Source: Chlorobiota bacterium (GTDB taxonomy: Bacteria; Bacteroidota; Bacteroidia; Bacteroidales; Prolixibacteraceae). From it: DNA of 51,239 nt. A program made the translations under genes and the position numbers. Numbering within the stretch: position 1 is the stretch's first letter; each line of letters opens with the position of its first letter. Location: positions 1-51,239 of the forward strand of contig JAADGO010000031.1 of assembly GCA_013152355.1 (NCBI GenBank), given 5' to 3'. Below the pieces are notes generated by a model. The model was not told the DNA's origin. It saw only the letters and a list, made by a program, of their open reading frames with translations, and ran no database searches. This document shows positions 1 to 51,239 of this stretch, in pieces.

Positions 1-1214
1 CCAAAATAATGGACCATGCCCTGAAAATGAGGGTTCCGTTGATTGGCATTAACGATTCAGGGGGAGCCCGTATCCAGGAGGGGGTGAATTCTTTGGCCGG
101 ATATGGCGAAATTTTCTTCCGCAACACCCTTGCTTCCGGGGTTATTCCCCAAATTTCGGTTATCCTGGGTCCATGTGCCGGCGGTGCTGTTTATTCCCCG
201 GCTCTTACCGATTTTGTTTTTGTGGTTGAGAATATCTCAAAAATGTTCATTACCGGGCCAAGTGTAATTAAATCGGTTTTGGGAGAAGAGATCTCAATGG
301 AAGAACTGGGAGGTGCAAAAGTACATGCCGAAATTACCGGGAATGCACATTTTTTTGCTTCAAGCGAACAGGAATGTTTTAAACAAATTAAAACACTGAT
401 TTCGTATATTCCCAGGAATAATAAAAACAAAGCATTATCGTTCCCGCCTAAATTACCAAAGAAAGGTAAAAAGATTGAAGAAATAGTTCCTGCCGACCCA
501 CGTATACCGTACGATATGTGCGACATAATCAGGACAATAACCGATAGTTCGGAGTTTTTTGAAATAATGGAATATTTTGCCCCGAACATAATTATTGGGT
601 TTGGCCGTATGAATGGCGACACAGTTGGGTTTGTAGCCAACCAGCCCAAAGTACTGGCCGGGGTTTTAGACACCGATAGTTCAGATAAAGCAGCAAGGTT
701 TATCCGGTATTGCGATGCGTTTAATATTCCTATTGTTACGTTGGAAGACCTGCCGGGCTACCTGCCGGGTGTCGACCAGGAACATGCAGGGGTTATCCGG
801 CATGGGGCAAAAATTTTATATGCTTATAGCGAGGCAACTGTCCCTAAAATTACTGTTATATTAAGGAAAGCTTATGGTGGAGGTTATATTGCCATGAACT
901 CGCGCCACCTGCGTGCCGATTTTGTATTTGCGTGGCCAACTGCCGAGATAGCCGTTATGGGGCCCGAAGGAGCTGCAAATATTGTTTTCCGTAAAGAGAT
1001 TGCCGAAGCCGAGGACCCGGAGGCAATGCGCCAGCAAAAAATCGAAGAATACAAGCAGAGGTTCGCCAACCCATTTGTAGCGGCTTCAAAAGGTTATATT
1101 GACGAGGTAATTGAACCGGCCGAAACAAGGTCGATGGTATTACATGCCTTAAAAGTTTCAGAAAATAAAGATATCTCGGGGCCAAAGAAAAAACATGGTA
1201 TCCCTCCGTTTTAA
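1..1214 (+). CDS. Acyl-CoA carboxylase, carboxyltransferase (beta) subunit, 5' end missing
   Basis: The carboxyltransferase half of a biotin-dependent acyl-CoA carboxylase, probably propionyl-CoA carboxylase or methylmalonyl-CoA decarboxylase. It moves the carboxyl group between biotin and the acyl-CoA in the cytoplasm. The reading frame is open from the first bases, so the gene starts outside the window; about 400 residues remain of a family that is usually about 510-520 long. The crotonase-fold motifs NDSGGARIQEG, GPCAGGAVYSPAL and, in the second half, EDLPGYLPGVDQEHAGVIRHGAK and RKAYGGGYIAMNS are intact. The biotin carrier gene follows within 17 bp, so the two are co-transcribed. A biotin carboxylase subunit is not seen and may lie upstream. 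Sequence alone does not settle propionyl- against methylmalonyl-CoA as substrate. Confidence 0.93.
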   Translation, partial: KIMDHALKMRVPLIGINDSGGARIQEGVNSLAGYGEIFFRNTLASGVIPQISVILGPCAGGAVYSPALTDFVFVVENISKMFITGPSVIKSVLGEEISMEELGGAKVHAEITGNAHFFASSEQECFKQIKTLISYIPRNNKNKALSFPPKLPKKGKKIEEIVPADPRIPYDMCDIIRTITDSSEFFEIMEYFAPNIIIGFGRMNGDTVGFVANQPKVLAGVLDTDSSDKAARFIRYCDAFNIPIVTLEDLPGYLPGVDQEHAGVIRHGAKILYAYSEATVPKITVILRKAYGGGYIAMNSRHLRADFVFAWPTAEIAVMGPEGAANIVFRKEIAEAEDPEAMRQQKIEEYKQRFANPFVAASKGYIDEVIEPAETRSMVLHALKVSENKDISGPKKKHGIPPF

Positions 1215-1231
1215 TTAAAATATTATTAGTG

Positions 1232-1555
1232 ATGGAAGAAGGGCAAAAGTATAGGACACTGGTTATTCAGGGGGTAAAATACAAAACACAATTTACCAAA
1301 AAATTTGAGAACCGTACGAAATGGGAAGCCCCGAATAAAAACCACATTTATTCGTTTATTCCCGGGACAATTATTGACATTCTTGTGAAAACAGGGCAAA
1401 AGGTGAAAGAGGGAGAAACTATATTGGTGCTGGAAGCCATGAAAATGCATAATAATGTTCAAATGCCTTTCGATGGGGAGATTGTAAAAGTCCATATCAA
1501 AAAAGGCATGAAAATCCCTAAAAGGTATCTGATGATTGAAATAAAACCGAATTAA
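1232..1555 (+). CDS. Biotin carboxyl carrier protein (biotinyl domain)
   Basis: A 107-residue biotin carrier that shuttles carboxybiotin between a biotin carboxylase and the carboxyltransferase encoded just upstream. The C-terminal biotinyl domain holds the canonical EAMKMHN motif (residues about 70-76), with the lysine as the biotinylation site, flanked by the usual glycine-rich hammerhead strands. An in-frame GTG directly precedes the ATG; the ATG at 1232 is the simpler start. The gene is followed by a clear terminator at 1601-1637, which ends the carboxylase operon. Confidence 0.9.
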   Translation: MEEGQKYRTLVIQGVKYKTQFTKKFENRTKWEAPNKNHIYSFIPGTIIDILVKTGQKVKEGETILVLEAMKMHNNVQMPFDGEIVKVHIKKGMKIPKRYLMIEIKPN

Positions 1556-1561
1556 GGAATA

Positions 1562-1581
1562 CAAATATTCTCAAATATTCT
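1562..1581. repeat. Perfect 10-bp tandem duplication
   Basis: The unit CAAATATTCT occurs twice in direct succession between the biotin carrier stop and its terminator. It resembles the tandem duplications that break dxs and lspA in this window, but here it hits non-coding DNA. Confidence 0.85.
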
Positions 1582-1600
1582 ACCTTTAGAGGTATACTTA

Positions 1601-1637
1601 AAAAGCTGCCGGCATTTTTTGTTGGCGGCTTTTTTTT
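1601..1637 (+). terminator. Rho-independent terminator of the carboxylase operon
   Basis: AGCTGCC (1604-1610) pairs with GGCGGCT (1624-1630), with one G-U pair, and is followed at once by a run of eight T. It lies 46 bp after the biotin carrier stop. Confidence 0.8.
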
Positions 1638-1679
1638 AAGATTTTCTAAAAATTGCTTTATTTCTTATTATTTGTGCAA

Positions 1680-1805
1680 TGAAGTTGTTTAAAGTTAAAG
1701 GGGATTTTCGAGAGTGACAGATTGATTTTCAGTGGAAAATTAGCTGAAGTCCAATGAAATCAAGATGTTGCTCGCAGGTTCTCAATTTAATTTTAAACAA
1801 CTTCA
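1680..1805. repeat. 126-bp element with 14-bp perfect inverted ends
   Basis: TGAAGTTGTTTAAA at 1680-1693 is matched by its exact reverse complement at 1792-1805. The interior is AT-rich, has no reading frame, and contains a small hairpin (ATTTTC, AGTG, GAAAAT). No target-site duplication is obvious, so a MITE-like element is only one possibility; a large regulatory dyad or two copies of a binding site would look the same. It fills most of the 329-bp gap between the carboxylase operon and metF. Confidence 0.55.
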
Positions 1806-1884
1806 ATACAGGGTAAAACATTCAGGTAATCCTTCCGCAGGATTTTATATTTTTACAAGGTGAAAAAGAAAAATATCAGGGAAT

Positions 1885-2838
1885 ATGAAAGTTATTGATA
1901 TCATAAAAAACCGTGAAAAAACTATTTTTTCATTTGAGCTGTTGCCTCCGTTAAAAGGGAACGATGCGGGCAGGATTTACAATACAATAGAAAGCCTGAT
2001 AGAATTTGACCCGAAATATATCAATATTACCACCCACCGCGATGAGGTTGAATTCAAGGAAATGGCAGATGGCTCGATTGTTAAACGCACGGTCAGGAAA
2101 CGCCCGGGGACTGTTGCCATTGCTGCTTCAATACAATATAAATACGGAATTCCGGTGGTGCCACATATCCTTTGCGGAGGTTTTACAAAAAGTGAAACCG
2201 AACATGTACTTATCGACCTGAATTTCCTTGGTATTGAAAATATCCTTGCCTTGCGCGGCGATAGTATTAAAAGCCAGCATGTTTTTAAACCGGAGGCTGA
2301 CGGGCACTCCAATGCGAACGAACTGGTTCAGCAAATCAGTGACCTTAAACAGGGTAAATATTTAGAACATGATTTGAAGAATAATACACCGCTTGACTTT
2401 TGTGTTGGCGTAGCCGGTTACCCTGAGAAACATTTTGAAGCCCCCAATATTGAGCAGGATATGGAATACCTGAAACAAAAGGTTGATACCGGTGCCGAAT
2501 ATATTGTCACCCAAATGTTTTTTGACAATCGGTTTTTTTATGATTTTGTGAAGAGGTGCAGGGATATTGGCATCACTGTGCCCATTATTCCCGGCATAAA
2601 ACCAATCAACTTAAAAAACCAGTTAACCGTATTGCCCAAAATATTCAATATCGACCTGCCTGCCGAATTGGTTGCCGAATTGGCAAAGTGTAAAAATAAT
2701 GACGATGCAAAAATTGTCGGGACAGAGTGGGCAATACACCAGTCGAAAGATTTGATCGAAAACGGAGTCCCCAGCCTGCATATATATACTTACGGTATTT
2801 CAGATAATATAAAGGAGATTGTAAAAGCTGTTTTCTGA
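1885..2838 (+). CDS. metF: Methylenetetrahydrofolate reductase MetF
   Basis: Reduces 5,10-methylene-tetrahydrofolate to 5-methyl-tetrahydrofolate with FAD and NAD(P)H, feeding methionine synthesis. At 317 residues it is slightly longer than E. coli MetF (296). It has the family TIM-barrel start FSFELLPPLKGND with the conserved Glu, then NITTHRDE, the flavin-contacting LALRGDS and the VTQMFFDN motif. It stands alone, with a terminator and the inverted-repeat element upstream and convergent rmuC 16 bp downstream. No known SAM riboswitch was recognised in the leader. Confidence 0.95.
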   Translation: MKVIDIIKNREKTIFSFELLPPLKGNDAGRIYNTIESLIEFDPKYINITTHRDEVEFKEMADGSIVKRTVRKRPGTVAIAASIQYKYGIPVVPHILCGGFTKSETEHVLIDLNFLGIENILALRGDSIKSQHVFKPEADGHSNANELVQQISDLKQGKYLEHDLKNNTPLDFCVGVAGYPEKHFEAPNIEQDMEYLKQKVDTGAEYIVTQMFFDNRFFYDFVKRCRDIGITVPIIPGIKPINLKNQLTVLPKIFNIDLPAELVAELAKCKNNDDAKIVGTEWAIHQSKDLIENGVPSLHIYTYGISDNIKEIVKAVF

Positions 2839-2854
2839 ATTTTATTTTTTTGAA

Positions 2855-4204
2855 TTATTCTTCCAGCATTTTAGCAGGTATACTCTTAGTGGCTTTTGCT
2901 CCCAGTTTGCGGAGCTTTTCAGTCCCTTTTACCAGGTTTCCTTTGCCGGCAGTCAGTTTATTCATTGCTTTTTCGTAATTGCCCTGGGTAGTACTCAGGT
3001 TATTGCCTATTTTCTCCATATCCTCTATAAAACCAACGAATTTATCGTATAAAGCCCCTCCCTGCCGTGCTATTTCCATGGCATTCCGGGTTTGGTTCTC
3101 TTGTTGCCAAATAGAAGCAATGGTGCGGAGTGTAGCCAATAATGTGGAAGGGCTTACTATGACCACTTTCTGGTCCCAGGCATACGAAAATAATTCCTGG
3201 TCTTCCTGAATAGCGAGGCTGAAAGATGATTCTATCGGGATAAAAAGCAATACAAAATCTGGGGAATTCAGCCCTTTTGCTGTTTGATAATGCTTCAGGC
3301 TGAGTTCTTTAACATGCTTTTTTAAAGAGATCAGGTGTTCGCGAATAAACTTCTTACGTTGTTCTTCTACATCGGAGGTGGAGTACCTTTCGTAGGCAAC
3401 TAGTGAAACTTTTGAGTCAACAATCAGGTGTTTCTTATCTGGCAAATGAATAATTACATCGGGCCGGACAACCTTCCCTTCATCGGTAGTAACTACTACC
3501 TCCCTTTCAAATTCCCTGCCTTCGGAAAGCCCCGACCTTTCGAGGATACGCTCTAAAACCACTTCGCCCCAATTACCCTGTTTTTTTACATCTCCTTTCA
3601 ACGCTTTGGTCAGGTTATTGGCCTCTTCGCTTATTTTGGCATTTAAATCGTATAACTTTTTTACTTCAGCCTTTAAATCAACCTGGTCTTTTAACCCTTT
3701 TTGGTAGGTGTCGTCCACTTTCTTCTCAAACTGCTGTATTTTCTCTTTTAGCGGATTAAGTACCTCTCCAATATTTTTCTGATTGGCTATTGTGAACTCT
3801 TCGCTGTTCTTTTTTAAGATTTTATTAGCAATATTTTCGAATTCGGTGGTGAATTTTTTTTGCAGCCCTTCTATTTCCGCTTTTTGTGTTTGCAGTTTTT
3901 CCTGCAGGTTACGGTATTCAACTTCAGCCCTGGCAACCCGCTGGCTTAAGGCTTCATTCCTTTCTTTTGTAGTTTTAAGCTCTTCGTCTGCTTTGGATAA
4001 ATTTGTACTTGTTGCCGACAATCTTTCTTCAAGTGTCAATACTTTATTTTCGAGAGCCCGTTTTTCTTCGTTAACCAGGTCGACCTGGCTTCTCCACCGT
4101 TTTTCTTCGTTAAGGGTGTTTTGAACCGATTTGAACCGGAAATAGAAAAAAGCAATTATAAATCCGATGATGATGCCAGCAAAAGAATAAGCTAAAATTT
4201 CCAT
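2855..4204 (-). CDS. rmuC: DNA recombination protein RmuC
   Basis: RmuC family protein, a nuclease-fold protein thought to limit recombination at inverted repeats. From the ATG at 4204 it is 449 residues. A single N-terminal membrane anchor (residues about 3-23) is followed by a long coiled coil (about 25-190) and the RmuC core with RPDVIIHLPDKKHLIVDSKVS, typical of PD-(D/E)XK-like enzymes, and FIPIESSF. An upstream in-frame ATG would add 14 residues before the membrane segment; the chosen start places the anchor at the extreme N terminus, as in the family. Confidence 0.92.
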   Translation of the reverse strand: MEILAYSFAGIIIGFIIAFFYFRFKSVQNTLNEEKRWRSQVDLVNEEKRALENKVLTLEERLSATSTNLSKADEELKTTKERNEALSQRVARAEVEYRNLQEKLQTQKAEIEGLQKKFTTEFENIANKILKKNSEEFTIANQKNIGEVLNPLKEKIQQFEKKVDDTYQKGLKDQVDLKAEVKKLYDLNAKISEEANNLTKALKGDVKKQGNWGEVVLERILERSGLSEGREFEREVVVTTDEGKVVRPDVIIHLPDKKHLIVDSKVSLVAYERYSTSDVEEQRKKFIREHLISLKKHVKELSLKHYQTAKGLNSPDFVLLFIPIESSFSLAIQEDQELFSYAWDQKVVIVSPSTLLATLRTIASIWQQENQTRNAMEIARQGGALYDKFVGFIEDMEKIGNNLSTTQGNYEKAMNKLTAGKGNLVKGTEKLRKLGAKATKSIPAKMLEE

Positions 4205-4304
4205 CTTGTACAATTTAATTAAAAGGCTGTATATTTGGTTGATCAAATTCTATTCTTGCCGACTGTATCCCTGTTGGTTACAAAATTACAACATAAGCAT
4301 GGCT

Positions 4305-5390
4305 TTAAGGGACTTTGTATACAATTGAATTTATATTCATTCCTGCGCCAACAGAGATAAATACAATATTATCGCCGCTTTTAACCGACTGCCCTTCTAT
4401 TTTACCCTTCAACACAAGGTCGAACAGGGTTGGGACAGTTGCAGATGAAGAATTGCCTAATTTATTGATAACCATGGGCATGATCCCTTCCGGGATTTTT
4501 CCTATTTTATATAATTTAAAGAGGCCGGCAAGCATGGCATTATCCATCTTTTCATTGGCCTGGTGGATAAATATTTTATTTATATCAGTAAGGTGTAATC
4601 CTGCTTTTTCGATACTCTTTTTTACAATTTGCGGTACATGCCTGATGGCATAAATATATAACTTATGCCCAAGCATTTTTATGTATTTTTTTTGCCCGTT
4701 GAAGTTGGGGTTATTGGACGGACCCAGCTCAAGCATACCGGCATATTTAACCGAATCGGACCGGCTTGCATGGGCAAGGATACCGACAGGCCTCCTCTTT
4801 TTAACTGCTTCTACGACTACAGCCCCGGCTCCGTCTGCATAGATCATTGAATCGCGGTCGTGTGGGTCGGAGATGCGCGAAAGCACATCAGCTCCAACAA
4901 CAACCCCCCTTTTGAAAACTCCACTCCTGATATATGAATCGGCAATGATCATACTTTGAGTCCAGCCCGGGCAGCCCGATATTACATCGTGGCAAATACA
5001 ATCGGGGTTTTTAATTTTCAGCTTTGCTTTAACCTTGTTGGCTAAACTTGGCAATACATCGGTATTAACGGTGCCAAAAGCAATATCCCCAAAGTTATGC
5101 CCGATAATTATAAAATCTAATTCTTCTGGTTCAACACCTGCTGTCTGGCAGGCATCCTTAATGGCGAATCCTGCTATGTCCGAGGTCACCTGGTTGTCTT
5201 CGATCCACCTGCGCTCAACAATATTTGTAATTTCTTTGAACTTTTCAATGATCTCTTCATTGGATTTATCAACTTTCTCCCCTTTTGCAGGGTCAAAAAA
5301 ATCATACGAAAGGAAATGATTATTTTCAACTTTTACGGGGGGTATGTAACTCCCCGAGCCGGTAATAACAGTATAAATTTTCTTTGCCAT
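4305..5390 (-). CDS. Beta-ketoacyl-ACP synthase III family protein (divergent FabH paralogue)
   Basis: Thiolase-fold condensing enzyme of 361 residues. The Cys-His-Asn triad is present: Cys in VISGCPGW, His in FIHQANEKM, Asn in NKLGNSSSATVPT. The Cys context GCPGW differs from the AACSGF of the true FabH at 43787, so this is a separate subfamily found in Bacteroidota. It may prime unusual fatty acids, aryl polyenes or flexirubin-type products; nothing nearby identifies the substrate. It lies 33 bp upstream of lpxH on the same strand, so the two may be co-transcribed. Confidence 0.85.
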   Translation of the reverse strand: MAKKIYTVITGSGSYIPPVKVENNHFLSYDFFDPAKGEKVDKSNEEIIEKFKEITNIVERRWIEDNQVTSDIAGFAIKDACQTAGVEPEELDFIIIGHNFGDIAFGTVNTDVLPSLANKVKAKLKIKNPDCICHDVISGCPGWTQSMIIADSYIRSGVFKRGVVVGADVLSRISDPHDRDSMIYADGAGAVVVEAVKKRRPVGILAHASRSDSVKYAGMLELGPSNNPNFNGQKKYIKMLGHKLYIYAIRHVPQIVKKSIEKAGLHLTDINKIFIHQANEKMDNAMLAGLFKLYKIGKIPEGIMPMVINKLGNSSSATVPTLFDLVLKGKIEGQSVKSGDNIVFISVGAGMNINSIVYKVP

Positions 5391-5423
5391 AAAACTCTAT
5401 TTCATCTTCATCGCATTTTGCGA

Positions 5424-6176
5424 CTATTTTACTTCATATTTTTTCAACTCAAATTTTTCTCCATCAAAAACACCGTATGAGAACAGGCTGATCCATTCTC
5501 CTAAAAGTATAAATTCCGAACCTTGTCCTATTGGCAGGTCAACTAACACATGGCGGTGGCCAAATATAAAGAAATCAAAATGCTCTTTTCCCAGTATGCT
5601 TTTTGAGAATTTGTACAGCCCTTCATCTTCATTTTTAAAACCCTCGCCAACAATACCTTTCGTCAGCCTGCTTCTTTTCGACCATTTGTGAGCAAGTGTA
5701 AATGCAAAATTGGGATGAAGGCGGGCAAAAAGCCACTGAAGAGGTTTATTAGTAAATATCTTTTTTAATAGGTTATATCCTTTATCTGTAGGATCCAATC
5801 CATCGCCGTGCGCTAAAAAGAACCGTTTCCCCCATAGGTTAACCCGGTATTCGTCCCGGTGCAGGATAACACCAAGTTCTTTTGGTAAATAGTCGAAAAC
5901 CCAAATGTCATGATTCCCCGTAAAATAATGAACTTCCACCCCACTGTCAGCCAACTCTGCTATTTTCCCTAAAGCACGTGTAAACCCCCGTGGAGCAACT
6001 TTCTTATATTCGAACCAGAAATCAAATATATCTCCTAATAAAAACAACTGCTCAGCATCGTCTTTTATCTTATCTAACCATGCTACAAACAATAACTCAC
6101 GCTCATGGTTATTCGACAATGCAGGTGCTCCTAAGTGCACATCTGATATAAAATATATCTTTTTTCCAGGCTTCAA
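5424..6176 (-). CDS. lpxH: UDP-2,3-diacylglucosamine diphosphatase LpxH
   Basis: Calcineurin-like metallophosphoesterase of 250 residues that hydrolyses UDP-2,3-diacylglucosamine to lipid X in lipid A synthesis at the inner membrane. The metal-binding series is complete: ISDVHLG, LGDIFDFWF, TGNHDIW, AHGDGLD and FGHRH. The only start compatible with this N terminus is TTG at 6176, because an in-frame TAA lies four codons upstream and no ATG or GTG precedes the first motif. A TAATTTTG overlaps the start codon and may be coincidental. Confidence 0.9.
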   Translation of the reverse strand: MKPGKKIYFISDVHLGAPALSNNHERELLFVAWLDKIKDDAEQLFLLGDIFDFWFEYKKVAPRGFTRALGKIAELADSGVEVHYFTGNHDIWVFDYLPKELGVILHRDEYRVNLWGKRFFLAHGDGLDPTDKGYNLLKKIFTNKPLQWLFARLHPNFAFTLAHKWSKRSRLTKGIVGEGFKNEDEGLYKFSKSILGKEHFDFFIFGHRHVLVDLPIGQGSEFILLGEWISLFSYGVFDGEKFELKKYEVK

Positions 6177-6252
6177 AATTAGTCTTTAATTTATCTTAAT
6201 CAAACAACCAAGGCTTAAATCAGGGATTGCATTAGCTAAATTCCCCCCGATA

Positions 6253-7407
6253 TTAATTAAAAATTTTGGATAAGGTAGTAGACAATGACGGGCCTTTAAG
6301 GTTTTTTGCAATCACCGAGCCTTCTCTGTCGAGGAGGTAGTTAAACGGGATTTCTTTTATATTGTAAGCAATTACAGCGTTTCTACTACCTTCCATGTCC
6401 CCAACATTTGTCCAGCTAAGCCTGTCTTTATCAATCGCATCGAGCCACTCATACCTGTTTTTATCTACACTCACCTGGTAAATCTCAAACCCTTTCCGGT
6501 GGTACTTACTATAAACCTCCACAAGCAGGGGGTTCAATATCCTGGAGCCCCTGTCTGTTGCCGACCAGAAATGTACCAATACGTATTTACCCCGGAGTGA
6601 AGAGAGTTTTATTTCCTTCCCGTTAGGGGCAGGAAGCACTATATCCGGGCTGTTTTCCGCCTTTTCCTCCAAGAATTTCTTAAATTTTGCCGTACTTTCG
6701 TCCTTCATCAATTTCAGGGTGTTGGCATATAAAGCCTTAACATGTTCTGATTGAGGGTAGAATGATTTCAAAGCAGATGCTGCCACCTTCAACGACTGCA
6801 AATCACGGATAATATAATTATTATCGTCAAATTTTTGGTACAGAGCCAAAACACTTGCCATTGAGAACGGGTGCTTTTGTATAAAGTCTGTGGAGAAGTC
6901 AATCTGCTTCTGCATAATCCGGTTATAAGATTCGGTAAGTTGGGCTTTTATCTGGGTGTAATCCGGAGAATCCTGGTAGAAATCGAATAATGATGAAATA
7001 GAGTCGAGCTGTTGCTTTGTCCTGTTCAGTTTATTGTTTAGCTCTTGCACCAATAATGAGCCTTCAGACCCTTCTATACTGTAATCTGTTGAGAAATCCA
7101 CGGCATCGGCAGTAATTGAAACGGTTTCTGCCGAATCAACAAGCAGTGTGATAAACTTAGAATCGGATAATTTAAGTAAATAAAAAGTTGGGATACTGGT
7201 TGTGTGCTTAAATTTAAATTTGCCTTTTTTATCTATTTTGACCGAATCGACAGGTTTCGTACTTGTTACCAGCAATTCATCAAGGTATATCATTTTTTGT
7301 TCAGCATGGGTTATCTTACCCTTTATCACAAATTGATTGGGCTTTTTACACCCCCAAAGCAGTGACAGTAAGGCAAGTAAAACAAGTAATCCTTTATTCC
7401 TTCTCAT
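6253..7407 (-). CDS. DUF4369 and thioredoxin-like lipoprotein lacking redox cysteines
   Basis: A 384-residue envelope protein. The N terminus is a lipoprotein signal (LLSLLWGC, acylation at Cys20). Residues about 25-130 match the DUF4369 domain that precedes many Bacteroidota TlpA proteins, a helical segment follows, and residues about 250-384 form an AhpC/TSA-TlpA fold. Where TlpA proteins have WCxxC, this one reads FWSATDRGSR, so both active-site cysteines are gone. The cis-proline loop (EIPFNYLLD) remains. It is probably a binding or scaffold protein rather than an oxidoreductase. Confidence 0.85.
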   Translation of the reverse strand: MRRNKGLLVLLALLSLLWGCKKPNQFVIKGKITHAEQKMIYLDELLVTSTKPVDSVKIDKKGKFKFKHTTSIPTFYLLKLSDSKFITLLVDSAETVSITADAVDFSTDYSIEGSEGSLLVQELNNKLNRTKQQLDSISSLFDFYQDSPDYTQIKAQLTESYNRIMQKQIDFSTDFIQKHPFSMASVLALYQKFDDNNYIIRDLQSLKVAASALKSFYPQSEHVKALYANTLKLMKDESTAKFKKFLEEKAENSPDIVLPAPNGKEIKLSSLRGKYVLVHFWSATDRGSRILNPLLVEVYSKYHRKGFEIYQVSVDKNRYEWLDAIDKDRLSWTNVGDMEGSRNAVIAYNIKEIPFNYLLDREGSVIAKNLKGPSLSTTLSKIFN

Positions 7408-7483
7408 ATTATCTATTATTAAGGCTGATAAAAATAATAATTTCCTTGCGATGAATAATAAATGGACTAAGATAATTATTTTA

Positions 7484-7491
7484 TATTTTTG
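7484..7491 (+). promoter_or_regulatory. TAnnTTTG promoter element of ribF
   Basis: TATTTTTG ends seven bases before the ribF ATG. With the usual few bases between this element and the transcription start, the leader would be about three bases or none. No good -33 TTG box is visible. Confidence 0.5.
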
Positions 7492-7498
7492 GCATCTG

Positions 7499-8434
7499 AT
7501 GGAAATATATTATCAAATAGATGATTTCAAGGCGAAAAATCCGGTTGTTACAATAGGTACTTTTGATGGTGTGCACCTGGGCCACAGGAAAATACTGGAG
7601 CGGTTGAAAGAAATTGCCCGGGAAATTGACGGAGAAACGGTGCTTTTTACATTTTATCCACACCCAAGGTTAAGCTTAAACCCACAAGAAAAAAAAATAC
7701 GTTTGCTCACCACTTTGGAAGAAAAAATAGTGCAACTGGAAAAAGCAGGAATCGAACATTTAATTATATACCCTTTTACTAAAGCATTCTCGGAGCTTTC
7801 ATATAAAGAATTTGTAGAAACCATTCTGGTAGGGAAAATAAAAACATCATGCCTGGTGGTAGGGCACGACCATAAATTCGGGAAAAACAGGGAAGGTGGG
7901 TTTGAAGATTTAAAAGCCCACGCCGAAAAGTATCATTTCAGGATAGAGAGGATTGATGCTTTGATGCTGGGCAATATCAATATCAGTTCGACAAAAATCA
8001 GGAAGGCATTGCAGTCGGGGAATATTGAGGAAGCAAACAAATACCTTGGGTATAAATTCACTTTACATGGGAAAGTGGTTAAAGGGAAACAGGTGGGCAG
8101 TAGAATAGGTTTCCCTACGGCCAATATCGAAGTATCCGACATTCATAAAATAATCCCGGGGTATGGGGTATATGCCGTAAGGGTTGATGTACAGGGCAAA
8201 GTTTATAACGGGATGCTGAATATAGGGACACGCCCTACTTTTAATAAGAATGCCGATAACAGGAGTATAGAAGTAAACATTTTTGATTTTGACAAAGATA
8301 TATACCACCAAAACGTAACCCTCTGCTTTGTAAGAAGAATCAGGGAGGAAAAAAAGTTTAACAACCCGGAGGCATTGATCGGGCAACTGGAGAAAGATAA
8401 AAAGGCAGCCCTCACTATCCTTCAAAAGTGCTGA
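7499..8434 (+). CDS. ribF: Bifunctional riboflavin kinase / FMN adenylyltransferase RibF
   Basis: Converts riboflavin to FMN and FMN to FAD. It is 311 residues from the ATG at 7499. The N-terminal nucleotidyltransferase domain has GTFDGVHLGHRKIL and SSTKIRKAL; the C-terminal flavokinase domain has GKQVGSRIGFPTANI. A longer open frame runs upstream to 7337, but it overlaps the divergent lipoprotein gene and adds 54 residues that are not part of the family, so the later start is preferred. The gene is divergent from the DUF4369 lipoprotein and convergent with the EEP protein. Confidence 0.95.
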   Translation: MEIYYQIDDFKAKNPVVTIGTFDGVHLGHRKILERLKEIAREIDGETVLFTFYPHPRLSLNPQEKKIRLLTTLEEKIVQLEKAGIEHLIIYPFTKAFSELSYKEFVETILVGKIKTSCLVVGHDHKFGKNREGGFEDLKAHAEKYHFRIERIDALMLGNINISSTKIRKALQSGNIEEANKYLGYKFTLHGKVVKGKQVGSRIGFPTANIEVSDIHKIIPGYGVYAVRVDVQGKVYNGMLNIGTRPTFNKNADNRSIEVNIFDFDKDIYHQNVTLCFVRRIREEKKFNNPEALIGQLEKDKKAALTILQKC

Positions 8435-8498
8435 TTAACCGGCACCTGACTGTAATATTTTGTCTGTGATGCCTCTTGAGGGAAGGTTCGCAGGGGCC

Positions 8499-9563
8499 TT
8501 ACCTATTCTGCACCAGGCTGCAACTAACCGGCAAGTGGTCTGAAAAAACAAATTCCTCGGATTGGAAATTATATGAATTAAACCCATCACTATGAAATAT
8601 GTAATCGATCCTGAACGATGGTAGTTCTCCGATATAGGTACGCCCAAATCCTTTCCCCGACTGGATAAATGCATCGTTCAGGTTGCCTTTTACAGTCCTG
8701 TACGCATAAGAAACAGGGGTGTCGTTAAAATCGCCGCAAACAATTACATTATATGGTGAATTATCAATGAATTCCCTGATCCTCCGTGCCTGTACGGCAC
8801 GTTTAATAAACGCTTGCTTAAATTTAGACCCCATCTTTTTCATTTTACGGATATCGTCCTCTTCCGAGATACGTTGAAAATTAATTTTGGAATACTGACT
8901 AGGGTCAATGTGGTAAGATTGCAGGTGCAGGTTGACAATCCGTACGGTATCTTCCCGGATCAACACATCGGTATAAATAGCCATGTTCCCTGATTTCTTA
9001 AACCTGATTTCACCCATATTAATTATCGGGTAACGGGTTAATGTGGCCGACCCCCCTGTGCTGCTTGTCCGTGCATATTGATAATGGCTTATACCTGGAA
9101 GTTCCTTGACAACTCCGGGGAGGTTGAATATTTTATTTGTCCTTAGCCTGACCTCCTGGAGGCAAATGATATCGGCGTCCTGCTGTTTTAAGAAGTACCT
9201 GATACTATCGGCGTTGGCTTTTGACGACCTGTCGCCTTTACTTTTAAAATGTTTTACATTGTATGATATTACCTTTATGGCGGGGGCTTCGGTTACTTTG
9301 CCGTTAAGCTGGAAATACCTGTTGATATAATTCCAGCCTGTTAAAACGGCAATTAATGAAATGAACAGGTACATAGGTTTCAGAAGTAACCAAAGAACTA
9401 TGAAAAACAGGTTTGCAACCAGTATATAGGGGTATGCCAATCCTAAAAAGGCAGGTATCCACCATTTATCGGGAGGGATATAAACAGAGATGTAGGATGA
9501 AATCAATAACAAGACAATCACCAGATTGATTACAAATAATATCTTTAATAATGCTCTCTTCAA
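8499..9563 (-). CDS. Membrane-anchored endonuclease/exonuclease/phosphatase-fold protein
   Basis: 354 residues. Three hydrophobic helices occupy residues about 5-95, followed by an EEP (DNase I-like) domain. Catalytic-type motifs are present: SYNVKHF (metal Asn), CLQEVR (Glu), VNLHLQS, CGDFNDTP (Asp, Asn) and SDHLPV (Asp-His). Members hydrolyse phosphodiesters or phosphoinositide-like substrates, and the natural substrate here is unknown. It lies 49 bp after the DUF362 gene on the same strand, so they may share a transcript. Confidence 0.88.
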   Translation of the reverse strand: MKRALLKILFVINLVIVLLLISSYISVYIPPDKWWIPAFLGLAYPYILVANLFFIVLWLLLKPMYLFISLIAVLTGWNYINRYFQLNGKVTEAPAIKVISYNVKHFKSKGDRSSKANADSIRYFLKQQDADIICLQEVRLRTNKIFNLPGVVKELPGISHYQYARTSSTGGSATLTRYPIINMGEIRFKKSGNMAIYTDVLIREDTVRIVNLHLQSYHIDPSQYSKINFQRISEEDDIRKMKKMGSKFKQAFIKRAVQARRIREFIDNSPYNVIVCGDFNDTPVSYAYRTVKGNLNDAFIQSGKGFGRTYIGELPSFRIDYIFHSDGFNSYNFQSEEFVFSDHLPVSCSLVQNR

Positions 9564-9612
9564 GATAGATATATTTCCTTCATTTTAAAGATAATCATTT
9601 ATTTTGAGATAT

Positions 9613-10494
9613 TTAACCGATATCCACCGGTTTAATATTCATATTCCCAGCTGTAATTCTGCCAAACCCTAACTGGTTGGCTTTCATTATATGCCCGATA
9701 TTATCGGGAGTAAACCCTAATAATTTTGTTCCGAAGGCATCAGCCGCAACAATATCAGTAGTAATAATCTGGGACTTGATTCTACGGTTTCCGGTGGAAG
9801 TGAAATAAGCATCTAAAATGGTAAGCTGGGGTTTTTTATAGTATAAAAATTCAGCGATGCACTGGTCCAATCCGTTCTTATCGTAAAACTCACGGTCCCA
9901 TACGCACCCCATTAGGTTTTTTAAAGAGGCAGAAATTTTGGTCGCCTGGTCGTATTTCAGAATGGGGGCATTGATAAAGACATCTGCCCGGATAAGGGCA
10001 TTGTGTATCTTAACAGACCTTAATTTATCCGGTTTAGTTGATTGCTGTTCAGAATAATACCGTTGGTTATTGGCGGGAAGCACCCGGGCAAAAGCATCTT
10101 TTGCAATACGCTCAATCCCGGAGTCCTTGTAACATTTTGTCCATGGCCCGTATGTGTGGTCGAAAACCATTACTTTTCTTGCCCCGGCTTCGTAGCAACT
10201 ATTTATAATTTGTTTCACCAGCAACGGGTGGGTAGTTTTGCCTTGTTCCGGGTAACTGTCGGTACTCATATCAGGCTTTACTACCACATTGTCGCCTTTG
10301 GATACAAACCTTTCAATGCCTCCCAATATGGTTATTCCTGTATCAAACATCTCATCGGGCAGCCCTCCTTTTACAAATACAAAATTGCTGTTAGCCGATA
10401 ATTTAGCCGCAATGGCAGAACTCCCAAATGAGGCTGCTATACCGGTAGCAACCCCGGCTTTTAGCCCGCTTTTTATGAAACCCCTTCTATCCAT
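9613..10494 (-). CDS. Tat-exported DUF362 protein
   Basis: About 293 residues with a twin-arginine signal (DRRGFIKSGLKAG followed by a hydrophobic stretch and an Ala-rich cleavage region). The mature part is a DUF362 domain with NVVVKPDM, HPLLVKQII and SASLKNLMGCVWD. Many DUF362 proteins are linked to iron-sulfur or folded-cofactor export, but no 4Fe-4S cysteine cluster is visible here. Two ATG codons in tandem can start it (10497 or 10494). Its biochemical role is unknown. Confidence 0.8.
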   Translation of the reverse strand: MDRRGFIKSGLKAGVATGIAASFGSSAIAAKLSANSNFVFVKGGLPDEMFDTGITILGGIERFVSKGDNVVVKPDMSTDSYPEQGKTTHPLLVKQIINSCYEAGARKVMVFDHTYGPWTKCYKDSGIERIAKDAFARVLPANNQRYYSEQQSTKPDKLRSVKIHNALIRADVFINAPILKYDQATKISASLKNLMGCVWDREFYDKNGLDQCIAEFLYYKKPQLTILDAYFTSTGNRRIKSQIITTDIVAADAFGTKLLGFTPDNIGHIMKANQLGFGRITAGNMNIKPVDIG

Positions 10495-10573
10495 CATGCT
10501 ATGTATATCTTGCGAATCTACAAATAATAAAGGATTTTTGATTGTCGTTGAATAAAATTAGGTTGAGGCGTGG

Positions 10574-10954
10574 TCATCCGATTTTCCCTTCGATATCTTT
10601 CAGTTCTCCCCCGATATCAGGGCCGAACCATTCATTCAGTTTTTTCCGGGCCTGGTTTTTTATTTCCGGGGTGATATTCTCTGATACCTGAGAAAGGGCG
10701 AACAACAGTACCCCCAGGTCGTCTGAAAAGCCTATTAAGGGCGATAAATCAGGAATGGCATCCATTGGGAAAATAAAATAACCTAACGCGGCAGCAATTA
10801 AGGCTTTTGTTTTTAGGGAGACGTCTTTATTGACCATAATATAATAAAGAAGCAACACAACATATACCACTTTAGCTCCTGCCTTTTTTGAATATCTGCG
10901 GATCTTTTCCCACAGCGATTCTTCAGAATAATATTTTGAATAGTTGTAGCCCAT
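10574..10954 (-). CDS. YkvA-family (DUF1232) membrane protein
   Basis: 126 residues with the DUF1232 signature around FPMDAIPDLSPLIGFSDDLG and a hydrophobic segment before it. The function of the family is not established. Its ATG abuts the stop codon of dusB with no spacer, which suggests translational coupling in a dusB-DUF1232 operon. Confidence 0.85.
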   Translation of the reverse strand: MGYNYSKYYSEESLWEKIRRYSKKAGAKVVYVVLLLYYIMVNKDVSLKTKALIAAALGYFIFPMDAIPDLSPLIGFSDDLGVLLFALSQVSENITPEIKNQARKKLNEWFGPDIGGELKDIEGKIG

Positions 10955-11968
10955 TTATCTTAAACTAACTCCATTATAGTCAATTTGTTGCCCCTTGTAC
11001 CGGGTCAGGATCAAATCCAGTGTTTTACCCACTTCGGAGTATGTTTCTGCACGGAGCAACTGTATTTTCAGGTCCCTGAAATTGGGCAGGCGGGGGAATG
11101 ATTTTGCAAAATGCCTGCGCATCATTAAAATAGCACTTCTTTCATTGTCTTTCCACTCAATATTAAGCCTCAGTTGCTCTTTCATATTTTCCACCACCTC
11201 TTCGATACGAACAGGAGGGAGTAATTCCCCAGTGTCAAGATAATGTTTTACCTCTTTAAATATCCAGGGCCTCCCGATTGCGCCACGCCCAATCATTAAA
11301 GCATCGACCCCTGTTTGTTGATAAAACTCCTTTGCTTTTTGTGGTCCGTTAATGTCGCCGTTGCCAATAATAGGGATTTTTATCCTCTGGTTTTTTTTAA
11401 CTTCTCCGATTAGCAGCCAGTCGGCTTCTCCGGTATACAACTGTTTCCGGGTGCGCCCGTGAATTGCCAGTGCAGCCACACCTGCATCCTGCAACCTTTC
11501 TGCAATCTCTACTATTGGTTTATCCGAATTGTCCCATCCTAAGCGGGTTTTGGCTGTTACGGGGAGGCTAACTGCCTTTACAATTTCTGCTGCCATTTTT
11601 TGCATTTTAGGCAAATCCTGTAGTAACGAAGCCCCTGCCCCTTTGCGTACAATCTTCTTCATGGGGCAGCCAAAATTGATGTCGATAAAATCGGGTTGGA
11701 ATTCTTCGACCACCTTTGCCGCATTCACCATTGAATCAATATCATACCCGTAAATTTGTATGGCTACCGGCCTGTCGAAATCGAATAAAGCCATTTTTTG
11801 TTTGGTCTTCCAAACATCACGGATAAGGGCTTCCGATGAAACAAACTCGGTGTACATAACATCAGCCCCATATTTTTTACACATAAAACGAAACGACTTG
11901 TAGGTCACATCCTCCATAGGTGCGAGGAATAAGGGCAATTCTCCTAAGTCAATATTCCCGAGTTTCAT
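10955..11968 (-). CDS. dusB: tRNA-dihydrouridine synthase (DusB type)
   Basis: FMN enzyme of 337 residues that reduces uridine to dihydrouridine in tRNA. It has LAPMEDVTYKSFR at the N terminus, the catalytic-loop Cys in INFGCPMKKIVRKGAGA, KTRLGWD, HGRTRKQLYTGEADW and GNGDI, then the C-terminal helical tRNA-binding domain. It starts 22 bp after mntP, and the intergenic 11-mer AAGTTGTTTAA sits between the two genes. Confidence 0.93.
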   Translation of the reverse strand: MKLGNIDLGELPLFLAPMEDVTYKSFRFMCKKYGADVMYTEFVSSEALIRDVWKTKQKMALFDFDRPVAIQIYGYDIDSMVNAAKVVEEFQPDFIDINFGCPMKKIVRKGAGASLLQDLPKMQKMAAEIVKAVSLPVTAKTRLGWDNSDKPIVEIAERLQDAGVAALAIHGRTRKQLYTGEADWLLIGEVKKNQRIKIPIIGNGDINGPQKAKEFYQQTGVDALMIGRGAIGRPWIFKEVKHYLDTGELLPPVRIEEVVENMKEQLRLNIEWKDNERSAILMMRRHFAKSFPRLPNFRDLKIQLLRAETYSEVGKTLDLILTRYKGQQIDYNGVSLR

Positions 11969-11978
11969 ATATTAAAAA

Positions 11979-11989
11979 TTAAACAACTT
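11979..11989 (-). repeat. Copy of the intergenic 11-mer AAGTTGTTTAA
   Basis: Lies directly after the mntP stop, about 10 bases before the dusB start, reading in gene direction. The same 11-mer is found at both ends of the 1680-1805 element, before porW and before mrp. Confidence 0.6.
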
Positions 11990-11990
11990 T

Positions 11991-12560
11991 TTAAACCATC
12001 AGATGCTCTACCAGGATTTTTATACCTATTCCGATTAAAATAATTCCTCCCAGAATAATAGACTGATGCCTTTTCTTAGCCGGAATATTTTTCCCAAACA
12101 GCACCCCCAGCATAGAAGCTATAAAAGTAACCCCGCCAATTATCAGGACAGGAAAAAGTATGGGAGTGTCTAAAAATCCAAAACTAAGCCCTACAACCAG
12201 GGCGTCAATACTTGTTGCAACTGCCAACCCTATTAAAACGGCCGGTTTAAATGGGTCTAGTCCAAGTAGTTTACTGTCTGTCCGGAATCCTTCAATAATC
12301 ATTTTTGCACCTACAATCAGTAAAAGCCCAAAAGCAACCCAGTGGTCAAATGCGGCTATCAGGTCTTTAACGGAACTGCCGATAAACCATCCCACAACAG
12401 GGAACATTGCCTGGAAAAAAGCCATGGTAATAGCTACGGTACAGGCTTGTAAAAACCCGATTTCCTTTCGTACCAATCCGCAGGATACCGAAACGGCAAA
12501 AGAATCGAAACTTAGCCCGATTCCTATAAACAAAAAGGTTATTACCTGTATAGATGCCAT
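11991..12560 (-). CDS. mntP: Putative manganese efflux pump MntP
   Basis: 189-residue inner membrane protein with six predicted helices in two repeated halves. The paired Asp motifs FDSFAVSVSCG and SIDALVVGLSFG match the metal site of MntP, which exports Mn2+. A TATTTTTG promoter element lies 17 bp upstream. No yybP-ykoY manganese riboswitch was recognised in the short leader. Confidence 0.92.
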   Translation of the reverse strand: MASIQVITFLFIGIGLSFDSFAVSVSCGLVRKEIGFLQACTVAITMAFFQAMFPVVGWFIGSSVKDLIAAFDHWVAFGLLLIVGAKMIIEGFRTDSKLLGLDPFKPAVLIGLAVATSIDALVVGLSFGFLDTPILFPVLIIGGVTFIASMLGVLFGKNIPAKKRHQSIILGGIILIGIGIKILVEHLMV

Positions 12561-12576
12561 TTAAAAAAATTATGCC

Positions 12577-12584
12577 CAAAAATA
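12577..12584 (-). promoter_or_regulatory. TAnnTTTG promoter element of mntP
   Basis: TATTTTTG on the minus strand, ending 16 bases before the mntP ATG. It implies a very short leader. Confidence 0.5.
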
Positions 12585-12637
12585 AAGAAATACCCTGATT
12601 TTACGAAGAATATAATACGGATTAACACCAAATAGGC

Positions 12638-13006
12638 TTATACTATTTCGTCTACCGATTTCTTAAGGAAATCCCTTTTATAATAATCATTGTCTACAAT
12701 TTTTCCATTCCACACAACAATGTCAAGGTCCATTGTCCTGGGGCCATACTTTTCTTTAGATTTGCCACGCCCCAGTTGCTTTTCGACCTTTTTCAGGTAT
12801 CTTTTCAACTCTTTCTTATTAAGGGTTGTCTGGATTTTGACTGCACCATTGGTGAAATCAGGCTGGTTGGTAATGCCTACCGGGTTGGTATTAATGAAAG
12901 TTGAGACCCTGATGATCTTCAAATCATGCCCTAAGATTTCCAGCATCTTGCTGATGTTGATTCCGGCATCAATATTTGACCCGATGCCTATAATGCACTC
13001 GTTCAT
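12638..13006 (-). CDS. folK: HPPK (FolK), short form
   Basis: 2-amino-4-hydroxy-6-hydroxymethyldihydropteridine pyrophosphokinase, which activates the pterin for dihydropteroate synthesis. The ATG at 13006 overlaps the stop of the preceding gene (ATGA) and gives 122 residues starting MNECIIGIGSN. The signature YGPRTMDLDIVVW is intact. The family is usually about 150-170 residues; the C-terminal PHP-containing part is missing and replaced by a short tail ending SVDEIV. The overlap indicates coupling with the folX-like gene. Confidence 0.88.
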   Translation of the reverse strand: MNECIIGIGSNIDAGINISKMLEILGHDLKIIRVSTFINTNPVGITNQPDFTNGAVKIQTTLNKKELKRYLKKVEKQLGRGKSKEKYGPRTMDLDIVVWNGKIVDNDYYKRDFLKKSVDEIV

Positions 13007-13356
13007 TTTTTTCTCTCCATTTGAAGCGAAACCGATTCGGCAAACCTGAGTGCATGTGGCTTGTCTACCTCTACACGTGCCCATTTTACGGCCTCGTCTT
13101 CCATAATCAGGTCAAGGATGTTCCTGGTAAGTACCTCCAGGAGTTTAAACCTGCCTTCCTGAACCATGTTAATTATCCTTTTTGTTACCTTTTTATAATC
13201 GTAAATGCCATCGGGCTCATCTTTTTCCAGTGCTCCTTCCGGGATTTCGGCATCAATCTCAAGATTTATAATAACGTCCTGTTTGTTTATCAACTCTTCA
13301 GGGTTAAATCCGATGTAGGTGCGGATCAGTAAGTTTTTAACGCGTATAATTGCCAT
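13003..13356 (-). CDS. folX: Dihydroneopterin aldolase / epimerase family, FolX-like
   Basis: 117 residues of the FolB/FolX tunnel fold. From memory the sequence is closer to E. coli FolX (dihydroneopterin triphosphate 2'-epimerase, on the monapterin route) than to FolB: AIIRVKNLLIRTYIG at the start, RFKLLEVLTRNILD, and especially VDKPHALRFAESVS against VDKLHALRYADSVS-type ends, where FolB has a KPGAV-type loop. Catalytic Glu and Lys positions are kept. It sits between a pteridine reductase-like gene and folK. FolB remains the alternative assignment. Confidence 0.8.
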   Translation of the reverse strand: MAIIRVKNLLIRTYIGFNPEELINKQDVIINLEIDAEIPEGALEKDEPDGIYDYKKVTKRIINMVQEGRFKLLEVLTRNILDLIMEDEAVKWARVEVDKPHALRFAESVSLQMERKK

Positions 13357-13377
13357 GTTTTTTTTATAATTTGTTGC

Positions 13378-13418
13378 AAGCAGCCACCATACATTACATT
13401 GAACAGGGGTGGCTGCTT
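13378..13418 (-). other. Strong 11-bp hairpin between the PTR1-like and folX-like genes
   Basis: AAGCAGCCACC (13378-13388) is the exact reverse complement of GGTGGCTGCTT (13408-13418), with a 19-base loop. No T-run follows on either strand, so a simple terminator is unlikely. It may be an mRNA processing or stabilising element or an operator. Confidence 0.7.
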
Positions 13419-13428
13419 ATTAATATTC

Positions 13429-14157
13429 TCAAACGTTCTGTCCTAAATTTTCTCCTCCATCGGCAAACAACAACTGCCCGGTTAAGTAATCATTCTTCAA
13501 AATAAAATCCAGGCATTTCAAAACAGGGGCTATTCCGCCTGGTCTTTTCATAGGGATATCTTCAGCTAATTTCGATAGGTAATCCTCATCCTTGCCATCA
13601 GGAGGAAGTGTTACCCCCGGGGCTATTGCATTTACCCGGATTTCCGGGGAAAGTTCCAATGCTGCCATTTTTGTAAGTTCCCATAATGCCTTTTTTGACA
13701 GGGAATATGCAGCAAAATCCGAACGGTTGTTGGTTATACGGGTATCCACTAAATTAATAATATTCCCCTTCTTAACCAGGTTAGCAAAGTCGCGCATCAA
13801 AAGAAACGGGGCTTTCAAATTCACATTAAATTGATGGTCGAATAATTCAACAGGCGTTTCTTTTAAGTGCCCCTTGTCAAATACCGATGCATTATTGACC
13901 AGTAAATTTATTTCGTGGAAAAAAGCGGCTACTGAAGAGATCAACCCCTCAACTTCCTTCACAATTGTCAGGTTCGCTCTGAACGCTTTAAACAGCTGGT
14001 TAGGGTAATTATGCCGTAACCGGACAACCAATTGTTCAGCATCTGCTGAAGAAACGTTGTAATGGATAGCCACATTCCATCCTTTTGCTGCCAGATGTCC
14101 GGCTATTGACCTGCCAATTCTTTTCGAAGCACCTGTTATTAAAGCCGTTTGGTTCAT
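13429..14157 (-). CDS. SDR-family pteridine reductase (PTR1/FolM-like)
   Basis: 242-residue short-chain dehydrogenase. It has the TGxxxRxG cofactor motif (TGASKRIG) that marks pteridine reductases, instead of the usual TGxxxGxG. It also has LVNNAS, a VDT segment where classical SDRs have the catalytic Ser, YSLSKKAL with Tyr-x-x-x-Lys, RVNAIAPG and a terminal DGG. This layout matches Leishmania PTR1 and E. coli FolM (dihydromonapterin/dihydrofolate reductase). Placement next to folX- and folK-like genes supports a pterin substrate. It is separated from ribE by a terminator, so it probably has its own promoter. Confidence 0.82.
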   Translation of the reverse strand: MNQTALITGASKRIGRSIAGHLAAKGWNVAIHYNVSSADAEQLVVRLRHNYPNQLFKAFRANLTIVKEVEGLISSVAAFFHEINLLVNNASVFDKGHLKETPVELFDHQFNVNLKAPFLLMRDFANLVKKGNIINLVDTRITNNRSDFAAYSLSKKALWELTKMAALELSPEIRVNAIAPGVTLPPDGKDEDYLSKLAEDIPMKRPGGIAPVLKCLDFILKNDYLTGQLLFADGGENLGQNV

Positions 14158-14224
14158 AATGAAAAGATAGCGAATAAATGTATAAAATAAAACAGTGATA
14201 GTGTTTTTATGTTCAGGCTAAAAC

Positions 14225-14253
14225 AAAAAAGCCCGGTATCTTCCGGGCTTTTA
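14225..14253 (-). terminator. Rho-independent terminator after ribE (bidirectional)
   Basis: GCCCGG (14231-14236) and CCGGGC (14243-14248) with a 6-base loop, extended by A/T runs on both sides. On the minus strand six T follow the stem, just after the ribE stop. Confidence 0.85.
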
Positions 14254-14270
14254 TTTGTGCAAAGGCTGTG

Positions 14271-14882
14271 TTAATCGTTAAATGTCATTAGTTTACTCAG
14301 ATACTTTCCAATAATATCGAACTCAAGGTTCACGACAGTCCCTTTTTTGAAAGTATGGAAGTTGGTTGTTTCGTAGGTGTATGGTATGATTGCTACCTGA
14401 AATGAGTCGTTCTTTGAGTTAACAACAGTTAAGCTGACCCCATTTACGGTTACCGAACCTTTTTCAACAGTCATGTAGCCTTGTTTGGCAGCTTCTTTGT
14501 CAAATTTATATTCAAAAGTAAAGTACCAGCTGCCATCGGCTTCTTCAACTTTTGTGCATATCGCTGTCTGGTCGACATGCCCCTGTACAATGTGCCCATC
14601 CAGGCGGGCATTCATAATCATACTGCGTTCGAGGTTCACTTTACTTCCCACTTCCCAGTAGCTAAGGTTGGTTTTAAGCAGTGTTTCCCTTATTGCCGTC
14701 ACTTTATAGGTTTTTGCTTTTTTGTCGACATGCACTACTGTTAAACAAACTCCATCGTGCGACAGGCTCTGGTCGACTTTCAATTCATCTGCGAACGAAC
14801 AGGTAAGTGTAAAATGGTAATTTTCCTGTTCTTTTTCGATGGCAACGACTGTACCGCATTCTTCAACAATTCCTGAAAACAT
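14271..14882 (-). CDS. ribE: Riboflavin synthase alpha subunit
   Basis: Dismutates two 6,7-dimethyl-8-ribityllumazine molecules to riboflavin. It is 203 residues with two lumazine-binding repeats: MFSGIVEECG at the N terminus of the first, SHDGVCLTV, then LDGHIVQGHVDQ and VNGVSLTV in the second. A TATATTTG promoter element ends two bases before the ATG, which would make the mRNA leaderless. A terminator follows the gene, so ribE is monocistronic. No FMN riboswitch was recognised. Confidence 0.95.
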   Translation of the reverse strand: MFSGIVEECGTVVAIEKEQENYHFTLTCSFADELKVDQSLSHDGVCLTVVHVDKKAKTYKVTAIRETLLKTNLSYWEVGSKVNLERSMIMNARLDGHIVQGHVDQTAICTKVEEADGSWYFTFEYKFDKEAAKQGYMTVEKGSVTVNGVSLTVVNSKNDSFQVAIIPYTYETTNFHTFKKGTVVNLEFDIIGKYLSKLMTFND

Positions 14883-14884
14883 AT

Positions 14885-14892
14885 CAAATATA
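14885..14892 (-). promoter_or_regulatory. TAnnTTTG promoter element of ribE
   Basis: TATATTTG on the minus strand, with only two bases between it and the ATG. The transcription start would fall at or next to the start codon. Confidence 0.5.
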
Positions 14893-15029
14893 AATTAAAA
14901 ATAAAAAAGAGTGATGTTTGCCGCTCATATACAGGTAGTTGTATAATAAGACTCCGACAGAAAGACACCACTTTCGGGATGAAAAATACAAAGAAAAAAT
15001 TACTTGCCCAATCAAAAGTTGTTAAGGCT

Positions 15030-16505
15030 TCATTTTTTCAGCTTCCATTCAAAGCCATCCTTTGTATCTTTCACCTCAAATCCCAGTTTAGTAAGCTCAT
15101 CCCTGATTTTGTCGGCAGTGCCCCAGTCTTTGTTGGCTTTGGCTTCTATCCTCAGATTCAATAACAGGTCGACAATATTGCTCAATATTTCCTGCCCGCC
15201 TTCATCTTTCCTTTCTTCTTGTTTGAATCCTAAAATGTCGAAAATGAAACTTTTAAAGAATGACTTGAGTTCCTGGCAGCCGGCTTCATTTATTTTTTCA
15301 GCCCCATCGTTTATCGAATTAATTATTCTTACCCCATCAAATAAATGGGCAATGGCAATTGGGCTGTTGAGGTCATCGTTCATTGCTGCGTAACATTTTT
15401 CTTTTAGCCCTGCTATATCGACTGTCGATTTTTCAGATATTTTTAAAGTTTCGAGTGTGCCTACAGCTTTCATAAGCCGGGCCAGCCCCTTTTCGGCAGC
15501 CTGGAGCGCTTCATTTGTGAAATCGAGTGTACTGCGGTAGTGTGCCTGCAACATAAAGAACCGGATCGTCATGGGGCTGTATGCTTTTTCCAGCAATGGA
15601 TGCGACCCTGTAAAGAATTCGTTTAAGGAAATGGCATTACCTAGTGATTTACCCATTTTTTGCCCGTTGAGGGTAATCATATTGTTATGCATCCAGTACC
15701 GGACCGATGGTTTGCCGTTTGCTGCTTTCGACTGGGCTATTTCAGCTTCATGGTGAGGGAATATCAAATCTATCCCTCCTCCATGGATGTCGAAAGTTTC
15801 GCCGAGGTATTTTGTACTCATTGCCGTACATTCGAGGTGCCATCCCGGGAATCCATCGCTCCATGGCGATGGCCACCGCATAATATGCCCTGGTTGCGCT
15901 TTTTTCCAAATGGCAAAATCAAGGGGCGAACGTTTCTCTTCCTGCCCTTCAAGCTCACGGGTATTCGACAGCAAATCGTCTACTTTGCGGCCTGATAGTG
16001 CCCCGTATTCATTTTCCCGGGCAAATTTTTCCACGTCAAAATAAACCGACCCTTTACTTTCATAAGCATACCCGGAATTCAATATTTTTTTCACGGTTTC
16101 GATTTGTTCAATAATATGGCCGGAAGCTCTTGGCTCAATGCTTGGAGGCAGAATGTTCAACATTTGCATGTTCCATTGGTAGTTGTTGGTATATTTTTGC
16201 ACCACCTCCATTGGCTCGAGTTTCTCCAGTTCTGCTTTTTTCGCGATCTTATCTTCGCCTTCATCGGCATCGGCCACTAAATGGCCAACATCGGTAATAT
16301 TCCGCACGTACCTTACTTTGAACCCTAAATGTACCAGGTACCGAAACAAAAGGTCGAATGTAATTGCCGGGCGCGCATGGCCCAGGTGTGCATTCCCGTA
16401 TACGGTGGGCCCGCAAACATACATACCCACGTAGCCAGGGTTTAAAGGTTCAAACAGTTCCTTTTTCCGCGATAGGGTATTATAGATTATTAACTTTTGT
16501 TCCAT
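15030..16505 (-). CDS. cysS: Cysteinyl-tRNA synthetase
   Basis: Class I synthetase of 491 residues charging tRNA-Cys. The zinc/catalytic Cys lies in [18 protein letters not shown], which also holds the HIGH motif (HLGH). HLECTAMS and [19 protein letters not shown] are zinc ligands, and KMGKSLGN is the KMSKS motif. The C-terminal DALR-like domain and tRNA-binding tail are complete. Its start is 27 bp downstream of the lspA stop on the same strand, so the two may be co-transcribed. Confidence 0.96.
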
Positions 16506-16532
16506 TATTCTGAAAACCGTTAAAAAAATATA

Positions 16533-17211
16533 TTATATATCTGATGCCTGACTTTCCTGCCCTTCAACAACAACGTCCTTCTTCTCTTCCTCTTTCATGG
16601 TGCTATTGAAATATTTACGGTAAAACAGCAATATTGAAAATATACCAACAGTAATTGAAGAATCGGCAATGTTAAATACAGGCCTGAAAAAGATGAATTG
16701 ATTTCCTCCCCAGAATGGGAACCAATCGGGGTAATGCCCATGGATCAGCGGAAAATAAAACATGTCAACGACCTTGCCATGTAAAAAAGTTGAATAACCT
16801 CCACCATCAGGCATGAACCTGGCAACCTGCCCGTAACTATGGTCGAAAAGAAGCCCATAGAAAGCACTGTCGATAATGTTCCCAATTGCCCCGGCAAATA
16901 TTAAAGCAATACATGCTATAAAGCCCATTGGCATGTCTCTCCTTGAGAGTTTAACTAAATACCAGCCTATTGCTATTACGGCAATAATGCGGAAAATACT
17001 AAGGAAAATTTTACCGTACCCCCCGGCAAATTCAAACCCAAATGCCATGCCGTTGTTTTCAACAAAAAGAATGATAAACCAACCAATTCCCAAAAATTTT
17101 AATCTCTTCACCAAGCGACAGATGGGTTTTTATCCAGAATTTAAGAATCTGGTCTGCAGTTAGTATTATCAAAATGATGATGAATGATTTAGTAAGTTTC
17201 GATAATTTCAC
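16533..17211 (-). pseudogene. lspA: lspA, lipoprotein signal peptidase, frameshifted by a 4-bp tandem duplication
   Basis: Prolipoprotein signal peptidase II, an inner membrane aspartyl protease. The frame opening with GTG at 17211 encodes the expected N terminus (helix 1, TADQILKFWIKT, LGEEIKIFGNW) and then stops. The next frame, open to 16533, continues with FVENNGMAFG, AGAIGNIIDSAFYG and VFNIADSSITVG, which carry the catalytic Asp residues. At the junction TTGG is present twice (17077-17086 on the plus strand reads AACCAACCAA). Removing one copy gives a continuous 224-residue protein of normal family length. The gene is normally essential, so error or population variation must be considered. 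ileS, dksA-like and lspA are adjacent, a common order in Bacteroidota. Confidence 0.85.
17077..17086. repeat. 4-bp tandem duplication inside lspA
   Basis: AACCAACCAA on the plus strand (two and a half copies of a 4-bp unit). It shifts the lspA frame; a single unit would restore GNWFIILFVENN. Confidence 0.85.
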
Positions 17212-17425
17212 AAACAATAGTTTAATTTATTAATTCTCCAGGGCATCTAATCTCAACTTTGCTAATTATTACTAAGGCGACCGGCTCAACCGGTTTTACC
17301 AACCACCCTCCATCGGCATAAGTGCCTGCAGGACAAATTGTATCCTCAGGTTGTATACGCTCAAACCTGTCAGGACTGATATTCTGCCTTCCTTCCAACT
17401 ACTGCCTGAAGTTGTAGAGGCATCT

Positions 17426-17803
17426 TTACTTTTGGTTCTTCTTGGCATCGATGCTTAAAGTTGCATGGGGTACCGCCCTCAGCCTTTCTTTTGAAATAAG
17501 TTTGCCTGTTTCGCGGCAAATGCCATAAGTCTTGTTTTCTATACGAATCAAGGCAGCCTGTAGGTGCTGGATAAATTTTAACTGGCGCTGGGCCAATTTA
17601 CCAGCCTCTTCTTTCGACAATGTTGCTGCTCCTTCTTCCAGGACTTTAAAAGTAGGCGATGTATCCTGTGTGTCGTTACCATCGCCGTGCGTTATGGAAT
17701 TCTTGTACATCTCGTAATCTTCCTTTGCTTTTTCAAGCTTGTCAAGGATTAACAGTTTAAATTCCTCCAATTCTGAATCTGAATATCTTTTTTTATTTGC
17801 CAT
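17426..17803 (-). CDS. TraR/DksA family protein without a full zinc finger
   Basis: 125 residues. The N-terminal two-thirds form a coiled-coil hairpin with the acidic tip region (HGDGNDTQDTSPTF) that in DksA enters the RNA polymerase secondary channel. The C-terminal part keeps the zinc-finger shape (YGICRETGKLISKERLRAVP) but has one cysteine instead of four. Bacteroidota homologues are known with this degenerate finger. It is probably a transcription modulator, and it lies between ileS and lspA on the same strand. Confidence 0.85.
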   Translation of the reverse strand: MANKKRYSDSELEEFKLLILDKLEKAKEDYEMYKNSITHGDGNDTQDTSPTFKVLEEGAATLSKEEAGKLAQRQLKFIQHLQAALIRIENKTYGICRETGKLISKERLRAVPHATLSIDAKKNQK

Positions 17804-17902
17804 AGCCTTATTTTTTTAAGTTAATCATGTCCCCGAATTATTTTGCCTCTAAAATTATAATTTTTTTTAATACTTAATAGGTTGAATAACATCCCTGAAA
17901 TA

Positions 17903-20900
17903 TTATATAATGTATTTTTTCACACTTATTACGATATTAACACCATTGTCAATATCAATTTCCTTCGCATCGTCTTCGTTGAGGCTGTCGACTAATTCAA
18001 GTTTTACTGCTAAGGTCTGGTTACTTATATACTCTTTGTGGTTTATAACTGCCTTGTTTACAGCCTCGTGCCTGACTATCTGTAGTTCAACCCGGTCGGT
18101 AACCGAAAAACCACTCTCTTTACGAATATTCTGAATTTTGTTTATGAATTCGCGTGCTATTCCTTCCTGCTTCAATTCTTCGGTTATGTTGATATCAAGG
18201 GCAATGGTCATATTCCCATCGTTGGCCACCAGCCAGCCTGGAATATCTTCAGTTACTATTTCCACATCATCAAGGGTTATGGCTACCATTTCATTGTTAA
18301 TGCTCAGGTTAAAAGTCCCTGTTTTTTCAAATAGGGCAATATCTTCCTGGGAGAGATTATTTATAGCCCCTGCAATTTGCTTCATCAACTTCCCGTATTT
18401 AGGCCCTAACGCCTTAAAATTCGGTTTGATTTTCTTTTTAATAATTCCGGAAGTGTCGGAGATATATTCAACTTTCTTAACGTTTACTTCGGCAAGTATA
18501 ATATTCTCGACTGCGCTAAACTGTTCACGGAAATCTTCATTGAGTACCGGCACCATAATCTTTGCCAAAGGCTGGCGCACTTTTATCATCTCTTTCCGCC
18601 TGAGGGCAAGGATCATGGAAGAGGCTTTTTGTGCAATTGCCATTTTCTTTTCCAGGTTTTCATCAATCAGGGTATTATCGACACCAGGGAATTCTGCCAG
18701 GTGTACACTTTGCCCTCCTTCTCTGCCCGTTACTTTGTCAAGGTCGGAAAATAGCAAATCGGCATAAAACGGGGCAATCGGCGCCATCAGTTTTGCGATG
18801 GTTGCCAAACATGTATACAGGGTTTGGTATGCCGAAATTTTATCATTGTCGTATTCGCCTCCCCAGTAACGTTTTCGGCTTAAGCGGATAAACCAATTAC
18901 TTAAATTCTCAGTAACAAATTCTGAAATGGCACGCCCTGCACGGGTTGGTTCATAGGTTTCATAACATTCGCCAACGTTTTTGATAAGCGAATTGAGCAA
19001 TGAAATTACCCACCTGTCAAGTTCGGGCCTTTGCTCCATAGGGATTTCATCTTCCGCATACCTGAATTTATCTACATTGGCATAAAGGGCAAAAAAACTA
19101 TATGTATTATAAAGGGTGCCGAAGAATTTCCGTTTTACCTCTTCTACTCCCTGAATATCGAATTTCAGGTTATCCCAGGGCTGGGCATTGGTAATCATAT
19201 ACCACCTTAAAGGGTCCGACCCGTATTTTTCAATCGTTTCGAAAGGATCGACTGCATTTCCCAGGCGTTTCGACATTTTATTGCCGTTTTTATCCAAAAC
19301 CAGCCCGTTTGAGATGATATTCTTAAATGCAACCGATTCGTCAGTCAGTGTAGCAATTGCATGCAGTGTGAAAAACCAGCCACGGGTCTGGTCTACTCCT
19401 TCAGCGATAAAGTCGGCGGGGAAAACATCTTTGAAAATATCTTTGTTCTCAAATGGATAATGCCTTTGTGCGTATGGCATGGCTCCTGAATCGAACCAAA
19501 CATCTATGAGGTCGGATTCCCTGAACATTTTTTCTCCTTTTGAAGAAACAAGGATTATATCGTCGACATAAGGTTTATGCAGGTCTATTTTTTCATAGTT
19601 TTCTTTCGAATTATTGCCAATGATAAACTCCTGGAAAGAACTTTTTTCCATAAACCCGGCATCGATTGCCTTATTGATCTCATTTATAAGCTCTTCTACC
19701 GACCCGATGCACTTTGTTTCCGATCCGTCTTCAGTCCTCCAAATAGGGAGGGGAGTCCCCCAAAAGCGTGAACGGCTCAGGTTCCAGTCAACCAAATTCT
19801 CCAGCCAGTTGCCAAACCGCCCTGTCCCGGTAGATTGGGGTTTCCAGTTGATGGTATTGTTCAGTTCAATCAATTTATCTTTTACAGCAGTAGTGCGAAT
19901 AAACCATGAATCAAGTGGGTAATATAGTATCGGCTTGTCTGTCCGCCAGCAATGCGGGTAACTATGGGTATGTTTCTCAATTTTAAATGCCTTGTTTTCT
20001 TTTTTTAGCATCACCGAAATGTCGATGTCAACAGAGGAATCATCATCTGTTAATGAATCATCGTATTCATTTTTTACGTACCTGCCGGAGTAAGCAGCAT
20101 AGTTTTCAACATTCACATATTCCTGAACAAACTCCGGATTCATATCAGCAAGTATGAAAAACCTCCCTTTCCGGTCGACCAGTGGTTGTACCTTACCATC
20201 TTTGTCGTCAATGATTAAGGGCGAAATCCCGTTTTGTTTTGCAACGCGGTCATCGTCAGAACCAAAAGTAGGGGCTATATGTACAATCCCCGTACCCTCT
20301 TCTGTTGTTACAAAATCGCCGGGTATAACCCTGAATGCATCCCCTTTGGGTTTTACCCATTCAATCAGCTGTTCATAATTTATACCAACCAGTCCTTCCC
20401 CTTTGTATTCCCCTAAAACTTTAAAGGGTATTTTTTTATCCCCGGGCTTATAGCTACTCAATACCAGGTCAGCATTTTTTGAATTGAAATGGACGTTTAC
20501 AAGGTCTTTCGCTAAGATCAATGTTACAGGTTTTCCTGAATAAGGATTGAAAGTGCGGACTTTTACGTATGTGATATCTGTGCTAACACAAAGAGCCGTA
20601 TTCGATGGTAAAGTCCATGGGGTGGTTGTCCATGCAAGGAAGTATAAATCAGAATCAACACCCTCAAAAAGGAGTTCTGATTTTTCGTCTCTGATTATTT
20701 TGAACTGGGCAATTGCTGTAGTGTCTTTTACTTCGCGGTAACACCCTGGCTGGTTTAGTTCGTGCGAGCTTAAACCTGTTCCGGCAGCCGGCGAATACGG
20801 TTGAATAGTATAGCCTTTATACAGTAGCCCTTTATCGTAAATATTTTTGAGTAGCCACCATACGGTTTCAATATAGCGGCTGTCGAATGTTATGTACGGG

Positions 20901-21346
20901 TCGTCAAGGTTTACCCAGTAGCCCATTTTACGTGTTAGCTCTTCCCACTCCCGGGTGTACTTCATTACCTCGGTGCGGCAGGCTTTGTTGTATTCTTCAA
21001 CCGATATTTTTTTCCCGATATCTTCTTTGGTAATATTCAATAGTTTTTCAACCCCCAGTTCAACAGGAAGCCCATGGGTATCCCACCCTGCTTTTCGGTG
21101 TACCCGGAATCCTTTCATCGTTTTATACCGGCAAAAGATATCTTTGATGGCCCTTGCCATAACATGATGAATCCCAGGCATCCCGTTAGCAGAAGGCGGC
21201 CCTTCGTAAAAGACGAATGTTTCATTCCCTTCGCGGGTTTTTATGCTTTTATGAAAAGTATCGTCTTCTTCCCATTTCTTTAATATGTCCTTGTTGACCT
21301 GGGATAAGTCTAACTGCTTGTATTCCTGAAATCTACTACTCATCAA
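17903..21346 (-). CDS. ileS: Isoleucyl-tRNA synthetase, long eukaryote-like type
   Basis: Class I synthetase of 1147 residues charging tRNA-Ile. The HIGH motif lies in PPSANGMPGIHH and KMSKS in KNGNKMSKRLGN. The editing (CP1) domain contains TTPWTLPSNTALCVS and GTGIVHIAPTFGSDDD, and DVWFDSGAMPYA precedes KMSKS. The length and the extended C-terminal domain fit the type found in eukaryotes and some bacteria, which is often less sensitive to mupirocin; that is family knowledge, not shown here. Two ATG codons in tandem (21346, 21343) can start it. A TATATTTG element lies 37 bp upstream. Confidence 0.96.
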   Translation of the reverse strand: MMSSRFQEYKQLDLSQVNKDILKKWEEDDTFHKSIKTREGNETFVFYEGPPSANGMPGIHHVMARAIKDIFCRYKTMKGFRVHRKAGWDTHGLPVELGVEKLLNITKEDIGKKISVEEYNKACRTEVMKYTREWEELTRKMGYWVNLDDPYITFDSRYIETVWWLLKNIYDKGLLYKGYTIQPYSPAAGTGLSSHELNQPGCYREVKDTTAIAQFKIIRDEKSELLFEGVDSDLYFLAWTTTPWTLPSNTALCVSTDITYVKVRTFNPYSGKPVTLILAKDLVNVHFNSKNADLVLSSYKPGDKKIPFKVLGEYKGEGLVGINYEQLIEWVKPKGDAFRVIPGDFVTTEEGTGIVHIAPTFGSDDDRVAKQNGISPLIIDDKDGKVQPLVDRKGRFFILADMNPEFVQEYVNVENYAAYSGRYVKNEYDDSLTDDDSSVDIDISVMLKKENKAFKIEKHTHSYPHCWRTDKPILYYPLDSWFIRTTAVKDKLIELNNTINWKPQSTGTGRFGNWLENLVDWNLSRSRFWGTPLPIWRTEDGSETKCIGSVEELINEINKAIDAGFMEKSSFQEFIIGNNSKENYEKIDLHKPYVDDIILVSSKGEKMFRESDLIDVWFDSGAMPYAQRHYPFENKDIFKDVFPADFIAEGVDQTRGWFFTLHAIATLTDESVAFKNIISNGLVLDKNGNKMSKRLGNAVDPFETIEKYGSDPLRWYMITNAQPWDNLKFDIQGVEEVKRKFFGTLYNTYSFFALYANVDKFRYAEDEIPMEQRPELDRWVISLLNSLIKNVGECYETYEPTRAGRAISEFVTENLSNWFIRLSRKRYWGGEYDNDKISAYQTLYTCLATIAKLMAPIAPFYADLLFSDLDKVTGREGGQSVHLAEFPGVDNTLIDENLEKKMAIAQKASSMILALRRKEMIKVRQPLAKIMVPVLNEDFREQFSAVENIILAEVNVKKVEYISDTSGIIKKKIKPNFKALGPKYGKLMKQIAGAINNLSQEDIALFEKTGTFNLSINNEMVAITLDDVEIVTEDIPGWLVANDGNMTIALDINITEELKQEGIAREFINKIQNIRKESGFSVTDRVELQIVRHEAVNKAVINHKEYISNQTLAVKLELVDSLNEDDAKEIDIDNGVNIVISVKKYII

Positions 21347-21382
21347 ATTTGAAATTGTATACCGTAGGTTTTAAAAAAGGTA

Positions 21383-21390
21383 CAAATATA
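21383..21390 (-). promoter_or_regulatory. TAnnTTTG promoter element of ileS
   Basis: TATATTTG on the minus strand, about 36 bases before the ileS ATG pair. The -33 region lacks a clear TTG. Confidence 0.5.
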
Positions 21391-21440
21391 GGAATTTTTT
21401 TACCTGTATTAGAAGTGTGTTGTTTTTATAACCTGTGCTA

Positions 21441-21471
21441 CTCAGCAAGTGACTTCGAGCCACCTGCTGAG
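21441..21471 (-). other. Strong hairpin upstream of the ileS promoter
   Basis: On the minus strand an 11-bp stem with one G-U pair (CTCAGCAGGTG with CACTTGCTGAG) can extend to 13 bp around a 5-base loop. No T-run follows on either strand. It sits in a gene-free gap and is not explained by any neighbouring gene. Confidence 0.6.
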
Positions 21472-21736
21472 GATTAAAACATTCCTCATAACTTTTCTAT
21501 GCAGACCCTTCGTTTGGGCGTCCGTTTAAGCATTTAAACAATCTCTAAAATAAGAAAAAAGGAATCTAAAATCAGGCAGTAACGAAATTTGGATATTTCT
21601 TATTCCTTATTGGGTGTTTGTCTTCTTGAAAAAGCCCCCTCCACGTTTCTATATGATCCCCATTTTGCCCGGGGTATATGGTGTATTTTGAAGTATAAGC
21701 GGCTATTTGAATTTTAAAATGCCTGAAAAAGGCCCT
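21472..21736. other. Gene-free stretch, nothing recognised
   Basis: Part of the 448-bp gap between the ileS start and the small membrane protein gene. The frames present are short, unlike any family I know, and the longest one begins inside a terminator hairpin. No tRNA, riboswitch or known small RNA was recognised. Confidence 0.5.
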
Positions 21737-21770
21737 AAAAAAAGATGGCATCCCTGAAAGGAATGCCATC
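21737..21770 (-). terminator. Rho-independent terminator of the 58-aa membrane protein gene
   Basis: Perfect 8-bp stem GATGGCAT (21744-21751) with ATGCCATC (21763-21770), 11-base loop, followed on the minus strand by seven T (21743-21737). It begins 25 bp after the small gene stop. Confidence 0.88.
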
Positions 21771-21794
21771 ATCATTATTTGTCTAAAAAAAATG

Positions 21795-21971
21795 TCAAAT
21801 ATTTACCAAATAATTGGCACTCATAAAAAGCCCTAAAATGATTGCTATTCCGGCAATCGTGCCTAACGCCAGCGAAATAATCAGATTCAGGGGAAGAGAT
21901 TGCCTTTTCCCAACCGGACTGGTTGAGATTACAATCTGGTTCTGCTTTTCAAATTGTTTTACTGTTTCCAT
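21795..21971 (-). CDS. 58-residue single-pass membrane protein, unknown function
   Basis: A small frame with ATG at 21971 and TGA at 21795. The N-terminal 30 residues are polar (METVKQFEKQNQIVIS, then SPVGKRQS), followed by one long hydrophobic helix (about residues 30-52, LIISLALGTIAGIAIILGLF) and a short tail SANYLVNI. It is a full transcription unit: a TTG-N18-TACATTTG promoter upstream and a strong terminator downstream. I do not recognise the family. The arrangement suggests a real, independently expressed small protein, perhaps a regulator or stabiliser of a membrane complex, but that is inference. Confidence 0.75.
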   Translation of the reverse strand: METVKQFEKQNQIVISTSPVGKRQSLPLNLIISLALGTIAGIAIILGLFMSANYLVNI

Positions 21972-21982
21972 ATTATTTGTTT

Positions 21983-22006
21983 AAAAAAGACTGTCTTGTC
22001 TTTTTA
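21983..22006 (-). promoter_or_regulatory. A/T-rich hairpin in the leader of the 58-aa protein gene
   Basis: AAAAAGAC and GTCTTTTT flank a 6-base loop, 11 or so bases before the ATG. It is weak but lies exactly within the short predicted leader, so it could affect translation. Confidence 0.35.
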
Positions 22007-22018
22007 AATTAAAGCCTG

Positions 22019-22047
22019 CAAATGTAGAAATATGTTTTATAACACAA
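22019..22047 (-). promoter_or_regulatory. Promoter of the 58-aa membrane protein gene
   Basis: The best Bacteroidota-type promoter in the window: TTG at 22047-22045, an 18-base spacer, then TACATTTG at 22026-22019 on the minus strand. The predicted start leaves a leader of about 40 bases. Confidence 0.65.
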
Positions 22048-22233
22048 TAAATAAAATCTAAATTTAAAAGGTTTCAGGTTAGCAGACACAAAGACTTAAT
22101 GTTTAGTTTACAAAACGGGAAATACCCGGTTTTAGTATTTTTGTGTGTAAGTTATTGAAATATATATACATGTAATAAAAAAGGAGGTTTTTTAATCAAC
22201 GGTTTCCTGTTGATAACTAAAGGAATAATGCTA

Positions 22234-23250
22234 TTATGCCGACTCAAACTGCCGTAAGAAACGCACATCGTTTTCAAAAAAGTGGCGTATATCCTTAATT
22301 CCGTAACGAAGCATTGTAATACGCTCAATGCCCATCCCAAAAGCGAATCCGGTATATTTCCGGCTGTCGATATGGCAATTTTCAAGGACATTCGGGTCGA
22401 CCATGCCGCACCCCAGTATTTCGAGCCAACCTGTATACTTACAAACGTTACAGCCTTTGCCTCCGCAAATGGAGCAACTTACGTCCATTTCGGCAGATGG
22501 TTCGGTAAATGGGAAGTAAGAAGGGCGTAAACGTATTTTTGTATCCTCGCCAAAGAGTTCTTTTGCAAAATACAACAATGTTTGTTTCAGGTCGGCAAAC
22601 GACACATTCTCGTCAACATATAAACCTTCAATCTGGTGGAATATACAATGCGACCTGGCCGATATTGCTTCGTTGCGGAAAACCCTTCCCGGGAATATTG
22701 CCCTGATAGGAGGCTGGGTACGTTCCATTACCCTGATTTGCACTCCTGACGTATGGGTACGTAACAATACATCCGGGTCTTTTTGAATAAAGAATGTATC
22801 CTGCATATCGCGTGCCGGGTGTTCGGGAGGAAAGTTCAATGCCGAAAAGTTATGCCAGTCGTCTTCTATTTCAGGCCCTTCGGCAACGGTGAAGCCGATC
22901 CGCCCGAAGATATCGATAATCTCATTCCGGACAATTGCCAGAGGGTGCCTGGCCCCCAGTTTCATCGATTCGCCCGGCCGGGTAAGGTCTGTCCCTGCCC
23001 CTTCTTCTAAACCGCTTTCAAAGGTTTCACGCAATTGGTTAATCCTTTCCTGCGCTAAAAGTTTCAGGTCGTTGATGGCTTTACCCACTTCCTTTTTCAA
23101 TTCCGGCGGCACGCTTTTGAATTCAGCAAAAAGCTGGCTTACTTTCCCTTTCTTACTGATATATTTTATTCGTAATGCATCAACATCTTCCAGTGTTGAA
23201 GCTTTAACCGTAGCTATTTCTTGCTGTAAAGCTTTAATTTTTTCTAACAT
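22234..23250 (-). CDS. pheS: Phenylalanyl-tRNA synthetase alpha subunit
   Basis: Class II synthetase subunit, 338 residues, the catalytic half of the PheST tetramer. An N-terminal coiled coil (residues about 1-85) is followed by the catalytic core: RHPLAIVRNEI, GPEIEDDWHNFSALN, RTHTSGVQIRVM, FRNEAISARSH (motif 2), and GMGIERITMLRYGI (motif 3). A four-cysteine cluster CSICGGKGCNVCKYTG is inserted, as in some Bacteroidota. pheT is not adjacent, which is common in this phylum. Confidence 0.96.
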   Translation of the reverse strand: MLEKIKALQQEIATVKASTLEDVDALRIKYISKKGKVSQLFAEFKSVPPELKKEVGKAINDLKLLAQERINQLRETFESGLEEGAGTDLTRPGESMKLGARHPLAIVRNEIIDIFGRIGFTVAEGPEIEDDWHNFSALNFPPEHPARDMQDTFFIQKDPDVLLRTHTSGVQIRVMERTQPPIRAIFPGRVFRNEAISARSHCIFHQIEGLYVDENVSFADLKQTLLYFAKELFGEDTKIRLRPSYFPFTEPSAEMDVSCSICGGKGCNVCKYTGWLEILGCGMVDPNVLENCHIDSRKYTGFAFGMGIERITMLRYGIKDIRHFFENDVRFLRQFESA

Positions 23251-23273
23251 TCCATGTTATTTTTTCTAAACCA

Positions 23274-23281
23274 CAAAGATA
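23274..23281 (-). promoter_or_regulatory. TAnnTTTG promoter element of pheS
   Basis: TATCTTTG on the minus strand, 23 bases before the pheS ATG. Confidence 0.5.
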
Positions 23282-23339
23282 ATCATTCGTATGAAAATCT
23301 TTTCCGGTTAAATTACAAACAGGATGAAACAAGCCAATA

Positions 23340-24896
23340 TTAATTTTTAGGAGATAGCGTTATGATCGGGACAATTACTTCTTCCATCGAGATGCCGCCA
23401 TGCTGGAAGGTGTTTTTATAATAACCCGCATAGTAGTTGTATTCATTTGGGTAAACAAAAAAGTCATTGCCCTGGGCAAAAATATATGATGTGCTTACAT
23501 TCCGGGTAGGTAAGAAAGCATCTTTCGGATTTTTTACTTCAAAAACCTGTTTTGTTTTGTAATTCAAATTACGGCCGAGCTTGTAACGAAGGTTGGTATT
23601 CGTCTCCCGGTCGCCTATTACCTTCACCGGGTTGTTCACCTTAATAGTGCCGTGGTCGGTTGTGATTACCAATTTGATGCCATTCCCTGACAGCGATTTT
23701 AATAATCCCAGCAACAATGAATGATTAAACCAGCTTAAAGTTAACGAGCGGTATGCTTTTTCATCGTTAGCCAGTTCCCTGATCATGTCCATTTCAGTAC
23801 GGGCATGAGAAATCATATCAACAAAGTTGAATACCATAACCGAAAGGCGGTGGTCCAGGATATTATGGAAGTTCTCTGCCACTTTTTTCCCGGATTTTAA
23901 GTTCAATACTTTATCGAAATATAATTTTTCTTTTCGTGCGTAGCGTGTCAATTGCTTTTCGAGTAATTCTGCTTCATGCCGGTTTTTATGTCCCTCATTG
24001 TCATCATGTTCCCATAAGTCAGGATACAATCTTTCAATTTCAGACGGCATAAGCCCGGCAAACATTGCATTCCTGGCATACATGGTTGCTGTTGGCAGGA
24101 TACTGAAATATAAATCCTCCTCATCCGTATTGTAGAACTGGTTAATTACCGGGCTTAGTGTACGCCATTGGTCGTAGCGCAGGTTATCAATAACCAGCAC
24201 AAAAACTTTATCCCCATTATCAAGCATGGGGAAGACCTTATGCTTAAAAATATCTGTTGACATCAAAGGCCTTTCACCAAGCTGCTTACCGAACCAGCTA
24301 AGGTAATTCTCTTTGATAAAACGGGAAAATGCCTTATTTGCATCATTTTTCTGCATCCCTAATACCTGGTCCATTGCCGAATCTTCTGATCCGCCCAGTT
24401 CCAGTTCCCAATAAACCAGCTTACGGTAAATATCTTTCCAGTCATCGAAAGATAAATGTTCGTTTATCCGCATACCGATCTGAGAAAACTCAGTTTGATA
24501 AGCTGATGTTGTTTGCTGTGTAACCAAACGCTTTTGGTCGATATTTTTTTTCAGTGAAAGGAGTATTTGTTTTGGGTTTACCGGCTTAATCAGATAATCG
24601 GCGATTTTTGACCCTATTGCTTCGTCCATTATATCCTCTTCTTCACTTTTAGTGATCATTATAACCGGGACATTGGGTGATACCCCTTTTATTTCATTTA
24701 ATGTTTCCAGCCCTGTCATCCCGGGCATATTTTCATCCAGGAAGATGATGTCATAATGATTTGCCCTGGCCAAATCTATTGCATCGCTTCCATTATTGGC
24801 TGTTTCAACTTCATAACCCTTTTCCTGGAGGAAAATGATGTGTGCCCTCAATAAATCAATCTCATCGTCTGTCCAAAGTATTCTGATTTTCCTCAT
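23340..24896 (-). CDS. porX: PorX: response regulator with PglZ phosphatase-like domain
   Basis: 518-residue two-component regulator of the type IX secretion system. Residues 1-120 form a receiver domain (WTDDE acidic pair, phospho-acceptor Asp in IIFLDENMPG, ITKSEEED with Thr and Lys). A helical linker follows, and residues about 200-515 form a PglZ/alkaline phosphatase-superfamily domain with VIDNLRYDQWR, NFVDMISH and VITTDHGT as metal-site motifs. In Porphyromonas and Flavobacterium PorX, paired with PorY, controls T9SS expression. The gene directly downstream of porW/sprE supports this role. Confidence 0.93.
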   Translation of the reverse strand: MRKIRILWTDDEIDLLRAHIIFLQEKGYEVETANNGSDAIDLARANHYDIIFLDENMPGMTGLETLNEIKGVSPNVPVIMITKSEEEDIMDEAIGSKIADYLIKPVNPKQILLSLKKNIDQKRLVTQQTTSAYQTEFSQIGMRINEHLSFDDWKDIYRKLVYWELELGGSEDSAMDQVLGMQKNDANKAFSRFIKENYLSWFGKQLGERPLMSTDIFKHKVFPMLDNGDKVFVLVIDNLRYDQWRTLSPVINQFYNTDEEDLYFSILPTATMYARNAMFAGLMPSEIERLYPDLWEHDDNEGHKNRHEAELLEKQLTRYARKEKLYFDKVLNLKSGKKVAENFHNILDHRLSVMVFNFVDMISHARTEMDMIRELANDEKAYRSLTLSWFNHSLLLGLLKSLSGNGIKLVITTDHGTIKVNNPVKVIGDRETNTNLRYKLGRNLNYKTKQVFEVKNPKDAFLPTRNVSTSYIFAQGNDFFVYPNEYNYYAGYYKNTFQHGGISMEEVIVPIITLSPKN

Positions 24897-24974
24897 AGTT
24901 GCCTAATTATTAATATTGAAGTACAGTAAAAAAACAAACTTTACCCGGATAGCATGAAGTTAATAAACTTAATC

Positions 24975-27900
24975 TTATTTCCCAAGGTAAATACGCTTGT
25001 AAAAATCCATATAACCTGTGATGTTCTTTTTCTGAAGGAATATGTTGAAATTTTCTTCAGAGATCAGGAAGTTGCGGTAGTTCGCATCTCCCAGTGGTTG
25101 GTAAATGGTGCGGTTGCGCACAATTTGCCGTGCATATTGCATTGCAACTGTTTTGTCTTTCAGCCCTGATATCCTGACAATCCATCTGAATTTGTCAAGG
25201 GGTTGTTCGTCAATAGTTAATCTTGCAGAAGCAAAATTGGCGGCATTAAATTGTGCAATCCCCTTGATGAAAGCAGCGTTATCCACACCTTCGCGTGGGA
25301 TAATCATCAGGAAGTAATGCGGAGCCTCAATTGCCGTACTATAAGGCCCGTTATACGTTTTGTCCTTTACTCCTGTTTTTTGTGCAACAGGCTTTGCCCC
25401 GGCAGCAACAGTTTTTCCAGGAGTTGCCTGCCCTGTTGAGGTTGTTGTTCTTACGGCTTTTGAAGTTGTTGTTTGCATTGTTGCAGCAGCCTGGATATAA
25501 TATTTCCGGAAAAAGTTAATATACTCATCAATCCCGCCTGTTTTTATTAGTTCTTCCAGGTTTGAATCGGTTATCAGGAAATTCCGGTAGCTTACCCTTC
25601 CAAGGTTGCTAAACAATTTTCGTTCGGTTACAACACTCCTAAAGTAAGACATCCCTCCGGCAAACCCGGGGATACCTTTTATAACCATTAGTTGATATTC
25701 GCCAGCCGTTTTAAGTTGCAGGGCAAGGTTCCAGGTCCTGAAATGGCTACGGTTAAACGAAGAGAATTGAGTTAAGGTAGTACGCAAAGAAGTATTTTTC
25801 TCTTTTACTGCTAACACAAAGTTTTGCATCGTATCAATATTGGTATTGTACCCCCCCGAAAACTGGCTGCTCGCGGTAACCATCACAAAAGTGCCCTGCT
25901 CTTCCAGTTTTTCATCATCTTCTTCAGCTTTTGCCATCAGTTCTTCAGGCGATTTTTCTTCTTTATCGTCTTCCTTGAAGTTGGAGCCAACAAAATGGCT
26001 GTAATTCTTCACAAAAAAGCGGAGGTAGTCCGACAGTGATTTGTCGGCCAATATTGCCCGGTAATTCGTTGAAGAAGCTACAATATTTATATAATCCACA
26101 TTTTTCAGGGACTGGAAGACCTCTGCATGCCTGATTATTGAGCGGAAATAAATCAGGCTTTGCCGTTTGTTTTCCAGTGACCTGACAACAACGAACGCTG
26201 TTTTTGAATCCAGGTTAACCGTTTCGATATCAAAATCCAGTTTCGTATAATAATCGATGTTATAATTGGCAATATCGAATTTTAGCCTGTTAACATCCAC
26301 ACCTGCCGAACGAGGGTAGGCAATCACAAAGTAATGAAGGAGGTCTTCATCATATTCAAATTTACCTCCAAATTCGTCATCTTCATTCCGGTTGCCGGGC
26401 ATCATCTCCTCATTTTGGATCTGGTCGTTCAAATAACCTATTTCCACCAGTTTTTGGTAATCGGCCAATGTACTATCTTCAATTAACGACAATATATCGT
26501 TGGCAAGAGTTGTAGTCTCTTTTCCCGGGTAAATTTTTACATAGTCTTTTAATAACGATTCGAATCCCTTCATATCAGACTGGGTGCCAAGTGCAACCGC
26601 CCGTAAGAAATCAATCTTGGAAAGGATTGTACTATCCGGGTCCAGCTCTTTCATTTGCCCGGTAAGTGTTATTACCTGTGGATATTGCCCTGATTTATAT
26701 TTGCTGAAGGTGTATTGGTAGAGCCTGTTCAGACTATCTTTCTGGGCTTCCATATCAATAAAGAAGTTCGGGTTTAACAGGTATTTGGCGTATTTACTAT
26801 CCGGGAAGCCTTTTATGATGAGGCTGCGGTAATAATCCGACCTCTCTTTGTTGCCCAACAGTTCATAAAGGTCGTATAAATCGAAATAGGTCGACAATGT
26901 GTATACATTATCCGGGTATCTTTTGTTTAAGTCCTCAAACTCTTCAATTGACCGTTCATAATCCTTGAATTCGGCTTTAAAAATTTTCCCGGCATTGTAG
27001 AGGGCATCTTTTATCCTTTCGTGCGAAAGAGCCATCAATGAGTCGTTCAACGGAAGTTCCTGTGTATAATATTCCCGTTTCAGCGGATCCTTTACACGCT
27101 GCTCTACCTGTAGCGAATCTACTAATTCGGTAAATTCATCAAATTCTCCTGAGGTACTGGTTTTATTCGCCCTGCGCCAGTTATCTTCCAGTTTCCGCCT
27201 GCCCCACCTCTGCTGGAACTGCACTTTCCCGAATGACACGGTTTGCGGGTTGTAAAAATACCATCCCCCTACCGACCGTTTGCTCCCCAGTCCGAACCTG
27301 TATTGATTTGCCCGGTAGAAACCACTCCCGGAGCCTCCCTGCCTGGCCTGTAGGTCTATCTGTTTTTGCTTATCCTCTTCTTCCCTGACCAATTTGTCTA
27401 TTAAGGCATTCCTTTCACTTTCGCTCATTAATGCGATTCGTTGAAGGCTATCTTCACGTTCAACTACCAGCAGGTTGTCAACTAATGTGGACAAGTTTTT
27501 GTAACGCTCCGAAATGTTTTCATAATTTGGGTAGTTTTCTTCTATTACGATCATTGCGCTATCGTAATAAGCTTGTGATTTACGGTATTCAAGGTCTTCA
27601 AAATAAATATCTCCTAAAGTAATTGCCGACCTTGCCAACTGAAAGCTATTTGATATACTGTAAGTAACCGAGTTCCGGTAATTGTCAATGGCTCTTTCCC
27701 GGTTGCCTTCTTTAAAAAGAATATTTCCTAATGCATAATAAATCTGATCTTTGAACTCCTCATTCTTTTTATCCCGAAGCATCTTCCTGAGTTCTTTTTT
27801 CAGCTTTTCAGCGTTGCCCTTACCTGTGAAAACCCCCGCAGCATTGATGCGGGCATTAAATGCCATTTTATAAGGGGCATTTAACTTTGTCACCTCACGG

Positions 27901-28697
27901 AAAGCGGCTGAGGCTTCGTCCAGCCTCCCTGTTTCCTGATAAAGCTGAGCCAGTATATATTGCAGCCTGGCTTTCTGTTTCTTCCAAAATATTTTATTGA
28001 TAGCAATATCAAGGAATTTTATGGTTTCATCATAATCTTTCAACCGCATATAGTAGTCGGCCGTTACAATAGCTAATTCCTTTTCAAGCTTCTTAGGGAA
28101 ATTATCATCTCCCTGAAGCATCTGAATTACCTCCGAAGCTTCAATAAACCTTTCCATTTCGGTGTAACACCGGATAAGCCATATAAAAGCTTTGTATTTC
28201 GATTCTTCTTCTGAAAATTTCCTTACTACATACGAGAAGTTATCAATCGCCGAGATAAATTTATCCTGGTAAAAATAAGCCTCCCCCATTATCAGGTAGC
28301 TGTCGTCTATCCAATTATTAAACTCCTCTTTACTGGCAAATTCTTTATAACGGCGGGTCCTGTTCTTGCGGCGTTTAGGTTTCTTGGTAATGGAATGTAT
28401 CTTGATGAGTTTCGATGCTTTTAAAATAACATTTTCCATGTCGGAACTACAAGCTTTGGCTGCCGATGGGTCGCTATCTTTGAAAATGGGGAGAATGTGG
28501 GTGTAGTCGTCATCTATCGCTTTATCAATACGCTCTAATCCTGAAGCCATGCTCTCTTTGGCATTGAAAAATATATTGTAATGCGATGTCAGGTTATGGT
28601 AAGCACGAGATACCCTGGTATTTTTATTGGTTGAACACCCCGGGTATAAGCTTACTATTAGAAACAGAAATATTGTATGTAAAATTGCTTTCTTCAA
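24975..28697 (-). CDS. porW: T9SS-associated TPR lipoprotein PorW/SprE
   Basis: 1240-residue outer-envelope lipoprotein (lipobox VSLYPGC) whose family is needed for type IX secretion and gliding. The diagnostic N-terminal motif NLTSHYNIFFNAKE is followed by TPR repeats over roughly residues 100-760. The C-terminal third holds three diverged copies of an alpha/beta unit ending in DYLRFFVKNYS, EYINFFRKYYI and GYMDFYKRIYL. It is longer than SprE of Flavobacterium (about 870). The start is TTG at 28697: an in-frame TAA lies 12 bases upstream, and the signal peptide MKKAILHTIFLF begins right here. porX follows 78 bp downstream. Confidence 0.88.
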   Translation of the reverse strand: MKKAILHTIFLFLIVSLYPGCSTNKNTRVSRAYHNLTSHYNIFFNAKESMASGLERIDKAIDDDYTHILPIFKDSDPSAAKACSSDMENVILKASKLIKIHSITKKPKRRKNRTRRYKEFASKEEFNNWIDDSYLIMGEAYFYQDKFISAIDNFSYVVRKFSEEESKYKAFIWLIRCYTEMERFIEASEVIQMLQGDDNFPKKLEKELAIVTADYYMRLKDYDETIKFLDIAINKIFWKKQKARLQYILAQLYQETGRLDEASAAFREVTKLNAPYKMAFNARINAAGVFTGKGNAEKLKKELRKMLRDKKNEEFKDQIYYALGNILFKEGNRERAIDNYRNSVTYSISNSFQLARSAITLGDIYFEDLEYRKSQAYYDSAMIVIEENYPNYENISERYKNLSTLVDNLLVVEREDSLQRIALMSESERNALIDKLVREEEDKQKQIDLQARQGGSGSGFYRANQYRFGLGSKRSVGGWYFYNPQTVSFGKVQFQQRWGRRKLEDNWRRANKTSTSGEFDEFTELVDSLQVEQRVKDPLKREYYTQELPLNDSLMALSHERIKDALYNAGKIFKAEFKDYERSIEEFEDLNKRYPDNVYTLSTYFDLYDLYELLGNKERSDYYRSLIIKGFPDSKYAKYLLNPNFFIDMEAQKDSLNRLYQYTFSKYKSGQYPQVITLTGQMKELDPDSTILSKIDFLRAVALGTQSDMKGFESLLKDYVKIYPGKETTTLANDILSLIEDSTLADYQKLVEIGYLNDQIQNEEMMPGNRNEDDEFGGKFEYDEDLLHYFVIAYPRSAGVDVNRLKFDIANYNIDYYTKLDFDIETVNLDSKTAFVVVRSLENKRQSLIYFRSIIRHAEVFQSLKNVDYINIVASSTNYRAILADKSLSDYLRFFVKNYSHFVGSNFKEDDKEEKSPEELMAKAEEDDEKLEEQGTFVMVTASSQFSGGYNTNIDTMQNFVLAVKEKNTSLRTTLTQFSSFNRSHFRTWNLALQLKTAGEYQLMVIKGIPGFAGGMSYFRSVVTERKLFSNLGRVSYRNFLITDSNLEELIKTGGIDEYINFFRKYYIQAAATMQTTTSKAVRTTTSTGQATPGKTVAAGAKPVAQKTGVKDKTYNGPYSTAIEAPHYFLMIIPREGVDNAAFIKGIAQFNAANFASARLTIDEQPLDKFRWIVRISGLKDKTVAMQYARQIVRNRTIYQPLGDANYRNFLISEENFNIFLQKKNITGYMDFYKRIYLGK

Positions 28698-28706
28698 AGA
28701 ATCCCT

Positions 28707-28717
28707 TTAAACAACTT
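28707..28717 (-). repeat. Copy of the intergenic 11-mer AAGTTGTTTAA (before porW)
   Basis: Ends about nine bases before the porW TTG start, reading in gene direction. It belongs to the set also found at 1682, 1793, 11979 and 30005. Confidence 0.6.
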
Positions 28718-28858
28718 TAGGATTAAACTCAAATTTTGAAATTATATTGTATTGATTATGCTTATCCCAGGCTGAATCTGAGTGGTACAATATTACAAAA
28801 CTTTGAGGTAAAAATGAATTCATGCCAGGCAAAAACGAAAAGGCGTCTGTATAACTGG

Positions 28859-29974
28859 TTATTTCCTCGAAACTTTCACTTTTTTCGAAGGTGCCAGTTC
28901 CGAATTCCTTATTTTTAACTGGTGCGAAACATTTTTAGCCATTTCGGCAAAAGCCAATCCTGTAACCGACTCTGTATCACTTGCTACCGGAATTCCTTTG
29001 TCGCCGCCTTCGCGTATACCCTGTACAATTGGTATTTGCCCTAATAGCTCAAGCCCCATTTCTGCTGCCAGCTTTTTGCCTCCGTTTTTGCCGAAAATAT
29101 AATATTTATTCCCGGGCAACTCTTCGGGCGTGAACCACGACATATTTTCAACGATCCCCAACACGGGGATATCAATCGATTTACTCCGGAACATATTTAC
29201 GCCTTTAACTACGTCAGCCAGTGCTACATCCTGAGGGGTAGTAACAATTATCGCGGCAGTAACCGGGACAGTTTGAACCAGTGTAAGGTGTATGTCGCTG
29301 GTCCCGGGGGGAAGGTCAATCAGCAGATAATCAAGTTCTCCCCAATTACCATCGGCAATAAGCTGTTTCAATGCATTTGAAGCCATTGGGCCTCTCCATA
29401 TTATTGCATTTTCCGGGGCAACAAAGAATCCTATGGATAAAAATTTAACGCCATATTTCTCAACCGGGTGGATAACATTTTTATTGTCGATTTGCCCGGT
29501 AACCGGGCGGGCTTCTTCGGCACCAAACATTTTGGGAATAGAGGGACCAAAAATATCTGCATCAATTAATCCGACTTTTGCACCCGTATTGGCCAATGCA
29601 ACTGCCAGGTTTACGGCAACCGTTGATTTACCTACTCCCCCTTTCCCGGAAGATACTGCAATAATATTGTTTACTCCCGGCAAAATGGGGCGTTCCATAT
29701 TATGAATATATTTTACTGCAATGTTCCCTTTGACCTGGGCTTCCTGCCCAACATGTTTTTCTATGGCTTTTTCGCAGTTGCTGATTATTGTTTGAATATG
29801 CGGGTCGTCAGAACGTTGAAAAACAAGTGAAAAATTCACTTTCTTCCCTGCGATTCTGATTTCCTGGACCATATCTAACGAAACAATATCTTCGCTTCCT
29901 CCGGGGTAAGCCACATTCCGAAGTGCATCGGTAATGTTTTTAGGGATAATCAATTTGCGTGGTATGTCATTCAT
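28859..29974 (-). CDS. mrp: Mrp/ApbC-family P-loop ATPase
   Basis: 371 residues. An N-terminal MIP18-like domain (residues about 10-90) precedes an NBP35/Mrp ATPase domain with the deviant Walker A SSGKGGVGKST, DADIFGPSIPKMFG and LIDLPPGTSDIH. The family carries and delivers Fe-S clusters. Here the usual C-terminal CxxC is absent (NMSWFTPEELPGNKYYIFG), and I count only one cysteine in the protein, so classical cluster binding is doubtful. It is the last gene of the holB-ricT-gldH-trmB-ATL run. Confidence 0.92.
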   Translation of the reverse strand: MNDIPRKLIIPKNITDALRNVAYPGGSEDIVSLDMVQEIRIAGKKVNFSLVFQRSDDPHIQTIISNCEKAIEKHVGQEAQVKGNIAVKYIHNMERPILPGVNNIIAVSSGKGGVGKSTVAVNLAVALANTGAKVGLIDADIFGPSIPKMFGAEEARPVTGQIDNKNVIHPVEKYGVKFLSIGFFVAPENAIIWRGPMASNALKQLIADGNWGELDYLLIDLPPGTSDIHLTLVQTVPVTAAIIVTTPQDVALADVVKGVNMFRSKSIDIPVLGIVENMSWFTPEELPGNKYYIFGKNGGKKLAAEMGLELLGQIPIVQGIREGGDKGIPVASDTESVTGLAFAEMAKNVSHQLKIRNSELAPSKKVKVSRK

Positions 29975-30004
29975 ATCTATATTATTTTGCTGAAATTTAT
30001 ATTG

Positions 30005-30015
30005 AAGTTGTTTAA
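30005..30015 (+). repeat. Copy of the intergenic 11-mer AAGTTGTTTAA (before mrp)
   Basis: Lies in the 47-bp gap between the alkyltransferase-like gene and mrp, in opposite orientation to the genes. TGAAGTTGTTTAAA matches the 14-bp ends of the 1680-1805 element. Confidence 0.6.
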
Positions 30016-30021
30016 AAATTA

Positions 30022-30351
30022 CTATTCTCTCAACTCAATCGAAGGGTCCCAGAATTTGGTTTTAAAATCCTGTACCTGTTCTTTAAATATTTTCACACCC
30101 TCATTTTCAAGTAATTCTTCCATTGCCTTCGGGGTATCAAAATGATGTTTCCCGGTGAGGAGCCCGTTCCGGTTTACCACCCGGTGGGCCGGCACATATT
30201 CTGATTGTGCCCCGGCGGCATTCATCGCCCAACCCACCATCCTTGATGCACCCGGAGAACCCAGGTACGTTGCTATGGCTCCATAAGAAGTTACCCTCCC
30301 GGGTGGCACCTTACGCACAACTTTATATACCTGTTCAAAAAAATCACTCAT
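30022..30351 (-). CDS. Alkyltransferase-like (ATL) DNA-binding protein
   Basis: 109 residues, the DNA-binding domain of O6-alkylguanine-DNA alkyltransferase. VPPGRVTSYGAIA (helix-turn-helix) and SRMVGWAMNAA are present, but the acceptor-site motif PCHRV reads PAHRVVNRNG, so the reactive Cys is Ala. Such ATL proteins bind alkylated guanine and flag it for nucleotide excision repair. The ATG at 30351 lies one base after the trmB stop; an upstream in-frame ATG would overlap trmB by 10 codons and is less likely. Confidence 0.9.
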   Translation of the reverse strand: MSDFFEQVYKVVRKVPPGRVTSYGAIATYLGSPGASRMVGWAMNAAGAQSEYVPAHRVVNRNGLLTGKHHFDTPKAMEELLENEGVKIFKEQVQDFKTKFWDPSIELRE

Positions 30352-30352
30352 A

Positions 30353-31099
30353 TTATGGCAATTCCCTGGCACTCCTTCCAAAGCTCCTGTACAAATCTTT
30401 TTCTATTTCAACATCAGGTTCGGACAAGTGTTCATTTTTATTTGGCCTGAAAGCTATGTATTTTATTGTTATCCCCCTGCTCAACCACTGCTTTTCATAA
30501 AATGTCTGAATGCCTAAAATATCATCCAACAAGTCAGATTCGTAAAGATTCCCGGTTTTTGCCAAAACGTTGAATTTATTTTCCGCTACCATAAGGGAGG
30601 TGTATTTAAACAGGAAATTACTATCGGTTTTTAAATGGATGACACCTTTGGCAGACAGGAAATTCCTGTATTTTTCGATGAAATTGGTTGCGATCAGGCG
30701 TTTCTTTGTTTTTTTCATTTGCGGGTCGGGGAATGTAAGCCAGATTTCTGCAACCTCATTTTCCCCAAAAAAAAGGTCGATCATCTCAATGTTGGTCCTT
30801 AAAAAAGCCAGGTTTTTCAGCCCGTACTCTTGAGCCTGGCTAGCCCCTTTCCACATCCGGGCTCCTTTAATATCGACCCCTATGAAATTCTTCTCAGGGA
30901 ATTTCCTGGCTAATTCTACCGTGTATTCACCTTTGCCACAGCCCAGTTCGAGGGTAATCGGAGAATTATTTTTGAAAAAATCTGCTGCCCATTTGCCTTT
31001 TAAATAATAGTCGTTGTTATTGAGGTGGCTATATGTTGCCTGCACAACATGCCCAAAGGCCTCCATCTCTGCAAATTTTGATAACTTCCCTTTTCCCAC
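30353..31099 (-). CDS. trmB: tRNA (guanine-N7-)-methyltransferase TrmB
   Basis: 248-residue SAM-dependent methyltransferase placing m7G46 in tRNA. It has the SAM motif [15 protein letters not shown], the [13 protein letters not shown] segment, the family signature [14 protein letters not shown] and a C-terminal motif beginning [10 protein letters not shown]. It starts 12 bp after gldH and is followed within 1 bp by the ATL gene, so it sits inside an operon. Confidence 0.94.
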
Positions 31100-31111
31100 T
31101 CCGTATTTTAA

Positions 31112-31588
31112 TTAATCTGTTTTTTCAACTCTTATGCCAACATTGCTCACTCCTTTCAGCTCTTTGGTGCGCATACCGTGCTGCAATTGGAATTTGTATT
31201 GCCCTGGATTGGGGAAATATACATTCCTCCTGAATATAAACTGGTTGTCGCGGAATTTACCGTGCCCTTTGCCAAACCATTCACCTCCGGGGCCGGCAAG
31301 TGTAAACTCAATGGTATCGGTTAGAATATCGCCTTTAGGAGGAGTGATGGATATGAATAGCCAGATATTGCTGTATGGGTAATCAATACTGTTGCGTATA
31401 TTGAAGTACAAATTATTATTTTGTGTTGTATCTGAGATATTTACGTTGAAACAGATTATTGAATCGGCAGGCCAACCCATTTCAGGTATTGGGGCATATC
31501 TTTCATAAACCAGGTTCCTGTCGCACGAAACCGAAAAAAATACGGCTTCAATAAAAAGAAGAATATAAATGATATTGCGGTTCATCAT
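31112..31588 (-). CDS. gldH: Gliding motility lipoprotein GldH
   Basis: 158 residues with a lipoprotein signal (FFSVSC, acylated Cys at about residue 22) and the GldH beta-sandwich with WPADSIICFNV, NIRNSIDYPYSNIWLFI and GEWFGKGHGKFRDNQF. GldH is required for gliding in Flavobacterium and is also present in non-gliding Bacteroidota. Its ATG overlaps the ricT stop in an ATGA, indicating coupling. Confidence 0.93.
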   Translation of the reverse strand: MMNRNIIYILLFIEAVFFSVSCDRNLVYERYAPIPEMGWPADSIICFNVNISDTTQNNNLYFNIRNSIDYPYSNIWLFISITPPKGDILTDTIEFTLAGPGGEWFGKGHGKFRDNQFIFRRNVYFPNPGQYKFQLQHGMRTKELKGVSNVGIRVEKTD

Positions 31589-32712
31589 TTTCTGTTTTTT
31601 CGTTGGGGGGAGTTCCTTGCAAAGCGTTTCTTTTTTTTTGAATGCCTTTTGGGCTTGTCGAAACGGTTCAGGCTGTCCTGCCCAACTACATTATGGAGCT
31701 TATCCTCACTCTGGATATTTAGCTCTGCAATTTCACGGGTGAGTATTTCAGGTATCTTCCCCGACTTATTTAACTTGAGTATTTCTTTAACATCCTCAAT
31801 TTTCACAGGCACCTGGTTCAGAGGGGCCTCTTTTTCCAGCGAATACCAAAAAATGCCATTGAAAATATCAGCCTTTTGAAAAATATAGTTGCCTTTTTTT
31901 GTCTTTATCGGGACATTGTTGGGAGGGAATTTCTTTTGGGCATCAATATATGCATCTACCTCAAAATTGAGGCAACATTTTAATTTTCCACACTGGCCGG
32001 CAAGTTTCTGTGGGTTCAGGGAAATCTCCTGGTAGCGTGCGGCATTGGTTGTTACCGACACAAAATTACAGATCCAGGTTGCACAACAAAGTTCACGCCC
32101 GCAGGGGCCGATCCCCCCAATCCTCCCTGCTTCCTGCCTCGCGCCTATTTGTTTCATCTCAATACGGATACGGAAAGTCTCTGCCAGCACTTTAATCAGT
32201 TGGCGGAAGTCAACGCGTTCGTCAGCAATGTAATAGAAAATAGCTTTGGTCTGGTCGCCCTGGTATTCCACATCGCCAATCTTCATGTCCAGCTTTAAGT
32301 CGGCTGCAATCTGCCTCGACTTGATCATAGTAGTGTGCTCCAGCGAAATGGCTTTTTTCCATTTATCTATGTCAACGGGCCTTGCTTTGCGGTAAACCTT
32401 ACGGAAATCCCCGTTCACCAGTGTTACCTTATGCCTTTTCATCTGCTCAAGCACCAGGTCGCCCATTAATGAAACAATCCCGATATCATGCCCCGGGCTG
32501 GCCTCAACAGCAATTATGTCGCCGGGTTTAAGCTTTAAGTTATTTACATTCCGGTAATAATCTTTCCTGGTATTTTTAAACCTGACTTCTATTATTTCAT
32601 CAGGGTTCGTTATATTTCGTAAATCACTAAGCCAGTCGGTAGCATCCAACTTTGAGCAGGAACCAACCTTCCCGGCACAAATACCGCGTTCAATAGCGTT
32701 ATATTTTTCCAT
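31585..32712 (-). CDS. ricT: RicT/PSP1-domain protein
   Basis: 375 residues with a PSP1 domain. The cysteine-rich core GPCGRELCCATW and GQCGKLKCCLNFE matches RicT of the RicTYF complex, which in Bacillus binds Fe-S clusters and modulates RNase Y. The C terminus is a very basic low-complexity tail (HSKKKKRFARNSPQRKNRK). It overlaps gldH by four bases and lies downstream of holB, the usual Bacteroidota order. Confidence 0.9.
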   Translation of the reverse strand: MEKYNAIERGICAGKVGSCSKLDATDWLSDLRNITNPDEIIEVRFKNTRKDYYRNVNNLKLKPGDIIAVEASPGHDIGIVSLMGDLVLEQMKRHKVTLVNGDFRKVYRKARPVDIDKWKKAISLEHTTMIKSRQIAADLKLDMKIGDVEYQGDQTKAIFYYIADERVDFRQLIKVLAETFRIRIEMKQIGARQEAGRIGGIGPCGRELCCATWICNFVSVTTNAARYQEISLNPQKLAGQCGKLKCCLNFEVDAYIDAQKKFPPNNVPIKTKKGNYIFQKADIFNGIFWYSLEKEAPLNQVPVKIEDVKEILKLNKSGKIPEILTREIAELNIQSEDKLHNVVGQDSLNRFDKPKRHSKKKKRFARNSPQRKNRK

Positions 32713-32861
32713 AATTTATTTTTCTGCTTTCCTTCCTAACTCAATTATTCATAACCGAAAAAATATTGGACAACCGACACAAAAATAATTAATACCAATT
32801 ACAATTCAAATTTACCATTCTTACATTCCTGATTACCCCGGCCCGCACAAAGCGGATGTAT

Positions 32862-33986
32862 TTACCTTTTTATAAGTTTTGCCATCCGAAGAGCAATATC
32901 CAGGAAAATTATCCTGGGGTTCCCATTCATCGAGATATGTTTATAAGCCAGCTCGTATTCAGCGGTTATTTGCGAGATATTCCTTTCGTTCAAAAACGGT
33001 GCAAATTTTTGCCCCCATTCTTTTTCCTCTTTGTTCAGGTATATCAGGTTTTCTTTGTTCAGGTTCAGAATAAAATATTCGCGTGCAAGCCTGAGTGCAA
33101 AATTGAAAAACTCTTTCTGCTTTTCCCTTCCAATCCGGGAAAGTTCGTCAGCCCACTGAATCAACTCCAGTGTTTCCGGTTTATAGGCAAAACGCATCAA
33201 TTCCTGGAACTTTTTAAAATAATATTTTTTCTCCTCGTCAGGGTTAATATACTCCAGGGCTTTTATAAAGTCGCCGTTTGCCAGGTGGACAATCCCTTCG
33301 ACTACCCCCTCGTCCACGCTCTCGTGTTTTTTCAGTGTATCGCGCATCGAGGCTGAATCAATACGGGGGATTTTAACTAACTGCGCCCGCGAGCGGATAG
33401 TTGTTATGATATTCTCTTCATTTTCGGTAATTAATAAAAAGAGGGTTTTGCTGGGAGGCTCTTCAATCATTTTAAGCAACTTGTTGGCACAGGAAATATT
33501 CATCCGTTCAGGCAACCAGATAATCATTACTTTGAATTCAGCCTCAAACGATTTCATGTTCAGCTTACGGATAATTGAGGCACTTTCGGCTTCATAGATC
33601 ATGCCTTGTGCATTTTCCACATCGATATAGCTAAGCCATTGGTTTAATGTAAAATACGGGTTTGCCAGGACGAATTCCCGCCACTGTTTTATAAAATCAT
33701 CGCTGGTAGGTTTTTTAATCTTGCCAACCGAATAAACCGGGAAAACAAAATGCAGGTCGGGGTGTTCCAGTTTTTGGTATTTGTGGCACGATGGGCAAAC
33801 CCCGCATGAATCGGATTCCGTACGATTCCGGCACGAAATGTATTGGGCATAGGCCAGGGCTAATGCAAGCTTACCAACCCCCTCTGTCCCTGCAAACAAT
33901 TGTGCATGGCTAATCCTTTCCTCTCCGACTGATTTAATAAGCCGGCTTTTTATTTCCTGTTGCCCGATTATTTCACTAAAAAACAT
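32862..33986 (-). CDS. holB: DNA polymerase III delta' subunit
   Basis: 374-residue clamp-loader ATPase-fold subunit. The P-loop is degenerate (GTEGVGKLALALAYAQ), as expected for delta'. A zinc module CGVCPSCHKYQKLEHPD is followed by the AAA+ core with ANKLLKMIEEPPSKTLFLLITE and TTIRSRAQ (SRC-like motif). It is the first gene of the minus-strand run to mrp. A 250-bp divergent gap separates it from pgk. Confidence 0.9.
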   Translation of the reverse strand: MFFSEIIGQQEIKSRLIKSVGEERISHAQLFAGTEGVGKLALALAYAQYISCRNRTESDSCGVCPSCHKYQKLEHPDLHFVFPVYSVGKIKKPTSDDFIKQWREFVLANPYFTLNQWLSYIDVENAQGMIYEAESASIIRKLNMKSFEAEFKVMIIWLPERMNISCANKLLKMIEEPPSKTLFLLITENEENIITTIRSRAQLVKIPRIDSASMRDTLKKHESVDEGVVEGIVHLANGDFIKALEYINPDEEKKYYFKKFQELMRFAYKPETLELIQWADELSRIGREKQKEFFNFALRLAREYFILNLNKENLIYLNKEEKEWGQKFAPFLNERNISQITAEYELAYKHISMNGNPRIIFLDIALRMAKLIKR

Positions 33987-34194
33987 CTGCCGAATTTATG
34001 TATTTGTTGTAACTTTCTCTGTTTTGGTGAAACCTCTTCAAGAAGGCCCACCAAATTTAAATCTTTATTCCGTATTTGACAGGCTATCGCCCTGAAATTT
34101 CTTTGCAATGCCAAAATTTTTAAATGTGGTATTATGTATTCCTTAAATTGTTTTTATAAACATTTTTTGGAATGCCACAGGGGTAATATTTTTT

Positions 34195-34202
34195 TACCTT
34201 TG
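34195..34202 (+). promoter_or_regulatory. TAnnTTTG promoter element of pgk
   Basis: TACCTTTG, 35 bases before the pgk ATG. A TTTG occurs 25 bases upstream of it, which is longer than the usual spacing. Confidence 0.5.
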
Positions 34203-34237
34203 AATGTTTTTTATGAAACTTATAAAAATATTATAGT

Positions 34238-35431
34238 ATGCAGCGTATTAGTAATTATGACTTTACAGGGAAAAGAGCGTTGATCAGGGTAGATTTCAAC
34301 GTGCCGATGAACGAGAATTTTGAAATTACAGATGATACCAGGATCAGGGCGGCTTTGCCTACCATTAAGAAAGTGATTGAGAGTGGTGGCTCAGCGGTGA
34401 TTATGTCTCATTTTGGGCGTCCTAAATCGGGGCCTGAAGATAAGTTCTCAATGCGCCACCTGGTTGGGCATTTCAGCAAACTGCTTGGTGTTGATGTTAA
34501 ACTGGCTCCTGATTGTATAGGCGAAGAAGTGAAATCTATGTCTAATGCGTTAAAACCCGGAGAAGTGTTGCTACTTGAGAACCTCCGTTTTCATAGCGAA
34601 GAAACCAAAGGAGACGAAGAGTTTGCAAAGAAACTGGCTGAAAACGGCGATTGCTGGGTCAACGATGCGTTTGGTACGGCACACCGGGCACATGCTTCCA
34701 CTGCTGTAATAGCAAAATTTTTCCCGAACGATAAAATGTTTGGTTACCTTATTGAAAGCGAAGTGGAAAGCCTTGACAAAGTAATAAAAAACCCAAGCCG
34801 TCCGCTAACTGCGATTATGGGAGGTGCTAAGGTTTCTTCCAAAATTACAATTATTGAGAACCTGCTCGATAAAGTTGACAACCTGATCCTTGGAGGCGGT
34901 ATGACTTATACTTTTGTAAAAGCTAACGGAGGAAAAGTTGGAGGGTCGATTTGCGAAGACGACTATCTTGAAACTGCTAAAAACATTGAGAAAATAGCTG
35001 CTGAAAAGGGTGTAAACCTGATTATGGCTACCGATGTGGTTGCAGCCGATGCCTTCAGCCCGGATGCCAATACTCAAATTATCCGGGCAGATGCTATCCC
35101 TGATGGCTGGGAAGGCCTGGATGCCGGGCCTGAAAGTATTGCTAAATTTAAAGAGGTTATTGAAAACTCGGGGACTATACTGTGGAACGGGCCTGTTGGT
35201 GTTTTTGAATTTGACAAGTTTGCAGTAGGCTCCAAAGCTGTGGGCGAAGCAATTGTTGCAGCAACCAAAAAAGGTGCCTTTTCATTGGTTGGTGGCGGCG
35301 ACTCGGTAGCTTGTGTTAATAAATTTGGGTTTGCAGGTGGAGTATCGTACATCTCAACAGCAGGCGGTGCATTGCTCGAATACCTTGAAGGGAAAACACT
35401 TCCGGGCATTGCTGCTGTCCGTGGAGAGTAA
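34238..35431 (+). CDS. pgk: Phosphoglycerate kinase
   Basis: 397-residue glycolytic enzyme transferring phosphate from 1,3-bisphosphoglycerate to ADP. It has [61 protein letters not shown] and the nucleotide-site GGGDSVACV. Complete and alone, with a promoter element 35 bp upstream. Confidence 0.97.
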
Positions 35432-35498
35432 TTTACGGGCAACCCCCAGGCAATTTTTTATATTACCCTTCCGCACAATAAGGCCGGTGAAAAAGATT

Positions 35499-35552
35499 CA
35501 GAAGTCATTGTCATGGCAAACAAAGGCTTTGCCCATGTAATAATAACTTCTG
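35499..35552 (+). other. Structured 54-bp element between pgk and the mannosidase gene
   Basis: Outer arms CAGAAGT (35499-35505) and ACTTCTG (35546-35552) enclose an inner stem CATGGCAAA with TTTGCCCATG (one bulged base). No T-run follows. It could be a 3' structure of the pgk mRNA, a small RNA or an operator for the downstream gene. Confidence 0.5.
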
Positions 35553-35578
35553 ATGTGCGTTAAATTGAAAAGTAATTT

Positions 35579-35586
35579 TATATTTG
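35579..35586 (+). promoter_or_regulatory. TAnnTTTG promoter element of the beta-mannosidase gene
   Basis: TATATTTG, about 51 bases before the ATG at 35638. Confidence 0.5.
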
Positions 35587-35637
35587 TAGGAGTCGGTTGC
35601 TTTTCACCAACTATTTTTGGGAATAAATTCTTTACAG

Positions 35638-38220
35638 ATGAACCACACAAAAAGCCTTTTTGTAATAAGTCTCTTAACTCTCATAACTTTAAGTGCCTGC
35701 CAAACAAAAGACCCAAACTTAATATCAGTACTTGATGTTAATGATGGTTGGATGTTTCGAAAGGTAGGCGACACAAAATGGATGCCTGCCAAAGTGCCGG
35801 GTTGTGTCCATACCGACCTGATGCAGAACGGTATAATAGAAGATCCTTTTTATCGGTTGAATGAGCACAAAGTACAATGGATCGACAAGGTAGACTGGGA
35901 GTATAAAACAAGTTTTAATGTTGGGGCAGATTTATTGAAAAGGGGGGAAATAGAGTTTGATTTTAAAGGGTTAGATACTTATGCCGATGTTTTTGTGAAT
36001 CAGGAGGAGGTTCTATCCGCCGATAATATGTTTCGTGAATGGGTTGTCAATGTTAAAAAATATCTAAAGGAAGGGGAAAATGAGCTTAAGATTATTTTTC
36101 GCTCGCCCATCAAAGAAGGCCTCAAGAAATACGATGCACAAGGGTTTGTCATTCCTGTTTCCGACAACGACCTGGCTGAGATCGGGAAAGTTGAAGACGG
36201 CAAGAGGGTTAGTGTTTACACCCGAAAAGCAGGCTACCATTTTGGATGGGACTGGGGACCCAGGCTGGTTACAAGCGGAATTTGGCGCCCGGTATATTTA
36301 AAAGCCTGGGATGAAGCAAAAATAAAAGATATCCAAATAGTACAGAACTCCGTTTCGAAGGAGAAGGCTACGTTAACGGCTGTTTTTGAGATTGAGGCCG
36401 ATACGAGGAATAATGCCGAACTCAGTATTTCAAACGAAGGAGAAGTCCTGGCAGTCAGGCTCATTAAAATCCGGAAAGGCATTAATAAATATTCGGTAGA
36501 CTTTACCATAAACAACCCCGAACTATGGTGGACAAATGGCTTGGGCAAACCACACCTGTATAATCTGACCGGGAAGGTCGATATAGATGGGCGGGCTACA
36601 TCAACCGAAGTACGAATAGGAATCCGCACACTTGAATTAGTACGGGATAAGGATGATAAGGGGACGTCATTTTATTTTAAACTGAACGGTGTGCCCGTTT
36701 TTATGAAAGGTGCTAATTATATCCCCAACGATGTATTCCTTCCAAGGGTAACCGATGAAAAGTACCAAAAGGTTATCAACACGGCTAAACAATCGAATTT
36801 TAACATGTTGCGCGTTTGGGGAGGGGGGATTTATGAAAATGATATTTTTTATGATCTGTGCGATGAGGCCGGAATCCTGGTCTGGCAGGATTTTATGTTT
36901 GCATGTGCAATGTTCCCCGGCGATAAGGAATTCCTGGAAAATGTGAAAAATGAAGCAATCGACAATGTAAAGCGGTTACGCAATCATCCAAGCATTGCCC
37001 TTTGGTGTGGCAATAATGAAATTCTGGCTGCCTGGTATACCTGGGGGTGGAAAGCTGAGGAAGAAGCCAGGAACAAAGATAATGCAGGCAAAATATGGAA
37101 AGCGTATGTCAATATTTTCCATGAGATATTGCCAGGTGTTGTAAATGAATACGACCCGCTTAGGAGCTACTGGAGTTCAAGCCCGTCATCGGGGACAGGC
37201 ATCCCTGCTGATTTAAACAACGGTGACGAACACTATTGGGGCGTTTGGTGGGGGAAAGAGCCTTTCCGGAATTATGAAACGCATATTGCCCGCTTTATGA
37301 GCGAATACGGATTCCAGTCATTCCCCGAAATGAGGACAATAAAAAAATATGCAACGCCTGCCGATTACAACATATTCTCTGATGTAATGAAATCGCATCA
37401 ACGGTCGTCAATTGGCAATGGCACTATTGAATATTATATGCTTAAGCAGTATAAAAGGCCAAAAGATTTCGCTTCGTTTTTGTATGTAAACCAGGTTTTA
37501 CAAGCCGAAGGGATAAAATTTGCGTTGGAAGGGCACAGGAGGGCAATGCCATTTTGTATGGGTAGCCTTTATTGGCAGCTAAACGATTGCTGGCCTGTTG
37601 CCTCGTGGAGCTCGACAGATTACTACCAGCATTGGAAAGCCCTGCAATACTATGCAAAGAAGGGCTTTAAACCGGTTCTGGTTTCACCGCACATAGAAGG
37701 GAACTTCTTGAAAATAGGGATAGTAAACGATAAATTGACGCCAATTGCCGGGCAGCTTCAATTAAGGCTGATCGATTTTGAGGGGAAGGTAGTCTGGGAG
37801 AATATTGTTATTGCTGACGTACCGGCAAATTCGAGTAATTCATATTTTGATATTAATAAAAATACTTTTTTATACAGGAAGAATACACGTAAACTGGTAC
37901 TCGTGGTCGAACTTATTGAAAATGGAAATGTAATTGCAGACAATGTTTTTTACTTCCGGCCGTTTAAAGAATTAATAGTTCCTGCTCCGAAGGTGACTTA
38001 TTCGATAAAGGATGCTGAAGGAGGATATGAAATAACAGTAAAAACAGATAAACTGGCGAAGAATGTGTTTATTGAAATTGGTGATGAAGAAGGGTTTTTG
38101 AGCGACAACTACTTTGATTTGTTGCCGGGAAAAGAAACAACAGTAAAACTGGACACAAAAATATCGGCTGAACGCCTAAAAGAAATTATATCAATCAGCA
38201 CCCTGGATGGTGCTTTTTAA
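35638..38220 (+). CDS. Beta-mannosidase, GH2 family lipoprotein
   Basis: 860 residues with a lipoprotein signal (TLITLSAC). The GH2 layout is a jelly-roll domain with VPGCVHTDL, typical of beta-mannosidases, an Ig-like domain, then a TIM barrel with MKGANYIPNDVFLP, the acid/base Glu in WCGNNE and the nucleophile Glu in SEYGFQSFP. It removes terminal beta-mannose from oligosaccharides at the cell envelope. The ATG at 35638 is preferred to one seven codons upstream because it begins a typical signal peptide. No SusC/D pair is nearby. A terminator follows. Confidence 0.93.
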   Translation: MNHTKSLFVISLLTLITLSACQTKDPNLISVLDVNDGWMFRKVGDTKWMPAKVPGCVHTDLMQNGIIEDPFYRLNEHKVQWIDKVDWEYKTSFNVGADLLKRGEIEFDFKGLDTYADVFVNQEEVLSADNMFREWVVNVKKYLKEGENELKIIFRSPIKEGLKKYDAQGFVIPVSDNDLAEIGKVEDGKRVSVYTRKAGYHFGWDWGPRLVTSGIWRPVYLKAWDEAKIKDIQIVQNSVSKEKATLTAVFEIEADTRNNAELSISNEGEVLAVRLIKIRKGINKYSVDFTINNPELWWTNGLGKPHLYNLTGKVDIDGRATSTEVRIGIRTLELVRDKDDKGTSFYFKLNGVPVFMKGANYIPNDVFLPRVTDEKYQKVINTAKQSNFNMLRVWGGGIYENDIFYDLCDEAGILVWQDFMFACAMFPGDKEFLENVKNEAIDNVKRLRNHPSIALWCGNNEILAAWYTWGWKAEEEARNKDNAGKIWKAYVNIFHEILPGVVNEYDPLRSYWSSSPSSGTGIPADLNNGDEHYWGVWWGKEPFRNYETHIARFMSEYGFQSFPEMRTIKKYATPADYNIFSDVMKSHQRSSIGNGTIEYYMLKQYKRPKDFASFLYVNQVLQAEGIKFALEGHRRAMPFCMGSLYWQLNDCWPVASWSSTDYYQHWKALQYYAKKGFKPVLVSPHIEGNFLKIGIVNDKLTPIAGQLQLRLIDFEGKVVWENIVIADVPANSSNSYFDINKNTFLYRKNTRKLVLVVELIENGNVIADNVFYFRPFKELIVPAPKVTYSIKDAEGGYEITVKTDKLAKNVFIEIGDEEGFLSDNYFDLLPGKETTVKLDTKISAERLKEIISISTLDGAF

Positions 38221-38241
38221 CAATCGCTTCTTTTTTGGAGC

Positions 38242-38280
38242 AAAAACCATCTGCCAATTGGCAGGTGGTTTTCTTTTTTT
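38242..38280 (+). terminator. Bidirectional terminator between mannosidase and OmpA-like genes
   Basis: ACCATCTGCC and GGCAGGTGGT around an AATT loop, flanked by A5 on the left and T-rich sequence on the right. It serves both convergent genes. Confidence 0.88.
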
Positions 38281-38329
38281 AGGGTACCTTAAATTCTATA
38301 TGAAGCCAATAAAGCAGGTCACATGGACT

Positions 38330-39292
38330 TCAGTCCGACTCGATTAATTTCATCAGTTCATCGAGTTTCGGCGTTAAGATAATTTCAGTCCTGCGGTTTT
38401 TCTGCCTGCCTTCGGCTGTTTCATTGCTGTCTACCGGGATGTATTTGCTGCGGCCGGCAGCAATTATCCTTTTTGGTGCCAACTGCTTGTTTTGGGTCAA
38501 AATTTTGGTTACTGCCGTGGCACGCATCACACTCAGGTCCCAATTATCCTTAACCTCGCCAGAGCCCTGCATCGGGATATTGTCGGTATGCCCTTCAACC
38601 ATTACATTGATATCCGGGTTTTGGGCAAGTACTGCCGAGAGTTTTTTTAATGCCTTTTGCCCGTTAGGGTCCACATGCCACTTGCCGGTTTTAAACAGCA
38701 GCCTCTCTTCCAGCGAAACGTAAACTTTGCCATCCTTTTCGTATACCGAAAGCCCGTTGTTGTTGAACCCGACCAGTGCATCGGCTACTTTTGCTTTCAA
38801 CTCTTTTACCGCCTGGTTCTTTCTGGCTAAAGCCTTTTCCATTTCTATCAACCGTGTGTTCCTGGCCTGCAACTCCTTTTCCGCTTCCCTGAGTTTATCT
38901 TCCCGTGTATTTAAATCGCCCCTGGCAGCCTCCAGTTCTTCAAGGAGTTTCTTTATCTCTTCCGAGCTCCCCGATTTAATCCTGTCCAGCTGCCATAAAA
39001 GCCCTTCCTTCTCATCTTCAATGTTTTTGAGTTTCCTTGAAGAGCTCTCGATGCTGTACGATAAGTCGTCAATCTCTTTTAAAAGTTTATCCTTTTCCGA
39101 CTTTAGCTTTGATACTTTACCTTCCAACTCTGTCACCTTTGTTGAAAGCCCCATGTTCTGTTTATTTAAACGCCCGTTCTCTTCTTCGCAATTAGTTAAC
39201 TTCCCCGATAATTCATTGAAATGTTTTGTTGAAACACAAGAAGTAAAAATAAGCACAATAATTATTGTGATTGGCAGTTTTAATTGTTTCAT
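38330..39292 (-). CDS. OmpA-family lipoprotein with long coiled coil
   Basis: 320 residues: lipoprotein signal (VLIFTSC), a coiled coil over residues about 25-180, then an OmpA C-terminal peptidoglycan-binding domain (about 195-315) with VEGHTDNIPMQ, NWDLSVMRAT and GRSKYIPVDSNETAEGRQKNRRTEI, which contains the conserved Asp and Arg that grip diaminopimelate. It probably links the outer membrane to the cell wall, comparable to the MotB-like or Pal-like proteins of the phylum. Confidence 0.9.
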   Translation of the reverse strand: MKQLKLPITIIIVLIFTSCVSTKHFNELSGKLTNCEEENGRLNKQNMGLSTKVTELEGKVSKLKSEKDKLLKEIDDLSYSIESSSRKLKNIEDEKEGLLWQLDRIKSGSSEEIKKLLEELEAARGDLNTREDKLREAEKELQARNTRLIEMEKALARKNQAVKELKAKVADALVGFNNNGLSVYEKDGKVYVSLEERLLFKTGKWHVDPNGQKALKKLSAVLAQNPDINVMVEGHTDNIPMQGSGEVKDNWDLSVMRATAVTKILTQNKQLAPKRIIAAGRSKYIPVDSNETAEGRQKNRRTEIILTPKLDELMKLIESD

Positions 39293-39391
39293 AATTTAAA
39301 ATTTTTTAGATGCCTAAAGTTAATTCTTTTCGGAAACCGGCCAAAGGAAGTTTTTGCAAATGATTTTACACGTTAAATCAGCTATTAGTTT

Positions 39392-39399
39392 TATCTTTG
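39392..39399 (+). promoter_or_regulatory. TAnnTTTG promoter element of dxs
   Basis: TATCTTTG, 21 bases before the dxs ATG. Confidence 0.5.
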
Positions 39400-40229
39400 G
39401 AAATATTTTTATCAGTATAAATGGAGGAGAAGAAAGTGCGGTTTCTGGATAAAATCGATGATCCTGCAGACCTTAAAAGACTATCTGTTAAGGAATTACC
39501 CGAAGTTTGTAAAGAATTGCGAAACTTCATCATTGATGCAGTTTCTACGAATCCCGGGCATTTTGGAGCCAGTCTTGGCGTAGTTGAACTGACCATTGCT
39601 CTGCATTACATATACAATGCCCCATACGACCAGTTGATCTGGGATGTAGGGCATCAGGCGTATTGCCACAAGATACTTACAGGGCGGCGCGAAAAATTCC
39701 ATACCAACCGGAAATATAAAGGTATAAGCGGATTTCCGAAAATATCGGAAAGCGAGTATGATGCATTTGGGGTGGGCCATTCATCTACATCAATCTCCGC
39801 CGCCCTGGGGATGGCTATTGCATCAAGGATAAAAAAAGAAGAAGACCGGAAAATAGTAGCTATTATAGGCGATGGGGCCATGACAGGCGGGATGGCATTT
39901 GAAGGGTTGAACAATGCCGGGGTAGAAAATCCCGACCTATTGGTTATCCTTAACGACAACAATATGGCTATTGACCCTAATGTGGGGGGGATTAACCAGT
40001 ATTTGCTGAATATATCTAAATCGCATACGTATAACCGCTTTAAAAAAGATGTTTGGGAGAAACTTGGCAGGCTGGATGGTTTTGGCAGGAAAGCCCGAAG
40101 GTTTGTACAAAAAAACCAACATGCCCTAAAAAACCTGCTCCTTAAGCAAAATAACCTGTTCGAAGCATTCAACTTCAGGTATTTTGGCCCTGTTGACGGG
40201 CACGATGTAGTCTATTTAACAAAGGTATT

Positions 40230-40279
40230 GAGGGATTTAAGAAATATTCCGGGTGAGGGATTTAAGAAATATTCCGGGT
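40230..40279. repeat. Perfect 25-bp tandem duplication in dxs
   Basis: Two identical 25-bp units in direct succession; the periodic region extends one base further to the left (T40229). Twenty-five is not a multiple of three, so it shifts the frame. One copy alone reads RDLRNIPGPKLLHVI. Confidence 0.95.
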
Positions 40280-40496
40280 CCTAAATTATTACACGTTATC
40301 ACAAAAAAAGGCAAAGGGTTTAAACAAGCCGAGATCAACCAGACGCAATTCCATGCACCGGGGAAATTCGACAAAACAACGGGTAAAGTATTTAGGTGCG
40401 ATTGTGAAGTGGGTAAAGCCACAAAGTTCCAGAATGTATTTGGCGAAACAATTGTTGAACTGGCAAGGCAAAATGAAAAAATAGTTGGGATTACTC

Positions 40497-40516
40497 CGGC
40501 TATGCCCGGCTATGCC
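40497..40516. repeat. Perfect 10-bp tandem duplication in dxs
   Basis: CGGCTATGCC twice in succession, with one extra matching base to the left. One copy alone reads [14 protein letters not shown], the expected Dxs sequence. Confidence 0.95.
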
Positions 40517-41383
40517 ATCGGGCTGCTCACTTAATATAATGATGGAGGAGATGCCCGAACGGGCATTCGATGTTGGTATAGCCGAACAACATGCCGTTAC
40601 ATTTTCTGCAGGTTTGGCAAAACAGGGGATGGTTCCTTTCTGCAATATTTATTCAACCTTTATACAACGGGCCTACGACCAGGTAATCCACGATGTGGCG
40701 ATCCAGGGGCTTAATGTTGTTTTGTGCCTCGACAGGGGAGGACTGGTTGGCGAAGACGGTGCCACACACCATGGGATATTTGATCTTGCTTATCTCCGCA
40801 ATATCCCCAATTTCATTGTATCGGCACCAATGGACGAAGTAGACCTGCGAAATCTTATGTATACTGCCCAACTGGATGGGATGGGGCCTTTTTCGATCAG
40901 GTACCCGAGAGGTTGCGGGATTTATTCAAACTGGAAAAAACCTTTCCGGGAAATAGAAATCGGGAAGGGGCGTGTTATTTCCGAAGGCGATGACATTGCT
41001 ATCTTAACCATTGGGAAACCCGGGGTATTTGCTAAAAGGGCCGTTAAGAAACTTTCTAAAGAAGGGGTATCGGCTGCTCATTATGATTTGCGTTTTGTAA
41101 AACCTTTAGACGAAGAGTTATTACATTCGGTTTTCAAAAAATTTCAAAAAATCATCACTGTAGAAGATGGTGTTGTAAAAGGCGGGTGTGGAAGTGCAAT
41201 TGTTGAATTTATGGTGGAAAATAACTACTCATCAAAAATAAAAATCCTTGGTGTACCTGATAAATTTATAGAGCAGGGTACTCCCGAACAATTGTACAAG
41301 GAGTGTGGGTTTGATATGAACGGGATATATTCTATGGTAAAAGAATTAATAAAAGAATAATTTTTTTATGTAATTTTCGTTCA

Positions 41384-41391
41384 TAACTTTG
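41384..41391 (+). promoter_or_regulatory. TAnnTTTG promoter element of the histidine kinase gene
   Basis: TAACTTTG, 25 bases before the TTG start codon. Confidence 0.5.
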
Positions 41392-41416
41392 AACTTAATC
41401 TAAAAACCACGAAAAA

Positions 41417-42601
41417 TTGGATATTTATCTAAAAAAAAGGCGATGGAAGATACTTCTTCTGTTAGTCGCTATTTTTATTGGTATTGCTTCGCTAATGTAT
41501 ACAAAATGGCTTAGCGGGGAGATGGCCCGGGAGGAACGTAAAAAAGTGGAACTTTGGGCTGATGCAACACAACGGCTTGGGATGGTGACCGATGAAGTGA
41601 ATTCTTCGGGATCAGGTAATATTTTTACATTATATTACACTTTGATCAATAAGATCCAATCCCAAAATACTACTATTCCGGTTATTTTAACCGATGCTAA
41701 TGATGTCCCGATAATTGACGATAATATTTCGTATTCCGAAAACCGGAGGGATGTGGTATTGAAAAAAGAACTTGCGAAAATGCGCAAATATGCCAAACCT
41801 ATTGAAATAGACCTCGGCGATGGGCATAAACAACACCTGTATTACCGCGAATCGTATTTGTTGCGAAACCTGCGTTTTTTCCCCATTGCCCAGCTAATTG
41901 TTATTTCCCTGTTTATCGGCATCGCTTATTTTGCATTTAATGCTTCGCGTGAAGCCGAACAGAACCAGGTTTGGGTGGGAATGTCGAAAGAAACGGCCCA
42001 CCAGCTCGGGACACCAATTTCTTCATTAATGGCCTGGATCGAACTGTTGAAAATGAAAGGTATCGACCAGTCGCTGATTAAAGAGTTTGAAAGCGACACA
42101 CAACGCCTGGAGAAAATTACCGAACGGTTTTCAAAGATTGGTTCTGCACCGGAATTACTTGAAACCAATGTTATTGAGGTACTCAATTCTACTATAGATT
42201 ACCTGAAGGCAAGGTCGTCAGAAAAAATAAAATTCGAAACTACATTCGATGAATCAGCCGTTTATATGGCTCCTATTAATGTTTCGTTATTCTCATGGGT
42301 TATTGAGAACCTTAGCAAAAATGCCATCGATGCAATGGATAACTCTGGGAAAATCAGCATATCGGCCTACGACAAAGGGGATTCACTGGTTATCGACTTA
42401 ACTGATTCGGGTAAAGGGATTCCCAAGTCGCAGCATAAAACTATCTTCAGGCCGGGTTTTTCTACTAAAAAAAGAGGGTGGGGGCTTGGACTCTCATTAG
42501 CAAAGCGGATTGTTGAAAATTACCATAAAGGTAAAATCTTCATTAAAAACAGTGAACTTAAAAAAGGGACAACCTTTAGGATAATCCTGAAAAAGAAATA
42601 A
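41417..42601 (+). CDS. Membrane sensor histidine kinase
   Basis: 394 residues. TM1 (about 13-29) and TM2 (about 153-173) enclose a periplasmic sensor region of about 120 residues with no domain I recognise. The kinase core follows without a HAMP domain: H-box TAHQLGTPISSL, N-box NLSKNAIDAMD, G1 DSGKGIP and G2 GLGLSLAKRI. No response regulator is adjacent, so the partner is unknown. The start is TTG at 41417: the upstream in-frame stop is six codons away and no ATG or GTG is available before TM1. Confidence 0.88.
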   Translation: MDIYLKKRRWKILLLLVAIFIGIASLMYTKWLSGEMAREERKKVELWADATQRLGMVTDEVNSSGSGNIFTLYYTLINKIQSQNTTIPVILTDANDVPIIDDNISYSENRRDVVLKKELAKMRKYAKPIEIDLGDGHKQHLYYRESYLLRNLRFFPIAQLIVISLFIGIAYFAFNASREAEQNQVWVGMSKETAHQLGTPISSLMAWIELLKMKGIDQSLIKEFESDTQRLEKITERFSKIGSAPELLETNVIEVLNSTIDYLKARSSEKIKFETTFDESAVYMAPINVSLFSWVIENLSKNAIDAMDNSGKISISAYDKGDSLVIDLTDSGKGIPKSQHKTIFRPGFSTKKRGWGLGLSLAKRIVENYHKGKIFIKNSELKKGTTFRIILKKK

Positions 42602-42801
42602 ATCAACAGCACGGAGGAGGGCTTTTACCCATAAACTACTCCGATTGATTTCCTGTATTCTATCAAGGTACTCCTGTTTTTTGCCACAGATGAGGGCTTA
42701 AGGCGTAAAAACAAGCTAAAGGATAAAATTTAAACAGTCACTTAATTTCAGTCTGTATTTTATTTTTTTGCTGAATACTTTAGGCATTACGGAAAAATTT
42801 A

Positions 42802-42809
42802 TACTTTTG
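42802..42809 (+). promoter_or_regulatory. TAnnTTTG promoter element of the DUF177-rpmF operon
   Basis: TACTTTTG, 18 bases before the GTG start of the DUF177 gene. The rest of the 226-bp gap before it shows nothing I can name. Confidence 0.5.
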
Positions 42810-42827
42810 CATCTCTTTTTTTAAGCC

Positions 42828-43355
42828 GTGGGTAAATTATCTACATACGATATTGCTTACAAGGGCCTTAAGGAAGGGTCGCATGAATTTAATTATACAA
42901 TTGATGCAAAGTTCTTTGAGCTATTTGAAGGAAGCCTCGTTAAGAGGGCAAAAATCAATGCTATAGTAACTTTCGAGAAAATGAGCACGTTGCTTGTTTT
43001 ATCTGTCAACATAGAAGGTACTGTTGAATTGACTTGCGACCGATGCCTTGATGATTATAACCAATTCGTTAAACAGAAGGCAAAATTGATTGTTAAGTTT
43101 GGCGAGGAAAAGGTTGATGAAGGCGGCGACTTCTTTTTTGTGCCGCCCGGGGAGCACCATTTCAATATAGCACAGTTGTTGTATGAATATATCGTTTTGA
43201 GTATTCCGTCAAGGCATGTCCATCCGGGCAAAAAAGGGGGAGATGAATGTAATAAGGAGATGCTCGATAAATTAAAAGTTTATATGAAAGCCGAAAGGCA
43301 GGAGAATACAGATAAACGTTGGGAAGCATTAAAGAAATTAAAGAATAATAATTAA
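42828..43355 (+). CDS. DUF177 (YceD-family) protein
   Basis: 175 residues, GTG start. It has the family motif LTCDRCLDDY near the middle and a second conserved segment DECNKEMLDKL in the C-terminal part. The family is almost always encoded directly before ribosomal protein L32, as here (11-bp gap), and is linked to 23S rRNA accumulation in plants and bacteria; the exact role is unsettled. Confidence 0.9.
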   Translation: MGKLSTYDIAYKGLKEGSHEFNYTIDAKFFELFEGSLVKRAKINAIVTFEKMSTLLVLSVNIEGTVELTCDRCLDDYNQFVKQKAKLIVKFGEEKVDEGGDFFFVPPGEHHFNIAQLLYEYIVLSIPSRHVHPGKKGGDECNKEMLDKLKVYMKAERQENTDKRWEALKKLKNNN

Positions 43356-43366
43356 ACTGGAATAAA

Positions 43367-43552
43367 ATGGCACATCCAAAGCACAAAACATCAAAATCAA
43401 GAAGGGACAAGCGAAGAACGCATTACAAAGCTGTTGTCCCTACTTTGGCAACTTGCTCAAATTGTGGCGCAACTGTTAAATTCCATACGGTTTGTTCAGA
43501 ATGTGGGTATTACAGAGGCAAGCAGGTTATCGAAAAAGAAATTGCTGTTTAG
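43367..43552 (+). CDS. rpmF: Ribosomal protein L32
   Basis: 61 residues. It begins MAHPKHKTSKSRRDKRR and carries the four zinc cysteines in CSNCGATVKFHTVCSECGYY. It is followed by a terminator, so fabH downstream is a separate unit. Confidence 0.97.
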   Translation: MAHPKHKTSKSRRDKRRTHYKAVVPTLATCSNCGATVKFHTVCSECGYYRGKQVIEKEIAV

Positions 43553-43561
43553 AAAGAACTT

Positions 43562-43595
43562 AAAACCAGGAAAATTCCCTGGTTTTTTATTTTTT
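43562..43595 (+). terminator. Rho-independent terminator after rpmF
   Basis: AAAACCAGG and CCTGGTTTT around a 7-base loop, then a long T-rich tract. Confidence 0.88.
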
Positions 43596-43693
43596 ATTAA
43601 AATTTTTTAAACGTATCAGTTGGTTGTTTTCCAATGGCTTACATCAGAGGATAAGCCTCTCTTCTTTTCATTTTTCAGTTTATTAACTCTATA

Positions 43694-43715
43694 TTCGTGC
43701 CTTAAGTCGCACGAA
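43694..43715. promoter_or_regulatory. Dyad upstream of fabH, possible operator
   Basis: TTCGTGC and GCACGAA as perfect 7-bp arms with an 8-base spacer, 72 bp before the fabH ATG. The size and symmetry suit a dimeric repressor; no candidate regulator lies next to it. Confidence 0.4.
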
Positions 43716-43786
43716 GTAAATCATGAATTTTATTTAGCCTAACCAATTCTGCTCATAAGCGGGGATTACATATTTGTTATAAGAAA

Positions 43787-44794
43787 ATGAAGAAAATCAG
43801 GACTGCCATAACAGGAATAGGTGCTTTTTTACCTGAATACAAATTGACCAATGAAGAACTTACCCGCATGGTCGACACCTCAGACGAGTGGATTATGCAG
43901 CGCATTGGTATAAAAGAGCGTAGGATATTAAAAGAAAAAGGTAAGGCAACAAGTGATATGGGGGCTGCGGCAGTTAAACAATTGCTTGCAAAAACCGGGA
44001 ATAAACCCGATGACATAGACCTGTTGATTTGTGCCACTATAACCCCTGATATGCAATTCCCGGCTACAGCAAATATCATAGCACATAAAGTAGGGATACA
44101 CAATGCATGGAGTTTCGACCTGAATGCTGCCTGTTCAGGGTTTATTTTCAGCTTGATTACAGCATCGCAGTTTATCGAAACGGGGCAGTATAAAAAGGTT
44201 GTTGTTGTTGCTGCTGATAAAATGTCGGCAATCACCAATTATAAAGACCGGACAACCTGCCTGCTTTTTGGCGATGCTGCTACGGCAACACTCCTGGAGC
44301 CATCTGCCGAAGATGTTGGGGTGATTGACCATATTCACCATGTTGATGGGCTGGGGCGTCATCATTTGCATATTAAAGCAGGAGGTTCGCTACACCCCGC
44401 TTCAATAGAAACGGTTAAAAAAGAAGAACATTTTGTGTACCAGGAGGGGCAGACGGTTTTTAAATTTGCTGTCTCGAGGATGGCCGATGTTGCTGTTGAG
44501 ATGATGAAAAAGCACGATATTACTTCCGACAACCTGAAATTCCTTGTGCCGCACCAGGCGAATATGAGGATTATAGATGCTGTTGCGCGCAGGATGGGTA
44601 TAGGAAGAGAAAAGGTGATGATTAACATCGAAAAATACGGGAATACAACAGCCGCAACAATCCCTCTTTGTTTGTACGACTATGAATCGCAATTAAAAAA
44701 AGGCGATAATATCATATTGGCAGCATTCGGTGCCGGGTTTACCTGGGGAAGCATTTACCTGAAATGGGCCTATGACGGCAACCCCGGCTCCTAA
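43787..44794 (+). CDS. fabH: Beta-ketoacyl-ACP synthase III FabH
   Basis: 335 residues; it condenses acetyl- or branched acyl-CoA with malonyl-ACP to start fatty acid synthesis. The Cys-His-Asn triad is canonical: FDLNAACSGF, VPHQANMRI, YGNTTAATIP, with GAGFTWGS at the C terminus. It is preceded by DUF177-rpmF as in many bacteria, but plsX is missing from the usual run. This is the housekeeping FabH; a divergent paralogue lies at 4305-5390. Confidence 0.96.
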   Translation: MKKIRTAITGIGAFLPEYKLTNEELTRMVDTSDEWIMQRIGIKERRILKEKGKATSDMGAAAVKQLLAKTGNKPDDIDLLICATITPDMQFPATANIIAHKVGIHNAWSFDLNAACSGFIFSLITASQFIETGQYKKVVVVAADKMSAITNYKDRTTCLLFGDAATATLLEPSAEDVGVIDHIHHVDGLGRHHLHIKAGGSLHPASIETVKKEEHFVYQEGQTVFKFAVSRMADVAVEMMKKHDITSDNLKFLVPHQANMRIIDAVARRMGIGREKVMINIEKYGNTTAATIPLCLYDYESQLKKGDNIILAAFGAGFTWGSIYLKWAYDGNPGS

Positions 44795-44882
44795 CCCAAA
44801 GGCTGCCTGAATCTTGTTTTTTTGTTCCCGAGGTAATTGGGCTTGATGGATTGGCAGCTTAAGCAGCCTGTCAATATTCTGT

Positions 44883-44902
44883 AAAAAAGGAAGCTCCTTT
44901 TT
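44883..44902 (+). terminator. Probable terminator after fabH
   Basis: AAAAAGGA and TCCTTTTT around a 3-base loop, 90 bp after the fabH stop. The stem is mostly A-T, so strength is uncertain. Confidence 0.45.
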
Positions 44903-44949
44903 GCAGAGGTGATAAAATTTTGTAATTTCAGCATCCCTGTAAAGTTATT

Positions 44950-45369
44950 ATGAGTTTAATAAATTTTAAATTTTTAGCCATGGCAAAACCTGTTTCAAGG
45001 GCATACAACGAAGACGAAGGCCGGAGTATCAACCTAATTAATAAGGGGACTAAAATTGTTGGCGATATCACTGCTGAAGGCGATATACGTATCGATGGAG
45101 AACTAATAGGCAATATTAAAGCCAAAGGGCGCCTGGTAATTGGCACAAATGGAATTATTGAAGGCGAAATCTTGTGTAGGAATATTGAGGTCTCAGGTAA
45201 AGTGAAAGGGAAGATCTCTGCTATGGAATTGCTGACAATGAAGGCATCTTCAAAAATTAACGGAGAGATTACATCGGCAAAGTTGACCGTTGAACCGGGA
45301 GCAGTGTTTACAGGTACCTGCAAAATGGGTGAGGAACCGGCAAAAAATGACTCTGCAAAAACAAAATAA
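44950..45369 (+). CDS. Bactofilin (polymer-forming cytoskeletal protein)
   Basis: 139 residues from the first ATG; a second ATG at 44980 (MAKPVSRAYNEDEG) is equally plausible and closer to the usual start. The core (residues about 35-125) is a right-handed beta-helix of the bactofilin type with repeated GDI, GEL, GNI, GRL and GEI turns. Bactofilins form filaments at the membrane and help shape cells. It leads the ATP synthase genes and overlaps the next gene by 23 bp, a conserved arrangement in Bacteroidota. Confidence 0.9.
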   Translation: MSLINFKFLAMAKPVSRAYNEDEGRSINLINKGTKIVGDITAEGDIRIDGELIGNIKAKGRLVIGTNGIIEGEILCRNIEVSGKVKGKISAMELLTMKASSKINGEITSAKLTVEPGAVFTGTCKMGEEPAKNDSAKTK

Positions 45370-45571
45370 AGAAAAAAATAAGTTCAATAATTTTATAAGG
45401 TATTCAAGCCTTGGGTTTGAAATGGCAGCCATAATTGCCATTGGTACATGGGGCGGCTATAAACTCGACCAATGGCTTAATAATGAATTTAAAATATTCA
45501 CTCTGGTTTTGATGGCTGTATCTGTTATTATATCGATAATTTATGGAACAAAAAATCTCTTGAAAAAATGA
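45347..45571 (+). CDS. AtpZ/AtpI-like small membrane protein
   Basis: 74 residues from ATG 45347, with two transmembrane helices (GFEMAAIIAIGTWGGYKLD and a second hydrophobic span) and a Gly-rich, Asp-containing first helix as in AtpZ. Such proteins assist c-ring assembly or Mg2+ supply for ATP synthase. A longer open frame extends upstream inside the bactofilin gene but is unlikely to be used. It overlaps the next gene in an ATGA. Confidence 0.85.
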   Translation: MTLQKQNKEKNKFNNFIRYSSLGFEMAAIIAIGTWGGYKLDQWLNNEFKIFTLVLMAVSVIISIIYGTKNLLKK

Positions 45572-45963
45572 GTCCCGAGTTTAAAAAATTCCTGCTTAAA
45601 CTAATAGCTGCAACGATTATCCTGGCTTTACTGGGATGGGTCGTTTTCTTTTTTATCTTCAAGGATCTGTATATGGGTATTTATCCGGTTGCCCTTATTT
45701 TTTTCTTCATATTTACATTATTGGTACATGCCTATCAGTTAAGGCTGGCAAGAGGAAACCTGGCAAAATTTACCCGGTCGAATATGCTGGTTACCTTTGT
45801 CAAGCTGGTTGTTTATTCGTTATTCACGGTTATATACCTGGCTGCTAATAAGGAGAATGCGGTTGTATTCGTAATTGTGGTTATGGCCTTATATTTGGTT
45901 TTTACTTCACTCGAAGTGTCAGATTTAGTAAAGATAGCCCGCACACAAAATAAGAATAAATAA
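45568..45963 (+). CDS. AtpI-like membrane protein of the ATP synthase operon
   Basis: 131 residues with about four hydrophobic helices. It lies between the AtpZ-like gene and atpB, the place of subunit I in many F-ATPase operons. Sequence similarity to classical AtpI is weak, so the role is inferred from position. Confidence 0.7.
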   Translation: MSPEFKKFLLKLIAATIILALLGWVVFFFIFKDLYMGIYPVALIFFFIFTLLVHAYQLRLARGNLAKFTRSNMLVTFVKLVVYSLFTVIYLAANKENAVVFVIVVMALYLVFTSLEVSDLVKIARTQNKNK

Positions 45964-46068
45964 AATCTCTAAATAAGAATACAAATAATGCCCTTATTTA
46001 CCCGGTTAAACTTTATTAACAATTTATCAGATTATTCCAATTTTATGCCAGCGGGAGAAAAAAACTTT

Positions 46069-46076
46069 TAATTTTG
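46069..46076 (+). promoter_or_regulatory. TAnnTTTG promoter element of atpB
   Basis: TAATTTTG, 29 bases before the atpB ATG at 46106. It overlaps the first codon of a longer GTG-started frame, which argues against that longer frame. Confidence 0.5.
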
Positions 46077-46105
46077 TGGTTGATCAAAAAATTACAGACT
46101 TAGCT

Positions 46106-47218
46106 ATGCGTAGAATTGCCAAAGGAATACTCTTACTCCTGGCCCTTGCGGCAATAAATTTTACCAATATTTCTGCCCAGAATCATAACGAAAGTGGGGA
46201 ACATGGACAGCAAGCACATAAGGGAAATGCATTCGAAGCAGGGAAATTTGTGATCGAACACGTTTCTGATTCTTATGACTGGCATATATTAACTATTGGT
46301 GAAACACAGGTTAGTGTGCCTCTTCCTGTAATCCTGTATTCTTCAAGGCCCGAATTGCACGGGGGGCAGCGTTTTTTTGTATTTATGTCGTCAAAATTTC
46401 ATCATGGGCATACTGAATATAAAGGATTCCGAATTTCGCAAAGCGGAAAAAATGAGGGTAAAATTGTAGAATTAGAAGATGGGAATGAAGTAGGAAAGCC
46501 TTTTGATGTTTCAATCACAAAAACAATAGCCGGCGTGATTGTTTCAGTAATTATTTTATTACTTATTGCCATGTCGGTTGCAAAATCAGCTAAAAAGAGA
46601 AGAGGAGTAGCTCCAACCGGGCTTCAAAACCTGATAGAGCCTGTAATTATTTTTATACGTGATGAGGTTGCGAAACCGGCAATTGGCGAGAAGAAATTTG
46701 AAAAGTTCGTGCCATTCCTGCTCACAGTTTTTTTCTTTATCCTGATAAATAATTTGCTGGGCTTAATCCCGATTTTCCCTTTTGGCGCAAATGTTACAGG
46801 GAATATAGGAGTTACAATGGTACTGGCACTTTTTACATTTATTTTAACTACTATCAACGGGAACAAACATTACTGGAAAGAGATTTACAACCCCGATGTC
46901 CCCTGGTGGTTAAAATTCCCCATTCCCTTAATGCCAATTGTTGAGCTTTCGGGGGTTATTACAAAGCCATTTGTGTTAATGATACGTTTGTTTGCAAACA
47001 TGATGGCGGGGCACCTGGTTATTGCTGTATTTGTCAGCCTTATTTTTATTTTTGCAAGTTTAATGGGTCCGGCAGCAGGAGTCGCAACGAGTGTTGTCTC
47101 AGTTGCTTTTTCTGTATTCATTGTACTATTAGATGTGTTAGTTTCTTTTATTCAGGCATATGTGTTCACGTTGTTGTCGGCCCTTTATTTTGGGATGGCA
47201 ACAGAAGAGCATCATTAG
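46106..47218 (+). CDS. atpB: ATP synthase subunit a (with signal peptide and N-terminal domain)
   Basis: 370 residues. Bacteroidota-type AtpB with a cleavable signal peptide (MRRIAKGILLLLALAA, cut near NISAQ) and an extra periplasmic domain of about 110 residues before the membrane part. The proton-path arginine lies in VLMIRLFANMMAGHL, and the last helix ends SALYFGMATEE. The ATG at 46106 is chosen over an in-frame GTG at 46076 because it starts the signal peptide. Confidence 0.94.
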   Translation: MRRIAKGILLLLALAAINFTNISAQNHNESGEHGQQAHKGNAFEAGKFVIEHVSDSYDWHILTIGETQVSVPLPVILYSSRPELHGGQRFFVFMSSKFHHGHTEYKGFRISQSGKNEGKIVELEDGNEVGKPFDVSITKTIAGVIVSVIILLLIAMSVAKSAKKRRGVAPTGLQNLIEPVIIFIRDEVAKPAIGEKKFEKFVPFLLTVFFFILINNLLGLIPIFPFGANVTGNIGVTMVLALFTFILTTINGNKHYWKEIYNPDVPWWLKFPIPLMPIVELSGVITKPFVLMIRLFANMMAGHLVIAVFVSLIFIFASLMGPAAGVATSVVSVAFSVFIVLLDVLVSFIQAYVFTLLSALYFGMATEEHH

Positions 47219-47224
47219 TATTAA

Positions 47225-47506
<282 letters not shown>

Positions 47507-47536
47507 GCAGGCACGCAAGAATTTTTTTGAGATTAT

Positions 47537-47574
47537 GGCAACTATCCCCGGGATTGCCGGGGGTAACAGTTGCC
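47537..47574 (+). other. Long hairpin between atpE and atpF
   Basis: Outer arms GGCAACT (47537-47543) and AGTTGCC (47568-47574) and an inner GC-rich stem TCCCCGG with CCGGGGG. No strong T-run follows. It probably protects the atpE 3' end or partly limits read-through, which would help the higher dose of subunit c. Confidence 0.75.
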
Positions 47575-47597
47575 TGTTAATTTAAAAATTTAAAATT

Positions 47598-48092
47598 ATG
47601 GGTTTAGTTACTCCAGATTACGGGACAATAATTTGGATGGTTATAATTTTTGGGATTGTACTATTCATCCTGGCGAAGTTTGCCTGGAAACCGATCCTTA
47701 ATGCTTTAAAAGACAGGGAAACCTCTATTGCTAATGCACTTAGTTCTGCAGAACAGGCAAAGAAAGAGGTGGAGAAACTGAAAGCCGACAACGAAAAGAT
47801 TATTGGCGAAGCACGGAAGGGGAAAGACCTTATTCTCAAGGAGGCGAGAGATATTAAAGAAAAGATAATTGCAGAGGCCAGGGATAAAGCCAGGCAGGAA
47901 GCACAGAAAAGCATTGAACAGGCAAGGCAACAAATTGAGTCGGAAAAGAATGCTGCCATCGGAGAGATTAAAAACCAGGTTGCCGAGCTGTCGGTGTTGA
48001 TTGCCGAAAAAATTATCAAAAAAGAACTGGCAGGCAAAAAAGAACAGGAGGATATGGTTAACGGACTTCTTGACGGCATAAAGTTGAACTAA
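47598..48092 (+). CDS. atpF: ATP synthase subunit b
   Basis: 164 residues with one N-terminal membrane helix (about 10-28) and a long charged coiled coil forming the peripheral stalk. RDKARQEAQKSIEQARQQIE is typical. It lies between atpE and atpH. Confidence 0.95.
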   Translation: MGLVTPDYGTIIWMVIIFGIVLFILAKFAWKPILNALKDRETSIANALSSAEQAKKEVEKLKADNEKIIGEARKGKDLILKEARDIKEKIIAEARDKARQEAQKSIEQARQQIESEKNAAIGEIKNQVAELSVLIAEKIIKKELAGKKEQEDMVNGLLDGIKLN

Positions 48093-48097
48093 ACCCT

Positions 48098-48643
48098 ATG
48101 GACGAGAGTTTAATTACAGTAAGATATGCAAAGGCTTTCTTTTCATTGGCAAAAGAAAAACAACTGCTTGAACCATTGAAAAGCGACATTGAGGCAATTG
48201 CTTCTGTTTGTAACAAATCGGTAGAATTTAATTTGCTGTTGGAAAGCCCAATTGTCAAAGCCTCAAAAAAAACAAACATAATCTCCATAATTTTTAAAGG
48301 GCACATACATGAACTGACACTCAGGTTCTTGGCGTTGGTTACAGAAAACAAGCGTGAAACACATATTCCGGGGATTTGCCGGAACTTCCTCGCCCTATAC
48401 CGCAAAGGGCAGGGGATAAAATCTGCAACTGTTACCACTGCTTCCAAAATCTCATCTGCCACATTGAAAAAAATACAGGCAGTCATGGAGAAGGAGTTCA
48501 ATACAAAAATTGAATTAACTGAAAAGGTCAACCCCTCATTAATTGGCGGAATGATTTTACGGGTAGACGACAAACAACTGGATGCCAGTGTTGCTACTCA
48601 ACTTAAAAAGATAAAAACAAAATTCTTGGAAACTGAAATTTAA
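48098..48643 (+). CDS. atpH: ATP synthase delta subunit
   Basis: 181 residues of the OSCP/delta family linking the F1 head to the peripheral stalk. It has the N-terminal signature RYAKAFFSLA, and the conserved C-terminal NPSLIGGMILRVDDKQLDAS. It follows atpF after 5 bp. Confidence 0.95.
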   Translation: MDESLITVRYAKAFFSLAKEKQLLEPLKSDIEAIASVCNKSVEFNLLLESPIVKASKKTNIISIIFKGHIHELTLRFLALVTENKRETHIPGICRNFLALYRKGQGIKSATVTTASKISSATLKKIQAVMEKEFNTKIELTEKVNPSLIGGMILRVDDKQLDASVATQLKKIKTKFLETEI

Positions 48644-48680
48644 TAATCGATTTTTTGAGCATTATAAAATATAATAGGAA

Positions 48681-50261
48681 ATGGCTAACATAAAACCTGC
48701 TGAGGTATCTCAAATACTCAAACAACAACTTGAAGGCTTTAAATCGGAAGCAGAATTGGAAGAAGTTGGCTCCGTGTTGCAAGTTGGTGATGGCATTGCT
48801 CGTATCTATGGGCTTTCAAATGTTGAAATCAACGAAATGATTGAGTTTGAAAATGGGATAAAAGGAATTGTCCTTAACCTCGAAGAGGATAATGTAGGTG
48901 CAGTATTGTTGGGCCCTTCAGAAGAAGTTAAAGAAGGAGATACTGTCAAACGTTTACAACATATCGCTTCAATAATGGTTGGCGAGGGCCTTCTCGGGCG
49001 TGTTATCAATACCATTGGTGAAAGCCTTGACGGGAAAGGAGCTATCAGTGGCAACCTTATTGAAATGCCTTTAGAACGGAAAGCCCCTGGTGTAATCTTC
49101 CGCCAGCCGGTAAAGCAGCCTCTTCAAACAGGCTTAAAAGCCATTGATGCCATGATCCCTATTGGCCGGGGCCAGCGTGAGTTGATTATTGGCGACCGGC
49201 AGACCGGGAAAACAGCAGTTGCAATCGACACAATTATTAACCAACGTGAAAATTACGAAAAAGGCAATCCTGTTTATTGTATTTATGTTGCAGTGGGGCA
49301 AAAGGGGTCAACGGTAGCAAACATTGCTGCAACCCTTGAGAAGCATGGAGCTATGGCATACACCGTTATTGTTTCGGCTACAGCCTCGTACCCTGCTGCG
49401 CTGCAATTTTATGCCCCATACGCCGGAGCTGCAATTGGTGAATACTTCCGCGACACAGGGCGCGATGCATTAATCATTTACGATGACCTTTCAAAACAGG
49501 CTGTTTCATATCGCGAGGTTTCATTATTACTCCGCCGCCCTCCGGGCCGTGAAGCGTACCCGGGCGATGTATTTTACCTGCACTCACGCCTGCTGGAAAG
49601 GGCTGCAAAAATAATCGAATCTGATGAAATTGCCGCCAAAATGAATGACCTGCCCGAAGGGTTGAAGGATAAAGTGAAAGGAGGAGGTTCATTAACGGCG
49701 CTTCCAATTATTGAAACACAGGCTGGCGATGTGTCCGCATATATCCCTACCAACGTAATTTCTATCACAGACGGGCAGATATTCCTTGAGTCGAACCTGT
49801 TCAATTCGGGTGTCCGCCCGGCTATTAATGTTGGTATTTCGGTTTCGCGTGTTGGAGGTAATGCTCAGGTGAAAGCAATGAAAAAAATTGCCGGCACACT
49901 AAAACTCGACCAGGCACAGTTCCGTGAACTGGAAGCGTTCGCAAAATTCGGGTCCGACCTTGATGTTGCTACCATGCGGGTGTTAGACAAAGGAAGGAAA
50001 AACGTTGAGATTCTTAAGCAGGGGCAGTATGCACCGGTAAAAATTGAGCATCAGGTTGCGATAATATATTGTGGGGCAAAAGAACTGCTACAGGATATAC
50101 CTGTTGAGAAAGTAAAAGATTTCGAGTCCGATTTCCTGGAACTGATGGAAGTGCAGTACCGCAAGTACCTGGATCTTTTGCGTGAAGGAAGCCTTACTGA
50201 AGAAGTAGAAGAAGTATTGAGGAAAGCAGCGGCTGAAGTCGCAGATAAATATAAGGAATAA
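48681..50261 (+). CDS. atpA: ATP synthase alpha subunit
   Basis: 526 residues, the non-catalytic nucleotide-binding subunit of F1. Walker A reads [43 protein letters not shown] and the family signature [14 protein letters not shown] are all present. Complete and uninterrupted. Confidence 0.97.
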
Positions 50262-50348
50262 AAGGTCGAATGATTGAAGGGCTGGCGAGTGGCTTAATGT
50301 ATTACATGGCCTTTTAGTAAGGGCATTCAATCTATCAACAATTAAAAA

Positions 50349-51236
50349 ATGGCAGGCTTAAAAGAAATACGAATACGGATTGCTTCGGTTAAAACAACCA
50401 GGCAGGTAACAAGTGCCATGAAAATGGTATCGGCAGCAAAACTAAAAAAAGCCCAGGATGCTATTTTACAGATCCGGCCCTATGCCGAAAAGTTGCACCA
50501 TATTTTAACATCTCTGACTGCAAGCCTCGACAATGTTGAAGAATCGCTGTACACACAACCCAGAGATGAAAAAAAGGTACTGATTATTCTTATCACATCG
50601 AACAGGGGGCTTTGTGGCGGGTTCAACTCAAATATTTCGAAAAAAGCAGTTGACCTTGCAAAGACGAAATATGCGAATCAGCTAAATTCCGGGGACGTTG
50701 ATTTTTTAACTATAGGGAAACAAGGTGTCAGGTTTCTGAAACATGCACAAATGAATGTGGCCGGAGAAGAGAACAGCATTTTTGATAACCTTACGTTTGA
50801 GAATGTTTCTACGATAGCATCCAACGTGATGAGGTCGTATGCAGAAGGGAGTTATGATTGTATTGAGTTGGTTTACAACCAGTTCAAAAATGCAGCCATG
50901 CAGATCCTTACCAGCGAGAAATACCTGCCGGTTGAAATGGGGCAGGAAGAGGAGGACGAATATGGCAATCATGATTTTAATTATATATACGAACCATCGA
51001 AAGAGTATATCATCCAGGAATTAATCCCAAGGTCATTAAAAATCCAGTTTTATAAGGCATTGCTCGATTCACATGCAGCTGAACATGGTGCACGTATGAC
51101 GGCTATGCACCAGGCTACCGATAATGCAACAGAAATAATGGGGGAACTGACCTTGCAATACAACAAAGCAAGGCAGGCAAGTATCACCAACGAGATACTG
51201 GAGATTACTGCCGGTGCCGAGGCTCTTAAGGGCTAG
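50349..51236 (+). CDS. atpG: ATP synthase gamma subunit
   Basis: 295 residues, the central shaft of F1. It has the N-terminal RIASVKTTRQVTSAMKMVSA, the SNRGLCGGFN core and the C-terminal family signature AEHGARMTAMHQATDNA. The gene ends three bases before the end of the window. The beta and epsilon subunit genes do not appear before atpB and would have to lie elsewhere. Confidence 0.96.
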   Translation: MAGLKEIRIRIASVKTTRQVTSAMKMVSAAKLKKAQDAILQIRPYAEKLHHILTSLTASLDNVEESLYTQPRDEKKVLIILITSNRGLCGGFNSNISKKAVDLAKTKYANQLNSGDVDFLTIGKQGVRFLKHAQMNVAGEENSIFDNLTFENVSTIASNVMRSYAEGSYDCIELVYNQFKNAAMQILTSEKYLPVEMGQEEEDEYGNHDFNYIYEPSKEYIIQELIPRSLKIQFYKALLDSHAAEHGARMTAMHQATDNATEIMGELTLQYNKARQASITNEILEITAGAEALKG

Positions 51237-51239
51237 TGT

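Follow-up and report, generated by a model that had tools for sequence, protein, structure and literature searches.

Comparative evidence for a clade-specific gene encoding a 58-residue, single-helix membrane protein downstream of pheS in the Prolixibacteraceae

We found that the gap between pheS and ileS in the window, by which we mean the whole stretch of 51,239 nucleotides analysed, holds a small gene of its own. Comparison with relatives indicated that this gene is real, protein-coding, present in single copy and inherited within the branch of the family around Mariniphaga. With modest confidence, we favour a reading in which the gene is monocistronic and specifies a small protein that crosses the inner membrane once, with its N-terminus in the cytoplasm, and whose helix would play an accessory or regulatory part in a membrane complex.

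Results

The transcription unit

The unit lies between pheS and ileS (17903-21346), both on the minus strand as well, and its elements run 5' to 3' on that strand as promoter, leader hairpin, 58-codon ATG frame and stem-loop terminator. The features were located as follows.

22019..22047, minus strand: promoter, with TTG (-33) at 22047-22045, an 18-nt spacer, and TACATTTG (-7) at 22026-22019
21984..22005, minus strand: 5'UTR hairpin of 8 pairs, AAAAAGAC-AAGACA-GTCTTTTT, fold -6.4 kcal/mol
21795..21971, minus strand: coding sequence, 58 amino acids, range including the stop; ATG at 21971-21969, TGA at 21797-21795
21737..21770, minus strand: intrinsic terminator, GATGGCATTCCTTTCAGGGATGCCATC plus T7, 12-pair stem including one G-U, 3-nt loop
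22234..23250, minus strand: pheS (Phe-tRNA synthetase alpha; Pfam PF01409/PF02912), upstream neighbour, outside the unit

A sequence-only reading of this DNA had proposed a hidden transcription unit here, and the window sequence placed every element on the minus strand where that reading had put it. The promoter, TTG-N18-TACATTTG, agreed with the Bacteroides -7/-33 consensus, TAnnTTTG/TTTG (PMC7366714), and the short leader with its hairpin was recovered at 22005-21984. The terminator and its T7 tract were likewise present; the description of its stem as perfect was slightly generous, because one of the 12 pairs is a G-U.

Taken alone, single-sequence scans of the window were weak evidence, with one terminator found versus 0.6 expected and promoter-like sites of the E. 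coli pattern at chance level (5 found versus 4.1 expected). Such elements arise by chance in AT-rich intergenic DNA, and an accidental open frame flanked by promoter- and terminator-like sequences could in principle look like this locus. The unit is more than chance because its frame, -7 box and terminator were kept across species. Of the 42 homologous loci, 37 had a TAnnTTTG box ahead of the start codon and 38 had a stem with a T-run beyond the stop. The terminator stems were wholly different in sequence between genera, so what is kept appears to be function rather than sequence. Against homologues under frame selection and an architecture conserved in 42 species, we put the probability of a chance frame at close to nil. 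The gene is accordingly best read, on comparative grounds, as monocistronic with its own promoter and terminator.

Homologues, selection and distribution

Using a profile of ten members, we found the gene in 42 of 140 genomes of the same family, one copy each, with E-values down to 4e-31; a tally of 43 carriers includes a chance-level match with an internal stop (G028), which was left out. Within the genus, the three other genomes each had a homologue at 60-65% identity; more distant homologues came from other genera. The homologous proteins were 54-58 amino acids long, with the same start and no internal stops. Most of the closest pairs had a dN/dS of 0-0.1, with values up to 0.24 where few changes were counted; between L032 and L033, two congeners of the window genome, it was about 0.1. 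The window gene itself gave 0.18 against L032 and 0.15 against L033, values that are approximate because synonymous sites are near saturation in its own pairs. Several homologue pairs had identical proteins at a dS of 0.2-0.3. These estimates indicate strongly purifying selection on the frame. The check that the sequence-only reading had proposed, a search for homologous frames combined with a comparison of synonymous and non-synonymous change, was thereby passed in 42 species with dN/dS far below 1, and its proposal of a hidden unit for a small single-pass membrane protein stood on the conserved frame, start, length, promoter and terminator together with this selection.

The same substitutions bear on whether the locus mainly produces an intergenic small RNA of roughly 280 nt, the peptide being secondary. 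A promoter and terminator of its own are also the anatomy of intergenic sRNAs by published criteria (PMC7366714), but changes here concentrate in synonymous sites, the protein remains identical in the pairs with dS of 0.2-0.3, and the frame persists where terminator and leader sequences have changed. This substitution pattern makes a mainly non-coding product unlikely, and we rate its probability as very low.

No credible relative was found outside the family in a sample of 393 genomes of the order, 395 of the class, viral contigs and plasmids, the order- and class-wide matches being at chance level only, and among the genomes searched the carriers were confined to one clade of the family. Similarly, no diverged copy resembling the gene was found downstream of pheS in genera without it. 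In a pheS tree of 36 rows all carriers fell into one group together with one non-carrier, requiring 2 changes compared with 12.3 in shuffles, and the relevant fork had a support of 90/97. One gain plus one loss would be the simplest reading of this history. Related genera lack the gene and must therefore be able to do without whatever function it serves.

Genomic neighbourhood

In 31 of the 42 loci the small gene had pheS as its neighbour upstream on the same strand, mostly within about 0.4 kb, and the genes on the far side of the small gene varied among relatives. The small gene was upstream of pheS in one genome (G010) and located elsewhere in two (G026 and G160); some loci without an adjoining pheS may be cut by contig ends. 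Among the 42 loci, pheS was the only conserved neighbour of the small gene, and a membrane role for pheS is not evident. This bears on whether the product is a constitutive structural subunit of a clade-specific respiratory or transport complex instead of a regulator. Its own promoter, terminator and purifying selection would fit steady expression, and most members keep an acidic residue close to where the helix ends on the outer side; nevertheless, no conserved complex gene lies nearby, and restriction to one clade would be less expected of a core part than of an accessory one. We consider a structural subunit doubtful, and an accessory or regulatory helix remains the preferred reading.

Other features of the surrounding DNA were recorded as well. 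Directly upstream of pheS lies a gene for a PorX-like response regulator with a PglZ domain (23340-24896, minus strand), whose domain make-up resembles that of a type IX secretion regulator; it was the sole secretion-related neighbour and was not adjacent to the small gene in relatives. Downstream of the unit, lspA, a DksA/TraR zinc-finger gene and ileS follow one another on the minus strand (16533-21346). Between the terminator and ileS, a very stable 14-pair hairpin (CAGCAGGTGGCTCGAAGTCACTTGCTG, minus strand) occupies 21443-21471. The 214-nt stretch that contains it folded more stably than any of 200 shuffles (z -3.5) and matched no Rfam family, and the hairpin could be an ileS leader element.

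Leader RNA

The genome of the window carries the short form of the leader. Its hairpin folded modestly better than shuffles (z -1.2), and its support is therefore comparative: most short-leader homologues had an equivalent 5' hairpin in the corresponding position, which included G-U pairs in L032, L037 and L043, and L040, L051, L190, L196 and L197 had none. As a genome-wide regulatory word the hairpin was rejected, AAAGAC-N3-9-GTCTTT occurring 3 times, fewer than the reversed control. The hairpin probably protects the 5' end of the mRNA or tunes translation.

In another genus, g10, some 20 loci had a long leader of 99-137 nt, about 136-17 nt upstream of the homologous start codon (L052, L054-L058, L060, L063, L064, L066-L068, and L188-L195 except L190). 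Most long leaders had a second, long-range stem ahead of the start codon, the arms of which changed together (CCCAATCC/GGATTGGG in L052, CCGTAC/GTACGG in L191, and ATTCCGAA/TTCGGAAT in L195). Among eight divergent types, arms paired with their own partners at a mean of -13.5 kcal/mol versus -7.5 kcal/mol with mixed partners. In a MAFFT alignment, in which some rows were shifted by a column, 82.8% of cells were paired versus 76.8 in shuffles, and six double changes were counted, a number as high in 11 of 500 shuffles; this stricter covariation count appears supportive, not overwhelming. The long leader is a possible cis-regulatory RNA. In most long leaders, the -7 box was also followed immediately by a conserved ACTTTTTAGTCTTTTATT stretch. 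A regulon sharing the element was not borne out, the matches of a model of this leader (R1) in eight genomes being credible only at the small gene, and Rfam searches of the window and leaders gave nothing at threshold, weak 'amino-acid leader' and sRNA matches falling far under the cut-off. It is conceivable, though on the whole improbable, that the gene arose once in the gap downstream of pheS and was fixed as a membrane-complex regulator, and that one sub-lineage then gained a dedicated covarying leader RNA controlling only the small gene.

Structured 5' leaders, small size and a single hydrophobic helix are also what would be expected of a self-acting hydrophobic peptide of the type I toxin kind, such as Hok, TisB or Ldr, whose mRNA would be held in check by its leader and an antisense RNA, and a glycine-rich helix could oligomerise. 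Type I toxin-antitoxin systems are commonly, not universally, multi-copy or mobile. The small gene differs from them in being present once per genome, inherited across its clade, usually located by pheS and under strong purifying selection; no copy was found on plasmids or viral contigs, and an opposite-strand TAnnTTTG, a candidate antisense promoter in cis, occurred in 4 of 42 loci. Because of the single copy, the inheritance within the clade and the apparent lack of a consistent cis antisense promoter, a toxin is less likely than a helix acting within a membrane complex, and we regard it as distinctly improbable.

The predicted protein

The ATG frame of 58 residues with one transmembrane helix, as described from sequence, was upheld by the frame, its hydropathy and structure prediction. 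Residues 1-27 are polar with a net positive charge, and residues 28-57 form a hydrophobic stretch of about 30 residues (hydropathy peak 2.56 over 19 residues). AlphaFold2 placed a helix at 28-57 with pLDDT above 90 in its core, in a model of the monomer without partners built on two sequences. The charge is +2 on the N-side and neutral on the C-side, and by positive-inside reasoning the N-terminus would be cytoplasmic.

Pfam, NCBIfam, PHROG, PADLOC and PDB sequence searches returned no significant family, so the earlier remark that the protein matches nothing known held. One PDB hit (E 0.001) aligned 20 residues with a designed knot protein and was taken as chance. The DUF4342 model (PF14242) was touched by 3 of 10 members of the small-protein family at E of about 0.02, and there is a likeness in the I-x-I strand-like stretch followed by L-P-L/V and a hydrophobic segment; however, the N- and C-terminal portions of DUF4342 proteins are missing from the small protein. 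Membership was rejected, also after genome scans, the best match among the small protein and its homologues being 14.8 bits versus a gathering cut-off of 25 bits and the profile-profile probability 7.3% over 23 columns. With at most about 60 residues, one predicted helix and a frame under coding selection, the protein represents a genuine family, new in itself, within the familiar class of small single-pass membrane proteins.

In the homologue alignment Q12, I13, I15, G37, G41, I45 and F49 were invariant and L26, P27, L34, G47 and L48 nearly so, giving the conserved pattern QIxI, LP, GxxxGxxxIxGLFxG. Spacing of the G37-G41-I45-F49 and G47-G51 type is typical of close helix packing. Conservation periodicity peaked at 180 degrees, not 100, and a reading of these positions as one helix face is therefore only partly supported. 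The conserved positions suggest glycine-mediated packing of the helix, with another membrane protein as its most likely counterpart.

Discussion

The analysis describes a real gene without profile-library coverage, of a sort that can be passed over in annotation. Its origin can be traced to one clade, its transcriptional anatomy is complete and it is under strong selection. To our knowledge, few small membrane proteins have been studied in Bacteroidetes, and the gene offers a clean test case of how lineage-specific small membrane proteins arise there and what they do.

By analogy with known small membrane proteins, the product most likely contributes a transmembrane helix with an accessory or regulatory role to a membrane complex. 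The helix would pack via the conserved glycines G37, G41, G47 and G51 together with I45 and F49, and the invariant cytoplasmic QIxI...LP segment would add a second contact. Regulation of a transporter or secretion machine, as first suggested, may be the form that this role takes.

The protein would then act in the manner of AcrZ, KdpF, CydX and MgrB, small single-pass membrane regulators or subunits (PMC11539335, PMC7267776). It resembles them in its size class (about 30-60 amino acids), its one helix and its own small gene, easily overlooked by length cut-offs. No sequence relation to them was found, and the small protein differs from them in being confined to one Bacteroidetes clade and in carrying the N-terminal QIxI...LP segment.
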